Positions 1 to 64,000 of a stretch of DNA of 64,000 bases are shown here, piece after piece. Position 1 is the stretch's first letter; each line of letters starts with the position of its first letter. The stretch is from assembly GCF_036322805.1 (NCBI RefSeq), contig NZ_AP027272.1, positions 558,001 to 622,000 on the forward strand, given 5' to 3'. The notes under the pieces are model-generated. The model searched no databases. It was given only the letters and a program-made list of their open reading frames with translations, and was not told the DNA's origin. The translations under genes were made by a program, and so were the position numbers. This DNA comes from Planctobacterium marinum (GTDB lineage: Bacteria > Pseudomonadota > Gammaproteobacteria > Enterobacterales > Alteromonadaceae).

Positions 1-1726
1 CCATGTCATTATCAATGCGATAGTTAGCACCAAAAGAGTAGGAGTTATAACCCCAATCATAGTTTACGGGCATTGCATTGGCTTGATCGGCAGAAGCAAC
101 ACTTTGTTCCGGGATGGAAAGCACGCCATCGCCATTCATATCGATGCTGCTGGTTACTGCACCAGCGTATGTACCTGTAGCGTCACCGGAGTCGCGGCGG
201 AAGCTGGCTTCTAATGTCCAGTCGCCAAATTCACCAGAGACGGCGATATAAGGGGCATCGATGTTGTATTGAGTGTCATAGTTGCGCTGACAGCAGTTAC
301 CCCAGAATGGCACGCCATAGGCATACAAACCATTGTCTGAGTAATTCGTGCCATCTGCGGCTACTGCATCCAGTAGCGCGGCATTGTCGCCTTTCACTTC
401 CATTAAATAGGAGTTCCACAACCAGGACATCTTGATGTTTTGTCTGGCTTTGTAGAAACCTAAGGTGAGTGAAATATTGTCGAAGTCACGCGATAACTGC
501 AGGTCATTGGCGTAAGAATCAAAGTCCTCCATTTCCACATCGAAAGTGTGCACGCGCATTACCAGACCATTACCTGTGCTGTCGGTGTATGCCTGTCCTG
601 CGTTTGGTCCATTAGCATAAACTAAGCCTGCGCCATCACCCGCAATACTTTGTGCAACACTGGAAGCACTGGCCACTTCAGCAGGGAAAGGTGAGACAAA
701 GTCACCGGAAACACTGGACTTGCGGAAACGATTAACTAATTGCCAGTCATCACCCATATCAAAGTTAGCTTCAAAACCAATGCTGTTAACCACCGGATGC
801 ATGCCATCGCGCAGATCGCCACGACTGATCTGGCCATCACCGTTTATGCGCAAGGTATCTTGCAGGTATACTGAGTGAGGTGTATCTGATTGAGCATCAA
901 ATCCCGCGATAGAATCACCATCGGCATACATTGGCATTGGCAAATAACCTGTGCTCTTGTCATCCAGGTGCTTCAGATAAACACGCACATAGCCCGAGTC
1001 GAACTCTTTAGTAAAGTTAGCTTTAATTTGACCACCTGAATTGCCGTTATAACCAGTTTCGCGGGGCCCTTCGCCTTCGCGGAAAAAACCACCAATATGG
1101 AAGCGGGTAGAATCGTTAATTTCATCACCGTATTCAAAGTCGGTGCGGAAGGTGTCGTAATCTAAACCAAAGGTGGTGGCCACACTGCCGCCACCGAAGT
1201 CACCGGTTTTACTGATGAAGTTGATTACGCCACCAGGAGAATTACTGGCCATAGTGGAAGATGAACCACCGCGGATGGCTTCAATACCGGAGATGGTGGA
1301 GTCAGCGCGAATAAAGATATCGGCATTACCGAAAGCCACGTCACCAAACTGCATCACCGGTAAGCCATCTTCTTGCAATACCAAGAACTTCGCGCCACCT
1401 GCTGCTACGGGTAAGCCCCTTACGGCAATATTCGCGTTACCTTCACCACCGGTTGATTCTGAGCGAATGCCAGGTATGGAGCGAAAAATTTCCGCCGTAG
1501 CTCTGGGGGTAGCAACGGCAAAGTCGCCCGGGCTCAAAGTACTGGAGGAAACACTGGAGTCCATTCTCGATGTCGCTCTGGCTGAGCCTGTTACCATGAT
1601 TTTTTCAAAATCTAACACATCAGCACTGCTATCGGCAGTGTCGGTTTCTTGTGCATGGACCCATGCCGGACTAGCGGCAAATGCCAATGCGATAGCGAGT
1701 GCAATTGGGGAACGTTGCTTGCTCAT
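1..1726 (-). CDS. TonB-dependent receptor, N-terminal part (cut by window edge)
   Basis: This is an outer-membrane active transporter powered by TonB. About 575 codons are present and the C-terminal barrel lies beyond the left edge. The ATG at 1726 follows a good AGGAGA ribosome site, and the product starts with a signal peptide (MSKQRSPIALAIALAFAA, ending near VHAQ). A plug domain follows (FEKIMVTGSARAT, then SIPGIRSESTGGEGNANIAV, then a SNSPGGVINFISKTG segment typical of plugs). No N-terminal STN signalling domain is seen. It is divergent from the amylosucrase gene, and their shared spacer carries two LacI-type operators, so I infer that it imports sucrose or a related glucoside. The family assignment is firm. 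The substrate is inferred only from the neighbours. Confidence 0.9.
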   Translation of the reverse strand, partial: MSKQRSPIALAIALAFAASPAWVHAQETDTADSSADVLDFEKIMVTGSARATSRMDSSVSSSTLSPGDFAVATPRATAEIFRSIPGIRSESTGGEGNANIAVRGLPVAAGGAKFLVLQEDGLPVMQFGDVAFGNADIFIRADSTISGIEAIRGGSSSTMASNSPGGVINFISKTGDFGGGSVATTFGLDYDTFRTDFEYGDEINDSTRFHIGGFFREGEGPRETGYNGNSGGQIKANFTKEFDSGYVRVYLKHLDDKSTGYLPMPMYADGDSIAGFDAQSDTPHSVYLQDTLRINGDGQISRGDLRDGMHPVVNSIGFEANFDMGDDWQLVNRFRKSSVSGDFVSPFPAEVASASSVAQSIAGDGAGLVYANGPNAGQAYTDSTGNGLVMRVHTFDVEMEDFDSYANDLQLSRDFDNISLTLGFYKARQNIKMSWLWNSYLMEVKGDNAALLDAVAADGTNYSDNGLYAYGVPFWGNCCQRNYDTQYNIDAPYIAVSGEFGDWTLEASFRRDSGDATGTYAGAVTSSIDMNGDGVLSIPEQSVASADQANAMPVNYDWGYNSYSFGANYRIDNDM

Positions 1727-1811
1727 TATTTTCTCCTGTAGAAATAGCATAGTGTGTGTCTTCAAAATTGCTTAAGTTTGTGGGTCAAAAACACAACACT
1801 TGACCTGGCAA

Positions 1812-1825
1812 CTTAAACGATTAAG
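1812..1825. promoter_or_regulatory. LacI-family operator, copy 1
   Basis: CTTAAACGATTAAG is a perfect inverted repeat (CTTAA-N4-TTAAG) with a central CG, the usual form of a LacI/GalR-family operator. It lies about 86 bases upstream of the TonB-dependent receptor start. The same repeat recurs at 1932-1945, and a degenerate copy lies in front of the LacI-type gene at 6633-6646. The link to that repressor is inferred from this co-occurrence. Confidence 0.75.
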
Positions 1826-1931
1826 ATTAAGTTAACAGATCAATTAACAAATGTAAAACCCATGTTAACGAAAAATTCACAGGGCCTATTGCAATAGATT
1901 GTTTATTGATGTCATTATGTAGATGTTAAAA

Positions 1932-1945
1932 CTTAAACGGTTAAG
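1932..1945. promoter_or_regulatory. LacI-family operator, copy 2
   Basis: CTTAAACGGTTAAG is a perfect CTTAA-N4-TTAAG inverted repeat ending 8 bases before the amylosucrase GTG start. It overlaps the AAGG ribosome site, so a bound repressor would sit downstream of any promoter and act as a roadblock. Together with copy 1 it brackets the divergent spacer, a layout that also permits looping. Confidence 0.75.
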
Positions 1946-1953
1946 GTGTGATC

Positions 1954-3885
1954 GTGGAAAATGTTGAAAAAGCAGCGAAGTTAAGCTTGTCGAGAATAGA
2001 TTATAGTGCTGAGTTAAAAGGACTCTCTGACCAGGAGAAAAAGGTCTTTGTGCAGCGTCTTGAGCAAAACTTTGCAGGGTTATTTACCCTGTATCATCAA
2101 ATCTATGGTGCGCAATACGACTTTTTCTATCACTTGCAGCAACTTGTTTTGGTATTAGCCAGCGGTTATAAATCTCGTTCTGCGGCCCTTAAAAAGCTGG
2201 ATCTAGAGCGCCAGAAAAATCCCCATTGGTACCTGAGTGAGGACATGTTGGGTATGGCCTGCTATGTGGATTTATTTGCTGGCGATCTGAAAAAATTGCG
2301 CCAGCGCATTCCTTATCTGAAACAATTGGGCATCACCTATCTGCACTTGATGCCCTTGTATTCATCACCAGAAGGAGATAGTGATGGCGGCTATGCCGTG
2401 TCTGATTATCGCAAGGTGGATCCTAAACTAGGCAGCACCAAAGACTTAAAAGCGCTTGCGCAAGAACTCGATAAAGCGGGTATCAGTCTGGTGTTAGATT
2501 TTGTCTTTAATCACACATCTGATGAGCATGAGTGGGCGAAATTGGCAAAATCAGGTGACGAAAAGTACCAGCAGTTTTATTACATGTTCAATGAGCGACA
2601 TAAAGTGGATGCTTATGAGCAACATTTGCGAGAGATTTTTCCACAGGTGAGGCGCGGTAATTTTAGCTGCAATGAAGAAACCCAGACATGGGTATGGACT
2701 ACCTTCAACAGTTTTCAATGGGATCTCAATTACAGTAATCCTGAGGTATTCAATGCCATAACTGATGAGATGCTGTATCTCGCCAACTTGGGCTGTGGCG
2801 GTTTGCGGCTCGATGCCTTGGCTTTTATCTGGAAAGAATTAGGTACGAATTGTGAAAACCAGCCTAAGGCACATGCTTTAATTCAGGCCTTTAACGCTTG
2901 TTTGAAAATTTCAGCGCCGGCAGTGGTATTTAAATCAGAAGCCATTGTTCATCCCGATGAAGTGAATAAATACATTGCTCCAGAGGAGTGCCAACTATCC
3001 TACAACCCGTTGTTAATGGCGTTGCTGTGGAATAGCCTGGCAACCCGTAAAACCCGTTTGTTAACCGCCTCAATGCAGAAAAGTTTTAGTATTGACCCCC
3101 ACTGCGCATGGGTGAACTATGTGCGCTGTCATGATGACATTGGCTGGACATTCGATGATGCCGTGGCCGGACAGTTGGGCATTAATGGACATGACCATCG
3201 CTACTTTTTGAATCAATTTTATGTAGACCGATTCGAAGGTAGCTTTGCTAAAGGAGTGGCTTTTCAGGAAAACCCTTCCAATGGTGATTGCCGGGTTTGT
3301 GGCTCCTTAGCCAGCCTGGCGGGCCTTGAAAAGGCGCTGGAATCCGGTGATGAACACGCCATACAAACAGCAATTGATCGCATTTTGTTGTTACACAGTG
3401 TCATCTTGAGTATTGGCGGCATTCCGTTGCTGTTCTCCGGAGATGAATTGGGCCTGTTAAATGACTACAGCTATGAGCAGGATAACAGCAAAGCCCACGA
3501 CGCCCGTTGGGTAAACCGCATTGCGTTGACCGATCAAGACATAGAAGCAGCTCAAGACAGCAGTACAGTGAGCCATCGTATCTTGCAAGGTATTAGTCAA
3601 ATGGTGCAGATCCGCAAATCCCTGCCAGTGTTCGGTGTGGCCAGAACAGAAATACTGGAATCAGGTAACCAGCACGTGTTTGTTTATAAACGCATTAATG
3701 AGCACGGGGATGAGTTGTTAGCATTGGTTAACTTTAGTGAGTATGCGCAGAGCGTGAATAGCCAGTATCTGTATCAGGGAGAGGGCAAAACTTATCGCGA
3801 CTTGTTAGCGGATAACGCTGAGCAAAAAGTGAACTGCTGGCTAAACCTCGAACCTTATCAGGTAATGTGGCTCAAGCTAGAGTGA
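1954..3885 (+). CDS. Amylosucrase (GH13 subfamily 4)
   Basis: The enzyme uses sucrose to build alpha-1,4-glucan and releases fructose, or hydrolyses sucrose. The four GH13 motifs are intact: DFVFNHT (near residue 185), GLRLDALAFIW with the nucleophile Asp (near 289), FKSEAIVHP with the acid/base Glu (near 331), and VRCHDDIGW (near 395). The tail EPYQVMWLKLE and the NPSNGDCRVCG segment match amylosucrases closely. At about 643 residues it has the family length and no signal peptide, so it is cytoplasmic. A GTG at 1948 is also in frame, but GTG 1954 has AAGG at a proper 7-base spacing. Operator copy 2 overlaps this ribosome site. Amylosucrase, rather than sucrose hydrolase, is the best call from the motifs; activity cannot be told apart from sequence alone. 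Confidence 0.9.
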   Translation: MENVEKAAKLSLSRIDYSAELKGLSDQEKKVFVQRLEQNFAGLFTLYHQIYGAQYDFFYHLQQLVLVLASGYKSRSAALKKLDLERQKNPHWYLSEDMLGMACYVDLFAGDLKKLRQRIPYLKQLGITYLHLMPLYSSPEGDSDGGYAVSDYRKVDPKLGSTKDLKALAQELDKAGISLVLDFVFNHTSDEHEWAKLAKSGDEKYQQFYYMFNERHKVDAYEQHLREIFPQVRRGNFSCNEETQTWVWTTFNSFQWDLNYSNPEVFNAITDEMLYLANLGCGGLRLDALAFIWKELGTNCENQPKAHALIQAFNACLKISAPAVVFKSEAIVHPDEVNKYIAPEECQLSYNPLLMALLWNSLATRKTRLLTASMQKSFSIDPHCAWVNYVRCHDDIGWTFDDAVAGQLGINGHDHRYFLNQFYVDRFEGSFAKGVAFQENPSNGDCRVCGSLASLAGLEKALESGDEHAIQTAIDRILLLHSVILSIGGIPLLFSGDELGLLNDYSYEQDNSKAHDARWVNRIALTDQDIEAAQDSSTVSHRILQGISQMVQIRKSLPVFGVARTEILESGNQHVFVYKRINEHGDELLALVNFSEYAQSVNSQYLYQGEGKTYRDLLADNAEQKVNCWLNLEPYQVMWLKLE

Positions 3886-3971
3886 TAAAATTACCGGTTT
3901 GCTAAGTTGTGTAAAATTAATATATCTACTTTGTTTCTACGACCAAAAGTGACGAGCTTTGCTTCATAATC

Positions 3972-5579
3972 ATGACTATCTTGACAGATAACTTAGGTAC
4001 TAAATTATCTGTAATTGAGGTTGGGGTTTTGGGCAGAAGGAATCAGCAAGTCAACAACAAAGAAGTCACGTTTGGCGCAGATGAGGAATTGGTGTCTACC
4101 ACCGATTTGAGAGGTGTTATTACCTACGCGAATCAAGCGTTTTGCCACGTTGCAGGTTATAGTTCATCAGAGCTGGTAGGCAGTAACCATAATATGGTCA
4201 GACACCCTGATATGCCCAAAGCCGCATTTGCAGATATGTGGGAGCACTTGAAACGCGATGAACCCTGGCGAGGAGCGGTGAAAAATCGATGTAAAGACGG
4301 TGGATATTATTGGGTAGATGCATTTGTCACGCCGATTTACGAACAGGGCAAAAAGACCGGCTATCAATCCGTTCGCCGTGTTTTATCGCCTAAATATAGA
4401 GCCCGAGCTGAGAGGTGTTACGCGGCAATTAATCTTGGTAAATCTCCTGGAAATCAAGCTGCGGAGTTATTCCGAAAATTTAATATTCCTCTGTATACCG
4501 TTTCGGGATTGTTAGTATGGTGGGCAAGTACTTTCAGTAATTGGCTCGCAGGGTTTTTTCTCATTTTACCCTTTGTCTTTTTTTACTCTGAATTGTTCGA
4601 AGTTCGAGGCTTCACCCAAAAACTGAAAGATCACTATGACAGCGTGTCGCGGCTGGTTTTTTCTGGTTCCGGTAGTTTGAGCATTGCAGACTTTCACATA
4701 AAGATGTTAGAGGGCAAAGTCACGACGATTGTAGGCCGAATAGGTGATAGTACTGAAAGTCTTAAGGCTGGGGCTGGCACGTTATTAAACGCTTCTACAC
4801 AAGCAAAAACGGGAGCGCAGAGTCAAACCGCCGAAATGCACCGGGTAGCTACTGCGGTAGAGCAGATGGTAACGACAATTGATGAAGTCGCAAAAAACAC
4901 CACTGATACTAACCAAAAAGTGCAGCTTGCTCACCAAGATTGTGAGGGCGCTTCAAATGCAATGACCCATACGTTAAAAGAGGTGTCTGCTCTTGCGGCA
5001 GAAGTGGAACGTTCAGCCTCATCCGCTCATGAGCTGGCCGAAGAAGCGGAAAAAATAGGGGGGATCATGCAAGAAATTCAAGGTATCGCGGATCAAACCA
5101 ACTTGCTTGCACTAAATGCCGCTATTGAAGCCGCCCGAGCCGGAGAGCATGGTCGAGGATTTTCCGTGGTTGCAGACGAAGTGAGAGCGCTATCTAGTAG
5201 AACGCATAATGCTACCGAACAGATCCAAACCTCTATTTCAGAAATTCAAACAACGCTGCTTAATTGGTCAAAAACCATGGAAGGTGGTAAAGTCGCGGCG
5301 GAAAATTGTGTCACAGAAACCCAAGAAACTCAAAATCTTGTGGCGAAGGTTTACCAAGCTATCTCTGATATTTCTGATCTGGCTACTCAAATATCAACGG
5401 CCGCAGAAGAGCAAAGTGTTGTGGCACAGGAGATCAGTCGCAACATTGTTAATGTTAATGATGCGTCTTCTGGGAATCTGGAGCAAGCTGAAATTGTTGA
5501 GGTAGAATCTAAAGCTCTGCAAGAAAGGGCGGAAAAATTGGCTTCATTGAGCCTTTCATTCAACGTGAAATCAAGTTAG
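3972..5579 (+). CDS. Aer-like methyl-accepting chemotaxis protein with PAS domain
   Basis: This 535-residue chemoreceptor has an N-terminal PAS domain (about 35-140, with the ITYANQAF and [11 protein letters not shown] segments typical of Aer-type PAS domains that can bind FAD or haem). A short hydrophobic membrane anchor (about 172-208) follows, then a cytoplasmic signalling domain. The conserved hairpin tip is near 371-407 ([20 protein letters not shown]). There is no periplasmic ligand domain and no obvious HAMP, so it probably senses redox or energy state from inside the cell. It sits between the amylosucrase and LacI genes and its stop overlaps the convergent lacI-type stop by a few bases. 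No LacI operator lies in front of it, so membership of the sugar regulon is unproven. Confidence 0.9.
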
Positions 5580-6625
5580 TCCCCGGAACTTTGACGCACC
5601 ATCAGGCGGGTTTCCATTAATCGATTTTTCTGCTGGTTTTGCTCAAACAGGGCTTTAGCTGCCATGCGTCCTTTTTCAATGCTTTGCTGACATACAGTGG
5701 TTAAAGCCGGCACGGTACGACTTGCCTCCGGGATATCATCAAACCCCACAATACGCAGTTCTTCTGGTACTTTGATTTTTAGCGATTGTGCCACTCTTAA
5801 CACGCCCAACGCCAGAACGTCGCTCATACACAAAATCACGTTGGGGCGAGGGGTAATGGTCAACGCTTCATAGGCGGCTTTTTCTGCCATTTCCGGGGTG
5901 TTCATAGGCGTATGCCAAACCATGTGTGGCGGCAGTTCAGCGGATTTTTCCTTACAAGCGTCCATATAACCTTGTAAGCGGTTGAAGGCGATAATTTCCT
6001 GACAATCATCCCTGAGGTCCGCTTTTTCCAAGCGGCAAACACGGTCTGAGCTGATCAAGCGCAAACTGACTACGGCAACTCTGTCGTTACCATCCCTGAT
6101 AACGTGATTGGCCACATCTTTTGCAGCTGAGCGGTTATTGATATTAAGTGAGGGTACAGTGCCTTTTTCAAAGTCGACCGCGATAAGGGGTTTACCGCTG
6201 CGACTAATTCGTTCGAAGGCATCGCCTTTAGGTGCACCATAAAAAATAAAGCCGTCTGGTAGTGACTCGGCACTGCTTTGTTCCTTTGAAGCCAGTCGGC
6301 TACTCAGTAACAATAACTGTCTTTTCTGTTCCGATAGTATTTCTGACACGCCTTGTAAAAATTGGCTGGCAACCGGATCGGAAAAGGAATAACTCAGGGT
6401 ATCGGCCAATACCACGGCTACCACATCGGTTTTGCCTTTGCGCAGCGAGCGCGCGGCCAGGTTCGGACCGTGATACCCCAGCTCTGCGGTTTCCTTTAAG
6501 ATGCGCTGCCTGAGAGACTCTGAAAGCTGGTCCGGGCGATTAAAAGCGTTAGATACGGTTGCGGTAGAGACCCCCAGTATTTTTGACACTTCTTTAAGAT
6601 TGAGCGCTTTTTTATTGGCTGGCAT
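5576..6625 (-). CDS. LacI/GalR-family transcriptional regulator
   Basis: This 349-residue regulator has an N-terminal LacI helix-turn-helix ([21 protein letters not shown], residues about 10-30) and a hinge helix ([13 protein letters not shown]). A periplasmic-binding-protein-like effector domain follows, with the usual [19 protein letters not shown] segment near the C-terminus. It is the likely repressor of the sucrose module, because the operator-like repeat seen twice before the receptor and amylosucrase genes recurs 8-21 bases upstream of its own start, which also suggests autoregulation. The effector is unknown; sucrose or fructose would be a natural guess. Confidence 0.92.
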
Positions 6626-6632
6626 GAATAGA

Positions 6633-6646
6633 CTTAAACGATTTTG
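6633..6646. promoter_or_regulatory. Degenerate LacI-family operator before the lacI-type gene
   Basis: CTTAAACGATTTTG keeps the left half and central CG of the operator found at 1812 and 1932 but has a poor right half. It lies 8 bases upstream of the regulator start. It is also in the spacer shared with the divergent Nramp-related gene, so it could affect both. Confidence 0.5.
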
Positions 6647-6751
6647 ACCGCAGAATTCTCCCTTAATGCAAACAAAATGTCCATGTTGTAAGAGGAGATC
6701 GTATTTCGAATTTATCTGTGTCAGGATGCTATCATTGCTGAAAAAACTAAC

Positions 6752-8029
6752 ATGGTCATGCGCAACTTTATTTCATTACTCGGACCCGGACTGGTTTTTG
6801 CCGCCACCAGTATCGGTGTCTCTCACGTTGTACAATCTACTCGCGCCGGCGCCGATTTTGGTTATGCGCTGGTGGCTATCATTATTCTGGCACACGTGAT
6901 CAAGTTGCCCTTTTTCCAGGCGGGTCCAAGATATGCGGCCGCAACAGGGGAAAACTTGTTAGATGCCTATCTCCGCTTGGGGAAAGGCTATTACATTTCC
7001 GTGGTATTGCTCACCTTTGCCACCATGTTCATTATTCAAGCGGCCGTTACGATTGTGGCTGCAGGTGTATTAGCCAATATATTGCCTTTCGGATGGAGCA
7101 TTGGAGTTTGGTCGCTAGTGGTATTGCTCGCCAGCATGTTATTGCTGATCACGGGCGGGTATCGACTCCTGAAAAATTTGATGAAAGCCATGATGCTGGT
7201 TTTTCTGGTGTTATGTGTTACCACTTTGTGCGCATCTTTGCTGTCAGACAGACCTGAGCAACTTGCCACAGCCCCGCAACTGTTAAGCGTCTCTAGTATT
7301 GCCTTTATTGTGGCCCTCGTGGGTTGGATGCCTACAGCCATCGAAGTCTCCATCTGGCATTCGTTTTGGGTGGTAGAGCAGCAAAAGCTGGATGAGGTGA
7401 ATGCCAGTCAGTTAAATTCTTCTGGCACAGCTCCCATAGCTTCAAAGGTAAAAATCCGATTGCTGGATTTTAATATTGGTTATCTGTTTTGTTGTTTATT
7501 GGCGCTACTGTTTGTGGCTTTGGGGGCGCAAGTGTTGTTTGGACGCGGCATTCCTTTGCAAGACAGTGCTATTGGCTTTAGTGCGCAACTAATTGCCATA
7601 TTCACCGACATTTTAGGTCCCTGGAGTAAACCCGTAGTTTCCGGGTTGATATTCATTGCCATGTTCTCCACCTGTATTGCAGTGGCGGATGGGTTTAGCC
7701 AGGTGATAACTCGAATTGCCGAACAACAATTTAATCTTGATGGTAGTAAGCACAAACTTGCTTATCATTTGTGTATTCCCGTTATCGGTATCGGTGGTCT
7801 TGCTATCATCCTGCTGTTTGCCGGTCAGTTAACGTCTTTGGTGGATTTTGCCACGACGGTATCGTTCTTGTCGGCTCCCTGGTTTGCCTGGTTAAACATG
7901 AAATCACTGACTTTACCCAATATGCCAGTCGCAAGCCGAGTGACATCAGGGTATAATATTTACACTCAATGTTGTCTCGCCTGTCTTTCCGCCTTTGCCA
8001 TTTTTTATCTTGCATGGCGATTATTTTGA
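6752..8029 (+). CDS. Nramp-related divalent-metal-type transporter, atypical
   Basis: This 425-residue polytopic inner-membrane protein has about 11 hydrophobic segments and resembles the Nramp (SLC11-type) family by its start (GPGLVFAATSIGVSHVVQST) and overall layout. The canonical first-helix metal motif DPGN is absent; the corresponding stretch reads SIGVSHV. The sixth-helix region reads GWMPTAIEVS rather than the usual MPH motif. It therefore belongs to the divergent Nramp-related group whose substrate is not a classical Mn/Fe ion, or is unknown. Two in-frame ATGs (6752, 6758) are possible starts. It is divergent from the LacI-type gene and shares a 126-base spacer with it. Confidence 0.75.
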   Translation: MVMRNFISLLGPGLVFAATSIGVSHVVQSTRAGADFGYALVAIIILAHVIKLPFFQAGPRYAAATGENLLDAYLRLGKGYYISVVLLTFATMFIIQAAVTIVAAGVLANILPFGWSIGVWSLVVLLASMLLLITGGYRLLKNLMKAMMLVFLVLCVTTLCASLLSDRPEQLATAPQLLSVSSIAFIVALVGWMPTAIEVSIWHSFWVVEQQKLDEVNASQLNSSGTAPIASKVKIRLLDFNIGYLFCCLLALLFVALGAQVLFGRGIPLQDSAIGFSAQLIAIFTDILGPWSKPVVSGLIFIAMFSTCIAVADGFSQVITRIAEQQFNLDGSKHKLAYHLCIPVIGIGGLAIILLFAGQLTSLVDFATTVSFLSAPWFAWLNMKSLTLPNMPVASRVTSGYNIYTQCCLACLSAFAIFYLAWRLF

Positions 8030-8139
8030 TCTTCTCACGAACAGGTGGGTAACAAAAAAGTCATAGCAATGCCATCGTTGGTATATACAATTAAAAAGCT
8101 TTGCTTTACCAAGAGTTTTGATTTTGAGAACCCCGGTAA

Positions 8140-9285
<1,146 letters not shown>

Positions 9286-9330
9286 CGGTATTGAATACTA
9301 CTAAGTTGCAGAATAACAGGAGTGGCGGTT

Positions 9331-10164
9331 ATGAAGTGTCTTTCTGAAACCACAGTGTTTGGTGGAACCTTGTCTCGCTATGAGCATGTGGCCGTTGCCA
9401 CTCGCTGTAAAATGCGTTTTGCTATCTATCAACCTCCTCAAGCGTTAAAGGGGGCGAAATGCCCGGTGGTTTATTGGCTGTCAGGACTTACCTGCAACGA
9501 AGATAATTTTATGCAAAAGGCGGGGGCTCAGCGCATCGCCGCTGAGCTTGGTGTGATATTGATAGCGCCAGACACCTCTCCCAGAGGTGAGTCGGTACCG
9601 GATGTGGATTACTATGATTTTGGTCAAGGCGCGGGCTTTTACGTGAATGCCACACAAGCACCGTGGAATACCCATTATCGTATGTATGATTATGTGGCCA
9701 AAGAACTTCCAGAACTGGTGCAATCGTACTTTCCTTGTAATGGTCGGCAAAGCATAATGGGCCATTCGATGGGCGGCCATGGAGCACTGGTTATCGGATT
9801 GCGCAATCAACAACAATATTGCAGTATCTCGGCATTTAGCCCCATATCTAACCCCATGGATTGCCCTTGGGGAATAAAAGCCTTCACTGGTTATTTGGGG
9901 GAAGACCCGGCTGATTGGTGTGAATATGATGCCGCCTACTTGCTTGGACAAAATGGCAGTGAACTCCCCATTTTGATTGACCAAGGGTTAGCTGACGAGT
10001 TTCTGGAAGAACAACTTAAACCAGAGAACTTATGGCACGTGGCGGAAGAAAAGGCTGTGCCGTTGCAGTATCATGGCCACGAGTCTTATGATCATAGCTA
10101 TTATTTTATTGCCACATTCATTGAAAAACATTTGTTGTTTCATGCCCGGCATTTTGGCGACTAG
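9331..10164 (+). CDS. fghA: S-formylglutathione hydrolase
   Basis: This serine hydrolase cleaves S-formylglutathione to formate and glutathione, the step after FrmA. The 277-residue product carries the nucleophile elbow GHSMGGHGAL, the esterase-D segment YWLSGLTCNEDNFMQKAGAQ, an acidic LIDQGLADEF region and the terminal His in GHESYDHSYYFI. The ATG at 9331 has AGGAG at 9 bases; an in-frame GTG at 9322 is too close to the same site to be used. The family is also called FrmB or esterase D. Confidence 0.95.
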   Translation: MKCLSETTVFGGTLSRYEHVAVATRCKMRFAIYQPPQALKGAKCPVVYWLSGLTCNEDNFMQKAGAQRIAAELGVILIAPDTSPRGESVPDVDYYDFGQGAGFYVNATQAPWNTHYRMYDYVAKELPELVQSYFPCNGRQSIMGHSMGGHGALVIGLRNQQQYCSISAFSPISNPMDCPWGIKAFTGYLGEDPADWCEYDAAYLLGQNGSELPILIDQGLADEFLEEQLKPENLWHVAEEKAVPLQYHGHESYDHSYYFIATFIEKHLLFHARHFGD

Positions 10165-10242
10165 CGCCGATTAACCAGATTCGGAACCCGATTCCTGTTA
10201 GTTGGGCCCGTCTTAATATTCATTCAGCAAGGAAATTCGAGA

Positions 10243-11448
10243 TTGGACAAACAATCCTTGGGTAAGGGCGAGTTTATTGCGCTCTTTGCTCTGTTGATGT
10301 CGTTGACGGCGTTAACCATAGATGCCATGTTGCCTGCGCTTCCTGATATAACGCGCGATTTACGCATCGAAAATAGTAACAACGTGCAGCTGGTGATTAG
10401 CTTGTTTATCCTGGGTACAGTGTTTGGCGAGCTACTATTTGGTGCATTTGCTGATGCCTTTGGGCGTAAGAAAACGGTGGTAGCGGGAGTAGCAATATAC
10501 CTATGCGGGACAGTTATTGCGATTTTTGCCACGAGCCTTTGGCTGCTCTTGTTGGGAAGAGTGTTACAAGGTTTTGGTATTTCCGGTAGTAAAATTGGTT
10601 CTCGAGCTTTGATCAGAGATCTCTACAAAGGCGAGCAAATGGCTCAAATCATGTCGGTGATCATGGTGTTGTTCATCTTAGTGCCCATGATGGCGCCTTT
10701 TTTGGGCCAGCTGGTAATGCTGCACTTTGGCTGGCGTGCAATATTTGTGGCCTTTCTGATCTTCGCCCTGGTTGTGGTGACTTGGTTTGTTATCAGACAA
10801 CCGGAAACATTGACACTGGAAAAGCGCATTCCATTGTCCTTCAGCAACATTCTTAATTCCCTGAAGTTGATACTGAGACATCGCAGGGTGATGTCCTATT
10901 GCCTGGTTACCGGATTTACGTTCGGTGCCATGCTGGTGTATTTGAGCACTTCACAAGCCATGTTCGAGGATTTTTACGATGTGGTTGAGGATTTCCCACT
11001 ATACTTCGCCCTTTTAGCTGCGGGCGTAGGCGCCTCAGCACTGATAAACAGCAAAATCGTGGTGTTATATGGTATGCACCGCGTATCTGTATGGGCATTG
11101 TTGGGTATTGCCGCTGGTAGCTTATTACTGCTTTTGGTTACCTGGTTAAATCAAGGTATACCGCCTATGCCCCTGTTTTTAGCATGCTTCATGCTGATTT
11201 TATTCTTCATGGGATTCATTTTTGGCAACATCAATGCCATGTCTATGGAGTGGTTAGGGGGCATGGCAGGCATTGGTAACTCTATAGTGGGCTCGCTATC
11301 CAGCTTAACTGCTGTAGGCCTGGCGGTTTTAGTGGGACGTTTTTATGATGGCAATGCTTATCCGGTGGCTTTGTGCTTTTTTATCGTTGCGCTATTCAGT
11401 CTATGGCTTTTGAGATATGCGCGGCGCTCTCCGGCAATATCGCTGTAA
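10243..11448 (+). CDS. Bcr/CflA-family MFS drug exporter
   Basis: This 401-residue, 12-helix major facilitator exporter has the antiporter-type start LTALTIDAMLPALPDI in helix 1. A loop 2-3 motif follows (GAFADAFGRKKTVVAG) and then helix 4-5 elements (VLQGFGISG). These are hallmarks of the Bcr/CflA multidrug group. The start is a TTG at 10243 preceded by AAGGA at suitable spacing, and no ATG fits better. It lies 78 bases after fghA in the same direction and may be partly co-transcribed, although nothing ties its function to formaldehyde. Confidence 0.88.
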   Translation: MDKQSLGKGEFIALFALLMSLTALTIDAMLPALPDITRDLRIENSNNVQLVISLFILGTVFGELLFGAFADAFGRKKTVVAGVAIYLCGTVIAIFATSLWLLLLGRVLQGFGISGSKIGSRALIRDLYKGEQMAQIMSVIMVLFILVPMMAPFLGQLVMLHFGWRAIFVAFLIFALVVVTWFVIRQPETLTLEKRIPLSFSNILNSLKLILRHRRVMSYCLVTGFTFGAMLVYLSTSQAMFEDFYDVVEDFPLYFALLAAGVGASALINSKIVVLYGMHRVSVWALLGIAAGSLLLLLVTWLNQGIPPMPLFLACFMLILFFMGFIFGNINAMSMEWLGGMAGIGNSIVGSLSSLTAVGLAVLVGRFYDGNAYPVALCFFIVALFSLWLLRYARRSPAISL

Positions 11449-11457
11449 AACACTGAC

Positions 11458-11781
11458 TCAGTTGAACTTTGAAGACAATTGCTGTGGGGTACTAGTCATG
11501 ATGCCTAAGGACATTTTGGGTTCTTCAAGGAGTTTGATGCAAAATCCTTGTCTGGCAATTGACTGACGAGTTTCATATTCTGCCAGTTCTGAATATTGAT
11601 AAGAATAGGGTTTAATAGGAATTGTGCTGTCAGAGTCGCGCTTGCGGTTATTGCGGCTCATCCAGGCATCAGAAATAACGGACACCAAAGTCGGACTTGT
11701 GTCAGCCTGGACCCGCAATTCATGCGTTTCCTGGTGTCCCCCTGAATTGATCACCATTAAATGGTATACATCCACAATCAT
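11458..11781 (-). CDS. Hypothetical protein, 107 residues
   Basis: I do not recognise this protein. It is soluble, with no signal peptide or membrane segment. The sequence opens MIVDVYHLMVINSGGHQ and has a basic, polar middle (WMSRNNRKRDSDS). It is convergent with the MFS exporter, with 9 bases between the stops, and divergent from the CoA-transferase. A weak AAAG precedes the ATG. The isolated position and plausible composition support a real gene, but no function can be proposed. Confidence 0.5.
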   Translation of the reverse strand: MIVDVYHLMVINSGGHQETHELRVQADTSPTLVSVISDAWMSRNNRKRDSDSTIPIKPYSYQYSELAEYETRQSIARQGFCIKLLEEPKMSLGIMTSTPQQLSSKFN

Positions 11782-11950
11782 CTTTGTTTTTCTTGTTGTC
11801 TTTTTTCTTCTTCTTAGTAAGGATCTTTGACAGCCGCCCTGGAACGTTTGTCATGCCTTCCTTGCAGTCGTGGACTCATGCGTGGGCATATACAAGGAAG
11901 TCAGCAAACTATGCCGCAAATGTGCAGGAAATATGGAAAATTTAACATTT

Positions 11951-11965
11951 CTGTAACTTTTACAG
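11951..11965. repeat. Short inverted repeat upstream of the CoA-transferase
   Basis: CTGTAA-CTT-TTACAG is a perfect 6-base inverted repeat with a 3-base centre, 64 bases upstream of the CoA-transferase ATG. It resembles a LexA box but its inner spacing is 7, not 8, so I treat it as a possible operator of unknown regulator. Confidence 0.35.
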
Positions 11966-12028
11966 TTGTTTGCTTGAAAAATGCACAATGTGACAGTTTT
12001 TTTTAGGGATTTTGATAGGAAAACGACA

Positions 12029-13276
12029 ATGAATAAAGACACAACAAACCAGTATATCAGACCGTTAGAAGGTATCAGGGTGATTGAGTTTGGGCAATTG
12101 CTCGCGGGCCCATTTGCAGGTTGTATTTTGGGCTATTTCGGTGCCGAAGTGATAAAAATTGAACCACCAGAGGGGGGGGATCCGATCCGTGGTTGGCGTG
12201 AGGTGGAAAATGGCACTTCGTTTTGGTGGCGTAGTATTGGTCGCAATAAAAAGTCAGTGACTTTGGATCTCAAACAACAGGCTGGCAGAGATATCGCTAA
12301 GCGGCTGGTGCAAAAAGCGGATGTGGTAATCGAAAATTTTCGGCCGGGTGTGATGGAGAATTGGGGGCTAGGTCCGGAGGAAATGAAAGCCAGCAATCCA
12401 GGGCTGGTTTATGCACGTATCTCAGGCTTTGGTCAAACCGGGCCTTACTCAAAAAAGCCGGGGTTTGCCTCTGTGTGCGAGGGTATTAGTGGTTTTCGCT
12501 ATCTAAATGGTCACCCCGGAGATGTTCCTGTACGTCCCAATTTGAGTATCGGAGATACCATATCTGGTATCCATGCAGCGTTGGGAATCGCGCTGGCCAT
12601 TATTCAGCGACAAAAAGATCCTGCCCACCAAGGGCAAGTGGTAGATGTGGCACTCTATGAGTCGATGTTTAATCTGCTGGAGGCGGTAATACCTGAGTAT
12701 TCTGGTGCGGGTGTAGTACGTGAAGCATCTGGTACAACGGTTACCGGCATAGTGCCCACCAATACCTACACCTGTCAGGATGGCAAGCATGTGGTAATTG
12801 GCGGTAATGGCGATTCTATTTTCAAGCGACTGATGCAGGCTGCAAAGCGCGAAGATTTAGCACAGGATCCCAGGCTTAGTAGCAACGCAGGACGAGTTGA
12901 GCACGAAGCTGAAATTGATGAAGTATTGGCTAAATGGTGTGCTACCTTGCCTGCCGATTCCATATTGAATGTGCTGGCAGAATATCGAGTACCCGCTGGC
13001 CCCATATATAACGTTGAAGATATGATGCAAGATCGCCATTTTAACGAGCGCGGTTTATTCGAAACCGTCGAAATCGATGGCAAACCGTTAAAAATACCCG
13101 CTATTTTACCCAAATTACAAGATTCCCCCGGAAAAACAGATTGGCCCGGTGGCAAGGTTGGCCAACACAATCATCAGGTTCTGACCGAGTTATTGGCATT
13201 AGATGAATCGGAACTGAGCGAATTAATGCAAACCGGGGCGTTAGGTTCTAACCCTCTTATGGAGAAGCAGCAATAG
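12029..13276 (+). CDS. CaiB/BaiF family III CoA-transferase
   Basis: This enzyme moves coenzyme A between carboxylic acids by way of an aspartyl-CoA intermediate. The 415-residue product shows the family start LEGIRVIEFGQLLAGPFAG and the EVIKIEPPEGGDPIR segment. The catalytic Asp is in the SIGDTISGIHAALG region, and a late PAGPIYNVEDMMQD segment is also present. The ATG at 12029 has GATAGGA upstream; an in-frame ATG at 11981 lies in low-quality context and would add 16 residues. No partner beta-oxidation or acyl-CoA gene is adjacent, so the acid substrate cannot be named. Confidence 0.9.
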   Translation: MNKDTTNQYIRPLEGIRVIEFGQLLAGPFAGCILGYFGAEVIKIEPPEGGDPIRGWREVENGTSFWWRSIGRNKKSVTLDLKQQAGRDIAKRLVQKADVVIENFRPGVMENWGLGPEEMKASNPGLVYARISGFGQTGPYSKKPGFASVCEGISGFRYLNGHPGDVPVRPNLSIGDTISGIHAALGIALAIIQRQKDPAHQGQVVDVALYESMFNLLEAVIPEYSGAGVVREASGTTVTGIVPTNTYTCQDGKHVVIGGNGDSIFKRLMQAAKREDLAQDPRLSSNAGRVEHEAEIDEVLAKWCATLPADSILNVLAEYRVPAGPIYNVEDMMQDRHFNERGLFETVEIDGKPLKIPAILPKLQDSPGKTDWPGGKVGQHNHQVLTELLALDESELSELMQTGALGSNPLMEKQQ

Positions 13277-13291
13277 TGTGATGAGTGCTGA

Positions 13292-14119
13292 CTAATTTTG
13301 ATAGGCCAGTTGGTCGTATTTCTCTAATAGCCGACTGAAGTGTTGGCCTTTAATTACAGCTGCCTGGTCCCAAATTTGACTCACCAGTTGCTGCTGTTGT
13401 TGCCAGAAATCTTGACTAAACAGTAAATAGCCGTACTGGTTTACCAGAGGTGGAGAGTGGGCAATAAAATTTAAGGGCTGCTCTTTGTTTTGATAAAGAA
13501 AATAACCTCCTGACTGGCAGTGAGTGACCGCGCCTTCAGCCAGCGATTTTTGTAGCAGGTTCAAAGCGGATTTCGATGAATTGGTCTTAACGAAGGGAAT
13601 ATCGTGTTTTTCCAGAACCGAGACAACGGTATAACCTTGAGGAACGGCTACAGGTTTAGCTGGATGCATATTAAATTGTGCGCCATCCCAAGTTAATAAC
13701 GAGTCTCGGTGGGTGAACAGGCAGTAGCGAGTGGCTGCGATGGCTCGAGTTGCGTCTGGTAAACCATTTTTCATGGGATAGACACCAATCTTAGTTCTTT
13801 CATCTTGATAACCCGCGATGACAAGCTCAGATGTGTTTTTAGCGAGTTGATTCAGGCAACGCTGCCAAGGGACACGTTCAAATTCGATGCGTACTTGTGG
13901 CATTGCCGCGTCTAGTAGCTGCAGCATTTCAATCATAACACCGGGGTTCTCAGCAGGTGGCTTAAGTCCGGTTCCAGTATAAAAAGGCGTGAGTTCTTGC
14001 TCCTCATAACACATACGCAAGGTGGTGATATTAGTGCTTGTTTCTGCTTGTGCATTAGCACCAGCCCAAACCGCGCATATCACCAGCAGTTTTATAATGT
14101 GTAGGTAAACCCAACCCAT
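13292..14119 (-). CDS. Periplasmic solute-binding-like protein (family 3 type)
   Basis: This 275-residue exported protein has a signal peptide (hydrophobic residues 6-22, cleavage near ANAQAE). Its fold resembles extracellular solute-binding proteins of the amino-acid type (LRMCYEEQELTPFY at the start, then NPGVMIEMLQLLDAAMPQ, and a C-terminal lobe ending SRLLEKYDQL). It lies 63 bases downstream of a 7TM hybrid kinase on the same strand, with no ABC permease or ATPase nearby. I infer a sensory or accessory role rather than transport, but this is unproven. Confidence 0.75.
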   Translation of the reverse strand: MGWVYLHIIKLLVICAVWAGANAQAETSTNITTLRMCYEEQELTPFYTGTGLKPPAENPGVMIEMLQLLDAAMPQVRIEFERVPWQRCLNQLAKNTSELVIAGYQDERTKIGVYPMKNGLPDATRAIAATRYCLFTHRDSLLTWDGAQFNMHPAKPVAVPQGYTVVSVLEKHDIPFVKTNSSKSALNLLQKSLAEGAVTHCQSGGYFLYQNKEQPLNFIAHSPPLVNQYGYLLFSQDFWQQQQQLVSQIWDQAAVIKGQHFSRLLEKYDQLAYQN

Positions 14120-14182
14120 TACTTTTTTGCCATCCCAAATGAAACTTTATTAAAGCATAGTTCAATGTGGCAAAAACTCAGT

Positions 14183-17100
14183 TTAAAAGTGATGATTTGC
14201 CAAATCAGATTTCAGGTGATCTACCTCAAGCCATATAGCTTTTTCGATGACGCTGAATTGCGCTGCCTCACTTGTGGGTTTTTGTACCAGACTCAAGAGT
14301 TCTTGCAGCTCCTCTTGCAGCCGAGTCCAGCCGAGTTTAGAGGCTTTAGGAAGTATTCTATTCAGGTAAAGGCGAGCAATATTGTTCTCGCCACGAGCAA
14401 GACAGGAGAAAATCTGCTCCAATTCATCTTTGAGTCGATTGATGAAATTTTGTAGTTCTGACAGCAATAATTCTATGTCCATATCACAACTCACAACACC
14501 TCGGGGAATATCCACACTTGATACATTGCAAATCAGATTGGTTAAAGACATCGCCTCGATATAGGTTGTTTGTGCTTTTTCCTGTTCTTGTTCTTTAAGT
14601 AATTGTTCTAAAAGTGCGAATTTATCGCCTAACAAGCCGAAACCAAAAGAGCCCGCGGCACCTTTTATGCGATGGGCAATTTCTTCCGCTTTTTGTAAAT
14701 CCCCGGCAGACCAACAGTGCTCTAAATCAACCGCCTGTTGTAGCAGATCAGCATGATAATCTCGCACTAAGCCGAGCATTTCATCGTTGGAAAACAAACT
14801 TTCTGTACTCCCTTTGGCGTTCAGATATTTACTGAGTGTGGCAATAAAGTCCTGTCTGACAATGGGTTTGGCCAGATGATCATTAAAACCTTTGCTCAGA
14901 TACGACTCAATTTCATGTTTCATATTGTTTGCCGTTAACGCAATAATCGGCAGTTCATAGCCATAGCTACGCAACTGTTCAGTCGCTTCGTCTCCCTTCA
15001 TTCTTGGCATTTGTATATCCATCAGAATGAGATCGTATTCCTGTTCTAGTACTTTTTGCAAGGCAATATCACCATCTTCTGCTTCAACGACGGTAACATT
15101 CATGCGATTCAGTATTATTTTGATCAAATCGCGGTTATTGGGGTGATCGTCTACTAATAGTACTTTGGCACCAGAAAAATCCGGTACATCAGAAGTGTCC
15201 TGAGGGGACGCTACCACAGAATCGTCTATCGCTGCGATAGTATGCAGCATCTCACTGGTTGCCGTTGGGGGAGCGGCAATATTGACGGTAAAACCGGAGC
15301 CTTTTCCGGGGATACTTTTAGCCGATATATCCCCTCCTAATCCTTGGGCCAGGCGGCGGGAAATACTGAGCCCTAGTCCCGTTCCACCAAATTGACGTGC
15401 GATGGAGGCGCCGCCTTGCTCAAAGGGATCAAAAACGGCGGCAAGCTTTTCCTCAGACATGCCCACACCGGTGTCCTCAACACTGACTGAGAGTTTGTTT
15501 TCTAACCATGCGACATTGACGGTAACGCTCCCCAATTCGGTAAACTTGATGGCGTTATTGCTCAAGTTGAGTAAGATTTGACGGAATCGGTAAGGATCGG
15601 TGACCACTTCAGAGGGCAATGGAAAATGATAGTGCAGGGCAAAGTCCAGACCTTTGTCTCTGGCGCGTTTAGCCATGACTCCCTCAACTTGCGCTAATAC
15701 CTCAAGCACGGAGCAAGGTTGCATCTCATATTCGAGTTTATCCGCCTCGATTTTACTGATGTCCAGAATGTCACTAATAATGTGCAGTAGATGGTTACCA
15801 TTCTCAGCGATGACCCTGAGCACTCTTTCTTGCTCATCGCGGTTGATATCGCCTTGTAATATGCCTTCAGCGTAGCCAATGATTGCTGTTAAAGGCGTTC
15901 TGATTTCGTGGCTCATATTGGCAAGGAAGTGACTTTTGGCACTACTGGCTTCCTGCAGCTCACTGATGAGATGCTCAAGCGCAACATTGGCTTCGGCCAA
16001 CGCCTCGGTGCGCTCATAGACTTTTTGTTCAAGACTACTGGCCAGGCGTCGATTTTCACCGGTTATCAGACTCACTTTAGCCGCCAGGGCCAGAGACAGT
16101 AAAATACAGCCCGTTGTACTGGATAGCAGGCCGATAAAATTGATGCTTACCGCGATATGGATTTCAGGTAACAGAAATGCCAATGTCCACAATATTGATT
16201 GGATGGCAAAGGCACAATAGGCGAAAACAAAGAAGCGCGATGGATGATAACCCCGTCGCCAGCCGATGATACCAGCACCAATACTGGTGATAATCACTAT
16301 GGAAACTGTGGCGTAAACCACCAGTATGCCTGAGTAGGGCGCGAAAGCGGTGATGGGTACTAAGACGAAACAGAGCCAGAAAAACAGCATCAGGGTACTG
16401 TCTAGTCGACTTGAAATACTATTCAAATCAAGAAAGTCGCGAGTGAATAAAATCGAAAATGCCGCACTGATTAAAAAGGGAGGTAAAAGCCAATACTCTG
16501 GCAATATCAGAAAAAAGAGCTTGATGATGCCGATAATATTAGCCCACGCAAAAGCCAGCACTGCGGAACAAAGGGTAAAATACAGATAGGCTTTGGCTCG
16601 ACTGGCATAATACAAAAACAGATTGTAGACGCTTAAGGCAATCAACATACCCAAAGCTAATACCTGGATTACTGATTTACTTTTTAGTTTTTCATCCACT
16701 TCTGTTGCGCTAAACAGATTAACTTTAACCGGTGCCAAATAAAAATCGCTATCGAAAACCAATAACAAAGTCCCTGTCACACCTGTTGGAATATCAATGT
16801 AGCTGCCTTGTTGTAGAGCAATTTCAGAGGTGTGGTGCAATCCACTCGTTCCCGTCTGTAGACCGTCTTTTTGGTAAAAGTACACAGACACAGTCTCTGC
16901 CACTGGGCTAAAAGGATTAATAAACCAACGGGTGTGTTGTGTCGTGTTTAATAGTTTTGTTGCTGCCACCAGACGATCTTCAGCCGCCTGAGGCGTTTCA
17001 AGTGCGGACAGGCTGTTTAACCAGCTCATTAGCTGCGCCCGGGAGTTGGGTAATTCAGATGATTCCAGTTGGAAGTAAGTCAGGTCTTCCACGGGTAACA

Positions 17101-17221
17101 CATTAGAAGTGTGGCTCAACTCAAAGGTGTTCAGTTCTGTGTTTGCCAAAGTGAACGGCACATAGCAGAGGTAGCCAATAAGCAGCAATCCATAAATGAT
17201 TTGACGTTGAAGTTGAGCCAA
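14183..17221 (-). CDS. 7TM-type hybrid sensor histidine kinase with REC and Hpt domains
   Basis: This 1012-residue membrane sensor kinase begins with a signal-like segment (residues 1-26). It has a periplasmic 7TMR-DISMED2-like region (about 30-175), seven helices (about 183-385) and a coiled coil (390-428). The kinase core has phospho-acceptor His438 in NMSHEIRTPL and ATPase boxes at 552-625 (LNLSNNAIKF, DTGVGM, GGTGLGLSI). A receiver domain carries Asp735 (LILMDIQMP), and a C-terminal Hpt domain has His850 in AHRIKGAAGSFG. A full internal phosphorelay is therefore present, but no DNA-binding response regulator is adjacent, so the output partner is elsewhere. DISM periplasmic domains often bind carbohydrate-like ligands; the ligand here is unknown. 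Confidence 0.93.
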   Translation of the reverse strand: MAQLQRQIIYGLLLIGYLCYVPFTLANTELNTFELSHTSNVLPVEDLTYFQLESSELPNSRAQLMSWLNSLSALETPQAAEDRLVAATKLLNTTQHTRWFINPFSPVAETVSVYFYQKDGLQTGTSGLHHTSEIALQQGSYIDIPTGVTGTLLLVFDSDFYLAPVKVNLFSATEVDEKLKSKSVIQVLALGMLIALSVYNLFLYYASRAKAYLYFTLCSAVLAFAWANIIGIIKLFFLILPEYWLLPPFLISAAFSILFTRDFLDLNSISSRLDSTLMLFFWLCFVLVPITAFAPYSGILVVYATVSIVIITSIGAGIIGWRRGYHPSRFFVFAYCAFAIQSILWTLAFLLPEIHIAVSINFIGLLSSTTGCILLSLALAAKVSLITGENRRLASSLEQKVYERTEALAEANVALEHLISELQEASSAKSHFLANMSHEIRTPLTAIIGYAEGILQGDINRDEQERVLRVIAENGNHLLHIISDILDISKIEADKLEYEMQPCSVLEVLAQVEGVMAKRARDKGLDFALHYHFPLPSEVVTDPYRFRQILLNLSNNAIKFTELGSVTVNVAWLENKLSVSVEDTGVGMSEEKLAAVFDPFEQGGASIARQFGGTGLGLSISRRLAQGLGGDISAKSIPGKGSGFTVNIAAPPTATSEMLHTIAAIDDSVVASPQDTSDVPDFSGAKVLLVDDHPNNRDLIKIILNRMNVTVVEAEDGDIALQKVLEQEYDLILMDIQMPRMKGDEATEQLRSYGYELPIIALTANNMKHEIESYLSKGFNDHLAKPIVRQDFIATLSKYLNAKGSTESLFSNDEMLGLVRDYHADLLQQAVDLEHCWSAGDLQKAEEIAHRIKGAAGSFGFGLLGDKFALLEQLLKEQEQEKAQTTYIEAMSLTNLICNVSSVDIPRGVVSCDMDIELLLSELQNFINRLKDELEQIFSCLARGENNIARLYLNRILPKASKLGWTRLQEELQELLSLVQKPTSEAAQFSVIEKAIWLEVDHLKSDLANHHF

Positions 17222-17317
17222 ATTATTAATCCTTTAAACTTAAAATAGTGCGTAGCAATTTGCGAGCTACAACATTTGTAACGGCAAGCAATTAGATTAT
17301 AGAAAACATTCTCCAAA

Positions 17318-17899
17318 TTAGTTATGGCGCGGTTGAATATTTTCGAAATGTAGCTGGAATCGATGTAGCAAATCTAACAGCGGTGTTACGTCAGTGCAGC
17401 TACTTAAGCTGCAGGCAACGGCCTCAAGAGTGGATAGTTGGTGATCCGCATGATTTTTGCGAATACGATATTGTGCATCTGAAATGTTGCTTAGTCGGTA
17501 ACATGGCATCGAGTGTAACCAAGGGTTAAGATGCCAGATTTTACGGGCTTTGCGCCACGTGGCGTCAATAAAGAGCAATCGGGTGGTGGGCAATGGCGGG
17601 TTAGTTCCTGTTTGTATTGCGCTGTCATGGGCGGGATAAATACAGCCCCAGGCTTGTGGCTCCTGCGCTATTTTGGCTTTTAAATAAGCAAAGTCAGACT
17701 CCGATTCTCCCGGCCAAATTATAGTTTGCGGTAAAAGCTGTTTTACTAAGCGAGCCGTGTTTTTACTGTGGTTCTGCTCCAGCGGGTGTTGTAGGATGTG
17801 TAGTTCACCGGAATAGTGCATTGGCTTGGTTTCTGCCACTAATTGGCAAATACAGGCTTTTTCCGGCAGTTGGCAGGTTGAACAGACGCTTCGTGGCAT
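17318..17899 (-). CDS. DTW-domain protein (tRNA uridine aminocarboxypropyltransferase type)
   Basis: Proteins of this family transfer a 3-amino-3-carboxypropyl group from S-adenosylmethionine to a tRNA uridine. The 193-residue product shows the N-terminal cysteine cluster (CSTCQLPEKACIC) and the segment HPLEQNHSKNTARL. The defining motif is present as DATWRKARK, followed by NPWLHSMPCYRL. The ATG at 17899 is preferred; a longer frame back to 17962 would overlap the divergent gene. Only 26 bases separate its start from the alkyltransferase-like gene, so the two promoters must overlap or lie inside coding sequence. Confidence 0.88.
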   Translation of the reverse strand: MPRSVCSTCQLPEKACICQLVAETKPMHYSGELHILQHPLEQNHSKNTARLVKQLLPQTIIWPGESESDFAYLKAKIAQEPQAWGCIYPAHDSAIQTGTNPPLPTTRLLFIDATWRKARKIWHLNPWLHSMPCYRLSNISDAQYRIRKNHADHQLSTLEAVACSLSSCTDVTPLLDLLHRFQLHFENIQPRHN

Positions 17900-17925
17900 A
17901 ACCAGACAGAATTTTACAGTCAAAA

Positions 17926-18264
17926 ATGAATCCAGTTTACGCCAGAATCTGGCAAACCACATTACAAATTCCCGCTGGTAGTGTCGCTAGCTACGGTCAG
18001 ATTGCTGATCTTTCCGGTTTGCCGGGACGTGCCCGATTAGTGGGAAAAGCCATGGGATTGGCACCGAAAACGATGCAAGTACCGTGGTTTAGAGTGTTGC
18101 GTGCAGACGGTAAAATCGCTTTTCCTGCAGGTAGTGAGCTGGCGGAAAAGCAGAAAGGCCAACTGCAGGAAGAGGGCGTTGTGGTGCTGAACAACAGGGT
18201 GAAACTGCGAGAGTTTCAATGGCAACCGGATCTCAGTGAATTGCTATTTAAGCTGAGTTACTAG
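17926..18264 (+). CDS. Alkyltransferase-like protein (ATL/YbaZ type)
   Basis: This 112-residue protein is related to O6-methylguanine-DNA methyltransferase and has only the DNA-binding domain. The active-site PCHRV motif of the methyltransferases reads VPWFRVL, so the acceptor cysteine is replaced by Trp, the defining mark of ATL proteins. The recognition helix region (SYGQIADLSGLPGRARLVG) and the Arg finger segment are intact. ATL proteins bind O6-alkylguanine, bend the DNA and flag it for nucleotide excision repair. It is divergent from the DTW gene, with starts 26 bases apart. Confidence 0.92.
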   Translation: MNPVYARIWQTTLQIPAGSVASYGQIADLSGLPGRARLVGKAMGLAPKTMQVPWFRVLRADGKIAFPAGSELAEKQKGQLQEEGVVVLNNRVKLREFQWQPDLSELLFKLSY

Positions 18265-18283
18265 ACCTGACAGGTAAGAAAGC

Positions 18284-18466
18284 TTAGTGCTCCTGCACAT
18301 CACGTATTATTACAGCCAACTGATCTACCGTGACATCGGAGGGACATAACCCTTTACTCACCAACTCTGAATGCACCTTGTCAGGATGATTTTGCCAGTC
18401 CTCCTGAGCATTGCGCTTTATATACTTACCAAGTTGTTTTTGCATACTTCTGGTTAAACAAGACAT
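18284..18466 (-). CDS. Small hypothetical protein, 60 residues
   Basis: I do not recognise this short soluble protein. It begins MSCLTRSMQKQLGKYIKRN and ends with a likely helix (VTVDQLAVIIRDVQEH). A GGAAA element lies about 9 bases before the ATG. It is convergent with the ATL gene (19 bases between stops) and sits in a spacer before the ECF sigma gene. The ribosome site and protein-like composition support coding, but only moderately. Confidence 0.45.
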   Translation of the reverse strand: MSCLTRSMQKQLGKYIKRNAQEDWQNHPDKVHSELVSKGLCPSDVTVDQLAVIIRDVQEH

Positions 18467-18635
18467 ACTACTATTTCCACTGAATACTACTTTGCAGCTG
18501 ACTATCCGGGCTTTTGTAACCCTTTGCTATTGTGTTATCGACTACAGGACTTACATACTTTAACGACTGAGATACCCCTTTTAATCCACACAGACAAAGC
18601 AGCGCTATAAATCCGCAATGAAATACATGCAAAAT

Positions 18636-19886
18636 TTATTGTTCTGCAAGGATTTGTTTTATTTTTTCAGCCTGGCGGCAAAAATGGGACTGTTCTTGAG
18701 GGTGATTACTGTGGGCTTCGGCTTGCAAATAACTGGCGTGAGCAGCCTTTAAATCACCTGCCCGTTGATGAAGGTCGGCTTGCAATGCATAAAAGGGTGC
18801 GTAGCTGGCAAGGGCTCCGCTTTTTTCTAATACAGTCAATTGTCTCATTGCCTCTGCAACGTTACGGGACATGCTGATGGCATAAATACTATTGAGTTTG
18901 ACGACAGGGGAGTTGTCCAGGGCAATATGTACTCTGTATAAAGCTTCAATTTCTGCCCAGTCGGTGCTTTGCCACGAAGTACTGTGACAGTGCATGCCTT
19001 GTATGGCTGCTTGTATTTGATATACACCGAGGGCTTGCCGAGCCATAGCCCGTTGCAATAGCCGCTCGGCCTCTGCTATCAGTGAAGCCTGCCACAAAGC
19101 TCGGTTTTGTTCTGAGAGTGGTACAATCTGGTGCTTAGAGTCGTATCTGGCAGATTGCCGGGATTGGTGGAATAACATTAGGGCCAGCATGCCTTCTACC
19201 TCGGCCTGGTAAGGTAACAGGCTATCGAGTCGTTTCACCAGGTTCATGGCATTGCCGGCGAGATCAAGTGGGTCCGACTGTTGGTTTACTCCGGCATTAA
19301 ACATCAGGTAAAGGGTTTTTAAAACAGCATTGAGTCGCTCTGCAAGATGCCTGGACTCTGGAATGACAAAAGGAATTGCTGCCTGCTTTATTTTCCGTTT
19401 GGCTCGGGTAAGACGCTGTTCCAGTGTCGTTTGGCTTAGTAACAGGGCCTGAGCTATTTGTTCCGTGCTCAAGCCTGCAACAATACTCAGGGTCAGTGCC
19501 ACCTGTTTATCAAAATCCAATGCGGGATGACAGCAAGTAAATATCAGCTTCAACTGCTCGTCGCCATAGTGGATGTCTGCCATGTCCTCATCGGCTATAT
19601 CGTCGTCAACGGCAAGAGCTTTGATTAGCACGGCTTTATCCGTTGCCATTTTTTTATGGCGGTAACTATCAATAAATTTGTTGCGTGCCGTGCGTTTGAA
19701 CCAGGCTGGCGGGTTTTCAGGAGGGCTGGTTTGCCAATGTTGCATAGCCAATAAGAACGTCTCATGCCAGATTTCCTGAGCTAACTCTAAATCCTGCGCC
19801 AAGCTCATGATATAAGCCAGTATGGGTTGCGAATACTGGCGGTATAGATGCTCTAGCGAGAGAGTTGTAGTGTCGTTGTTTGCCAC
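18636..19886 (-). CDS. ECF42-type RNA polymerase sigma factor with C-terminal extension
   Basis: This 416-residue sigma factor is far longer than ordinary ECF sigmas. Sigma-2 (YRQYSQPILAYIMSLAQDLELAQEIWHETF) and sigma-4 (LTLSIVAGLSTEQIAQALLLSQTTLEQRL) regions occupy the first 180 residues. The rest is a helical, TPR-like extension (for example LYRVHIALDNSPVVKLNSIYAISMSRNVAEA). This layout, with a DGPF protein beside it, defines the ECF42 group, where the extension is needed for activity and no anti-sigma factor is known. The start is a GTG at 19886 with AGGA 5 bases upstream, directly after the DGPF stop. It is the last gene of the VOC-DGPF-sigma operon. Confidence 0.92.
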   Translation of the reverse strand: MANNDTTTLSLEHLYRQYSQPILAYIMSLAQDLELAQEIWHETFLLAMQHWQTSPPENPPAWFKRTARNKFIDSYRHKKMATDKAVLIKALAVDDDIADEDMADIHYGDEQLKLIFTCCHPALDFDKQVALTLSIVAGLSTEQIAQALLLSQTTLEQRLTRAKRKIKQAAIPFVIPESRHLAERLNAVLKTLYLMFNAGVNQQSDPLDLAGNAMNLVKRLDSLLPYQAEVEGMLALMLFHQSRQSARYDSKHQIVPLSEQNRALWQASLIAEAERLLQRAMARQALGVYQIQAAIQGMHCHSTSWQSTDWAEIEALYRVHIALDNSPVVKLNSIYAISMSRNVAEAMRQLTVLEKSGALASYAPFYALQADLHQRAGDLKAAHASYLQAEAHSNHPQEQSHFCRQAEKIKQILAEQ

Positions 19887-19887
19887 G

Positions 19888-20238
19888 TTAGTCCTGATAA
19901 AATAACGGGCGCACTTCTACCGTGCCATATTCGGCACTGGGGATCATGGCTGCTACCTCTGTGGCGTGATCCAGGTCGCGACAATCCACCAGGAAAAATC
20001 CGCCAAGTTGTTCCTTGGTCTCTGCAAACGGCCCATCGGAGATCAGCGTTTCCCCGTTGCGCACTTGCACACTGGTGGCGGTCTCGACGGGGGCCAGCCT
20101 GCGTCCATCAAGATACACTCCTTGTTTTTGCAGATCTTCAGCGACGGCGATATAGCGGCTAACCAAGGCGTCATCCCAGCCTTGTGGTTGCGCCTGCTCC
20201 CAAGTTTCGTTGGCATAAATCATTAGCAAGTATTTCAT
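19888..20238 (-). CDS. YCII-related DGPF-domain protein
   Basis: This 116-residue protein has the YCII-like fold with the signature SDGPFAETKEQLGGFFLVDC near the middle and the usual start MKYLLMIYANE. DGPF proteins are the conserved partners of ECF42 sigma factors, are often targets of them, and are proposed to take part in stress or secondary metabolite responses. Its stop sits one base from the sigma GTG start, so translation is probably coupled. The biochemical role is not established. Confidence 0.9.
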   Translation of the reverse strand: MKYLLMIYANETWEQAQPQGWDDALVSRYIAVAEDLQKQGVYLDGRRLAPVETATSVQVRNGETLISDGPFAETKEQLGGFFLVDCRDLDHATEVAAMIPSAEYGTVEVRPLFYQD

Positions 20239-20250
20239 TTATTGCATTCC

Positions 20251-20628
20251 CTATTGTTCTAGATACTGTATAGCAGAAAGTGGCGCGCCTTGCGGATCTT
20301 GAAATACGATAAATTTACCTACGCCTGGTATGTCAGTTGGAGGCGTAAGTAGCTTACCGCCTAAGGCTTCCACCTGCTCTGCCGTCGCCTGAATATCGTT
20401 TACCGTCACATACTGACCCCAACCCGGTGCTATTATTTGATGGGGCTTTGCCATGATACCGGCAATCTTTTCGCCATCTTGAGAGGCGACATAATAGTTA
20501 TCGCCGCCCATATCCATGACATCAAATTGCCAGCCAAATAAGCCACTGTAAAATTCGGTAGCTTGCTCGGGAGAGGTGGTCATTAATTCTGACCAGGAAA
20601 AGTGGTTAGGTTGAAATGAATTGCTCAT
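20251..20628 (-). CDS. VOC-family (glyoxalase/bleomycin-resistance-like) protein
   Basis: This 125-residue protein has a vicinal-oxygen-chelate fold with two repeats (FSWSELMTTSPEQATEFYSGLFGWQ and WGQYVTVNDIQATAEQVEALGG) and the end segment FIVFQDPQGAPLSAIQ. Proteins like this often accompany DGPF/ECF42 genes. It is 12 bases upstream of the DGPF gene and is first in the operon. Metal ligands cannot be assigned with confidence, and the substrate is unknown. Confidence 0.88.
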   Translation of the reverse strand: MSNSFQPNHFSWSELMTTSPEQATEFYSGLFGWQFDVMDMGGDNYYVASQDGEKIAGIMAKPHQIIAPGWGQYVTVNDIQATAEQVEALGGKLLTPPTDIPGVGKFIVFQDPQGAPLSAIQYLEQ

Positions 20629-20715
20629 CAGGTATCTCCAGTTTAGTGCAAAGTTTCAATACACTGACGAACCGGTTGAGCTAATTTCGACACTCGAATT
20701 AAAAAAATCCGATAT

Positions 20716-21354
20716 TTATTGCAGCACGACTATGCTGTGCCCTTCAAAGGTGACCAATCCTTGCTCTTCGAGACTTTTGAGTACTTTACCCACCATTTCT
20801 CGCGTACAGCCGACGTGCCGGCTGAGTTCCTGGCGCGTAATCTTGAGCATAATGCCATCGGGATGGGTAATGGCATCCGGTTGGTTGATTAAATCCAGCA
20901 GGCATCCAGCAACTCGACCTGTGACATCCAAAAAGGCCAGATCTGTGACTTTTTTGGAGGTTTTGCGTAAACGGGCCGTTAGTTGCTTGGAAATCGCCAT
21001 GAGAATATCGGGGCGGCTACGGGCCAGTATTTCAAATTTGTCGTAGGCAATTTCAGCGATCTGACACACGGTACGGGTTCTAATTGTGGCACTGCGTTCG
21101 GACTTGTCGTCAAACAACCCCATCTCACCAAAGAAAGAGCCTTGGTTCAGGTATGCCAATACAATATCTTTATCGTCCTCATGCTGACGAATAACCGATA
21201 CGGAGCCCTTAAGCAAAAAATACAGCTTTTGAGTGTGTTCACCCTGGCGCACAATCACCGAGTGGCGGCGATATTCTTTGACTGTACAGTGTGTTAAAAA
21301 ATTATCCAGAAATTCCACGTCTTTTACATCATATTGGTTATTTAAATCAGACAC
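20716..21354 (-). CDS. crp: cAMP receptor protein (CRP)
   Basis: This 212-residue global regulator of carbon and energy metabolism aligns closely with Escherichia coli CRP. It has the cyclic-nucleotide-binding beta roll (LKGSVSVIRQ, then GSFFGEMGLFDDKSERSATIR, which holds the cAMP phosphate-binding Glu-Arg-Ser/Thr residues). The dimer helix and the helix-turn-helix LSRHVGCTREMVGKVLKSLEE follow, along with the highly diagnostic block AFLDVTGRVAG and QPDAITHPDGI. The start is a GTG at 21354. A CRP-like site lies about 240 bases upstream, suggesting autoregulation. Confidence 0.95.
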   Translation of the reverse strand: MSDLNNQYDVKDVEFLDNFLTHCTVKEYRRHSVIVRQGEHTQKLYFLLKGSVSVIRQHEDDKDIVLAYLNQGSFFGEMGLFDDKSERSATIRTRTVCQIAEIAYDKFEILARSRPDILMAISKQLTARLRKTSKKVTDLAFLDVTGRVAGCLLDLINQPDAITHPDGIMLKITRQELSRHVGCTREMVGKVLKSLEEQGLVTFEGHSIVVLQ

Positions 21355-21591
21355 TTAAGCAATCCCGTAAGTTAAAGTTTGGGCACAATAAGTTGTCACT
21401 CGAGTGCATCTTGCCACCCGATCTTGCGCGATACCTATTCAACAGTATGGCGTAAAACCCGGATTTTGCCTGAGAACTTCCGGCAATAGCCTGCTGCAAA
21501 CACAGTTATCGCATTAGATAACTCTGTATAGCCCATCATACCCATGTGTTTTGTTTATCGGCAATGGAAAATCAGGCAGAACAGACAGGAT

Positions 21592-21607
21592 TGTGGCTTA
21601 GTTCACA
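21592..21607. promoter_or_regulatory. Candidate CRP-binding site upstream of crp
   Basis: TGTGG-CTTAGT-TCACA matches the consensus TGTGA-N6-TCACA with one mismatch. It lies in the 271-base spacer between crp and the YgjP-like gene, about 240 bases before the crp start. Since crp genes are commonly autoregulated, this site is a natural candidate. The rest of the spacer shows nothing else I can name. Confidence 0.5.
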
Positions 21608-21649
21608 TTAATCAGATATTTCAGGTAATAAACTTGTTGTAGATTTTCG

Positions 21650-22378
21650 CTAAGGAAACGTTCGGTTTTTTAGTTTCAGGTCTGCATCTCGCCAGTTTGG
21701 CAAGAAGCTATCCATTAACTGATAAAAGCGCTTATTGTGGGAGGCTTCCAAAAGGTGAGTTAATTCGTGAACCAGCACCATTTCAGTACACTCTTTGGGG
21801 TAATGAGCCAATTTTAAACTAAGCCAGATACGTCGCTTGGTGACATTGCAACTGCCCCACTTGGTTTTCATATTCTTTACATTCCAGAAAGCCACCTCAA
21901 CATTCATTGTTGTTTGCCATTGGGGTAGTAAGGTCTGTATGAGGTGCTTTAACTCATCGCGCCAAATTTGTTGCTGCAATAGATTTGCAGCATCAAGGTT
22001 TTCGGGGAGTCGAGGCAAGTAGACTTTCGATCCGCTGTGGCAGGTTTCATATTTTCGCTTCGCTGGCGGTATTGCTTCAAAGGCGTAGTACTGCCCCCAT
22101 AAATGCATACCCTGTGTAGGGCTTGTGGCAGTAATTTGTTGCCGGATGCTTGCCAGTCGTTGCTGCTGTTGCGTAATCCAGTTGAGTCTTTGATTCAAAA
22201 ATTCAGTAACTTGTGCATCCGTTACCTGATAGGGGCAGCTGACCATGAGTTGCCCGTCTTGCTGCACTTTCAGGCGAACAGATTGCATTGTTTTGCGCGT
22301 AACCTGGATACACTGTTCTTGCCAGAGGAGCTGAGTTTTTTGGTGATTTTTTGCCTTTTGAAAGCGAAAAAGAGGCAT
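21650..22378 (-). CDS. YgjP-like M48-family metallopeptidase (DUF45)
   Basis: This 242-residue protein has the zinc-metallopeptidase motif HELTHLLEASHNKRFYQLM near the C-terminus, with two His and a Glu in HExxH and a third ligand region after it. The WGSCNVTKRRIWLSLKLAHYP segment before it is typical of the YgjP/WLM group. The N-terminal MQSVRLKVQQDGQLMVSCP region is also typical. A TTG at 22399 is in frame, but the ATG at 22378 is a more ordinary start. No signal peptide is seen. It lies downstream of, and probably in an operon with, the 160-residue hypothetical gene. Confidence 0.82.
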   Translation of the reverse strand: MPLFRFQKAKNHQKTQLLWQEQCIQVTRKTMQSVRLKVQQDGQLMVSCPYQVTDAQVTEFLNQRLNWITQQQQRLASIRQQITATSPTQGMHLWGQYYAFEAIPPAKRKYETCHSGSKVYLPRLPENLDAANLLQQQIWRDELKHLIQTLLPQWQTTMNVEVAFWNVKNMKTKWGSCNVTKRRIWLSLKLAHYPKECTEMVLVHELTHLLEASHNKRFYQLMDSFLPNWRDADLKLKNRTFP

Positions 22379-22432
22379 CAGGAGCAAGAGGTGCAGCAAG
22401 CAGCGCCAGCAATCTGGCGCTGTTTGTGGTAT

Positions 22433-22915
22433 TTATGCAGCAGATTGGCTTTGATGGCCAATTTCTACCACCAGGGTATCGGATTTCGAGCGAATTGCTG
22501 CGACAACGTCGGCAATAGGGACAATTTGGTTGATCTCACCCGGTGCGATTTGGCGGGTATATTTAGCCCAGTCGTCATCAGTAATGGGGTTACAACCTTT
22601 CGCAAACGCGATAGCACCGCGTCTGAATGGCGTTAATTCGTTTTTCAGGTTGTTACAGATATAAAGCCCCTTGTCGTTTTTCATGATCAGCGCTCTAGGG
22701 ATTTTACTGGTGATAATACGGCTGGTATCAGGTCGGAATTTTTCTTCCGCTGCTTCCGCTTGAGCCCGGGTACGTCCATATTCATCCAGAATAATGCCAT
22801 CCGGATACAGGCTTTCCATAAAAATGTGCTCGAAGGTTGGGTATAACACCACATCTCCCTGAAGCTCACGCATCAGGTTGTTGATATCAGATAAATTAAA
22901 GACAGCTGCCGCCAT
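22433..22915 (-). CDS. Hypothetical protein, 160 residues
   Basis: I do not recognise this soluble protein. It opens MAAAVFNLSDINNLMRELQG and contains YPTFEHIFMESLYPDGIILDEYGRT in pieces that look globular. A short repeated-hydrophobic C-terminus precedes a Ser/Gln tail. The ATG at 22915 has AGGA about 11 bases upstream; a longer frame to 22963 exists. It is 54 bases upstream of the YgjP-like gene on the same strand. Confidence 0.65.
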   Translation of the reverse strand: MAAAVFNLSDINNLMRELQGDVVLYPTFEHIFMESLYPDGIILDEYGRTRAQAEAAEEKFRPDTSRIITSKIPRALIMKNDKGLYICNNLKNELTPFRRGAIAFAKGCNPITDDDWAKYTRQIAPGEINQIVPIADVVAAIRSKSDTLVVEIGHQSQSAA

Positions 22916-23283
22916 TGCAACACTATTCCTGTATAAAACTGCTAAATCAGGTTCAGAATTCAAAACTTTTGTTTTGTCATCTGAGCGTCATAATTTGGAT
23001 CGCAGATTGTAGCGAATTGCGCCTGAAAATCACGCAATTTTTATAGAAAATATTTATCTTTTTACATGCTTTTTTATGTGCATATTTTGTTTTTGAAACA
23101 AATGTTAAGTGGGTTTAATATTTACCCGTGAAATTGTGTTGGCAGGTTTCCCTCGAGATATCAGATTTTTACCTGCTAATATTGGATAGTTTGATTTAGA
23201 TTAAGCTTCGTAAACGACCTTACTGATATCTTGCAGCCTCTGTTTTCTCGTTTTTCAGATGGCGTTTTAAAAAGGTGGATGCG
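22916..23283. other. Spacer between divergent genes and hemN
   Basis: This AT-rich stretch of about 370 bases separates the divergent hypothetical gene and hemN. It holds the FNR-like box at 23191 and presumably both promoters. I see no further gene or RNA in it. Confidence 0.6.
23191..23204. promoter_or_regulatory. FNR/Anr-type box upstream of hemN
   Basis: TTGAT-TTAG-ATTAA matches the FNR consensus TTGAT-N4-ATCAA with one mismatch. It lies 80 bases before the hemN ATG. Oxygen-independent coproporphyrinogen oxidase genes are known FNR/Anr targets in several gammaproteobacteria, which makes a functional site plausible. Confidence 0.6.
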
Positions 23284-24660
23284 ATGCAAGGTCAACACGA
23301 AGGACTATTTAACCAGTCAATGCTCGATAAATATGGTATGTCCGGGCCTCGTTACACTTCTTATCCCACCGCATTGGAATTTAACACTGAGTTCACTGAC
23401 AGAGAGTTTCGCAAGGCGGCATTGCTGGCGGCCAATCCTGAACTGGCTATCTATATCCATGTGCCTTTCTGCCATAGCCTTTGTTATTACTGTGGTTGTA
23501 ACAAAATCATCACTCGGAATCGGGACAAGATTGCGCAATATGTAGATTATTTGAAAAAAGAAATAATCTTGCGCTCAGAATTGTTTAAAAATCATCATGT
23601 AATACAGATTCATTTTGGTGGTGGTACGCCGGGAATGCTGTCTTTGGAGGAAGTTAAAGACATTCTGTCGACAATTAAAAGCCATTATAAACTGGATGAG
23701 TTACCAGAAATTAGTCTGGAGATTGACCCTCGGGAAACCACTGTTGAATACATCAGTGGATTGGCGTTTCTGGGGGTAAATAGAATCAGTATGGGGGTGC
23801 AGGATACCGACAAGCAGGTGCAAATTGCCATCAATCGGATTCAACCTACAGAGCTGGTGTCCCGTTTAAGCGCGGGCGCAAAAACAGCCGGTATCAAGTC
23901 CATTAACCTGGATCTGGTGTATGGCTTGCCATTGCAAACCTCGCCAGGTTTTGAGCAAACCATCGAGGATGTATTAAACATTAATCCCGATAGAATTTCC
24001 TTATTTAACTATGCTCATATGCCGCAGAAATTTGCAGCGCAGCGCAAAATTAAAGACAGCTGGTTGCCCGGTCCGGAAGACAAGTTAAAGCTGATGCGTC
24101 TTGCCATTGAGCGCTTCACTGAGGCCGGATACCGGATGATTGGCATCGATCATTTTGCTAAGCCCGATGATGAGCTGGCCATTGCCCTTGATGAGAAGCG
24201 TCTTGGACGTAATTTTCAAGGCTATACCACTTTGCAATATACTGATTTAGTGGGTTTTGGCGTTAGTGCCATTAGCTCTGTCTGTAATGTTTATAGCCAA
24301 AACAGCAAAAATCCCGTGGACTATTATCAAATGCTGGATGAACAACAGCACGCGATTGAGCGAGGCTTGGTAAAGTCTGAGGAAGATCAGCTGCGAGGGT
24401 ATATTATTACCCATTTGATGACTAATTTGCGCCTCGATGTTGAAGATGTGGAAGAGTTATTTGAAGTGAGCTTTGCTGAGCACTTTAAAACGGAACTGGT
24501 CTTGTTAAAGACATTCGAAGAGGACAATCTCATCAAGATGACGGAACAAGCCATTATAGTGAACCCAGATTCGCGCTTATTGCTGCGCAGTATTTGTATG
24601 GTGTTTGATCAATACATGGCAAAACACAAAGCCGCCCAGCGATTTTCCAAAGTAGTCTAA
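23284..24660 (+). CDS. hemN: Oxygen-independent coproporphyrinogen III oxidase
   Basis: This radical-SAM enzyme of haem synthesis decarboxylates coproporphyrinogen III to protoporphyrinogen IX without oxygen. The 458-residue product has the [4Fe-4S] cysteines in HVPFCHSLCYYCGC, the GGGTP motif in HFGGGTPGML and the classic start GPRYTSYPTALEF. It matches E. coli HemN along its length. The ATG at 23284 has AAAGGTGG 5 bases upstream; a GTG at 23275 lies inside that ribosome site. An FNR-like box upstream suggests anaerobic induction. Confidence 0.96.
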   Translation: MQGQHEGLFNQSMLDKYGMSGPRYTSYPTALEFNTEFTDREFRKAALLAANPELAIYIHVPFCHSLCYYCGCNKIITRNRDKIAQYVDYLKKEIILRSELFKNHHVIQIHFGGGTPGMLSLEEVKDILSTIKSHYKLDELPEISLEIDPRETTVEYISGLAFLGVNRISMGVQDTDKQVQIAINRIQPTELVSRLSAGAKTAGIKSINLDLVYGLPLQTSPGFEQTIEDVLNINPDRISLFNYAHMPQKFAAQRKIKDSWLPGPEDKLKLMRLAIERFTEAGYRMIGIDHFAKPDDELAIALDEKRLGRNFQGYTTLQYTDLVGFGVSAISSVCNVYSQNSKNPVDYYQMLDEQQHAIERGLVKSEEDQLRGYIITHLMTNLRLDVEDVEELFEVSFAEHFKTELVLLKTFEEDNLIKMTEQAIIVNPDSRLLLRSICMVFDQYMAKHKAAQRFSKVV

Positions 24661-24776
24661 TTGGTACAACTACCGCAGGGCAACGTTTCAGTGCTGTAAC
24701 ACCCTGAAACATTATTGATTCTGTGGAGGGCAGTTAGCCGTTGACATTGTTTGGCGGCTGCAAGACTATGGAAAAC

Positions 24777-24830
24777 ATGACTACTATTGAATCGTTACCG
24801 ATAGCTCGAATTATCATCATCATTCCTTAG
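24777..24830 (+). CDS. Ile-rich leader peptide of an attenuator
   Basis: This 17-codon ORF encodes MTTIESLPIARIIIIIP and stops at TAG. Seven codons are Ile, five of them in tandem (24810-24824, ATT ATC ATC ATC ATT), and two are Thr. The ATG at 24777 has a GGA about 4 bases upstream; an in-frame ATG at 24768 could add three residues. Its position just before mutually exclusive hairpins and a terminator matches the leader peptides of the ilv and thr operons, where ribosome stalling at the control codons decides transcription. The peptide itself would have no other role. Confidence 0.75.
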   Translation: MTTIESLPIARIIIIIP

Positions 24831-24887
24831 GAATGGTGGGATTTGTGCTGTCTAACATATCAAACCCGCCTTGAAGGCGGGTTTTTT
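24817..24887 (+). promoter_or_regulatory. Ribosome-mediated transcription attenuator (Ile control codons)
   Basis: Three mutually exclusive helices can be drawn. The pause hairpin 1:2 pairs 24818-24826 with 24830-24838 (9 pairs, loop TTA) and overlaps the Ile codons. The antiterminator 2:3 pairs 24835-24845 with 24861-24870 (10 pairs, one bulged A). The terminator 3:4 pairs 24863-24870 with 24876-24883 and is followed by a T tract. A ribosome stalled at the Ile codons would cover strand 1, free strand 2 and block the terminator. A candidate promoter (TTGACA at 24741, GACTAT at 24764, spacing 17) would start very near the leader ATG. The downstream gene is a nucleotide kinase, which is unexpected. 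Confidence 0.75.
24863..24887 (+). terminator. Intrinsic terminator of the attenuator
   Basis: The stem AACCCGCC / GGCGGGTT has loop TTGAA and six T residues follow directly. This is strand 3:4 of the attenuator and lies 33 bases before the kinase start, so read-through is needed for kinase expression from any upstream promoter. Confidence 0.85.
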
Positions 24888-24920
24888 GTTTCCGCTTTTG
24901 GGCAACATGGAGGAAGCAAG

Positions 24921-25445
24921 ATGAAAAAAATCGCCATCATTGGTAAACCTGCAAGCGGTAAATCCACCCTCAGCAAAAAGTTAGCTGCGGCTACGGGGAT
25001 CAAGTTACACGCCTTGGATTCAATTTTGTATCAGGCCAATGGTGCGGAAATTGAACGCGCCGACTATGAGGCGATTCATCAAGATATCATTGCTGCGCGA
25101 GAGTGGATCATCGAGGGATTTGGGCCTATGAATTCCTTGCACTCCTTTAACAAACGATTAGAAGCTGCCGATACAGTAATTTATATTGATTTACCTTACA
25201 CAACGACTTATTGGCTGGTGACAAAACGCTTTTTGAAAGGATTGTTTAAAAAACCAGAAGGTTGGCCCGAAGGGAGCTCGATTTGGCATGGGACTTTACA
25301 AAGCTACAAGGTGTTAAAGCTTTGCCCCAAATTCTGGAATGCACAATTTTTGCAAAGGCTGGAAACGCTAACCAGCGACAAAACATTGCATGTCATCCGG
25401 TCCGTGGCACAGTTGGATAACTTTGTGGCAACTCACGTTAAATAA
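24921..25445 (+). CDS. P-loop nucleotide kinase (topology-modulation/FlaR-like)
   Basis: This 174-residue cytoplasmic kinase-like protein has a Walker A loop at the N-terminus (IGKPASGKSTLSKKLA, residues about 5-20). Adenylate-kinase-like elements follow (LHALDSILYQ, WIIEGFGPMNSL, VIYIDLPYTTTYWLVTKRFLK). The group is often labelled topology modulation protein; its substrate is not established. GGAGGAAG precedes the ATG at 24921. An in-frame start at 24843 would place coding sequence through the terminator and is rejected. It is the only gene behind the Ile-type attenuator and is followed by a convergent sugar-porter gene. Confidence 0.85.
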   Translation: MKKIAIIGKPASGKSTLSKKLAAATGIKLHALDSILYQANGAEIERADYEAIHQDIIAAREWIIEGFGPMNSLHSFNKRLEAADTVIYIDLPYTTTYWLVTKRFLKGLFKKPEGWPEGSSIWHGTLQSYKVLKLCPKFWNAQFLQRLETLTSDKTLHVIRSVAQLDNFVATHVK

Positions 25446-25487
25446 AGGACCCCAAAGGGTCCCTCTGTGTGTGGTTGTCAATCGTTA

Positions 25488-26948
25488 TTACATTTCTTCA
25501 AGGCGTCTACCGCGGGTTTCTTTAACGTAGCGATGCACAAAGAATAAGCTGATAAGGGCGCTGGAGGCATACAAGCCATAAGCACCACCCAAGCCGGTTT
25601 GGGTGAGCAGGATGGGGAAGGTCATGGTCACCAGGAAATTAGCCAGCCACTGCGCACTGGCGGCTAATGCCAGTGCCGCGCCGCGAATACGGTTATTAAA
25701 CATTTCCCCCAGTAACACCCAGACCACCGGGCCCCAGCTCATGCCAAAAAATACGATGTAGAGATTTGCCGCCACCAGAGCGAAGGTGCCATTGGCGTCG
25801 GTCAAGGCAAGTTTTCCGGCTTCGTCCAGGCCTGCAGTACTGAACAGGTAGGTAAGAATGGAAAGCATAATGGCCATACCAGTACTACCGATAAGCAACA
25901 GGGGTTTACGGCCGATTTTATCTATCAGCGCAATGGCGATAAAGGTAGAGGCAACATTGGTGACTCCCCCTAAGACATTGATAAACAGTGATTGTGATTC
26001 GTCAAATCCGGCTGCTTGCCATAGCTCCGCACCGTAATAAAACACCACATTAATCCCCACAAATTGCTGGAATACTGACAGGGCGACCCCTACCCAGATA
26101 ATGGGATGAATTTTGCGGCTTCCTTCAATAAACAGGTCCCGCAATGCAGGTTTGTGATCGCTCTTTAGTGAGCGTTTGATTTCATCGATTTGGGCGGTCG
26201 CAACGCCGGGTGCGATGCGTTCGAATACGCCTTTGGCTTTGTTGTCTTCACCTTGCGCCACCAAAAAGCGCGGTGATTCCGGGATCAATAACACACCGAT
26301 AAAAAACAGCGTAGCGGGAATGATCTCCATCCAGAACATCCAGCGCCAGGAATCAATCCCCAACCAACCTGCCTCACTGGCCCCGCCAGTATAAGAGGCA
26401 ATAGTAAAATTACTTAAAAATGCGGCGAATAGCCCCAAAACAATCGCCATCTGTTGCAAAGTGGCTAAGCGACCGCGCAAACTTGCTGGAGCCACTTCAG
26501 AAATATAGGCAGGCGCTAGTACAGAGGCTGCTCCCACGCCCAAGCCGCCCAATAAGCGGTAAAAGATAAATTCCGGAGAACTCTCGGCAATGCCCGAGCC
26601 GAATGCACTGACCGCAAAAATGATCGCGGTAATTATCATTACGGGTTTACGACCGACTTTATCGGCGATGGGACCCGCCAAAAGTGCACCCAGTGCACAG
26701 CCGAGTAAAACCGAGGCTACATTGAATCCGGTGGCCACATCGTTGGCGTTGAACGCTTTTTCCAGAGCACCAACCGTACCGTTGATAACACCTGAGTCAA
26801 AGCCAAATAAGAAGCCACCAATGGCGGCGACCGCAGAAATAAAGATTACGTAAGCAACGGAAACAGCTTGCTCCTCTGCAGCTGCGATTTGTGCAGCCGG
26901 GGCGACACTGTCCTGTGTCGAATTGTTTTTATTATTGTGTTCTGCCAT
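25488..26948 (-). CDS. MFS sugar porter (sugar:H+ symporter)
   Basis: This 486-residue, 12-helix inner-membrane transporter belongs to the sugar porter family. It shows GGFLFGFDSGVINGTVG in helix 1, the ADKVGRKP loop, PESPRFLVAQGE between the halves, QQFVGINVVFYYGAELW in helix 7, and a final ETRGRRLEEM. It resembles XylE/GalP-type proton symporters. An unusually strong inverted repeat sits 47-77 bases upstream of the start. FecR and FecI genes lie upstream on the same strand, separated by that repeat. The exact sugar cannot be read from sequence. Confidence 0.92.
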   Translation of the reverse strand: MAEHNNKNNSTQDSVAPAAQIAAAEEQAVSVAYVIFISAVAAIGGFLFGFDSGVINGTVGALEKAFNANDVATGFNVASVLLGCALGALLAGPIADKVGRKPVMIITAIIFAVSAFGSGIAESSPEFIFYRLLGGLGVGAASVLAPAYISEVAPASLRGRLATLQQMAIVLGLFAAFLSNFTIASYTGGASEAGWLGIDSWRWMFWMEIIPATLFFIGVLLIPESPRFLVAQGEDNKAKGVFERIAPGVATAQIDEIKRSLKSDHKPALRDLFIEGSRKIHPIIWVGVALSVFQQFVGINVVFYYGAELWQAAGFDESQSLFINVLGGVTNVASTFIAIALIDKIGRKPLLLIGSTGMAIMLSILTYLFSTAGLDEAGKLALTDANGTFALVAANLYIVFFGMSWGPVVWVLLGEMFNNRIRGAALALAASAQWLANFLVTMTFPILLTQTGLGGAYGLYASSALISLFFVHRYVKETRGRRLEEM

Positions 26949-26994
26949 GTTTTGGTTCTCGGGTTGATGTCAAGAAAGCGGTTTCTTAAGGACA

Positions 26995-27025
26995 ATAACA
27001 CAGTTTATTAAATAAACTGTGTTAT
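26995..27025. repeat. Perfect 15-base inverted repeat between fecR-like and sugar-porter genes
   Basis: The arms 26995-27009 and 27011-27025 are perfectly complementary around a single central A (left arm ends ACAGTTTATT). As RNA it would form a long hairpin without a T tract. As DNA it would be a 31-base palindrome upstream of the sugar porter. It could stop or process the fecI-fecR transcript, or serve as an operator for a large dimeric regulator. Confidence 0.7.
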
Positions 27026-27055
27026 CTACTGGTGTGACCAGATGCTGTTGCGCCA

Positions 27056-28108
27056 TTAACTGCCCTGGCGCAACAGGATACGATTGTCAGCAGCGCGTTG
27101 ATGCTGGATATCAAAGTTTTGTTGCAAGGCGCTTAAAAAGCCCGATAAGTCATTGGTTTTAAACAGGCCCGCCACTTGAATTTGATTGAGCTGTGGGTTG
27201 GTCAGTTCGAATTTTACTGCATTGTAACGACTTACTTCGGCTAACACCTGTGCCAGTGGTTCACCGCGAAATACCAGATTGCCTTGTTGCCAGGATAGTG
27301 CCGCGTCTATTTCTGAGCTGGCTACCGATTCTATGACCAGCGCTTGCTCACTGAGCAGCGTTTTTTGTCCTTGCTCCAATGCAGGCAAGCTATCTTTTAA
27401 TCTTATCTGTTGGGGTTGCAGAGGGTTGTCATTGTTTTCAGTTTGTTTGCCGACCCGCACCTTGCCTTCTGTCACAATCAGCTCAACCTGGTCGGTGAGC
27501 AACTCCACATTAAAAGCGGTGCCCACGGCTTGAATAATTTGTCCTGCCGCATACACACTCAAGGGCTTCTGTTTATCATGTGCCACCTGCACATGCACCT
27601 CACCTCGATACAACTCAATTACCCGTTGTTGTGCTGTAAAGGTGACCTTTACCGAGGTGTTGGTATTGATGGCCAGTTGGCTGCCATCAGACAAGGTAAC
27701 TTTTTTGGAATCCCCGGTGCCAGTTTCAAAGCGCTGTTCTGACAGCACCACCAGCTCATCCTCTACCAGGAAACCCAAATCCGAGCTATTCCAGATAAAA
27801 GCCAGCAATCCCGCCAATAAGAAAAATGAAGCTGCGATGGCATGAGGGCCGCGACTTTGTTGTTTAACCGGAGGTTCGGGAAACAGCGACTTTAACCTTT
27901 CCAGTGCCGCCATGTTGTCCCACAGTTTCGCCATTTTGAATAACATTTCGCGGTGCTGTTCATCGGCCTGAAGCCAGTTTTTGAGGGCCTGCTCTTCATC
28001 GCTTTTTAAACCACGGTCCATTTTGGCAATCCAGTCAGCAGTGACATCCAACACTTCTGTTTCATTTGCCTTGCGAGCAGCTTCAATGGAAATCACATTG
28101 TCCTTCAT
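27056..28108 (-). CDS. FecR-family anti-sigma regulator
   Basis: This 350-residue inner-membrane protein relays a signal from an outer-membrane receptor to its ECF sigma factor. It has the cytoplasmic DUF4880-like sigma-binding domain (ADWIAKMDRGLKSDEEQALKNWL), a transmembrane helix near 90-110 (AASFFLLAGLLAFIW), and the FecR domain (TLSDGSQLAINTNTSVKV and QAVGTAFNVEL). A C-terminal STN-like segment ends it (PLAQVLAEVSRYNAVKFEL). Its ATG overlaps the sigma-factor stop as ATGA, so the pair is translationally coupled. The likely cognate receptor is the STN-bearing TonB-dependent receptor at 29848. Confidence 0.93.
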   Translation of the reverse strand: MKDNVISIEAARKANETEVLDVTADWIAKMDRGLKSDEEQALKNWLQADEQHREMLFKMAKLWDNMAALERLKSLFPEPPVKQQSRGPHAIAASFFLLAGLLAFIWNSSDLGFLVEDELVVLSEQRFETGTGDSKKVTLSDGSQLAINTNTSVKVTFTAQQRVIELYRGEVHVQVAHDKQKPLSVYAAGQIIQAVGTAFNVELLTDQVELIVTEGKVRVGKQTENNDNPLQPQQIRLKDSLPALEQGQKTLLSEQALVIESVASSEIDAALSWQQGNLVFRGEPLAQVLAEVSRYNAVKFELTNPQLNQIQVAGLFKTNDLSGFLSALQQNFDIQHQRAADNRILLRQGS

Positions 28109-28662
28109 CGGGATTTTCCTCCCTTGGTGAATTCGGTTTCCGTGGCTTCAGCATTTTGCTGTTTTTGCATAACGTAGAGCATACTGCGTTTCATTCCCTG
28201 AGCGATGTGTTTTTCGATAGTACTTTCACTAATATTCATCATTTTTGCTATTTCCTTTTGGGAATAGCCGTACACCTTTTTCAAGACAAACACTTTGCGG
28301 CAAGTGACAGGGAGTTGGCGAACTGCTTCGCAAAAATGACCAAATTCCTGATCGCTCACCACAGTTTGTAAGGTGTTATCGACCGTTTGTTCCAATAATA
28401 CGCTGTCTAAACTGTCTTCGGGGCAGTCAGTCAGACGCGTTTCCGCTCTTTTTAAATGATCCAGAGCGAGGTTTTTGGCGGTACGGTACAAAAAAGACTT
28501 GGGCTCAGAGATCGACTTAGGCTTTTCAACCTGACAAAGTCGAACATAGGTTTCTTGTACAATATCTTCCACCTCTTTAGGTGGCACCAGACGCGATACC
28601 ATGCGTGACAGGCCATTTCTGGCCGCCATATAAGCATCGTGAATTGTAGAGTCTAATGGCAT
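28105..28662 (-). CDS. FecI-like ECF sigma factor
   Basis: This 185-residue ECF sigma factor has sigma-2 (GLSRMVSRLVPPKEVEDIVQETYVR) and sigma-4 (KKVYGYSQKEIAKMMNISESTIEKHI) regions. It is of the iron-starvation/TonB-receptor-signalling type. I choose the ATG at 28662; the frame extends to 28707. It overlaps the FecR gene by four bases and is divergent from the periplasmic binding protein and STN receptor, which are its probable targets. No promoter consensus could be confirmed by eye. Confidence 0.92.
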   Translation of the reverse strand: MPLDSTIHDAYMAARNGLSRMVSRLVPPKEVEDIVQETYVRLCQVEKPKSISEPKSFLYRTAKNLALDHLKRAETRLTDCPEDSLDSVLLEQTVDNTLQTVVSDQEFGHFCEAVRQLPVTCRKVFVLKKVYGYSQKEIAKMMNISESTIEKHIAQGMKRSMLYVMQKQQNAEATETEFTKGGKSR

Positions 28663-28845
28663 TGTGTTCTGTTCTTGATTGCAATCACTGAGTAAAACGA
28701 AACACAAACTAAAATCCGCCAGTAGCCCCGCAAAAATTTTTTAAATTTTTTCTGGGGGATTTCCAAATCTGATTCGTCCCATCATTAATTTAACATATTT
28801 ATAACAAATCCGATGCTGAGCATCGAAGTAAATGGTCATTCTCAG

Positions 28846-29733
28846 ATGTTCAAAAATAACGCCTTTATTCTTTCTACTGTCTGCGTCCTGCTATTCTTAG
28901 TTGGTCTGCTGATTAATGTTCAAGCCAGCACCATTATTCACCCCAAATCCAATGACCCGAAAGAGAACCTGATCGCGGAAATTCTGAAACTGGCATTGAG
29001 TAAATCCGCCAATGGTGATTCCTACAGCTTTCAGCCCTTGCCCAACGCGCAAACCGAAGGACGCTCTATGGAAATGCTCAAGGAAGGCAGCATGTCGGTG
29101 ATGTGGGCAGGGACCCAAATACAGTATGAGCAAACCTTACTGCCGGTGCGTATTCCGGTGTTAAAAGGCATGTTGGGACATCGCATTTTTATCATTCGAC
29201 AAGGCGAAGAATCGCGTTTTTCCAACATAGATAGTTTGTCGGATCTGCAGCGTTTTCCCGTCGGACAGGGACGCTTTTGGGGAGATACTGTGGTACTGCA
29301 ACACGCGGGTTTAAATGTTGTCACACCGGTAAAGTACGCCAGCTTATTTCCCATGCTAGAAGGCGGGCGCTTTGATTTGTTTCCCAGGGCCATTCACGAG
29401 CCTTGGAGTGAAGTGGCCGCAAGACCAGAACTTAATCTGACCATCGAGCCTCGGGTATTATTAATTTATCCTTTTGCTATGTACTATTTTGTGGCCCCAG
29501 ATAATCGCGCACTGGCCAGCGATATTCAGCAGGGCTTTATGCGTGCTATTGAAGATGGCTCCTACGATCAGTTGTTTTATGCTCACCCCATGATAAAAGA
29601 TGCGTTAAGCTTTGCTCGGCTGGATGAGAGAGTGGTGATCCGCCTGGAAAACCCGAATATGAGTGCACAAACGCCACTAGACGACAAGCGTCTGTGGCTT
29701 AATATAGAAGACATGAAAGAGATAAATCTATGA
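28846..29733 (+). CDS. Periplasmic solute-binding-like protein in TonB-receptor cluster
   Basis: This 295-residue exported protein starts with a signal peptide (MFKNNAFILSTVCVLLFLVG, cleavage near VQAS). The mature part resembles a bilobed periplasmic binding protein (VMWAGTQIQYEQTLLPVRIPV, FPVGQGRFWGDTVVL, GGRFDLFPRAIHEPWSEV). No ABC transporter genes accompany it. It lies upstream of the STN receptor and is divergent from the fecI-like gene, so it may capture the imported ligand in the periplasm or help signalling. The start could be 28813; neither candidate has a clear ribosome site. Confidence 0.75.
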   Translation: MFKNNAFILSTVCVLLFLVGLLINVQASTIIHPKSNDPKENLIAEILKLALSKSANGDSYSFQPLPNAQTEGRSMEMLKEGSMSVMWAGTQIQYEQTLLPVRIPVLKGMLGHRIFIIRQGEESRFSNIDSLSDLQRFPVGQGRFWGDTVVLQHAGLNVVTPVKYASLFPMLEGGRFDLFPRAIHEPWSEVAARPELNLTIEPRVLLIYPFAMYYFVAPDNRALASDIQQGFMRAIEDGSYDQLFYAHPMIKDALSFARLDERVVIRLENPNMSAQTPLDDKRLWLNIEDMKEINL

Positions 29734-29840
29734 ACGACCTCGAGACTCAAGGCGCTGCTATTGCCGCCTTGTCAATAAATCCCGCGGCGGGCGTCGTTGC
29801 CTATAGCGGTGATTTGTTTGTTCAGGCTTTATCTTTTTGA
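29730..29840 (+). CDS. Small ORF coupled between binding protein and receptor (36 residues)
   Basis: The ATG overlaps the upstream stop as ATGA, and the ORF runs MNDLETQGAAIAALSINPAA on to a TGA at 29838, seven bases before the chosen receptor start. It may be a real peptide, or simply a device that carries ribosomes from the binding-protein gene to the receptor gene. It has no recognisable motif, so this is low-confidence coding. Confidence 0.3.
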   Translation: MNDLETQGAAIAALSINPAAGVVAYSGDLFVQALSF

Positions 29841-29847
29841 ATTGCCT

Positions 29848-32800
29848 ATGGTGCAGCGCGCTTATCAATCCATTCGAAGTGGTTTTCCTATGAAGCTGGT
29901 GGCTTCGGCATTGCTACTGATCACTGCGCCTGCCATTGCCACCGAGCAAGAGGAGCTGCGCCGCTTTCAGATTGAGAGTAAACCCGCTGATGAGGCGTTA
30001 ATCGAATTTGCCTCGCAAGGTAATCTCACGGTGGTATTTCCTTATTCGCTGGTTAAGGATATCCAGGCTAATGCCCTGCAGGGCTATTTGCCGGCCTCTG
30101 ACGCCATTACCCGTTTGTTAGCCGATACGCGTTTGCAGGCACAAATCAGTGAAGATAATCAGATCATCGTTAGCGAAAAGCCGCAAGTGCCGCCTGAGCC
30201 GCAATCGCTGTTTGAACGTTTTATCGACTTTGTGCGCGGCGATGACAATCTCATCAAAATAGAACCGGCCAAAGCGATCAGTCCTTATGAACACATTATG
30301 GTACGGGGTTATCGGGCCAGTATCCGCGAGTCTCAAAACATCAAGCGCGAATCAGATGTGGTGCTGGATAACATTCAGGCGGTGGAGATTGGAAAGCTGC
30401 CGGATCAAAATCTCGCTGAATCCCTGCAACGCATTGCCGGTGTCGCGATTGATAGAGCGGAAGGTGAGGGGCAATTTGTTACGGTTCGTGGGTTTGGCCC
30501 GGAATTTAATCGGGTATTGCTCAATGGCCGTCAGATGGCAACGGATAACCTCGGGCGCGAGTTCAGTTTTGATACTCTCGCATCGGAAATTGTCAGTGGC
30601 GTCAACGTGTACAAAACCCAAAATGCGCAGCAGCAATCTGGCAGTATCGGGGCAACCATTGATGTGCAAACGGCAAGGCCGCTTTCTATTCCCCATTTTC
30701 AGTTTGTGGGCAGTGTTAAGGGCTTATATGACCGCAATAGTCGTGATTTTTCACCGCAATATTCCGCGCTCATATCTAACACCTGGCACAACAATCGATT
30801 TGGCGCGCTATTGGCGTTTAACGAACAGCAGCGGGATGCCCGTATTGATGAAGCGCAAATCGATGGTTGGCTGGTAAACACCAATATTCCTGCAGAGCAA
30901 ATAAGTAATCCGTCAGATAACATTTTTGTACCGCGTAATTACGATCAGCGCGTGCGTTTTGATGAACGCAGGCGCACCGGCACCACCTTGGTTTTACAGT
31001 ATCGACCAGACGACACCCTGGAGTTGGTGGCTGATGCGCTACATACCCGTTTAGATGTCAGCACCAACGCTACTTCGATGGGGCACTGGTTTACCTCCAG
31101 TAACCTGGAACAGGTGAGTATGGATGAGCAGGGCACCGCAGTCTCATTTGTACAAAACATCGGCCATGCCACAGATTTTCATGCCCGGACCTTTGACAGA
31201 CCTGCCAAAATCGATGCCGTGGGGCTCAATGTGGACTGGCAACCCGAGAGTGCTTTTGCCTGGGAGTTGGATTGGTCGCTCTCACGTGCTGAGATCGCTG
31301 ATACGGAGGGGGCAGCCAATGCGCTCTCGCTGATTGGCTATTTGAATCGTTCCCGGTTTGCCCTGCAAGAGGGCTACCTGTTACCGCGCATTGACGGCTT
31401 TGAATCGGCTGAACCTAACGTGGTGGATGCCAATGGTTTTCCTTCTGGGGTGAGTCATTATCTCGACCCGAGCAATGGAAGAGCCCATGTGATGCTGCGG
31501 CGTGGTTGGCATATTCAGGATGAGGTGCAGCAATTTCGCATTGATGGCAATTGGGATGATGCCTTCGCTCAACCCTTTTATCTGGACTTTGGTTACCAGT
31601 TTACCGAGCAAATGAAAACGAATACCCGCTATGACAACGAGGCCAATGCTCGCCATTGCCAGTATTGTGGTTACTTCGATACGCCTGACATTCCTGATGA
31701 TTTTCAGAGCGTCTTCAGTGCCGGGGAAGATTTTCTCAGTGGTGTTTCTGGTCATCATTGGATACCCAAGCAGTGGTTGCGCCACGATAGTGAGCCGTTA
31801 TTTAGCTTTCTTGAAAGCTATGGTAATAGCGACTTGGGTGTGGCAAAACGCGGTAGTTCTTTCGCGGTAACAGAACAAATAAATGCGGCTTATGTGGATT
31901 TTGTGTTGAATCAACCTTTGCTGAACAAGCCGTTTACCTTGCATGCCGGGCTGCGCTTTGAGCATACTAAGGTGCATATCGCCGGTTTCATTGAGCAGTT
32001 ACAGCGCCTCGATATTCTGGATCAAACAGAGCTGGGGCCCGTCACCGGATCGCTGCAACCAGTAACTTTTGAAAATCGTTATCGCAATTGGTTGCCTTCT
32101 CTCAACGCCAAATGGGAACTGAGCGATGAGCTCACCAGTCGTTTCGCCTGGTCGCGCTCACTAACCCGGCCCACCATCTCACAATTGTCACCGGGAGTTA
32201 CTCTTAATACCACGCGCCAGGGGGGCGATTTGCGAGCCAGCTCTGGCAATACTCAGTTGCACCCCTTCGAATCTGAAAATCTGGATATTGCACTGGAATA
32301 CTACTACCAGCAAAGCAGCTATTTGTCTTTGGGCTTTTTTGTTAAGCGGGTTAGTAACTTTATTACTACTCAATCCAACACGGTGGTGTTTGGTGATGTA
32401 ACCGATCCCAGTACTGGCGATGATCCGGCGGCTCCAGATAATAACGATAGTCTGGCGGAATTCGATTTGGTGCAACCGCAAAATGGCGAGCAGGCCAAAG
32501 TGTAGGGCATTGAACTGAGCATCAGTCATCAGTTTGGCGAAAGTGGCTTTAGTATCTTGGGCAATACCACCATGGTGGACAGTAATGCCGAGCTGGATCG
32601 CAATGACGTCAGCAATAAATTTGCCCTGACGGGTTTAAGCGATGCTTCGAACCTGGTGTTGTTTTACGAAAAGGGCCGTTGGCAATGGCGCCTGGCCTGG
32701 AATCGGCGGGAGAGCTTTTTGCAATCGCTGGTACAGCGTCAAAGCTCAGAGCCCACCTTTGTGGCACCTTATCAGCAAGTGGATATGAGCATGAGCTTTG

Positions 32801-32946
32801 ATATTAATCCTAATATATCGTTGTTTATAGAGGGAATTAACCTCAGTAACGAAGTGGTGCACAAACACGGTCGCTATGCCAATCAACTATTGTTGATACA
32901 GGACACAGGCACTCGATACTCCTTCGGTATTCGCGGTAAATTGTAG
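29848..32946 (+). pseudogene. STN-type TonB-dependent receptor interrupted by in-frame amber codon
   Basis: This large outer-membrane receptor belongs to the Xanthomonas/Caulobacter-type group. It has a signal peptide (ending APAIAT), an STN signalling domain (FQIESKPADEALIEFASQG), a plug (ESLQRIAGVAIDRAEGEGQ, then TVRGFGPEFN) and a beta barrel. At 32503-32505 an in-frame TAG follows EQAKV. The same frame then runs open to 32946 and encodes the expected last barrel strands (GIELS, LAWNRRESFLQSL, FIEGINLSN) and a C-terminal aromatic-type end. The paralogue at 36148 reads through this point with a sense codon. A single GAG-to-TAG change would explain it. Without suppression the product loses about 147 residues and cannot close its barrel. 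TTG 29797 is an alternative start. Confidence 0.85.
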
Positions 32947-32976
32947 TCATTTGTCTCTAATTGCGTGCAAATTCGA

Positions 32977-33711
32977 CTATCCTGCATCTATCTGCAGGGC
33001 CAGATTAGCAGTAAGTCTACCTTGCTCAGGAAGGCTTGAGAGAGCGAAATCGGGATTGATAATACCCGAGTGCAGCAAATTACAAGGGTACACTATCGCC
33101 CTGTTGAATCGTGCCGCAACCCGGTGGTACTCCTGAAACAGATCTGTGCTGCCCTGAATGTATTGTAAGGCGGGTAAACCTTGAGTGGTGGCCTGGGTGC
33201 CTAAGGTCTTCATATAGTGATTTTGATTTTGCGCGCTAATGCTGCAATAGCCTGTTTTTCGGTGCTGAAAAAATCCAGTCCCGCCATGGTCTTGTTGAAA
33301 CAAATAATGCACAACGGCGAATTTATTGGCACAAGTATCGTCAAAATGGGGAATGCACTGGATGGGCTTTAAGGATTTTTCCGCCTGATTAGCCACTGAA
33401 AAAGCCGAAAATACGCATTTTGCATCTGAGTGTGTTAGGCCCAATATCGCCCTGAGTTTTTCACTCAGGGTAGTACTCATGGCATCAATGTATTGTTGCG
33501 GCAAAGGGGCACGCACACCGGGGTAAAAATCCCCACTATCTCGCTCAAACGTCGCCTGGCAAGCTGCATTAACCAAACTCTCTGGCGAAGATAAACAGTC
33601 ATCAATCACCAGCAGCGGTGCTGCCAGGGATTCCCCTTCGACAGCATTCTCTGGTGCAATCCAGTGTAATTGCACTTTGGCTTGTGGATTAAACAGCATC
33701 GGCTCTGGCAT
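32977..33711 (-). CDS. DUF6445-family protein of the TonB-receptor/halogenase cluster
   Basis: This 244-residue soluble protein has the DUF6445 layout: LLVIDDCLSSPESLVNAAC near the start, then YPGVRAPLPQQYIDAM, then a His-Asp pair in IPHFDDTCANKFAVVHYLF. A late His (NLLHSGIINP) and Arg follow, an arrangement reminiscent of 2-oxoglutarate/Fe(II)-dependent oxygenases. The enzymatic role is not demonstrated. It is last in the halogenase-SapC-DUF6445 operon, 27 bases after SapC, and convergent with the interrupted receptor. Confidence 0.82.
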   Translation of the reverse strand: MPEPMLFNPQAKVQLHWIAPENAVEGESLAAPLLVIDDCLSSPESLVNAACQATFERDSGDFYPGVRAPLPQQYIDAMSTTLSEKLRAILGLTHSDAKCVFSAFSVANQAEKSLKPIQCIPHFDDTCANKFAVVHYLFQQDHGGTGFFQHRKTGYCSISAQNQNHYMKTLGTQATTQGLPALQYIQGSTDLFQEYHRVAARFNRAIVYPCNLLHSGIINPDFALSSLPEQGRLTANLALQIDAG

Positions 33712-33738
33712 CAGGTTTTTTGTTCCCCACCTTTTTTA

Positions 33739-34503
33739 CTAGTCTTGCCCGGCGGCTTTAAACCAACTTTGTGCCTGATTCAGGCGCTGATTTTTCTTAT
33801 CAATCAGATTGTAGATTTGCCCGGTGGAATGCACCATGGCATAAATAGCTGAGAGATAACCGGCTTGTTGCAACTCAGCCAAAGTATCGTTATCCAGTGC
33901 GTCCAGCTTGTCTTCATCAATAGTGTAAAGGCCATTAACTTTGGTGCTGCTGTTGTCTGCAAACTGGATTTGTAGCGACATGGCGGTGAGTAACCCCAGC
34001 TCCAATAATCGTGCAATAAATTGTTGCGTGAGCTGTTCACCTTGCAACAATGTCATTAAATCCCGTTGCTGGTTTTGCAGGTACTGACTTGGCTGCCCTT
34101 GTGCATCAAACAGGGCTTCACCTTTGTTGCCCACAGCCGGATGGGCTTCGTTGATGCACATTACTGGCTCTTTTGCTGAATTGGGCTCCTGCCCCGAACC
34201 AGTCTCCTGCTGCCCCAAGAAAAACGGCTGACGTGTCACCTGTAGCGGTACATAAATGCCTTGCCATGCCCCTTGCTGCCAGAACAGATTTTCTCCCTGT
34301 TCAAAGCCTAACAGGGCGGAACACATAAACTGTCCTGTTTCGCCGCTTTTTGAAAATACGATGGGGTAGTGCACCAGTAACTTGCGAAACTCGGACAGCA
34401 CTACGGGTATCATATGCAATTCACTGGCTTGCTGTTCCACCTTGCTTTTATCAATACGAACCTGCTGATGTGTCTGGCGACTTAGCGCGACAAGTTTCGA
34501 CAT
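33739..34503 (-). CDS. SapC-family protein
   Basis: This 254-residue soluble protein belongs to the family labelled SapC in TonB-receptor clusters (SELHMIPVVLSEFRKLLVHYPIVF, then SALLGFEQGENLF, then YVPLQVTRQPFFLG). It is unrelated to the ABC permease SapC despite the shared name. Relatives nearly always sit beside Xanthomonas/Caulobacter-type receptors and flavin halogenases, but the function is unknown. It lies 21 bases downstream of the halogenase and 27 upstream of DUF6445 and is clearly co-transcribed. Confidence 0.85.
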   Translation of the reverse strand: MSKLVALSRQTHQQVRIDKSKVEQQASELHMIPVVLSEFRKLLVHYPIVFSKSGETGQFMCSALLGFEQGENLFWQQGAWQGIYVPLQVTRQPFFLGQQETGSGQEPNSAKEPVMCINEAHPAVGNKGEALFDAQGQPSQYLQNQQRDLMTLLQGEQLTQQFIARLLELGLLTAMSLQIQFADNSSTKVNGLYTIDEDKLDALDNDTLAELQQAGYLSAIYAMVHSTGQIYNLIDKKNQRLNQAQSWFKAAGQD

Positions 34504-34524
34504 GGTTAACTCCTTAAAACTCGG

Positions 34525-36072
34525 TTAAATGGCCTGCAGGCCGTATTGTTTAATTTTATTTAAAATGTCGCGATTATGCGGCAATCGAGATAAAACTTGC
34601 TGGATATTGCGCTGATTGATGCTGAACTGTTGTTCGGCCATCTGGCGTGTATTGGCGCTTAAATAGCGATGCTGAAATTCGCTTTTAAAACCCATTCCAT
34701 ACAAAATGTATTGGTAACTGGCAGCCGGAAATACCTCATTATTACTGGTAAAATCGTGATCCTGAGGAGGATGATAGCGCCATAATTGCATCAGCTCCTG
34801 CAACGAATCCGGCACGCTTTGTGGATTGCGGTGGTCCTGCCAGAAAGCATTGTCGTTGCGTTGATTTAACAGGTAATGCAGTTTCAGGAAATCCACAATG
34901 CGATCCCAGCGATAGAGAAAGGTTTCATTGAAACGCTTGGCGATCACGGCCATCACTTCATTATTTGCCGGCATTTGCTCGGCAATCATGGTGGCCGACA
35001 TTTCTACCAGCACCAGAGCGGAGGCCTCTAATGGCTCCAGAAAGCCCGCGGATAACCCGACCGCCACCACATTGTTATGCCAAAACTGCTGGCGATGTCC
35101 GCAGTGGATAGGAATTTTGCGCACCTTCAGGTTATCAAACTGCGGCCCGACATAGCTTGCCAGTTCTTGCATGGCTTGAGCTTCAGTGCAGTGCTCACTG
35201 GAATACACATAACCTACACCGCGCCGTGTTTGCAGACCGATATCCCAAATCCAGCCAGCAGATTGTGCAGTGGAAATGGTATGGCTGGCAATTGGCGAGT
35301 CTTCCTGTTCGTAGGGTACCTGTACCGCCAGTGCGGTATCCGAAAAGAGTATATTACTGCGATCCACAAAAGGGACTTTCAGGTGTTTGCCTAATAGCAG
35401 CGACTGAAAACCCGTACAATCGACAAATAAATCTCCAGAGATTTCGCCCGCCTGTTGTGTGAGCAGAGACTGGATGTAACCATTGGCGTGGTTTTTGATA
35501 TCTACGACATCCGCCTGAATGTGCTTAACACCAAGTTTCTCGGTGCAATGGTGGGTGAGTAGCTTAGTAAATTTACCTGCATCAAGGTGGTAGGCGTAAT
35601 TGGCTACTGCTGCGTATTCCGGGGTTTGCAGGGTTTTGGGAGCCAGACCGTGCTCACAGATACTCTCCTGGTAACACACTGACTCTGAAAAGGATTGCCC
35701 CGATTGGCTTTGCTGCCAATGGGGCACCAAATCGCATTGATTAAAGCCTTGCGGCAATACTAGAGGGTGATAATAAAAATCGTCGCTTTGGCCGGTTACC
35801 CAACGACAAAATTTGGCGCCTTGCTTAAAACTGGCTTCGCATTCGCGAATAAATTCAGTTTCGCTAATACCCAGTTTTAACAGGGTATCCCGCATGGTAG
35901 GCCAGGTGCCCTCGCCGACGCCGATGGTAGGTATGTTAGGAGACTCTACCAAAGTTACCTGTATTGCGCCTGCTTGTTTACTGTGATGGTGAGCAGCGAT
36001 ACGGCCTGCGGTAAGCCAACCAGCAGCGCCGCCACCTACCACCACTACCTGTCTGATATCTTGTTTGTTCAT
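34525..36072 (-). CDS. Flavin-dependent tryptophan-halogenase-family protein
   Basis: This 515-residue FAD enzyme homologue has the nucleotide-binding motif VVVGGGAAGWLTAGRIA (residues about 10-26), the IPTIGVGEGTWPTM loop, and the Lys-bearing segment ASFKQGAKFCRWV that holds the catalytic Lys in characterised halogenases. The usual WxWxIP signature reads GWIWDIGL, with Gly in place of Pro. A LEPLEASALVLVE segment corresponds to the substrate-site region. In TonB-receptor clusters this family has no confirmed substrate and may modify the imported molecule. It is first in its operon, 75 bases after the paralogous receptor, with a terminator between. Confidence 0.9.
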   Translation of the reverse strand: MNKQDIRQVVVVGGGAAGWLTAGRIAAHHHSKQAGAIQVTLVESPNIPTIGVGEGTWPTMRDTLLKLGISETEFIRECEASFKQGAKFCRWVTGQSDDFYYHPLVLPQGFNQCDLVPHWQQSQSGQSFSESVCYQESICEHGLAPKTLQTPEYAAVANYAYHLDAGKFTKLLTHHCTEKLGVKHIQADVVDIKNHANGYIQSLLTQQAGEISGDLFVDCTGFQSLLLGKHLKVPFVDRSNILFSDTALAVQVPYEQEDSPIASHTISTAQSAGWIWDIGLQTRRGVGYVYSSEHCTEAQAMQELASYVGPQFDNLKVRKIPIHCGHRQQFWHNNVVAVGLSAGFLEPLEASALVLVEMSATMIAEQMPANNEVMAVIAKRFNETFLYRWDRIVDFLKLHYLLNQRNDNAFWQDHRNPQSVPDSLQELMQLWRYHPPQDHDFTSNNEVFPAASYQYILYGMGFKSEFQHRYLSANTRQMAEQQFSINQRNIQQVLSRLPHNRDILNKIKQYGLQAI

Positions 36073-36107
36073 GATCTCAATGCGCGTCTTGTTAAACTTA
36101 TTTAAAC

Positions 36108-36134
36108 AACAAAGCCGCTACCCGAGGTAGCGGC
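36108..36134 (-). terminator. Intrinsic terminator downstream of the TonB-dependent receptor
   Basis: The perfect 9-base stem GCCGCTACC / GGTAGCGGC (36114-36122 and 36126-36134) has a three-base loop. On the minus strand it is followed by a T-rich tract (TTTGTTGTTT). It would end the receptor transcript before the halogenase operon, or let part of it through. Confidence 0.8.
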
Positions 36135-36147
36135 ACAATAGCGAGGT

Positions 36148-39042
36148 TTAGAAATTGCCTCGAACACCCAGAGCAAAGCGCCTGCCGCTATCTTCCACCA
36201 AGAGCAGGTGGTTGTCGAATCGGCCTCGTTTGTGCACATATTCTTCGGTGAGGTTAATACCTTCGAAGAACAGGGTGATGTTGTCGGTGATGTCGTAACT
36301 ACCGCTCATATCCAGTTGTTGGTAATCTTCCACAATAGTGGGGCCATTACCCTGTACCTGGGTAAGCGACTGCACAAACTCATCACGCCAGTTCCAGGCT
36401 AAACGTACCTGAAACGGACCTTGCTCATAAAAACCCACCAGGTTCATGGAATCACTTAGACCGGTTAGTGCGAATATTTGCGTGGTATCGGTTGGGTCAA
36501 GCTCGGCATTGCTGTCGGCAAAGGTGGCGTTGGCAATAAAGCCAAAACCGCTGTCGAAGGTGTGCTGCCACGCCAGTTCCAGACCGTCTACTGAGGCATT
36601 TTCACCGTTGCTGGGTAGCGTATTAGTGAATACTGCGTCACTACCAGAGGATGGATCTTGCACCAAGCCACCTCCCGGCGCATCGAAGGTTAGCGCGCTT
36701 TGTCCATTGACGATAAAGTTAGAGACCTCTTTGCGGAAGTAGCCTGCCGATGCATAACTGGCATCGTCGTAATACCATTCAGCTGATAAATCGAAATTGT
36801 CTGAAGTAAATGGTTGCAAGGCCGGATTACCCGAGAAGGAGCGCAAATCGCCGCCCTGACGGGTAGTGGTGATCACTACTGCCGGTGACATACTTTCCAG
36901 CGTTGGACGAGTAAGACTGCGTGATGCTGCGGCGCGAATGATTAAATCGTCGGTAAAGTCCCACTTAATAGCGACATTGGGCAACACAGCATCATAGCTT
37001 GAGCTTTCAGAAATTGTGGCAGGCGTACCGTAATTTTGATTGAGTTCAGTGGCATCTAACACAGTTAAGCTTTCTAATACCGCCTGGGTACCAGATACGT
37101 CCACATCCGTCGATTCAAGGCGCATACCCGCGGTAATGTATATAGGGCGCTTGGCTAAATCACCGACAAAATCCAGTTCCAGGTAAGCAGAAATAATGCT
37201 TTCTTCTACGTCGAAGGAATTGTCTTTTTGCACGGCATCAAAGCTTTGCCCGGATACTTGCTCAAGATAGGCAAACATGGCTTCACCATTGTGGGCCAAC
37301 CACTGGGTGGGCATGCGACCACTGCCACTGACACCACTTAAAAAATCGTTACCGGCATCGAACACATATTGCATATCTGCGGGTACCACAGGTGCATCGG
37401 GATAACCGCAATACAAGCAATGTACGCCGGTTTCGTTGTCCCAACGGGTGAGAGATTTTTCTTCTGTAGAGTATTGCAAACCAAACTTGGCTTTCACCAG
37501 TCCGGTATCCTGGCCTTCGTCCCATTCGCCGTCCAGGCGGAACTGGGTAACGTCATCTTCCACTGCCCAGCCGCGACGCAACATAACGTGGGCGCGGCTA
37601 TTGGCTTCATCCAGGTGATCGCCTACGCCAGCAGCACCTGTGGCACCACCAATTAATGGGTTATACATTACGAAGCCAGGGTTATTGGGATCGGCAACCG
37701 TGAGGGGCTGACCGCCTGCCTGCACATCAATCTCTTGTTGGCCGCTAAAGATATTACCATTAGGCGAAGCAAACATCGTGGCCAGTGGCAGAATACTGTT
37801 ATCTACTTGAAAGCGCACGCGGTTGGAGTATCCAATCAGCGATAACTGGTTTTCGCCGCCGTTATTGGCTTCTCGCTCTGCGCTGGAATGGTGTAAATCA
37901 AAATCTAGTTTCAGATTGTCATTGACGTTCCAGGCGATGTTTAAACCGATATCAGAGGTTTCTGTGAGGCGATCAAACTTTTTAGAGTGCATATCCGTCG
38001 CCAGACCAATTTCCTGGTACAGATCCACTACGGTGCCGTTTTCGTCCACGATAGCGGAGCGGCGGTTGCCGTTGCCGTCAAACAGACTGCCATCATCGCC
38101 AACGCCTTGAATATTAGGTGCTGTAAACCAATGACCATAAGAGGTGGCATCGGTGCGCACGTCAAAATCGGAATACAGGAAATCAGCGGTAACCACCACA
38201 TCGTCACTGGCGGCGTATTGAAATACTAGGTTGGCGTTAGTACGGGTACGATCTTCAAAGGTGACTTTGTGGTCGTAGTTTCGGGGAGAGAAGATGGTGC
38301 CTTCCCAGGGTGTGCCATCGCGAGTAACCGGGTTTGGTACTCCGACATTTTCTAACCAGCCGTCCATTTGCGCCTGATTTAAGCGGGTTTCCCGCTCTTG
38401 ATGAGAGACTGCCAGTAGTACACCAAAGGTTTCATCATTGAAGGTATTGGAAATCAGCCCCGACACTTGCGGTGTCGCCTCTTCGCTGTTTTCGTCATAG
38501 ACACCTTTTATACTGCCTGCCACTTTAAAGCCATCGATGTTAAAGGGTTTAGCGGTTTCGATATTGATGGTGGCGCCAATGCCCCCCGACTGCATGGTGG
38601 CCGTACTGGTTTTGTGTACATCCAGGCTGCGTACTAATTCAGAGGCGATGGTGTCGAAACTAAAGGCGCGAGAGTTATTTTCAGACGCTATCTGACGACC
38701 ATTCACCAATACGGTATTAAACTCCGGGCCGAAACCTCGCACAGTGATCAACTGGCCTTCACCGCCAGAGCGGTCCACTGAAACACCCGTGATACGCTGT
38801 AGTGATTCTGCTACGTTGGTGTCGGGAAATTTACCGATATCTTCTGCTGATATGGCATCCACAACGCCACCGGATTCGCGTTTAACATCCATGGCGCGGG
38901 CCATACTGCCGCGAATACCGCGCACCTGAATTAGCTCAAATCCGTCACCCGATGCCGCCTCTTGGGCTGAGACACTCGACGTGGTACTCAGCGAAGCCAT
39001 TGCTGCTAAAACAGCGGCAGATAATTTAGTTCTTTTTAACAT
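36148..39042 (-). CDS. TonB-dependent receptor (Xanthomonas/Caulobacter type)
   Basis: This 964-residue outer-membrane transporter has a signal peptide (MLKRTKLSAAVLAAMASLST, cleavage near SVSAQE) and a TonB-box-like ELIQVRG. The plug reads ESLQRITGVSVDRSGGEGQ, then TVRGFGPEFN, and a full barrel ends RFALGVRGNF. There is no STN domain, unlike its paralogue at 29848. Both share a CxxC loop (HCLYCGY here). The ATG at 39042 has AGGA upstream; the frame stays open to 39240 but that part is probably leader. Upstream in the leader region lies a terminator-like hairpin. Neighbouring halogenase, SapC and DUF6445 genes suggest a complex organic or glycan ligand. Confidence 0.93.
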   Translation of the reverse strand: MLKRTKLSAAVLAAMASLSTTSSVSAQEAASGDGFELIQVRGIRGSMARAMDVKRESGGVVDAISAEDIGKFPDTNVAESLQRITGVSVDRSGGEGQLITVRGFGPEFNTVLVNGRQIASENNSRAFSFDTIASELVRSLDVHKTSTATMQSGGIGATINIETAKPFNIDGFKVAGSIKGVYDENSEEATPQVSGLISNTFNDETFGVLLAVSHQERETRLNQAQMDGWLENVGVPNPVTRDGTPWEGTIFSPRNYDHKVTFEDRTRTNANLVFQYAASDDVVVTADFLYSDFDVRTDATSYGHWFTAPNIQGVGDDGSLFDGNGNRRSAIVDENGTVVDLYQEIGLATDMHSKKFDRLTETSDIGLNIAWNVNDNLKLDFDLHHSSAEREANNGGENQLSLIGYSNRVRFQVDNSILPLATMFASPNGNIFSGQQEIDVQAGGQPLTVADPNNPGFVMYNPLIGGATGAAGVGDHLDEANSRAHVMLRRGWAVEDDVTQFRLDGEWDEGQDTGLVKAKFGLQYSTEEKSLTRWDNETGVHCLYCGYPDAPVVPADMQYVFDAGNDFLSGVSGSGRMPTQWLAHNGEAMFAYLEQVSGQSFDAVQKDNSFDVEESIISAYLELDFVGDLAKRPIYITAGMRLESTDVDVSGTQAVLESLTVLDATELNQNYGTPATISESSSYDAVLPNVAIKWDFTDDLIIRAAASRSLTRPTLESMSPAVVITTTRQGGDLRSFSGNPALQPFTSDNFDLSAEWYYDDASYASAGYFRKEVSNFIVNGQSALTFDAPGGGLVQDPSSGSDAVFTNTLPSNGENASVDGLELAWQHTFDSGFGFIANATFADSNAELDPTDTTQIFALTGLSDSMNLVGFYEQGPFQVRLAWNWRDEFVQSLTQVQGNGPTIVEDYQQLDMSGSYDITDNITLFFEGINLTEEYVHKRGRFDNHLLLVEDSGRRFALGVRGNF

Positions 39043-39475
39043 GATGATGTGTGTCCTGAAAAAGCGTTTGTTGTTGTGCTGTGGCTTAGTCAGGTTGTGC
39101 AAAACAGCAATAAACGCCGGGCGTGGCTGCTGGAAAAAGGCCAGCTCTACGAGGTAAAGCTGGCAAAAACACAACACGAGAAGAAACAACACAATGCTGT
39201 GAATCACTGAAAAAGCCGTGTCAGCTGTGTCAATGTTCACGTCAGGGGTAAAGACGAAGGGCGGTTAAATTTCCGCTAAAAAAATTTACGAAAAATTAAC
39301 AAATGGTTTTAATTAAGGACTGCCAGAAAGGTAATGGGGATATTTGGTTAATAAGATAACTGTATGATTTACATTGAGTTATCTTGTTTTAAAATTTAAA
39401 GAGGGTGATGTAACAGGCTTACAAAATAAAACCGAATTTTTGTAAACCTGTTCTGCTTATAAGCGAGAGTTTGGA
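39043..39475. other. Leader/spacer upstream of the TonB-dependent receptor
   Basis: This region of about 430 bases contains the hairpin at 39137-39164 and presumably the receptor promoter. The receptor frame stays open through 39240 without a convincing start or ribosome site, so I treat that extension as untranslated. The stretch 39241-39475 is AT-rich with no recognised element. Confidence 0.5.
39137..39164 (-). terminator. Terminator-like hairpin in the receptor 5' leader
   Basis: On the minus strand, GCCAGCTTTA / TAGAGCTGGC can form a 10-pair stem (one G-T pair) with loop CCTCG, followed by CTTTTTCC. It lies about 95 bases before the receptor ATG. It could be an attenuator in the receptor leader, or the end of a short transcript that starts further upstream on the same strand. 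Confidence 0.5.
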
Positions 39476-39814
39476 CTAAACCAGTATCGAAATAGTGCTT
39501 CCAGAATCGCCACCGCTTTCTTGTTGATTGCCGCTTGGTTGGCTTGCTGGTGGTAGAGGCGGTTCAACCCCGGCCAGTTTACCCACTTCTTTGGCATCAA
39601 AACCATTTTGGGCCATCACATCTGCGAGATCTTTACCCGGTTTAATACCGGCGTCTTTTAACTGGGCTGCAATGTCTTTTGCATCAGCTGCGCTAAGGTT
39701 TTCGGCATCGTAGTTTTCCAGAATGGAGCTTACCGTGCTGCTTTGCTCATCCGTCAGAGAGCGGCTTAATTGTGGCGGTGGCGTAAAGCCACCAGAAGAA
39801 ATTGAATCAATCAT
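39476..39814 (-). CDS. Hypothetical acidic protein, 112 residues
   Basis: I do not recognise this small acidic protein. It opens MIDSISSGGFTPPPQLSRSL. A helical middle (AADAKDIAAQLKDAGIKPGKDL, then VMAQNGFDAKEVGKLAG) is followed by a Pro/Ser/Gly-rich tail ending in STISILV. The middle resembles small EF-hand-like or helix-loop-helix proteins, but no calcium loop is evident. The ATG at 39814 has AGAGGA at a proper spacing and is preferred over 39871. No signal peptide is seen. Confidence 0.7.
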   Translation of the reverse strand: MIDSISSGGFTPPPQLSRSLTDEQSSTVSSILENYDAENLSAADAKDIAAQLKDAGIKPGKDLADVMAQNGFDAKEVGKLAGVEPPLPPASQPSGNQQESGGDSGSTISILV

Positions 39815-40267
39815 ATCTTGTCCTCTTTTGCGCATTAAAAAATGCATCAATACCTGTAGGCTATCAGACAAAAAGTGCTTAATTTGAGCGACTTTACCTA
39901 AAATTTACAGAGCTTTACCAAAGCCAAAAATATGGGCGTAAAAGTGCATAAATGGAGTTGAAAGGCACGCTGTTAAGCGAACTAATATTTGGATGGGTTG
40001 TTTGTGCGAGGCAAGGAATAGAAACAATGACACAATATCACAAATGACCAAGCCTACGGCGCTTTTCCGGATAATAATCGAACAACTAAAAAGAACAGGA
40101 CTGGGCTGCTAAATCATCGTCAATAGGTTATTCTTATTGCCCTAAATATTTACCTTTTCGTTTCTTTGTTGATTGCAGGAAAGAGCAAGTGAATGGCGCA
40201 TAAAATCAGGGCACATAAAATAAAAACACAGCCAGATAAAACCTAAAACAATAGACGACACAGTGAC
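39815..40267. other. Spacer before the phosphopantetheinyl transferase gene
   Basis: About 450 bases separate two divergent genes. It presumably holds both promoters. Two very short ORFs occur (a 22-codon ORF beginning at the ATG of the MTKPTALFR stretch near 40045, and a 17-codon ORF near 40194), but neither has a clear ribosome site, and I see no RNA gene. Confidence 0.4.
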
Positions 40268-40981
40268 ATGACCGACATAGGATTTATACAAGAGATACCA
40301 TTCAAAGCACCACCAGAGATTTCACAAAAAACGATTGTTTCCAGGTGCCATTTCGACCTGAGTCGTTATGACGATTCGCTGTTTAATGAGTTTGCCATTG
40401 TTTTTCCAGAAGCACTAAAAAACGCCGTTCCCAAGCGAAAAGCAGAGTTTTTGGCCGGTCGCTACTGTGCTGGTCGGGCGCTTCAAGCGTTGCGGTGCGC
40501 TCAACATCAGGTGGGAATTGGTGAAAATCGCAGTCCGCTGTGGCCTGATGGGGTGGTGGGGGCCATTAGTCATGACTGTAATAATGCGATTGTTATGGCT
40601 AAGCACAAAACCAGCACCACTGACGCTATCGGTGTAGACATCGAAAAATGGATAGCAGAGTCTGAGCTGGACAAAGTGCAACAACTGGTTTTGAACCAGG
40701 ATGAACACCAGCTGTTAATGCAATCTGGCCTTTCAATGCAACAAGGCATTACCACCTTGTTTTCGGCCAAAGAGAGCTTTTTTAAGGCTATTTACAACCA
40801 GGTGGGGGAGTATTTTGGCTTTGAAGAAGCACAGCTTATCGATATTGTGCTAACACCCGGCGGCGGTCAGCTGAAGCTGGCAATTAGCCCCTTTCTGAAA
40901 GAGCATTTAATCCAGCTGCAGCCTTATTTGATTCGTTTCTGTTTTGAACCTGACGGCGTGCTGACCATATGTGACATCTAG
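40268..40981 (+). CDS. 4'-phosphopantetheinyl transferase (EntD type)
   Basis: This enzyme moves the phosphopantetheine arm from coenzyme A to carrier proteins of fatty acid, polyketide or nonribosomal peptide systems. The 237-residue product carries the family motifs GVDIEKW and FSAKESFFKAIY, the RKAEFLAGRYCAGRAL segment and a GAISHDCNNAI stretch, as in EntD and Sfp-like transferases. No carrier-protein or synthase genes are in the window, so the partner lies elsewhere. The ATG at 40268 is preceded by weak spacing signals only. Confidence 0.9.
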   Translation: MTDIGFIQEIPFKAPPEISQKTIVSRCHFDLSRYDDSLFNEFAIVFPEALKNAVPKRKAEFLAGRYCAGRALQALRCAQHQVGIGENRSPLWPDGVVGAISHDCNNAIVMAKHKTSTTDAIGVDIEKWIAESELDKVQQLVLNQDEHQLLMQSGLSMQQGITTLFSAKESFFKAIYNQVGEYFGFEEAQLIDIVLTPGGGQLKLAISPFLKEHLIQLQPYLIRFCFEPDGVLTICDI

Positions 40982-41304
40982 TTTCTGGGTTGTGTGCCAA
41001 AGCGAATCAAAGTATCCCGCGAGCCAAGTCGCCTTGTTTTAGATACTATTCAATATTCTAGATCTGCTCGTCGATTGAGGTTCAATAAATCCAAATAAAA
41101 CAAGACCTTGATAGGTGTAATAAAGCGTAAGTTACTCGTTCAGTCACCAAATCTTTCACCAATCAGCATCATTCAAGTTTAAAACTTTTCTTGAGTGTTT
41201 TCTATGATGATATTAGCGGAAAATGTATGTTCAGAGCATTGGAATAGGATGTGGAAATAACGGAGTAGATTACTGACAAGAAGGAATTGAATGAAAATTA
41301 AATT
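40982..41304. other. Spacer between convergent genes
   Basis: About 320 AT-rich bases lie between the convergent transferase and diguanylate cyclase genes. I see no gene, clear terminator or RNA in it. Confidence 0.4.
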
Positions 41305-42192
41305 CTATTTGTAAAACTCATATTTATTTTGTCCTTTGCTTTTAGCCATATACATGGCTTTATCTGCATGGTCGATCAAGCTTTCCTCACTGTCAGCATC
41401 GCCAGGAAAGGTACTAATTCCTATACTCGCTGTAACGATAATCGATTTATTGTTGACTCTATGTGGTTGCTCAAAACTGGATAAAATCTTTTCTGCGACT
41501 TGTTCACAGTCTCGTAGGCTGACAACTTCGTTTAACAACACTAAAAATTCATCTCCTCCATACCTACCTACACTATCACTCGATCTGATACAGTTAATTA
41601 TTCTTTTTGCCACGGATTGCAGCAGTTTGTCTCCGGTCAAATGCCCAAGCGAATCATTAACCAGTTTGAAGCTATCTAAATCCAGAAAAAGTAATCCTAT
41701 TTGCGTGCTTTGTCGCTTTGCTAAATTCATAGCGAACTGAATGCGATCAATCAACAAAAATCTATTCGGTAGGCAGGTAAGTAAATCATAGTTTGCGCGA
41801 TAGTATGTTTCTTCCGAATGAGCTTCATCGATTGCTTTTGGATGCAACGCAATTGCAAATCCATTGCATTCTCCAGCAGTATTGTAAACGGGGATCATGG
41901 TTCCTTGCATTGTATGGTGATGTGAGGGAAACCAAATATCCCGTGTCAACAGTTGAGAAAGCTGCTTCTGAGCCGAGTTTAGTGAATCCAATCGGAGCAA
42001 CGTTTTTCTAATTTCGCTTTCGAATTCAAAACCAACAAGGTTTGAAATTGGGGTGCCAAATACTGCTGCATGGTTTAGACCTGTCACAACTTCAGCTTTT
42101 TTATTTAGGAATGTAACCAAACCATGTTGATTACATCCTATTATGGCTATACCTAGAGAATTAAGTAGCCCGGCGGGTTCATTCTTCATCAT
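41305..42192 (-). CDS. PAS-GGDEF diguanylate cyclase
   Basis: This 295-residue protein makes cyclic di-GMP. An N-terminal PAS domain (GIAIIGCNQHGLVTFLNKKAEVVTG) is followed by a GGDEF domain with the intact active site in GRYGGDEFLVLL. An inhibitory-site RSSD lies five residues before the GGDEF motif, so product feedback is expected. No EAL domain or membrane segment is seen. It is 10 bases downstream of the PRC-barrel gene on the same strand, so they form an operon. No ribosome site is obvious, which suggests translational coupling or a weak start. Confidence 0.93.
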   Translation of the reverse strand: MMKNEPAGLLNSLGIAIIGCNQHGLVTFLNKKAEVVTGLNHAAVFGTPISNLVGFEFESEIRKTLLRLDSLNSAQKQLSQLLTRDIWFPSHHHTMQGTMIPVYNTAGECNGFAIALHPKAIDEAHSEETYYRANYDLLTCLPNRFLLIDRIQFAMNLAKRQSTQIGLLFLDLDSFKLVNDSLGHLTGDKLLQSVAKRIINCIRSSDSVGRYGGDEFLVLLNEVVSLRDCEQVAEKILSSFEQPHRVNNKSIIVTASIGISTFPGDADSEESLIDHADKAMYMAKSKGQNKYEFYK

Positions 42193-42202
42193 AGTGAGTA
42201 CT

Positions 42203-42640
42203 TCATTGCCTGGAAAAAGGGGGCGTTAAGTTTTTTTCTGGATTATCACCAGAGTCATTCTCGTAGAATTTCAGTACGTGCTGCATCGAGGCTTTATCGT
42301 GCAAATCAGGCCAACTACTGCCGTTAAATGACGGTGCTTTTTTTAAGCGGTCGATGGAAATCGATAAAAAAAATTCTTGTTTCTTTATATCCAGTTCAAT
42401 TTTTTGCCAAGGAACCATAAACATAACTTCCCCAAATCCAAGAAAGCCACCACAAGACATCACAGCAAAGGTTATTCTTCCGGAGGGGTATGATACGATC
42501 ATGTCAATTAATTTCCCCACACGAGCCCCTTTATTATCAACGATATTGTAATTACCGAGTTTATTTACTCTATATTGACGTACTACTTTTGACACACGTT
42601 CTTCCTTATTAGGACTTCCTGCAACTGCTTCAGTATTCAT
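42203..42640 (-). CDS. PRC-barrel domain protein
   Basis: This 145-residue soluble protein has a PRC-barrel (NYNIVDNKGARVGKLIDMIVSYPSGRITFAVMS in parts, then VPWQKIELD). Similar stand-alone PRC-barrel proteins are frequent in stress-response islands of proteobacteria and are thought to be structural or RNA/membrane-associated; the role here is unknown. It is first in an operon with the diguanylate cyclase. An AAGGAGA-like site precedes the ATG. Confidence 0.85.
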   Translation of the reverse strand: MNTEAVAGSPNKEERVSKVVRQYRVNKLGNYNIVDNKGARVGKLIDMIVSYPSGRITFAVMSCGGFLGFGEVMFMVPWQKIELDIKKQEFFLSISIDRLKKAPSFNGSSWPDLHDKASMQHVLKFYENDSGDNPEKNLTPPFSRQ

Positions 42641-43011
42641 TGCAAATCTCCTTGTATTTCGCTCTTGAATTTAATGTGCTTTTTTTGTAACGAGCCGTTC
42701 TATATTTTTCCGTGCTCACAAGCTTATCCTCCTGAGATCTGTTTGAACTGCGTGTTAGATGCTTTGCTACCTTTGAACTATGTAACATTGGAACCTCCGA
42801 TTTAGATGGAAGACAACAACATAGGCTTATGGGTTGCCATAGGTGGGTACAATAGCATTGTCGAATAATGATGAATGTACGCCAGGTAACATAGGTTACG
42901 AGAAAAGATATTCACGTTAAGTGCGTTTACGAACAGAAAGTAGAATCCGGATGTTTTACTCTGATCTGCATTAACAACCTATAGGCTGACGGTATAAATT
43001 TGGAGGTTTAT
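42641..43011. other. Spacer upstream of the PRC-barrel operon
   Basis: About 370 bases lie between divergent units. It should hold the PRC-barrel promoter and that of the small basic ORF at 43012. No other element is recognised. Confidence 0.4.
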
Positions 43012-43158
43012 ATGAAAGGTTCAAAGAAAGATTCAGTTGCGAACCGCAAAATGAAAAACAGATGCAGAACGGCAGAAAGAATGAACAAAATCAGGAAATG
43101 TCGAGTTAGAAAAATTAAAAGAAGAAATCAAATCAGTAATTGCATTGGCTCCACATGA
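43012..43158 (+). CDS. Small highly basic protein, 48 residues
   Basis: The ORF begins MKGSKKDSVANRKMKNRCRT and is extremely rich in Lys and Arg, with four Cys. A strong GGAGG ribosome site at 43003 lies 5 bases before the ATG, which is the main support. The basic character would fit a nucleic-acid-binding peptide. A shifted frame of the first half is also protein-like, so a frameshift within an older gene is possible. Confidence 0.4.
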   Translation: MKGSKKDSVANRKMKNRCRTAERMNKIRKCRVRKIKRRNQISNCIGST

Positions 43159-43333
43159 CACTATTTTTTTTGCTCAGACTCTTATACCTATACAATTAAT
43201 TATTGTATTTCCAACGTCAACACAGGTTGTCAGACGAATCAATGTATTTGGTCTTAATTTGAGACGCTATTGTACTTATCAGTGAACGATATATTTCGGC
43301 AGGATTGGTCAATTTTTTCGGTGTATAAAATAT

Positions 43334-44050
43334 ATGCAGAACTATTTATTTAATTGTTTCAGTGACGAAATGAAAGCCTGGGTTCAGGATAATGCTAGCC
43401 TTGTTACTTTAACTTCCGGCAATTCAATTAGTCATATTGGAAGTTCGCTAGAATGTATCTATTTTCCAATAACCTCAGTAATAGTTTCTGTTGCAGAACT
43501 GGACGATAATCAGTGTTTATGTGTAGGATTAATTGGTAATGAAGGGATGCTCGGAATTGATCTTATACCATCCAATAAAAATGGGCGCTTAAAATTCAAA
43601 GTGATTGTGTCTGGAACGGCACTGTCTATAAATAAGCGACTGTTCCTGAAGTATGTCGCTGCCTGTAAAGAGACGGATAGTTTAATCAGGCATTATTTTT
43701 CCATGACGATGCATCAAAATATTCGAAATGCAGCTTGTTGTTACTTGCATGATGCAAGACAACGTCTTTCACGATGCTTGTTAACCTTTGGTCAAAAATT
43801 ACATTCAAGTGAGCTAAGCTTAACTCATAGCGACCTGGGTGATTTGCTCGGTATTCGGCGAAATACTGTGACTGGCTTCGCTCATGCGCTACAAAAAGAA
43901 GGATTAATTAGCTATAGCAGAGGCCATATCTTTCTTTCATCTCAATCTGCTTTGATAAGGGCTTCTTGTCCGTGTTATGAAGATGAAAAAAGCCATCAGG
44001 AGGATTTTTTTAAACATCATGGCCATTGGCGCTATGATACAAGAAACTGA
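43334..44050 (+). CDS. Crp/Fnr-family transcriptional regulator 1 (stress-island type)
   Basis: This 238-residue regulator has a cyclic-nucleotide-type sensor domain (ECIYFPITSVIVSVAELDDNQCLCVGLIGNEGMLG) and a C-terminal winged helix (LTHSDLGDLLGIRRNTVTGFAHALQKEGLI). The cAMP-contact residues of CRP are not conserved, so it senses something else or nothing. A cysteine cluster (CPCYEDE) and the tail EDFFKHHGHW end it. It is paralogous to the regulator at 49237, and its 3' end has a decayed copy at 48924. This type is common beside PRC-barrel and stress genes. Confidence 0.9.
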   Translation: MQNYLFNCFSDEMKAWVQDNASLVTLTSGNSISHIGSSLECIYFPITSVIVSVAELDDNQCLCVGLIGNEGMLGIDLIPSNKNGRLKFKVIVSGTALSINKRLFLKYVAACKETDSLIRHYFSMTMHQNIRNAACCYLHDARQRLSRCLLTFGQKLHSSELSLTHSDLGDLLGIRRNTVTGFAHALQKEGLISYSRGHIFLSSQSALIRASCPCYEDEKSHQEDFFKHHGHWRYDTRN

Positions 44051-44400
44051 CAATGGTCTTACTCTGTCAATTTATTCATCTCATCCATAAAGGCTAATAC
44101 TTTTAAGCTATAGCTTGTAAAACATCTAACGCGTTGTGCTCTGCGAGATAAAATTTAACGTTTGTCCTTGCCCTTTCAATCAAGTCATTCCATTTGCGAT
44201 ACCGCAACGTAACTGGTAATGGTTTTCGCCAGGAGGTGAAGGTCTTGGCCAACCATTTTGCTTGGTTACTTCACATCTGACGAAAAACTCACATTAATGT
44301 AATTCAGTGTGTGTAAGCGCACGGAACTATGGTGAATCAAGAGTTATAGTGCCTTTTCCACTATCGGCAATTAGGTCGATAGTTTAAACCAGAGGTACTT
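44051..44400. other. Gene-poor spacer
   Basis: About 350 bases without a supportable ORF or RNA lie here. The end provides AGAGG for the small ORF at 44401. Confidence 0.4.
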
Positions 44401-44514
44401 ATGCAGAACCCTACGAAAGACACAAAGCCTGAACCAGAAAAGAAGCTTGCATCAGAAAGTGAGCAAAAAAAACAAGCTTCCAAACAAGAACAAAAGCAAA
44501 AGAACCAAAAGTAG
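44401..44514 (+). CDS. Small Lys/Gln-rich protein, 37 residues
   Basis: The ORF begins MQNPTKDTKPEPEKKLASES and continues as a low-complexity run of Lys, Gln and Glu. AGAGG lies 5 bases before the ATG. It would be an intrinsically disordered, charged peptide. It is supported by the ribosome site but lacks any recognised family. Confidence 0.4.
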   Translation: MQNPTKDTKPEPEKKLASESEQKKQASKQEQKQKNQK

Positions 44515-44672
44515 TCCGATAGGTTATTAAAATAGTTACTTTGAGTGCATTGGTGGAATCAACTTTAGTTCCTGGTAGGTCCTGTTATGCACTTTTTTGA
44601 CGATTCTTTTAACCTGGTGCTTTTACAATTTCGCATCAATTAACTCTGACTTAATTAAAAAGGTCGCCCATA

Positions 44673-44750
44673 ATGTTTGATCCATTTAAAAAAATTCATT
44701 TTCCCAGGTTCTTTATTCCACCGAAAAGTTACCTGACACTAGGAACTTAA
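44673..44750 (+). CDS. Tiny ORF, 25 residues, upstream of a short-gene run
   Basis: The ORF starts MFDPFKKIHFPRFFIPPKSY and stops at 44748, three bases before the next ATG. AAGG lies 10 or more bases upstream. It may be a leader-like or aromatic-rich peptide; coding is uncertain. Confidence 0.25.
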   Translation: MFDPFKKIHFPRFFIPPKSYLTLGT

Positions 44751-44753
44751 CTT

Positions 44754-44906
44754 ATGTTCCCCACCAATAAAATTACATGGCGAGAAAGGTACTTAGATTC
44801 AATGTCCACCACGAATGGATTAAATCAGTACTGGTCATTGGCTAAGTTAGCAGATGATTTCAATTTTACTTTGAGCGAACAGCCTTTGGTTGTGCGTATA
44901 TTTTAG
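44754..44906 (+). CDS. Small ORF, 50 residues
   Basis: The product starts MFPTNKITWRERYLDSMSTT and ends LVVRIF. AGGA lies about 10 bases before the ATG, after the preceding tiny ORF. It is nine bases upstream of the 86-residue ORF, so the chain 44673-45176 looks like a small operon leading into the fumarase gene. No family is recognised. Confidence 0.4.
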   Translation: MFPTNKITWRERYLDSMSTTNGLNQYWSLAKLADDFNFTLSEQPLVVRIF

Positions 44907-44915
44907 GAAAATATT

Positions 44916-45176
44916 ATGCGTCACTACAGTCAGAATGTGTCAGTCAGCGATCTTCAACTGACGGGAAATGAAACGGTTCACATTGATTGGGATGGAGGCT
45001 TATCTCCGGGGCAAGTAGTAACGCTGATGATTCGAGGTTCTTCTATTAAACAGAGAATATTCTCGGTTATTGTGCGCATCGACAATGGACGTGAACTTAA
45101 ATATTTTCTTTCGGGAGGGGTCTTGAATTATGTGACTTCTCATAATGTTGACAGACTAAATCGCTACAAAATATAA
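44916..45176 (+). CDS. Hypothetical protein, 86 residues
   Basis: I do not recognise this 86-residue protein. It starts [20 protein letters not shown] and looks like a compact beta-rich domain (VHIDWDGG, then [10 protein letters not shown], then [22 protein letters not shown]). AGGAAA lies upstream of the ATG. It is 13 bases before the fumarase gene and is likely co-transcribed with it. Confidence 0.6.
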
Positions 45177-45189
45177 GGTTGAGAATTTC

Positions 45190-46589
45190 ATGTCTGAGGG
45201 AAATGTTAGCGCCGATAATTTTACCGAAATAAAACTCAATGAAGGCGTTTTATGGGGATATCAAACTCAACGTTCACTAACCTATTTCAATATTGGCAGG
45301 CACTGCTTTGAAGATAGTTTTATTGACGCTCTTGTGACAATCAAACGGGCTGCCGCTCAAATTAACTTCGCTGAAGGGCACTTAAGTAAATTACAATACA
45401 AGGCCATTTTCTTTGCCTGTAAGTTAATATTAAAAGGGCACTATCGTGATCAGTTTCCACTTAGGATTTGGCAAACAGGATCCGGAACTCAAACCAATAT
45501 GAATGTGAATGAGGTGATAGCTTCACTTGCTAGCGCCCATATCTCTGAACAGGTTAAAGTGCAAAAATTACATGCATTGGAAAACATTCACCCCAACGAT
45601 CATATCAATATGTCGCAATCGTCAAACGATGTATTCCCCAGTGCTATGCATATTGTCGTTGCGCAGCAAACAACGCAAAAACTGTTACCCGCGCTTAACA
45701 AACTTTGTCGGTATTTGGTGGATAAGCAAATGGAATTCAAAGGTATTTCGACGGTGGGAAGAACTCATTTAATGGATGCAATTCCCTTGCCTGCAGGGGC
45801 GTTATTATCGGCATATCTAAATCAGTTGGAACACGCCAAAGTTGAAATTTTGGCAAGTTTGCAATATGTCTTCAAATTAGCTTTGGGGGGCACTGCTGTT
45901 GGATCCGGCGCTAACGCATCTCCAACGTTTGGTGAGCAGGTCATTGGCAGCCTGGCAAAACACTATAATTTACCATTTAAACAGCATGACAATCTCTATG
46001 CCGCAGTGTCTGGAGAATATGCACTGCTGCAATATAGCGCATCACTTAAACTTTTAGCATCGGTATTATTTAAATTTTCCAATGATTTTCGTTTGTTGGG
46101 AAGTGGCCCTCGCTGTGGCTTTAATGAATGGCATTTACCCGCCAATGAAGCCGGCAGTTCGATTATGCCGGGGAAAGTGAATCCGACCCAATGTGAGGCC
46201 TTAAGTATGGTTTGTATGCAGGTAATTGGCAACGATCTAACTGTATCACTTGCCGCCTCTGGCGGGCAGTTACAGCTGAATACCTATCGCCCGGTTATTA
46301 TTCATAATGTAATGGAAAGTATTGAGCTATTGTCTGATGCAATGATGTCTTTTTCAGAAATTGCCTTCGTGATTTGACGCTGAACAATGCACAAATCGAA
46401 ATAAATATGATGAATAACTTGTCCTCCATTACGCTATTGGCACCAGAAATTGGTTATGACATAGCAGCTTCCATAGTTAAAGACGCAAAGCAACGACACC
46501 TATCTCTGGCTGAGTCAGCCGAATCCTTGGGCTTATTTAGTATCGATGATTTTGAGGTGTTACTAAAGCACAAACTTAGCCAACAATAA
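45190..46589 (+). pseudogene. fumC: Class II fumarate hydratase with -1 frameshift
   Basis: Fumarase C hydrates fumarate to malate. The first frame (45190-46377) carries [10 protein letters not shown], the substrate signature [13 protein letters not shown] and [15 protein letters not shown], and runs 395 residues before a TGA. The missing C-terminal domain continues in another frame to 46589 ([15 protein letters not shown], then LLAPEIGYDIAASIVK). The frames join at the T5 run 46350-46354, where a -1 slip gives SFFRNCLRD, as expected for FumC. Together they give about 466 residues, the normal length. It may be a sequencing slip, a decayed gene, or true frameshifting. It is an accessory copy at the end of a run of small ORFs. 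Confidence 0.85.
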
Positions 46590-47007
46590 ATAGGGTTACT
46601 AATTGCTATTAGAATAGTTCGAGAGATTTCTGCTCGCTAATAATCATAGCTTCCCTTTTTCTTCACCTTTGGAAACAGGTTGCGGTTTTAGCCCCTCAAA
46701 CTAAAGGTCAACTGCTCCATTAGGAAGGGGCATTACTCATGCATATGTTCGATATCGAACCAACAGAAATCAATTGTTATATTATGCTAGCAATCTTCTC
46801 ATCAAGATCAGAAGCCAACTATGTTAACTAGCAATGGAAGAGTAGGAAAATCAACTTCAGGTAATCTTGAATGATTTGAGGGGTAGTAAAATCAGAATTA
46901 TTTCATTGTTTGTTGGCCTTCAATGTCCAAACTCCATCCCATAAAAAGGGGAGCACTTTTCTACCATACTGAGCATAGCTTGTTTGAGTGCTGACTCTGA
47001 TAGTTAC
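46590..47007. other. Gene-poor spacer with a palindrome
   Basis: About 400 AT-rich bases follow the fumarase. It contains the perfect 14-base palindrome at 46747-46760 and otherwise no gene I can support. Confidence 0.4.
46747..46760. repeat. Perfect 14-base palindrome
   Basis: GTTCGATATCGAAC reads the same on both strands. It sits alone in a gene-poor spacer about 260 bases before the next ORF and may be an operator or chance. Confidence 0.35.
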
Positions 47008-47175
47008 ATGGAAAAACAGCTTTTCTCTATCCCTGTTAAGAGAAGTAGGGATGAAGTCCTTAATTCAGCGCTAGATAAAATAAAACTGTTCAGTTCGCTT
47101 GAGGCTCAACAAATGAAAGCCCTATTCAAAGAAGAAAGGCACAAGCACCCAAGGCGCTACTGTGCCCGCTCATGA
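47008..47175 (+). CDS. Small hypothetical ORF upstream of nhaA, 55 residues
   Basis: The ORF starts MEKQLFSIPVKRSRDEVLNS and is basic and helical. An in-frame TTG at 46984 could extend it. Its TGA overlaps the ATG of another tiny ORF (47172-47255, MTAKVNGIATKEQ) as ATGA, and that ORF is followed by the open frame leading to nhaA. No ribosome site is obvious. It may be a decayed gene remnant. Confidence 0.3.
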   Translation: MEKQLFSIPVKRSRDEVLNSALDKIKLFSSLEAQQMKALFKEERHKHPRRYCARS

Positions 47176-47484
47176 CAGCTAAAGTGAATGGCATTGCAAC
47201 GAAGGAACAGAAACCGAATAGCGTCGGCACGAAATTGCTGATGCTATCAGGTTAAATAAAAGGTGATGGTGGTTAATTTCAACGGATTCCGGATTGCTAG
47301 TTACATTTTGGCGAGTGACAAAATGAGTGGCGGAAGCAATCAAATATTGAAGTCTGTCGGAATTATCGGTGTAACGACAAGTTTGGCCTCGGTATGCCTT
47401 ATCAAATTTGCAAACTACAAATTGTCATTTTTTACGCCGGAATTTAGGCGCAGAGAATGTCAGAAATTACTGAGGAGTCAGAAC

Positions 47485-48876
47485 GTGATCAGGTTTAAAA
47501 AACTCACTAGTTGGCTAGTTGCAGATACCAGAGGGGGGGCGGCACAATTACCTCAGTCCCCCATTGATTGGTTGACGCATCCTACTGGTCGGTTTTTTAA
47601 GATTGAGGCCGCCGCCGGACTGGTATTGTTGTTTTTTACGTTGTTAGCGCTTTTTCTGGCTAATTCTCCATTTGGTCCAGATTTTGCGTCATTGTGGGCT
47701 ATTTCAATCGGTATCAATTTGGGTGATATAGCGTTTGAACGGTCTTTGCACGCATGGATAAATGATACCGTAATGACCCTCTTTTTCTTCCTGATAGCGC
47801 TAGAGTTAAAACGCGAGTTAGTATTGGGAGAATTGCGCAAACCCCGGTTAGCGATGTTATCTGTTTCAGCTGCGTTCGGCGGAATGGTTGTTCCCGCAGG
47901 GATTTATTTGTCGTTTCAATTTGGAGAAGTCGGACAGCACGGTTGGGGGACCGTTATGGCAACGGATACAGCTTTCGTTATTGGTTGTCTGGCGTTACTT
48001 GGCAAGCGTATTCCCAAAAGCTTGCGTGTTTTTATGTTGTCGTTGGCCATTGTGGATGATCTGGGTGCGATTATCGTTGTCGCATTGGGATACGGCAAAC
48101 AACTCGATCTTTTTTATATTGTTACCGCCTTGTCAGGCTTTGTAATGATTAAAGCTATGTCTCTGATCGGAATTCGCAGCATTGCTTTGTTTTTCATTGG
48201 CGGTGGCGTCATCTGGCTGTTGGTTGATGCTTCAGGTATACATCCAACAGTTACAGGTGTAATTCTGGGATTAATGACGCCCACGACAAAGTGGGTAAGT
48301 GCAGATCGGCTGCACCTGATTATGGATTCTGTAGTAGCCTATCCAACCGGTGATCAAAGGGCTGATCGCAGTGTTGATCGTGAAGTGCTGAAAACAGCCG
48401 AAGCTGCAGCTCGCGAAGCACTCTCTCCGGTTGAGCGACTAGAGTTTATATTGCATCCTTGGGTAGGTTTTGTTGTCATGCCACTATTTGCATTCTCCAA
48501 TGCTGGCGTCCCGTTGGCGATGGGGGAGCTCTCAGGGGCAATCGGTACAGCCGTTTTTATTGCTTTTGTGCTAGGCAAACCCTTGGGAGTATGCTTGTTT
48601 AGCTGGCTTGCTGTGCGCTTGAAGATAGCTGTGCTACCAACAGATTTACCTTGGTTGATGATTGCAGGAGGGGGAATGCTGGCGGGTATTGGTTTTACCA
48701 TGGCTATGTTTATTGCAAACCTGGCCTACAGTATCGAAAATATTAATACCGCAAAACTAGGTATACTCTCTGCATCTCTGTTCTCTGCACTAATCGGTTT
48801 AATTGTGTTATGGATAGCTATTCGGGTTGAAAACCCCGCGCGCGATGATTTCACTAAACAGGTAAAGGCTCGTTAA
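47485..48876 (+). CDS. nhaA: NhaA-type Na+/H+ antiporter
   Basis: This inner-membrane antiporter exports Na+ in exchange for protons under salt or alkaline stress. The 463-residue product has the transport-site segment LAIVDDLGAIIVVALGYG with the paired Asp, MATDTAFVIGCLALLGKR before it, and MPLFAFSNAGVPL and FTMAMFIANLAY near the end. A GTG at 47485 with GGAG 7 bases upstream is chosen; the frame is open back to 47263, but that 74-residue extension has no family counterpart. An unusually long hydrophilic loop (DQRADRSVDREVLKTAEAAA) occurs before the last helices. It lies in the stress island between small ORFs and a Crp-like remnant. Confidence 0.93.
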   Translation: MIRFKKLTSWLVADTRGGAAQLPQSPIDWLTHPTGRFFKIEAAAGLVLLFFTLLALFLANSPFGPDFASLWAISIGINLGDIAFERSLHAWINDTVMTLFFFLIALELKRELVLGELRKPRLAMLSVSAAFGGMVVPAGIYLSFQFGEVGQHGWGTVMATDTAFVIGCLALLGKRIPKSLRVFMLSLAIVDDLGAIIVVALGYGKQLDLFYIVTALSGFVMIKAMSLIGIRSIALFFIGGGVIWLLVDASGIHPTVTGVILGLMTPTTKWVSADRLHLIMDSVVAYPTGDQRADRSVDREVLKTAEAAAREALSPVERLEFILHPWVGFVVMPLFAFSNAGVPLAMGELSGAIGTAVFIAFVLGKPLGVCLFSWLAVRLKIAVLPTDLPWLMIAGGGMLAGIGFTMAMFIANLAYSIENINTAKLGILSASLFSALIGLIVLWIAIRVENPARDDFTKQVKAR

Positions 48877-49236
48877 AACTTAAGCCCCGATGGAATTACA
48901 GGGATAAGCTTAATGTTGAAAATAGTCAACAGGCGGATTTTTTCAAACATCATGGCTAATGGCTATCTAAAACTTGAGGTTCTGTAAGTGTTTCAAAAAT
49001 CCGATGTGTTGGTTTAACTGCAACTGCACGTTTAATATAACTTCTCGTATGTACGCCAGCGAACATACATAAAATGCGCCTTAGTGTAAGTTTGTACTCG
49101 TTGGTAGCACATTGAATAGGCAGATTAGAGATTAAATTTCCTGGTAATTTCATTTGAATTGCAACTTTTCAGAGTTTTCTCCCTATGCAATGAGTTATCA
49201 CCAAAGGTAATTTAAAATTTAGGGTATTCGAATAAA
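48877..49236. other. Spacer with a Crp-like 3' remnant
   Basis: About 360 bases lie between nhaA and the second Crp-like gene. It contains the remnant at 48924-48959 and presumably the promoter of the regulator at 49237. Nothing else is recognised. Confidence 0.5.
48924..48959 (+). pseudogene. 3' remnant of a Crp/Fnr-like regulator gene
   Basis: The frame here reads SQQADFFKHHG then TAA. This matches the tail SHQEDFFKHHGHW of the regulator at 43334, and the DNA similarity extends into the bases after the stop (catggcnaatggc-like). No upstream part of a Crp gene is present before it; nhaA is there instead. It looks like the scar of a recombination or duplication event. Confidence 0.6.
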
Positions 49237-49935
49237 ATGAATGAACCAATACTCAATAGGCTTTTAAATGGGCTATCAGAAGATAGCAAAAAGCGGATAT
49301 TTAAACATTTGAAACGAGCCAATCTTCCCCTTGGGAAAGTGTTATATGAAGCTGGACAGGCAGTATCATGTGTCACCTTTCCTGCGAATTGCATTGTATC
49401 ATTGTTAAACTACACGGTTGATGGTGCGAGCGCAGAGATTTCTGTGGTGGGTAATGAGGGCGTTGTGGGTATCGCAGTTTTTATGGGAGGCGAAAGTACC
49501 CCTAATAGAGCAGTTGTACAAAGCGCAGGATGGGCGTGGCAATTACCTGCTCAAATATTAAGAGAAGAATTCAATGGTTGCCAACACACAAGAATGATGT
49601 TGTTACGCTATACCCAGGCTCTAATTGCTCAAATGGCACAAACAGCAATATGTAACCGCCATCATAGTATCGACCAGCAATTGTGTCGTTGGTTGTTATT
49701 GTCACTGGATAGATTAACAGGAAATGAACTAACCATGACGCAAGAACTGATTGCCAATATGCTGGGGGTGCGTCGTGAGGGGGTAACTGAAGCGGCAGGC
49801 AAACTGCAGAGGCTTGGAATCATCCATTATAAACGTGGGCACATTGAAGTATTAGATAGAGTAAAACTTCAGATGCTGTGTTGCGAGTGTTATGAAGTTG
49901 TTAAGCACGAGACAGATAGGTTAGAAGCGTATTAA
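49237..49935 (+). CDS. Crp/Fnr-family transcriptional regulator 2 (stress-island type)
   Basis: This 232-residue regulator has a CRP-like sensor (VTFPANCIVSLLNYTVDGASAEISVVGNEGVVG) and a winged helix (MTQELIANMLGVRREGVTEAAGKLQRLGII). A C-terminal CCECYEVVKHETD segment with a cysteine pair ends it. It lacks the cAMP-contact residues of CRP. It is a paralogue of the regulator at 43334 and lies 116 bases upstream of hflK. Such regulators control stress, nitrogen oxide or redox genes in other proteobacteria; the target set here is unknown. Confidence 0.9.
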   Translation: MNEPILNRLLNGLSEDSKKRIFKHLKRANLPLGKVLYEAGQAVSCVTFPANCIVSLLNYTVDGASAEISVVGNEGVVGIAVFMGGESTPNRAVVQSAGWAWQLPAQILREEFNGCQHTRMMLLRYTQALIAQMAQTAICNRHHSIDQQLCRWLLLSLDRLTGNELTMTQELIANMLGVRREGVTEAAGKLQRLGIIHYKRGHIEVLDRVKLQMLCCECYEVVKHETDRLEAY

Positions 49936-50051
49936 ATAAAATATATCAAAAATTCAATTCACAACATGTTAGCCGAATGGTGTTCAGTCAGTGATTTACA
50001 GTTACTGCACCTCTCCTAACGAATATTCGTACCCAAATAGGAGTGATTGCA

Positions 50052-51143
50052 ATGACAAATGACAATAAGCCATCGGGTGATCCGTGGCGTAATCCAAAAA
50101 ACTCACCGCCAGACCTCGATCAACTGATAAAGTCCATGATTAATCGTTTGAAATCGTTCTTGCCGGGTGGACAGTGGGGGGGGATTAAGTTTGTTTTGTT
50201 GGTAATTCTGATAGTCGTTACTGGCTGGCATTCTGTTTATACGGTCCCCAGCGACTCGGTTGCTGTTGTTTTACGCTTTGGTAAATATGTTGGTCAAACT
50301 ACTCCGGGACTTCATTTTAAGTTTCCATTTTTCATTGACGTTGTACGCGTGGTTCCGGTTAAACGTCAGTTAAAACAAGAGTTTGGCTTTTTAACGCGTA
50401 ACACTGCTGATAGAACAGTTTCGTCCCGCAATGGTGACATGGAAGAAACCATTCGCAAGTTTAACTCTCAGAACGAAACTCAAATGGTCACTGGTGACTT
50501 AAATGCGGCCTTGGTTGAATGGGTCGTGCAATATCGTATATCAGATCCTGTGAAATACCTCTTTGAAGTTCGACAGCCGGGTGAAACTTTGCGTTACGTT
50601 TCAGAATCGATAATGCGTGAAGTCGTGGGTGACAGGACCGTCGATGAGGTGATCACCATTGGTCGTCAGGAAATTGAGTTTATAGCACTACTGAAAATGC
50701 AAGAGACATCGACGAAATATGCCATGGGGCTGAGTATTGATCAGGTGCAATTGAAAAATATTAACCCTCCGAATCAGGTGCAGGAGTCGTTTAATGAGGT
50801 TAATCAAGCCCAACAAGAAAAAGAAAAGTTAATCAATGAGGCTAGAAGGGACTACAACAAAGTGATCCCTCTAGCAGAAGGTGAGAAGGATCAGCGCATT
50901 AGAGAAGCTGATGGATACCGGCTCAGGCGGGTAAATGAAGCTTTAGGCGATACTGCAAGGTTTAATGCGATATTGAGCGAATACTTAGATGCCCCTGAGG
51001 TAACAAAACGCAGAATATATATTGAAACAATGCAAACAGTCCTACCTAAAGTTAAACAAAAAGTTGTTTTGGACAGCGAAATGAACGGCATCTTTCCGTT
51101 TTTGAACCTCAATGAAAAAGTGAGTATGCCCGATGGAAAATAA
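50052..51143 (+). CDS. hflK: HflK-like SPFH membrane protein
   Basis: HflK forms a ring with HflC around the FtsH protease and modulates its activity. The 363-residue product has a proline-rich start (PWRNPKNSPPDLDQLIKSM), one transmembrane helix (about 50-70, VLLVILIVVTGWHSVYTVPSDSVAV) and an SPFH domain (FGKYVGQTTPGLHFKFPFFIDVVRVVPV). A long coiled coil follows (EVNQAQQEKEKLINEARRDYN). The ATG at 50052 has TAGGAG 8 bases upstream. hflC overlaps its end by 11 bases. The pair lies outside the usual hfq-hflX-hflKC order, so it is probably an accessory copy. Confidence 0.92.
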   Translation: MTNDNKPSGDPWRNPKNSPPDLDQLIKSMINRLKSFLPGGQWGGIKFVLLVILIVVTGWHSVYTVPSDSVAVVLRFGKYVGQTTPGLHFKFPFFIDVVRVVPVKRQLKQEFGFLTRNTADRTVSSRNGDMEETIRKFNSQNETQMVTGDLNAALVEWVVQYRISDPVKYLFEVRQPGETLRYVSESIMREVVGDRTVDEVITIGRQEIEFIALLKMQETSTKYAMGLSIDQVQLKNINPPNQVQESFNEVNQAQQEKEKLINEARRDYNKVIPLAEGEKDQRIREADGYRLRRVNEALGDTARFNAILSEYLDAPEVTKRRIYIETMQTVLPKVKQKVVLDSEMNGIFPFLNLNEKVSMPDGK

Positions 51144-52098
51144 ACATAAAATTGTCCCCGCCGTCATTTTTATTGTCGCGCTAGTTACTTTTATTGCGCA
51201 GAGTGCACTATATACGGTTTCGGAAATCGAGCAGGTTATTATCACTCAATTTGGTAAACCCATTGGTGATCCTATCGCTAACGCGGGCTTAAAGTTTAAG
51301 CTCCCTTTTATTCAAGAAGTCAATGCTATCGAAAAAAGGGTTCTTGAGTGGGATGGGAGTCCTTCAGATATGCCCACCAAAGACAAATTATACATTTCGG
51401 TGGACCTTTTTGCGCGATGGCGAATTGTTGACCCCTTGCAATATTTCTTGCGCTTGCGGGACGAAATGAGCGCCCAGTCTCGACTTGATGATATTTTGGG
51501 CAGCGAAACAAGAAATGCAGTGGCAAAACATAAGCTCATAGAAATAATCAGAACAACTAAAGATCGTGTTCCTGAGCTTGAACAGGTAATGATTGGTGAC
51601 GAAAATTCACCTACAATAGGAAAGCTGGTTCCGATTCAGAAAGGTAGAAAAGTAATTGAATCTGAAATATTGGAGGCTGCAGCGACCAAGGTAGAAGTAT
51701 TTGGCATTGAACTGCTTGATATTCGTTTCAAGCGAATCAACTACAATGCTAGTGTAAAACCTAAAATATATGATCGAATGATCAGTGAGCGACGTCAGAT
51801 AGCGGAACGATTCTTGTCAGAGGGAAAAGGCGAAGCGGCGAGGATAATGGGGGATCGCGTAAGAGAACTCAGCCGCATTCAATCTGAAGCGTATCAAAAA
51901 GTTGAAGAAATTCGTGGTGAAGCTGATGCCACAGCGGCACAAATTTATGCTGCATCTTATAATCAAAGCTCAGAAGCGAGAGCATTGTTCGAGTTTACTC
52001 GCACAATGACCGCTTATAACGACATAATCGATAAAAACACTCTCTTGCTCATGTCTTCAGACATTGAACTCTACAGACCTTTAAAAGGTATAGAATAA
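51133..52098 (+). CDS. hflC: HflC-like SPFH membrane protein
   Basis: HflC is the partner of HflK in the HflKC/FtsH complex of the inner membrane. The 321-residue product has one N-terminal helix (VPAVIFIVALVTFIAQSALYTV), an SPFH domain (EQVIITQFGKPIGDPIANAGLKFKLPFIQEVNAI) and a helical coiled-coil tail rich in EAARIMGDRVRELSRIQSEA. Its ATG lies 11 bases inside hflK, so the two are translationally coupled. A small ORF follows 90 bases later. Confidence 0.93.
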   Translation: MENKHKIVPAVIFIVALVTFIAQSALYTVSEIEQVIITQFGKPIGDPIANAGLKFKLPFIQEVNAIEKRVLEWDGSPSDMPTKDKLYISVDLFARWRIVDPLQYFLRLRDEMSAQSRLDDILGSETRNAVAKHKLIEIIRTTKDRVPELEQVMIGDENSPTIGKLVPIQKGRKVIESEILEAAATKVEVFGIELLDIRFKRINYNASVKPKIYDRMISERRQIAERFLSEGKGEAARIMGDRVRELSRIQSEAYQKVEEIRGEADATAAQIYAASYNQSSEARALFEFTRTMTAYNDIIDKNTLLLMSSDIELYRPLKGIE

Positions 52099-52187
52099 GG
52101 TGAGCTAAGCTATGTTGACCAATAACATATTTGCAAAGGCCATAATCAACTTTCCAAATCAACCAAACACGTTTCTAAGGAAAATTT

Positions 52188-52370
52188 ATGAATGATGACC
52201 AAGAGCAAAGCATCATGTCACATTATGACATAACACGTTCAATTGAAACTGTTTATCACTTTCAAGGGCACAAATATCAAAAATTAGATGATGCTGTTGC
52301 CTATGCAAAAATAATCGAAAATCAATTTCGTAAAGTCAATAATACTGAATCCAAAAACAATAGGGAATAA
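52188..52370 (+). CDS. Small hypothetical protein, 60 residues
   Basis: I do not recognise this polar protein. It starts MNDDQEQSIMSHYDITRSIE and has an aromatic, helical middle (TVYHFQGHKYQKLDDAVAYAKII). AAGGAAAA lies 4 bases before the ATG, a good ribosome site. It follows hflC in the same direction and may be part of the same accessory operon. Confidence 0.55.
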   Translation: MNDDQEQSIMSHYDITRSIETVYHFQGHKYQKLDDAVAYAKIIENQFRKVNNTESKNNRE

Positions 52371-52436
52371 TTGTTTTAGCAAGCTACCAGTGCTTTCTTA
52401 TCTTTAAGTTACTGATATTTAAGTAAAATATAAAAA

Positions 52437-53300
52437 TTATTCCAAATTCTGGATCTGCTCGCGCATCTGCTCAATCAGTACCTTTAACTCCACTGCGGAT
52501 TGGGTAATGTCGGCGTTGATGGATTTGGAGCCCAGAGTGTTAGATTCGCGGTTGAATTCCTGCATCATAAAATCAAGGCGTCGGCCGCAGGCACCGCCTT
52601 TTTTCATTATCTTTTGGGTTTCGGCAACGTGCGCTTTTAATCTGTCTAGTTCTTCGGCTACGTCCAGTTTTTGTGCCAGCATCACCATTTCTTGTTCAAC
52701 GCGGGTTTCTTCCAGCTCTACTTTAGCCTCTTCGAAACGGGCGATGAGTTTGTCTTTTTGCCACTGGATCACTTCCGGCATGTGAGCTGAGACTTTGTCT
52801 ACTTCGGCAACTATGGCATCAAGACGCTGATTGATCATGGCGTCGATGGCTTTGCCTTCACTGGCACGAGCTTGCAGGAAGTCTTGCAGAGCTTCATCGA
52901 GGCCAATTAATAACGCGTTTTGAATGGCGTCCATGTCGGTTTCTTCGGTGGCCACCACGCCAGGCCAGCGCAGAATGTCTACCGGATTAACTCCTGTTGA
53001 TTGACCGTGAGACTGTACCCAGTCGGCTGCCGATAATAGCTGTTTCGCCAGGTCTTTGTTCAGGGTGATATTATTCACCGCGGCATCTTCAGTATTGAAG
53101 CGCAAAGCACACTCCACCTTACCGCGGGCAAGTTTGGCGCGAAAGCGTTCTCTAAGCACAGGCTCAAGACCTCGGAATTGCTCAGGGAGACGGAAATAAG
53201 TTTCCAAAAAACGCTGATTCACAGAGCGGATTTCCCAAACTGCGGTGCCCCAATCGGCTTTGATTTCTTTGCGGGCGAAGGCGGTCATACTGTGGATCAT
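52437..53300 (-). CDS. yicC: YicC-family endoribonuclease
   Basis: This 287-residue protein matches E. coli YicC, which takes part in RNA turnover. It shows MIHSMTAFARKE at the start, WEIRSVNQRFLETYFRLPE, and the C-terminal DUF1732 end GACGRRLDFMMQEFNRESNTLGSKS. It is divergent from the S9 peptidase gene. The order yicC then rph is widely conserved in gammaproteobacteria; here an S9 peptidase gene is inserted between them. Confidence 0.95.
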   Translation of the reverse strand: MIHSMTAFARKEIKADWGTAVWEIRSVNQRFLETYFRLPEQFRGLEPVLRERFRAKLARGKVECALRFNTEDAAVNNITLNKDLAKQLLSAADWVQSHGQSTGVNPVDILRWPGVVATEETDMDAIQNALLIGLDEALQDFLQARASEGKAIDAMINQRLDAIVAEVDKVSAHMPEVIQWQKDKLIARFEEAKVELEETRVEQEMVMLAQKLDVAEELDRLKAHVAETQKIMKKGGACGRRLDFMMQEFNRESNTLGSKSINADITQSAVELKVLIEQMREQIQNLE

Positions 53301-53485
53301 AATTCTCTACTTCTACTTTGAAATGGCGAATTGCCTATATTATCTGAAAAATGTTGTCCCTCAAACCTCGTCTTGTTGTCTCATTTATAATATTGATTGT
53401 CCTGAATTTGAAATGTAACAGATTGTGTATCGCGAGGGCCTGACGTAGACTTGAGTTTTTTATTGGGCAAGCAAAGGAGACTTAT

Positions 53486-55429
53486 ATGCGTTCCGCTCTG
53501 TATTTTCTAATTCTGTTTCTGTTTCATTCAACCAACGTCTGGTCGACATCTTATTCGCCAGCTCATTTTGCAAAGGGCTCGGAATATTTTGACGTTAAGA
53601 TCTCTCCCACAGGTGAATACATTGCGCTGGGTATCATTGCTGAGGATCGCCGCCAGCTTGTGGTACTGGATACCAAGACTTTCCAGACGTTGGGGGGGAC
53701 GCGTTTTGTTTACCCCAAACAAGTGGGCCCCTTTTACTGGGCGAATGATGAACGCCTGGTGATTAAATCGGTGGAAACGAGAAGTTGGCACAGTGAGCCT
53801 ACCTATTTGGGGGAATTGTTTGCCGTTAATTTTGACGGCTCTGACGGTGAGTCTATCTATGGTTATAGCGCTGCAGGTGGTGGTACCGGCACAAGGTTAA
53901 AACGCAAAGAATCCACGATAGGTTTTGCTGACATTGTTAGTTTCTTGCCCCATGACGACAAACATATTCTGATCAGTTCTACGCCCATGTCACAAGACGG
54001 TAAACGTCTTTCTACCGTGGAAAAATTAAATATCTACAGTGGCAAAATGACCAATATTGCCAAAGCGCCTGCACCTCAGGCGAAATTTATCGCTGACAGC
54101 ACGGGAAACCTGCGCTTTGCCAGAGGTCTGGACGATGACGGCAGCTTTTTGTTTCACAAATACGATGCCGAGAAAAACAACTGGTCTCTGGTCACCGACT
54201 TTAAAATCGGCACCAAGTTTAATCCGCTAACCTTAGATAAAGAGGGGAAAAATGTGTTTATCGCCAATAATGGTGATGCAAACTTTATTGGGGTTCACAG
54301 GTATGAAGTAGAAACGGGTAAGGTGCACGAGGTTTACACGGATGAAGCTGTGGATATTACTGATCTGGAGTTCAGTGACAACCTTTCTTCGGTATACGGA
54401 ATGCGAATTGATAATGGTTATCCCGAATATTTAATCTTTAACAAACAAGCCAAAGAAGCACAGGTATTTAAATCACTTCTGGCGACATTCTCCGGTATGA
54501 AGGTAACCCTCACCAGCGGCACAGAGGCTGGGGACAAATGGATCATCCTGGTAAGTTCTGACAGCGATGCCGGTACATTTTATCTGTTTGATAGAGAAAA
54601 GATGAATATTTCGATGTTGTTCCCTATTTTTAGTCATCTTCCTGAAAAGGACATGGCGAGAACAACGGCTCACACAATCAAAGCCAGTGATGACATGGAT
54701 ATACCGGTGTATTTAACAATGCCAAATAGTCCAAAAGGTCCGGTTCCTCTGGTGACACTGGTTCACGGAGGACCACACGGCGTTCGTGACTACTGGAGCT
54801 TTGACAACGAAGTGCAGATGTTAGCTAACGAAGGTTACGCCGTGCTTCGAGTAAACTTCCGCGGTTCAGGCGGCTATGGTACGGCATTTGAAGAGGCTGG
54901 TCACCGTAAGTGGGGCAGTCGTATCCAGCAAGATATAATCGATGCGACTAATTGGGCGAGGGAACAAACCCAGATCAATGCTGAAAAGGTCTGCATTATG
55001 GGCGCAAGCTTCGGTGCCTATTCAGCCCTGCAGTCCTCCATCATGACTGACGATGTATTCGATTGTGCTATCGGTAATGCCGGAGTATACGATTTGCAAA
55101 ACTTGTTTGAGGAAGGGGATATACCGGAGTTTTTCTGGGGTGATAGCTTTCTTGAAACTGTGGTAGGAACAGAAAAGGAGCAACTCATTGCGTTTTCACC
55201 AACCCATAATGTGCATAAATTAAACATCCCTGTGTTAATTGCTCATGGTAAAAAAGACCGCAGGGCACCTTATTCTCAAGCGACAGATCTTCGTGATGCT
55301 TTGGATAAAGCGAATAAAGACTATGAGTGGTTTGTGCGCAGCAGTGAGACTCACGGATTTTACGATGAGGAAAACCGCAGTGAATACTTTGAAAAGGTGG
55401 CTTCATTTCTCGAGCAACACTTAAATTAA
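53486..55429 (+). CDS. S9-family prolyl-oligopeptidase-like serine peptidase, exported
   Basis: This 647-residue peptidase has a signal peptide (RSALYFLILFLFHSTNVWS), so it acts in the periplasm or outside. A beta-propeller-like N-terminal region (about 25-390) precedes an alpha/beta-hydrolase domain. The catalytic Ser sits in GASFGAYSAL, an Asp follows HGKKDRRAP, and the His is in SSETHGFYDEENR. The VHGGPHGVRDYWSFDNE segment is typical of S9C acyl-aminoacyl-type members. It lies between yicC and rph, a site usually free of genes. A strong terminator follows it. Confidence 0.93.
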   Translation: MRSALYFLILFLFHSTNVWSTSYSPAHFAKGSEYFDVKISPTGEYIALGIIAEDRRQLVVLDTKTFQTLGGTRFVYPKQVGPFYWANDERLVIKSVETRSWHSEPTYLGELFAVNFDGSDGESIYGYSAAGGGTGTRLKRKESTIGFADIVSFLPHDDKHILISSTPMSQDGKRLSTVEKLNIYSGKMTNIAKAPAPQAKFIADSTGNLRFARGLDDDGSFLFHKYDAEKNNWSLVTDFKIGTKFNPLTLDKEGKNVFIANNGDANFIGVHRYEVETGKVHEVYTDEAVDITDLEFSDNLSSVYGMRIDNGYPEYLIFNKQAKEAQVFKSLLATFSGMKVTLTSGTEAGDKWIILVSSDSDAGTFYLFDREKMNISMLFPIFSHLPEKDMARTTAHTIKASDDMDIPVYLTMPNSPKGPVPLVTLVHGGPHGVRDYWSFDNEVQMLANEGYAVLRVNFRGSGGYGTAFEEAGHRKWGSRIQQDIIDATNWAREQTQINAEKVCIMGASFGAYSALQSSIMTDDVFDCAIGNAGVYDLQNLFEEGDIPEFFWGDSFLETVVGTEKEQLIAFSPTHNVHKLNIPVLIAHGKKDRRAPYSQATDLRDALDKANKDYEWFVRSSETHGFYDEENRSEYFEKVASFLEQHLN

Positions 55430-55465
55430 GCCTTTCTGCGTTAAAAAATTTATAATTGTCTGACC

Positions 55466-55497
55466 AAAGGGTAAACTAGGCACAGTTTACCCTTTTT
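55466..55497 (+). terminator. Intrinsic terminator after the S9 peptidase
   Basis: The 12-base perfect stem AAAGGGTAAACT / AGTTTACCCTTT has loop AGGCAC and ends in a T tract. The A-rich 5' side means it could also work on the minus strand. It isolates the S9 peptidase from rph. Confidence 0.9.
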
Positions 55498-55530
55498 CAA
55501 TTTTATCTCTTATTAAACAGGAGTTTTTCA

Positions 55531-56244
55531 ATGCGTCCAGGTGGCAGAACCGCAGGTCAGATCCGACCCATTACCATTACCCGTAACTTTACCTGTCATG
55601 CCGAGGGCTCGGTACTTATCGAGGTAGGCAATACCAAGGTATTGTGTAATGCCACCGTCGAAGAAGGTGTGCCGCGCTTTATGAAAGGCGAAGGTAAAGG
55701 CTGGGTAACGGCTGAATACAGCATGTTACCGCGCGCCACCCATACTCGTTCACAACGAGAAGCTGCTCGTGGTAAACAAGGTGGCCGTACCATGGAAATT
55801 CAACGTTTAATTGCCCGCGCCCTGCGTGCCGCCGTTGATTTAAAAATGTTAGGCGAAAACACCATTACCGTGGATTGCGATGTAATTCAAGCCGATGGTG
55901 GAACGCGCACGGCCTCTATTACTGGCGCTTGTGTGGCGATTGCCGATGCACTGGCCTGGATGCGTAAAAAAGGCATCATCAACAATAACCCTATGAAGTG
56001 CATGATTGGCGCGATTTCTGTGGGTGTCTACAAGGGTGAGCCTGTGGCTGATCTGGAATACATCGAAGATTCTGACGCCGAAACCGACATGAATGTAGTG
56101 ATGACCGACACCGGAAAATTGATTGAAGTGCAGGGCACGGCAGAAGGTGAGCCCTTCAGTTTTGAAGAAATGAGCCAAATGTTAGAACTGGCCAAACAAG
56201 GCCTGGTTGAAGTGTTTGACGCTCAGAAAAAAGCCTTGGCCTGA
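55531..56244 (+). CDS. rph: Ribonuclease PH
   Basis: RNase PH trims the 3' ends of tRNA precursors by phosphorolysis. The 237-residue product has [16 protein letters not shown] at the start, the [28 protein letters not shown] block with the phosphate-binding Arg residues, and [19 protein letters not shown]. It matches the family end to end. pyrE follows after 18 bases, as in E. coli, where rph and pyrE are co-transcribed and a terminator hairpin couples pyrE expression to UTP levels. No such hairpin fits in this short gap. Confidence 0.97.
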
Positions 56245-56262
56245 GTCTTCGGAGGTTTCAAA

Positions 56263-56904
56263 ATGCAAGATTATCAAAAAGCCTTTATCGAATTTGCACT
56301 GGAGCGCAATGTACTGCGCTTCGGTGAGTTTACTCTGAAATCAGGCCGTAAAAGCCCGTACTTTTTTAACGCAGGGTTGTTTAATACCGGGCGTGATCTA
56401 GCCAAGTTGGGCCAGTATTACGCTGAAGCATTAGTGGCCGCCAATATTGAGTTCGATGTGTTGTTTGGTCCTGCTTATAAGGGGATCCCTATTGCCACGA
56501 CTACCGCGGTGGCCCTGGCGGAAAAACACAACGTCGATACGCCTTATTGCTTCAATCGCAAGGAAAAGAAAGATCACGGCGAAGGTGGCAACCTGGTGGG
56601 CAGCGCACTGGAAGGTCGGGTAATGCTGGTGGATGATGTGATCACCGCGGGTACGGCCATCCGTGAATCCATGGCATTGCTGGATGAGTGTGGTGCGTCG
56701 CTGGCAGGAGTATTGATTGCATTGGATCGTCAGGAAAAGGGTAAAGGTGAGCTTTCTGCCATTCAGGAAGTGGAAAGAGACTTCAACACTCAGGTGGTAT
56801 CTATTGTCAGCCTTGCGGATTTAATTGAGTATCTCAAAGACAAGCCAGAGATGTCTCAGCACCTGGAAAACATCACTCAATATCGGGCCAGTTATGGCAT
56901 CTGA
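56263..56904 (+). CDS. pyrE: Orotate phosphoribosyltransferase
   Basis: PyrE joins orotate to PRPP to make OMP in pyrimidine synthesis. The 213-residue product has the [21 protein letters not shown] start and the PRPP loop [17 protein letters not shown]. The [18 protein letters not shown] and [13 protein letters not shown] segments are also present. AGGAGGT-like CGGAGG lies upstream. The rph and pyrE genes are adjacent, and tusA overlaps the 3' end by 11 bases. Confidence 0.97.
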
Positions 56905-57169
56905 GTCTGATATTCAGATTTTAACCGAACAGCTCAGCCAAAGCGCAGACAAAAAACTAGATGCGCTGGGGCTGCGCTGCCCGGAGCCGGTGATGATGGT
57001 GCGATTGGAAATCCGTAATATGGAAGAGGGGCAGTCCTTGTTGATTGATGCCGATGATCCTGCTACAAAACGCGACATCCCCAGTTTTTGCCGTTTTATG
57101 GATCACACCTTAGTGGCGCAGCAAACTGATAGCATGCCCTACCAATTCTTGATCAAGAAGGGGCTGTAA
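56894..57169 (+). CDS. tusA: TusA sulfurtransferase
   Basis: TusA carries persulfide sulfur from IscS toward TusBCD for tRNA 2-thiouridine formation. The 91-residue product has the catalytic Cys in the [16 protein letters not shown] motif and the [20 protein letters not shown] end. The ATG at 56894 overlaps the pyrE stop, so the genes are translationally coupled; an upstream in-frame start at 56825 would run through pyrE. TusA beside pyrE is a less usual neighbour but the motif is unmistakable. Confidence 0.93.
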
Positions 57170-57211
57170 CAGAGTTCGTCTGTCCCTTCTATACTCGTCT
57201 TATGTGGCAGT

Positions 57212-58435
57212 TCATTTACCTTTTCTACTTGCTTGATGCAGCATATTGTTGATCACATCGGTTTTGCCTTCCCGGATCCTTTGCGTAGAGTTAGTCTTGC
57301 TTTCTTCTCTTTTAGTAACGCGTTTTATCGCTTCTCTAGTGCCTAACGTTTTGGCAATTTTGGCTTCGGCATTGTCTATCTTGGTTTCGCTACTGAGAGA
57401 TGAAGAGGACGAACTGGAAGAGGACAAATCCAGCCCATATTTTATCTGTACTCCTCTATTGAGTTGCTTCGGCACTTGTTCGATACCGAATTGCAAGGCG
57501 TTATCGACGCCGGGAGCACTACCCAATGCCCCTACTACGGCACCAACCGCTTGTCCCTTGGCCTTGCCATGAGACTGATCTGCTTGTGCTCTGGAAAGTT
57601 CTGACATGCCTGCCGAAATATTGCTGTCCAATAACTCAGTGCCTTGTTTTGAGTCATCTACGTTTTGATTAAATAAATCGGCAGATTTACCGAATTGTTT
57701 GGCGGCTCTCTCATTAGCCGCAGCTGAGGTTGCATTGGCACCGACGGATATCAATCCTGATGCGGCACCAGCACCGGTTACAGCAGCTACGCCGGCACCG
57801 ATTTTGCCTCCTCTTGTTACTGCTGTGGCTAAGGTTGACCAGTTTTCAGCAGAGGTTTTTTTCTGCCACGCTTCCTGGTTGTTCTCTTTTATGCGAGATT
57901 TTACCGACAGGGCTTTTTCCGTGTCCTGACTGATTTGTTGGCTTTCTAATCTTTTTTGATTAAGAGACTCTTTAAACTGGCCGGGTTTTAAACTAACTTG
58001 CGAAAGGCCCTGACTTGCCTCGTGTAATTTGCGCGATACTTGATTGCGATTCATTTGGTTGTACGTGGACTCGTTGCGCTTCTCATATCGTTCTTGACTG
58101 GCATGATGCATATCAGTGCGACCAGCGTTTAGTGCATTCGACAGCAAGTTTGTGTGTTGTTGCGAAGTCTGAAGCAAATTGGGTGAGGGAAGCGCCCCCT
58201 TATTCAGTCGCTTTTCTTCATTATTGTTACTGCTGACGCCACTATGGTTAGCCTTGAAGCTTGCCACAAGTTTATCTCTTGAAGGAGCTGAGAGCGCTTT
58301 AGAGCGACCCATGTTTTGGATTGGCGTAGTCTCGTTTTTAGTGTCAAAACGGGTCAAATGAGGTTTTTGGACGACAGCCCCTGAGCGCTGTCTTCCGGTA
58401 CCAGAATTATTATTGTTGTTGCGACCGTTTCCCAT
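57212..58435 (-). CDS. Low-complexity orphan protein with glycine-zipper segments
   Basis: I do not recognise this 407-residue protein. It starts MGNGRNNNNNSGTGRQRSGA and has no signal peptide. The first 190 residues are disordered, polar and basic. Then come a Gly/Ala-rich zipper (GGKIGAGVAAVTGAGAASGL, about 210-232) and a second one (GKAKGQAVGAVVGALGS, about 290-306). A poly-Ser tract (about 342-352) and a basic tail follow. Such membrane-inserting zippers occur in secreted effectors and toxins, but this is only a structural likeness. It is convergent with tusA and has no partner genes beside it. Confidence 0.65.
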   Translation of the reverse strand: MGNGRNNNNNSGTGRQRSGAVVQKPHLTRFDTKNETTPIQNMGRSKALSAPSRDKLVASFKANHSGVSSNNNEEKRLNKGALPSPNLLQTSQQHTNLLSNALNAGRTDMHHASQERYEKRNESTYNQMNRNQVSRKLHEASQGLSQVSLKPGQFKESLNQKRLESQQISQDTEKALSVKSRIKENNQEAWQKKTSAENWSTLATAVTRGGKIGAGVAAVTGAGAASGLISVGANATSAAANERAAKQFGKSADLFNQNVDDSKQGTELLDSNISAGMSELSRAQADQSHGKAKGQAVGAVVGALGSAPGVDNALQFGIEQVPKQLNRGVQIKYGLDLSSSSSSSSSLSSETKIDNAEAKIAKTLGTREAIKRVTKREESKTNSTQRIREGKTDVINNMLHQASRKGK

Positions 58436-58619
58436 GACTCAATACCAAGGCCAGTGCAACGGAATCTGGCATTTTTGACAATGTAATATTAGAGTGTAGT
58501 AAAAAACTGTTTGATATGCAGGAAAACCAGGCTAAAAAGTCCTTATTTGATGAAAAAATGCAAGTTACGGTGAAAAATGCTCTCCGATTACGGCGGCGTG
58601 TTTGGTAATGCTATCCGTT

Positions 58620-59519
58620 CTACTTGTAGTACAGTTTTTGTGTTTGCTGAATAAAAGCATGCACTATTTCGTTATGTTGCTCTTGCTTGCTGACTAGTAA
58701 TAAATCGACGCTGAGTGACAGGTCTTTAATCGGTAAAGCTACAATTTCTCCTGTGTCTAATTGCGGCTGTACCGATACCTTACTAATCGCGCCGATGCCA
58801 GTACCGGTTCTGACGCAAGCTTTAATGGCTTCGATGCTGGTGAACTCCAACAAGGTGCCAGTGAAAGCGCCTGCCTGAATCAAAGCTTTTTCAAAATGAT
58901 TACGGTAATAACAGCCTTGCTCGGTAAGTAGTAGTGTGTGTCCGGCAAGATCATTAATTGTCAGGCTCTGCTGTTGTGCAAGCGGGTGATCGGCAGCTGC
59001 AATAACCACGATTTCTTCTGAGCCGAGTTTGATTTGCTGTAAACCTGCAATGGGTTGGCTTTGGCCTGCAACCAGTTCATCGAAGATAAAGGCGATGTCA
59101 GCCTGATCGGTGAGGATCAGTTGCCGCAGCTGTTTCACCCCAACGGGTTGAATTTGTAATTGTACCTCAGGATACTGCTGATTAAAGTCGTGGATGATGT
59201 ATGGTAGTCGGTAGGTGAGTATGGTTTCATAACCTGCAATTCGAATGAGTTGTCGGCTTAGTGTCTGCCCCTTTACTGCAAGCGTCGCCTCCTCACGTAA
59301 TGAAAACAGCTTGTCGCAGTATTCCAGTAGTTTGTTACCCGCCTCTGTCAGGCTCACTCCTCGACCATTGCGTCTGAACAAGGGAGTCTCTAACTCCTCT
59401 TCCAGTGACTTGATTTGACTGGTAACGGCTGATTGCACATAACCCAGATGCGAAGATGCATCACTAAAATTTTGCAGTTGGGCTGCTATGCGAAAGGTTC
59501 GAAGCTTTTTAAAATCCAT
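58620..59519 (-). CDS. LysR-family transcriptional regulator
   Basis: This 299-residue regulator has an N-terminal winged helix (MDFKKLRTFRIAAQLQNFSD, then LGYVQSAVTSQIKSLEEELE) and a co-inducer-binding domain (IRIAGYETILTYRLPYIIHDF, GTGIGAISKVSVQPQ). The ATG at 59519 is preferred over 59543. It is divergent from the two EamA transporter genes across a 115-base spacer, the classic layout of a LysR gene and its target. Confidence 0.92.
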   Translation of the reverse strand: MDFKKLRTFRIAAQLQNFSDASSHLGYVQSAVTSQIKSLEEELETPLFRRNGRGVSLTEAGNKLLEYCDKLFSLREEATLAVKGQTLSRQLIRIAGYETILTYRLPYIIHDFNQQYPEVQLQIQPVGVKQLRQLILTDQADIAFIFDELVAGQSQPIAGLQQIKLGSEEIVVIAAADHPLAQQQSLTINDLAGHTLLLTEQGCYYRNHFEKALIQAGAFTGTLLEFTSIEAIKACVRTGTGIGAISKVSVQPQLDTGEIVALPIKDLSLSVDLLLVSKQEQHNEIVHAFIQQTQKLYYK

Positions 59520-59634
59520 AACACCACCTAAGAAGTATCTCAAAAAATGATATCAGGGTTCGAAAGATATTAATATAAATGAATTTAAAGTCAGGTGATA
59601 ATAGCCGCAACTATCCAGGAGCCAACAACCGAAT

Positions 59635-60525
59635 ATGAGTAACAAACTTCAAGCTGCTATCCTGGCGATGCTTTGTATCGCATTGTGGGGCCTTATTCCG
59701 GTAGTTGCCAAATTAGGGCAGCAAGGACTGAGCAGCATTCAATTTCTGTTTTTATCCAGCTTGGTATCTTTTGCGGTGATGGCTGGCATATGTCTATGTA
59801 CTGGTAAATGGCGAAGCCTCAAAAAACTGAACGTTAAAGATAGCATTAAGATCTTTTTCAATGGCTTATTAGGTACCTGGCTTTATTACTTCTTGCTTTA
59901 TCAAGGTTACTCACTTGCCGATGGTGTCGAGGTGTTGGTTATGCAATACACCTGGCCCGTTACCATTTGTGTATTGGCGGTATTTATTTTGAAGGAGCCT
60001 TGGCATCGCTATACGACACTGGCTGTGGTTTTGGGGTTTAGCTCGGTGGTATTAGTTTTGAGCAAAGGCGATTTCTCGTCACTGAAAATATCTGAGCCTG
60101 CTGCGCTATTCTGGGTATTTATCGGAGCCAGTTGTTTTGCACTGTTTTCCGTGCTCAGTAAATACTTCCATTACGAACCAATCACTCTCACCACATTATA
60201 CTTCGCCGTTGCTTGTTTAATGTCTGGTTTACAAGTGCTCTTAACCGAGCAGTGGCAATGGCCAGCCCAACAGGCGTGGTTTGCCATTTTACTCAATGGC
60301 GCGCTTGTGAATGGCATTTCCTATTTGTTGTGGATTTGGGCCATTAAAAAAGCCGATATGAGTTTTGCTACCACTTTTACTTTTGCCACTCCCTTGATCT
60401 CATTGATTTACCTCGTATTGTTTTTTGATGAGACGCTGTTACCTGTTTATGCCCTGGCGTTTCTGTTTGCAGCGGCAGCAGGATATTATGCCAACAAGCA
60501 GCGAACTCAGTTGAAAGGCGAGTGA
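59635..60525 (+). CDS. EamA/DMT-family transporter 1
   Basis: This 296-residue membrane protein has ten helices in two EamA repeats (ALWGLIPVVAKLGQQGLSSIQF at the start and a second EamA unit from about residue 150). Members export amino acids or other metabolites. No selectivity motif is visible. It is likely controlled by the divergent LysR regulator and is followed after 9 bases by a second EamA gene. Confidence 0.88.
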   Translation: MSNKLQAAILAMLCIALWGLIPVVAKLGQQGLSSIQFLFLSSLVSFAVMAGICLCTGKWRSLKKLNVKDSIKIFFNGLLGTWLYYFLLYQGYSLADGVEVLVMQYTWPVTICVLAVFILKEPWHRYTTLAVVLGFSSVVLVLSKGDFSSLKISEPAALFWVFIGASCFALFSVLSKYFHYEPITLTTLYFAVACLMSGLQVLLTEQWQWPAQQAWFAILLNGALVNGISYLLWIWAIKKADMSFATTFTFATPLISLIYLVLFFDETLLPVYALAFLFAAAAGYYANKQRTQLKGE

Positions 60526-60534
60526 GATTGCTGC

Positions 60535-61437
60535 ATGTCGGTGTTTAATTTACGCAGTAACAGTGATGTGCTCCCAATCGCCGCATTTTGGGTGTTGGGT
60601 TTGGTATGGGGAGCAAACTTTATATACATGAAGATGGCTGTTGCCCATATCACGCCATTGCAGACTGTATTCATTCGGGTGCTGTGTGGTCTACTACCTG
60701 TTGCTCTCTATGCCTGGTGGCGGGGAGATCTGAAACAACAACACATCAAATATGCGCCACACTTTCTGGTTATGGCACTGCTAGCAACTGTGGTGTACTA
60801 CTATGGATTTGCCAGCGCTACTCAATTTTTGCCTTCAGCTATTGCCGGGGCTGCAAGTGCTGCCATCCCATTATTTTCTTTCGTGTTTGCTATTGTGTTT
60901 TTACCCGAAGAGCGTTTTTCCTTAATTCGTTTAACCGGATTACTCTCTGGTTGTTGTGGCGTGATTTTTATCGCGAATCCATTTGCTGATGTGGTGACTT
61001 TGCAAAATAACATGCAGGGTATTAGCTATATTCTGGTGGGGGCATTGTGTGTCGGCAGCTCCTTTGTTTATGCCCGAAAATATTTAACACCCCTGAACAT
61101 TCCAGCGTCGGCTTTGACTACCTATCAATTAGGTTTTAGTGCACTGTTTTTATTATTGATCACTGATTTTGATGGCATAGAGCAACTGCAAGATGAAACC
61201 CATACCCTGTTGGGCACTATTGTCGGCTTGGGAGTGTTGGGGACTGGATTTGCCTATTTGCTTTACTACTACCTGGTAAATAAACTGGGTGCGGTCAAAG
61301 CCGCATCTTCTACTTATGTTCCGCCTGTGGTGGCTCTATTGATAGGCGCTGTTATTGTCGGTGAGTCCATATTGCCAACCGATTATTTGGGCGCACTCGC
61401 TATTTTAATAGGGGTGTATTGTTTGTCTAAGAAGTGA
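60535..61437 (+). CDS. EamA/DMT-family transporter 2
   Basis: This 300-residue drug/metabolite transporter has ten helices (GLVWGANFIYMKMAVAHITPLQTVFIR at the start, LPEERFSLIRLTGLLSGCCGVIFI at mid, and SSTYVPPVVALLIGAVIVGE in the second repeat). It starts 9 bases after transporter 1, so the two form an operon with LysR nearby. Two tandem EamA proteins can work singly or as a pair; the substrate is unknown. Confidence 0.88.
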   Translation: MSVFNLRSNSDVLPIAAFWVLGLVWGANFIYMKMAVAHITPLQTVFIRVLCGLLPVALYAWWRGDLKQQHIKYAPHFLVMALLATVVYYYGFASATQFLPSAIAGAASAAIPLFSFVFAIVFLPEERFSLIRLTGLLSGCCGVIFIANPFADVVTLQNNMQGISYILVGALCVGSSFVYARKYLTPLNIPASALTTYQLGFSALFLLLITDFDGIEQLQDETHTLLGTIVGLGVLGTGFAYLLYYYLVNKLGAVKAASSTYVPPVVALLIGAVIVGESILPTDYLGALAILIGVYCLSKK

Positions 61438-61563
61438 ATGTAGGTCCTGCTTTAGCTGGACAAGGTGCTTTGTTTTAACTTCTGCCAGTCCGACTGGTCT
61501 TCGTTTGCTCCCTGCAAAGAAGACATTCACGCCATCCATGGCGTTCAAGTCGAACCTATAGGA

Positions 61564-61854
61564 TCAGGCTTTTTTGGATTGCAGGGCGACCACTTCTGCT
61601 TTTTCTTCTTCTAACAGGGTATTGGCTTCGGTGCCTTTAAACAGTTTGTTGAGATTGTCCTTGTTTTTGGACAGGGTAATGGATAAGTCTTCCATTTGTG
61701 ACTCTTCCAGTTTAATGCCTTTGGCTTCCAGATAAATCGCGAGGTTGTCTGCGACCTCCAGCATTTTGTCATATTTATCAGCTTCTTTTTTATCAGTGGT
61801 TACCAACTTTTCCACCCCTTTGTGCTCAACGACATACTTAGTGATTACCGCCAT
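61564..61854 (-). CDS. yebG: YebG, SOS-induced small protein
   Basis: This 96-residue protein matches E. coli YebG, a DNA-damage-inducible protein of unknown function. It opens MAVITKYVVEHKGVEKLVTTDKK and has the EVADNLAIYLEAKGIKLEESQMEDLSITL block. A perfect LexA box lies 24 bases upstream of the start, which strongly supports the call and SOS control. Confidence 0.93.
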   Translation of the reverse strand: MAVITKYVVEHKGVEKLVTTDKKEADKYDKMLEVADNLAIYLEAKGIKLEESQMEDLSITLSKNKDNLNKLFKGTEANTLLEEEKAEVVALQSKKA

Positions 61855-61877
61855 AGGTAAGCCTCAACTGTTTGATA

Positions 61878-61893
61878 CTGTGAATATATACAG
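61878..61893. promoter_or_regulatory. LexA (SOS) box of yebG
   Basis: CTGT-GAATATAT-ACAG is a perfect match to the core LexA consensus CTGT-N8-ACAG, with TA before and TC after. It lies 24 bases upstream of yebG and would repress it outside the SOS response. Confidence 0.92.
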
Positions 61894-61908
61894 TCTTTAG
61901 TATGGCCT

Positions 61909-62871
61909 TTAAGCAGATTTTTGCAAGTCTTTATTCTGATCTTTAAATTGCTCGCGATAGCGAGTTGGAGTGATGTTCACCAAGTTACGGAAATGATGGC
62001 GTAGAGTCATGGCATTATCAAAACCGGCATATTGGGCCACGCGCTCTATATTGTGCGCTGTTTCCTCTAACAACTGCTTGGCAAGAGCCACTCTTTGTTC
62101 TATCAACCAGGCATTGGCGCTCATGTTGAAAGTTTTGCGGAATTTGCGATCAAAGGTTCTTCGGGACATGCTCGCTTGCCGGGCCAGCGTATCGATGTCC
62201 AGTTTCTGATCCAGGTTTTCCACCGCCCAATCCAGGGTTTCAGAAAACAGGTTGCGACCCTTGGGTACGGGTTTATCTACGTATTGTGATTGACCACCAC
62301 TGCGATGAGCGGCCAGCACCAGTCGACGCGCCACTTTATTGGCAATCTCATGGCCATAATCCTGGCGAATTACTTCAATGCCCAAATCTATCGCCGCTGA
62401 ACTGCCAGCTGAGCAGCCAATTTCGCCATCGTAAACATAAAGCACATCTTCCACGTATTCACAGTCGGGAAACCTGGCAGTGAAGGCATCTTTATACATC
62501 CAGTGAGTGGTGGCTTTTCTGGCTCGCAATAAGCCGAGCTCAGCTAACAGAAAGGCGCCAGAGCAAAAGGTGAGTATGCGCTTGCCCTGGTAGTGCATTT
62601 TCATAATGGCTGATTTTAACTCAGGTTGAATGGTGCGAGGTTTAGCACTCCATGAAGGGATAACCAGCATGTCGTATTCATTTAGATGATTCACCGATTT
62701 GCTCTGTATTTGGATACCGCCTGTAGCGGCTAACAGACCAGATTCAAAACTTACTATTTCGGTTTGATACCAATTCTCAATATCGGGTCGCGACAGAGCG
62801 AACAACTCTGTCGCGCAGCCCAATTCGAATAACGCTTGCTGATCAAAGGTCAGGATGGCGACTTTTTTCAT
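61909..62871 (-). CDS. GlxA-type AraC regulator with DJ-1/PfpI domain
   Basis: This 320-residue regulator has an N-terminal DJ-1/PfpI-like domain (VAILTFDQQALFELGCATELFAL, with the Cys in LTFCSGAFLLAELGLL) and a C-terminal AraC helix-turn-helix pair (LARQASMSRRTFDRKFRKTF and VAQYAGFDNAMTLRHHFRN). Proteins of this type respond to small amines or aldehydes in characterised cases; the effector here is unknown. It is divergent from the rhodanese gene, and the two probably form a regulator-target pair. Confidence 0.93.
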   Translation of the reverse strand: MKKVAILTFDQQALFELGCATELFALSRPDIENWYQTEIVSFESGLLAATGGIQIQSKSVNHLNEYDMLVIPSWSAKPRTIQPELKSAIMKMHYQGKRILTFCSGAFLLAELGLLRARKATTHWMYKDAFTARFPDCEYVEDVLYVYDGEIGCSAGSSAAIDLGIEVIRQDYGHEIANKVARRLVLAAHRSGGQSQYVDKPVPKGRNLFSETLDWAVENLDQKLDIDTLARQASMSRRTFDRKFRKTFNMSANAWLIEQRVALAKQLLEETAHNIERVAQYAGFDNAMTLRHHFRNLVNITPTRYREQFKDQNKDLQKSA

Positions 62872-62990
62872 GCTTGCCTGCTCAACATTTTGTTTGGCTT
62901 AATATTAACGCACTGTGTTAAATAAGTCAGTTTTTTGCTCGTTATTTATTCAGCATACTAAGCTCTGATTAATTTAAATGGAGAATAACT

Positions 62991-63383
62991 ATGGCTTCAC
63001 CCGTTGCCAGAATTCCTGCGGCATCTGCTACTCGTGCGCTCGCTCATTTTGAGGCGCTGCTGGAGTTTGAAACCGATTGCTGGGATGTACATTTTGCCAT
63101 CAGCAATCAGCGCCAGGACTTTGTGTTGTTGGACGTCCGGGCTGAATCGCTATTTAGCCAAGGGCACATCGATGGTGCTGAGAACCTGCCCCATGGGAAA
63201 ATCAGTACGGATACCCTGGCTAAATACCCGGCAGACACCCTTTTTGTGGTGTATTGCGCCGGGCCCCATTGTAATGCCACCGAAAAAGCGGCCATTCGCC
63301 TTGCGAAAGCAGGTCGACCAGTGAAAAAAATGATCGGTGGTGTCACTGGTTGGTTAGATGAAGGTTTTGAACTAACTCAGTGA
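62991..63383 (+). CDS. Rhodanese-like sulfurtransferase domain protein
   Basis: This 130-residue single-domain rhodanese has the active-site loop VVYCAGPHCNATEKAA with the catalytic Cys, the LLDVRAESLFSQGHIDGAENLPHG block and the end GGVTGWLDEGF. It may move sulfane sulfur or act as a persulfide/thiol sensor. A good GGAGA lies upstream. It is divergent from the GlxA-type regulator, and its last 12 bases overlap the convergent WYL regulator gene. Confidence 0.93.
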   Translation: MASPVARIPAASATRALAHFEALLEFETDCWDVHFAISNQRQDFVLLDVRAESLFSQGHIDGAENLPHGKISTDTLAKYPADTLFVVYCAGPHCNATEKAAIRLAKAGRPVKKMIGGVTGWLDEGFELTQ

Positions 63384-64000
63384 GTTTTTGCATTGTGCAT
63401 CAATACTGCTGAGATAATGTTGCAGTGAGCATTGGTCATCAGGTTGAAAGTGCTCGGGCAGTGGCGTGATTTGGGAAAAGCTATCAAACAAAAAATTGCG
63501 ATAGCCGCTGCGCAATTCGCACCAGGCCAGTAATGTCCATTTGCCGAACCAGCCGATGATACCCAATGGCCATAGCGTGCGTTCACTGTGTTGACCTTTT
63601 TTGTCACAGTAACACACGCGGATCTTTTGCTGTTGTTCGCAGGCTTTGCGCAGAATCGCATGAATATCGCGGTAGTGATCATCGCTGTGCAGCACTGGAA
63701 TGCAATAGGGTTGCTTTTCCAGCATGAGCTTGGTGGATTCAGGTAACACGGCTTTAAATTTATCGGTGGCTTTTTGGGCGGCTAATTGCAGGTCGGGATC
63801 AGTAAAGGCCTGAGTCATCTGACTCCCTACTAACAATGCCAACGCCTCTTGTGGGGTAAACATCAGGGGCGCAAGTTGATTTTGTCGACCCAGTAAATAG
63901 CCCACACCCGGCTCGCCCTCCACATTGACTCCGGCAATTTGCAGTGAACGAATGTCCCGATACACAGTGCGAATGGAGATTTCCATTACATCGGCAATCG
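63372..64000 (-). CDS. WYL-domain DeoR-like transcriptional regulator (5' end cut)
   Basis: The N-terminus lies beyond the right edge; the frame stays open to the edge as IADVMEISIRTVYRDI. It contains the second half of an HTH_11-type winged helix (SIRTVYRDIRSLQIAGVNVEGEPGVGY) and the WYL domain (KIRVCYCDKKGQHSERTLWPLGI, then WTLLAWCELRSGYRNF). This YafY-like family senses small ligands or nucleic acids. It is convergent with the rhodanese gene, overlapping by 12 bases. Confidence 0.9.
   Translation of the reverse strand, partial: IADVMEISIRTVYRDIRSLQIAGVNVEGEPGVGYLLGRQNQLAPLMFTPQEALALLVGSQMTQAFTDPDLQLAAQKATDKFKAVLPESTKLMLEKQPYCIPVLHSDDHYRDIHAILRKACEQQQKIRVCYCDKKGQHSERTLWPLGIIGWFGKWTLLAWCELRSGYRNFLFDSFSQITPLPEHFQPDDQCSLQHYLSSIDAQCKNSLS

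Follow-up and report, generated by a model that had tools for sequence, protein, structure and literature searches.

In proteobacteria, the ilvGMEDA, thr, trp, his and leu operons are preceded by amino acid attenuators, in which a leader peptide rich in the sensed residue is followed by a pause hairpin, an antiterminator and a terminator that exclude one another. In the Sinorhizobium meliloti trpL attenuator, which contains Trp codons and lies upstream of trpE(G) in an alphaproteobacterium, the leader RNA begins at the AUG of the leader ORF (PMC7298713). In bacilli, a histidine leader peptide controls hisS/hisZ paralogues, providing a precedent for leader control of duplicated aminoacyl-tRNA synthetase-type genes, although isoleucine and ilvA do not occur in the main text of that report (PMC2965389). 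Rfam lists the family RF00624, "Pseudomonas sRNA P9", as an sRNA gene. Finally, resistance-type isoleucyl-tRNA synthetases are represented by IleRS2, MupA and TmlM, and tmlM confers high-level thiomarinol resistance in E. coli (PMC3069032).

The element analysed here lies in a 64-kb window of the Planctobacterium marinum genome (64,000 nucleotides; contig NZ_AP027272.1, positions 558,001 to 622,000), to which all coordinates refer unless stated otherwise. A preliminary description had proposed an Ile-type ribosome attenuator placed before a nucleotide kinase, and had offered two alternatives, either control of the kinase by tRNA-Ile charging or a leader left behind by a lost ilv operon. The architecture was confirmed. 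The leader ORF at 24777-24830 (+; ATG to TAG) encodes MTTIESLPIARIIIIIP, with five tandem Ile codons (ATT ATC ATC ATC ATT) at 24810-24824; an in-frame ATG at 24768 also exists but overlaps the predicted -10 element. The pause hairpin (24817-24839, +) is formed by 24817-24826 with 24830-24839, and the antiterminator (24835-24870, +) has 10 pairs, formed by 24835-24840 (GGTGGG) with 24865-24870 (CCCGCC) and by 24842-24845 with 24861-24864 around a bulged A. The intrinsic terminator (24862-24887, +) pairs 24862-24870 with 24876-24884 and has a T tract at 24882-24887. Segment 24835-24839 is shared by hairpin and antiterminator, and 24862-24870 by antiterminator and terminator, so the full structures exclude one another. 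The kinase gene (24921-25445, +; 174 aa) follows with its own Shine-Dalgarno, GGAGGA, at 24909-24914 (+). In contrast to the operons controlled by the ilv, thr, trp, his and leu leaders, the genes found behind this and similar leaders are accessory ones (kinase, second ileS, SnoaL, GNAT), and the leader start codon sits at the predicted start of transcription.

To evaluate the RNA, folding against shuffled sequences and covariance searches were carried out. The 115-nt RNA folds at -42 kcal/mol against a shuffled mean of -23.4 (z -5.8), with 0 of 200 shuffles as good. A covariance model trained on 23 kinase leaders, this one included, gives 83.4 bits here, and the other two matches in the window are reverse-strand matches on the same element, at 22.9 and 15.6 bits. 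The only Rfam family to reach its gathering score in the whole window is RF00624 (P9), at 24807-24885 (+), with 44.9 bits against a gathering score of 43; no T-box match reached gathering. The P9 family consensus itself reads as Ile codons, hairpin and terminator. Other attenuators come close to this model but stay below gathering, namely the trp leader before trpE of the same genome (C1:3238723-3238827), with 37.1 bits, and a thr leader in another genome, with 41.8 bits, suggesting that the P9 model partly recognises attenuator architecture in general.

Conservation of the leader with the kinase was examined next. Among 295 genomes of the order, 25 have the kinase at E 1e-15 or better, and in 22 of these an Ile leader with hairpin and terminator lies just upstream; of the three exceptions, one has a TTG start and one is a fragment. 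Of 58 named loci from Vibrio, Marinomonas, Marinobacter, Alcanivorax, Oceanospirillum, Marinimicrobium, Pseudoalteromonas, Agarivorans, Planctobacterium and others, 51 have a match of 47.8 bits or more upstream of the kinase, in one case about 220 nt upstream, while one has a degenerate match (26.4 bits) and six, including a fragment, have none. The two sets overlap and the model was trained on 23 of these leaders, but an ORF-based reading that does not use the model shows in most relatives about ten variable residues, R, a run of Ile, P and stop. Gene neighbourhoods mostly differ, since among 44 loci only 37 of 801 pairs from different genera share any neighbour, against 67 of 145 pairs within a genus. 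Leader and kinase thus behave as one unit. All three Vibrio plasmid records with the kinase (55-57% identity) carry the leader, at 77.5 bits, beside a YHS-domain gene and in two of three followed by a CutA-like or hypothetical gene and an ACT-domain gene; the plasmid location suggests transfer. In viral contigs, the leader pattern gave no match and the kinase no relative.

Compensatory changes were assessed on 51 distinct leaders, bearing in mind that related rows are counted more than once in such tables. Hairpin and terminator pairs form in 97.9% of cells and 5 pairs have changes on both sides (0 of 500 shuffles as high for either; 4 of 500 for the number of pair types), against at most 55.4% paired when the partner is slid. 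For six antiterminator pairs, 97.4% of cells pair (0 of 500 shuffles; 35.0-69.5% when slid). The variable terminator position is A or G (30/21), both able to pair with U28, and two leaders change G31-C79 to U-A. However, six rows break that pair, and the count of antiterminator pairs with double changes (one) is reached by 64 of 500 shuffles, so the antiterminator is supported less strongly than the other two structures.

These data also bear on the view that the leader is a relic of an ilv operon that was lost or moved, which the ilv/thr-like architecture had made conceivable. This view is rejected for this locus and is very unlikely. Leader and kinase stay together in 51 of 58 loci with pair-preserving changes, and ilvA is intact elsewhere in the genome (C1:177612-179117), downstream of a cluster that looks like ilvD, ilvE and ilvG (named by eye, not by HMM) and has its own Val/Ile leader of different sequence, MQTVANSLIVVVVVIISSLRGRL. 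The kinase leader is therefore not what is left of this genome's ilv operon. In the seven kinase loci whose ORFs were listed, no ilv genes were recognised by eye. A true relic leader does exist in Marinomonas sp. TW1 (locus L165, positions 3863-3943), where a second copy of the kinase leader without a recognisable start codon or promoter lies on the far side of a monooxygenase-like gene.

To understand how ribosome position could select between the structures, a footprint model was used with the ribosome edge assumed at P site +15. With any of the five Ile codons in the A site, the antiterminator has a probability of 0.99 or more in the pre-terminator RNA, whereas at the Pro and stop codons its strand is covered. 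Stalls before the Ile run also leave the antiterminator likely, with 0.86-0.87 from codon 24792 and 0.996 at the Arg codon 24807, so the model does not by itself single out Ile codons and specificity rests on the codon run. At equilibrium the complete RNA always prefers the terminator (antiterminator stretch -13.6, terminator stretch -16.8 kcal/mol), so antitermination would have to be kinetic.

Several features point to Ile as the signal. In 52 matches, the first codon of the aligned four-codon run, which lies outside the stem, is ATT in 51, the exception being the relic copy in L165, and 35 of 52 read IIIIP. Part of the Ile run doubles as hairpin arm 1, so its conservation is partly RNA pairing. 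The strong conservation of the peptide end could alternatively suggest an arrest peptide, in which the nascent R-I-I-I-I-P peptide stalls ribosomes with a small molecule as in erm-type leaders. This is improbable, as similar leaders vary around the Ile codons (IISII or IIIII before the second ileS, IITII and IITLI before SnoaL-like genes, IITAI in P. aeruginosa P9), keep Ile codons rather than one peptide, and control an Ile-tRNA ligase and ilvA.

The promoter is locked to the leader start codon. In the window, a -35 element, TTGACA (24741-24746, +), and a -10 element, GACTAT (24764-24769, +), are separated by a 17-bp spacer, with a predicted start of transcription at 24776/24777. TTGAC begins exactly 35 nt before the leader ATG in 22 of 23 aligned leaders, and 36 nt before it in the window. 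In the larger set, with the ATG chosen from the ORF alone, TTGAC begins at exactly 35 nt in 42 of 52 kinase-leader matches and TTGA/TTGC in 45 of 52; the other seven comprise one at 34 nt, two from Marinomonas at 36, one with two possible ATGs (41 or 35), one with a GTG start, one further locus and the relic in L165. The distance is 35 in 4 of 4 second-ileS leaders (three TTGAC, one TTGC), while of six SnoaL leaders it is 36 in 3, 35 in 1 and absent in 2, and it is absent for the GNAT leader. Over 54 leaders with the element at 35 nt (start codon chosen with the element in view), position -11 is A in 54 and -7 is T in 52 when +1 is set at A of the AUG, which are likely the two strongest positions of a sigma-70 -10 element; in the window these fall one base further upstream. 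Nine of 54 have an SD-like 4-mer. Over 22,940 ATGs in the 58 named loci, TTGAC at distance 35 occurs 56 times, against 7 to 28 at every other distance from 25 to 60. The trp leader of the same genome and the ilv leaders of four genomes (start codons chosen by eye) lack this spacing. This fixed geometry suggests that the leader is probably read from a leaderless mRNA, as in S. meliloti trpL, giving an apparent leaderless attenuator in Gammaproteobacteria.

Similar leaders were searched for upstream of other genes. At 40 bits or more, the order search has 31 places in 295 genomes, of which 22 precede this kinase, 4 a second ileS, 3 SnoaL-like genes, 1 an AAA_33 kinase and 1 no recognised partner. 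In the last case (genome G019), the leader MNLNLTHKVSRIIIMP has a promoter spacing of 36 nt and an intact terminator of changed sequence, but is followed by a long ORF for a probable membrane protein. The class search has 6 places in 369 genomes, comprising 2 before this kinase, 3 before SnoaL-like genes and 1 before a GNAT gene, with one of each of the first two kinds also in the order set. Of the weaker matches of the order search, 20 were inspected; five are leaders before thrA-like genes, and the other 15 showed no such leader and were taken as chance terminators. Among six homologues in the order of one of the SnoaL-like proteins, 4 have the leader, and the two without are 35% identical. 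In one of the four (locus L225, positions 1400-1500) the terminator's 3' arm is missing compared with locus L226, a possible natural constitutive variant. In Azotobacter (plasmid record), a weaker P9 match of 39 bits, below gathering, precedes SnoaL and an AAA_33 kinase.

In P. aeruginosa (plasmid pZYPA1927, locus L230, positions 2835-2908), P9 itself scores 89.8 bits, reads as MTFATLLTRRSIITAIPAMAG with TTGACA 38 nt before the ATG, and is followed by a SnoaL-like gene and ilvA. P9 is thus probably a terminated attenuator RNA and not primarily a stand-alone sRNA. Since the window reaches the P9 gathering score, the terminated leader RNA could also be thought to act mainly in trans. This is unlikely, because conservation is tied to the gene downstream, to an apparently translated ORF and to antiterminator pairing, although a trans role is not excluded as an addition. 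In a literature search confined to open-licence papers, with PMC10485003, PMC2659441 and PMC13188873 searched by terms only, no paper was found under the P9 names or with a title on an IleRS leader in this group, and nothing relevant was found on attenuation of PA1325/PA1326/ilvA2 (PMC5542712 concerns SrbA, another locus).

Taken with its relatives, the element is best explained, with good confidence on comparative grounds and without expression data, as a ribosome-mediated transcription attenuator that reads tRNA-Ile charging and controls the kinase, the first of the two alternatives in the preliminary description. In this inferred mechanism, transcription starts at or within a base or so of the leader AUG. 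When charged tRNA-Ile is plentiful, the ribosome runs through the Ile codons to the stop codon and covers segment 2 (GGUGGG), and the terminator stops transcription, leaving a short P9-like RNA. When it is scarce, the ribosome stalls on any of the Ile codons and masks arm 1, segment 2 is free to pair with the 5' arm of the terminator, and the kinase is transcribed. The kinase would be one member of a small accessory set behind similar leaders (second IleRS, SnoaL-like with or without ilvA, AAA_33 kinase, GNAT), and probably belongs to a response to Ile-tRNA shortage, although it has no demonstrated link to Ile.

The designation of the product as a nucleotide kinase is not shown, only the predicted fold. 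The protein matches the "DNA topology modulation protein" model weakly (NF005994, 87.6 bits, below its cut-off of 215). AlphaFold2 gives a confident P-loop kinase (mean pLDDT 89.7), and the best solved relatives are adenylate kinase 5, hCINAP and shikimate kinase, at E about 2e-7 to 6e-7 and 15-18% identity. The family consensus has Walker A GKPGSGKS and a conserved KPEGWP, and the substrate cannot be named. A metabolic role in Ile or Thr supply, for example on an amino-acid precursor with ordinary end-product control by the leader, is possible but tentative. It is favoured by ilvA in the P9 operon and by weak similarity to a P-loop homoserine kinase model (NF040667, E 4e-4, residues 3-47 only). 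Conversely, the kinase is accessory (25 of 295 genomes), no ilv or thr genes were recognised beside it in the seven loci listed, and the fold search gives only generic adenylate/shikimate kinase matches.

About equally likely, and compatible with but narrower than the attenuator explanation, is a response to natural IleRS inhibitors of the pseudomonic acid or thiomarinol type, in which the leader is the sensor, ileS2 replaces the target, and the kinase and GNAT modify the inhibitor or a related compound. The second ileS is found in 4 of 295 genomes at E 1e-200 or better, all 4 with the leader and each with a housekeeping ileS besides. Its best plasmid match is the ileS of pTML1 (presumably tmlM) from the thiomarinol producer Pseudoalteromonas sp. 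SANK 73390, 59.7% identical over 96% of the query, and it is about 36% identical to MupA. The producers, marine Pseudoalteromonas, appear to share the broad habitat of many carriers, and both kinase and second ileS are patchy. The GNAT acetyltransferase behind an Ile leader (locus L070, positions 1628-2209) has as its only NCBIfam match at E 1e-5 or better an IleRS model with an inserted GNAT domain (NF040702, E 1e-17). However, no inhibitor-modifying activity has been shown for any of these kinases, the pTML1 ileS has no such leader, ilvA behind P9 fits plain Ile supply equally well, and no genome of the 295 carries both the kinase and the second ileS at the thresholds used. More speculatively, the leaderless Ile-codon attenuator might be a portable sensor of IleRS inhibition in marine Gammaproteobacteria, switching on interchangeable defence genes, namely a resistant second IleRS and kinase, SnoaL-like and GNAT enzymes that inactivate or bypass IleRS-directed natural products, in which case the P-loop kinase would be a new kind of protection enzyme.

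Elsewhere in the window, ECF sigma-factor-like, FecR-like and TonB-dependent-receptor-like ORFs were recognised by eye in a row at 27056-32505, next to a sugar porter (25488-26948), and represent an ordinary cell-surface signalling set.
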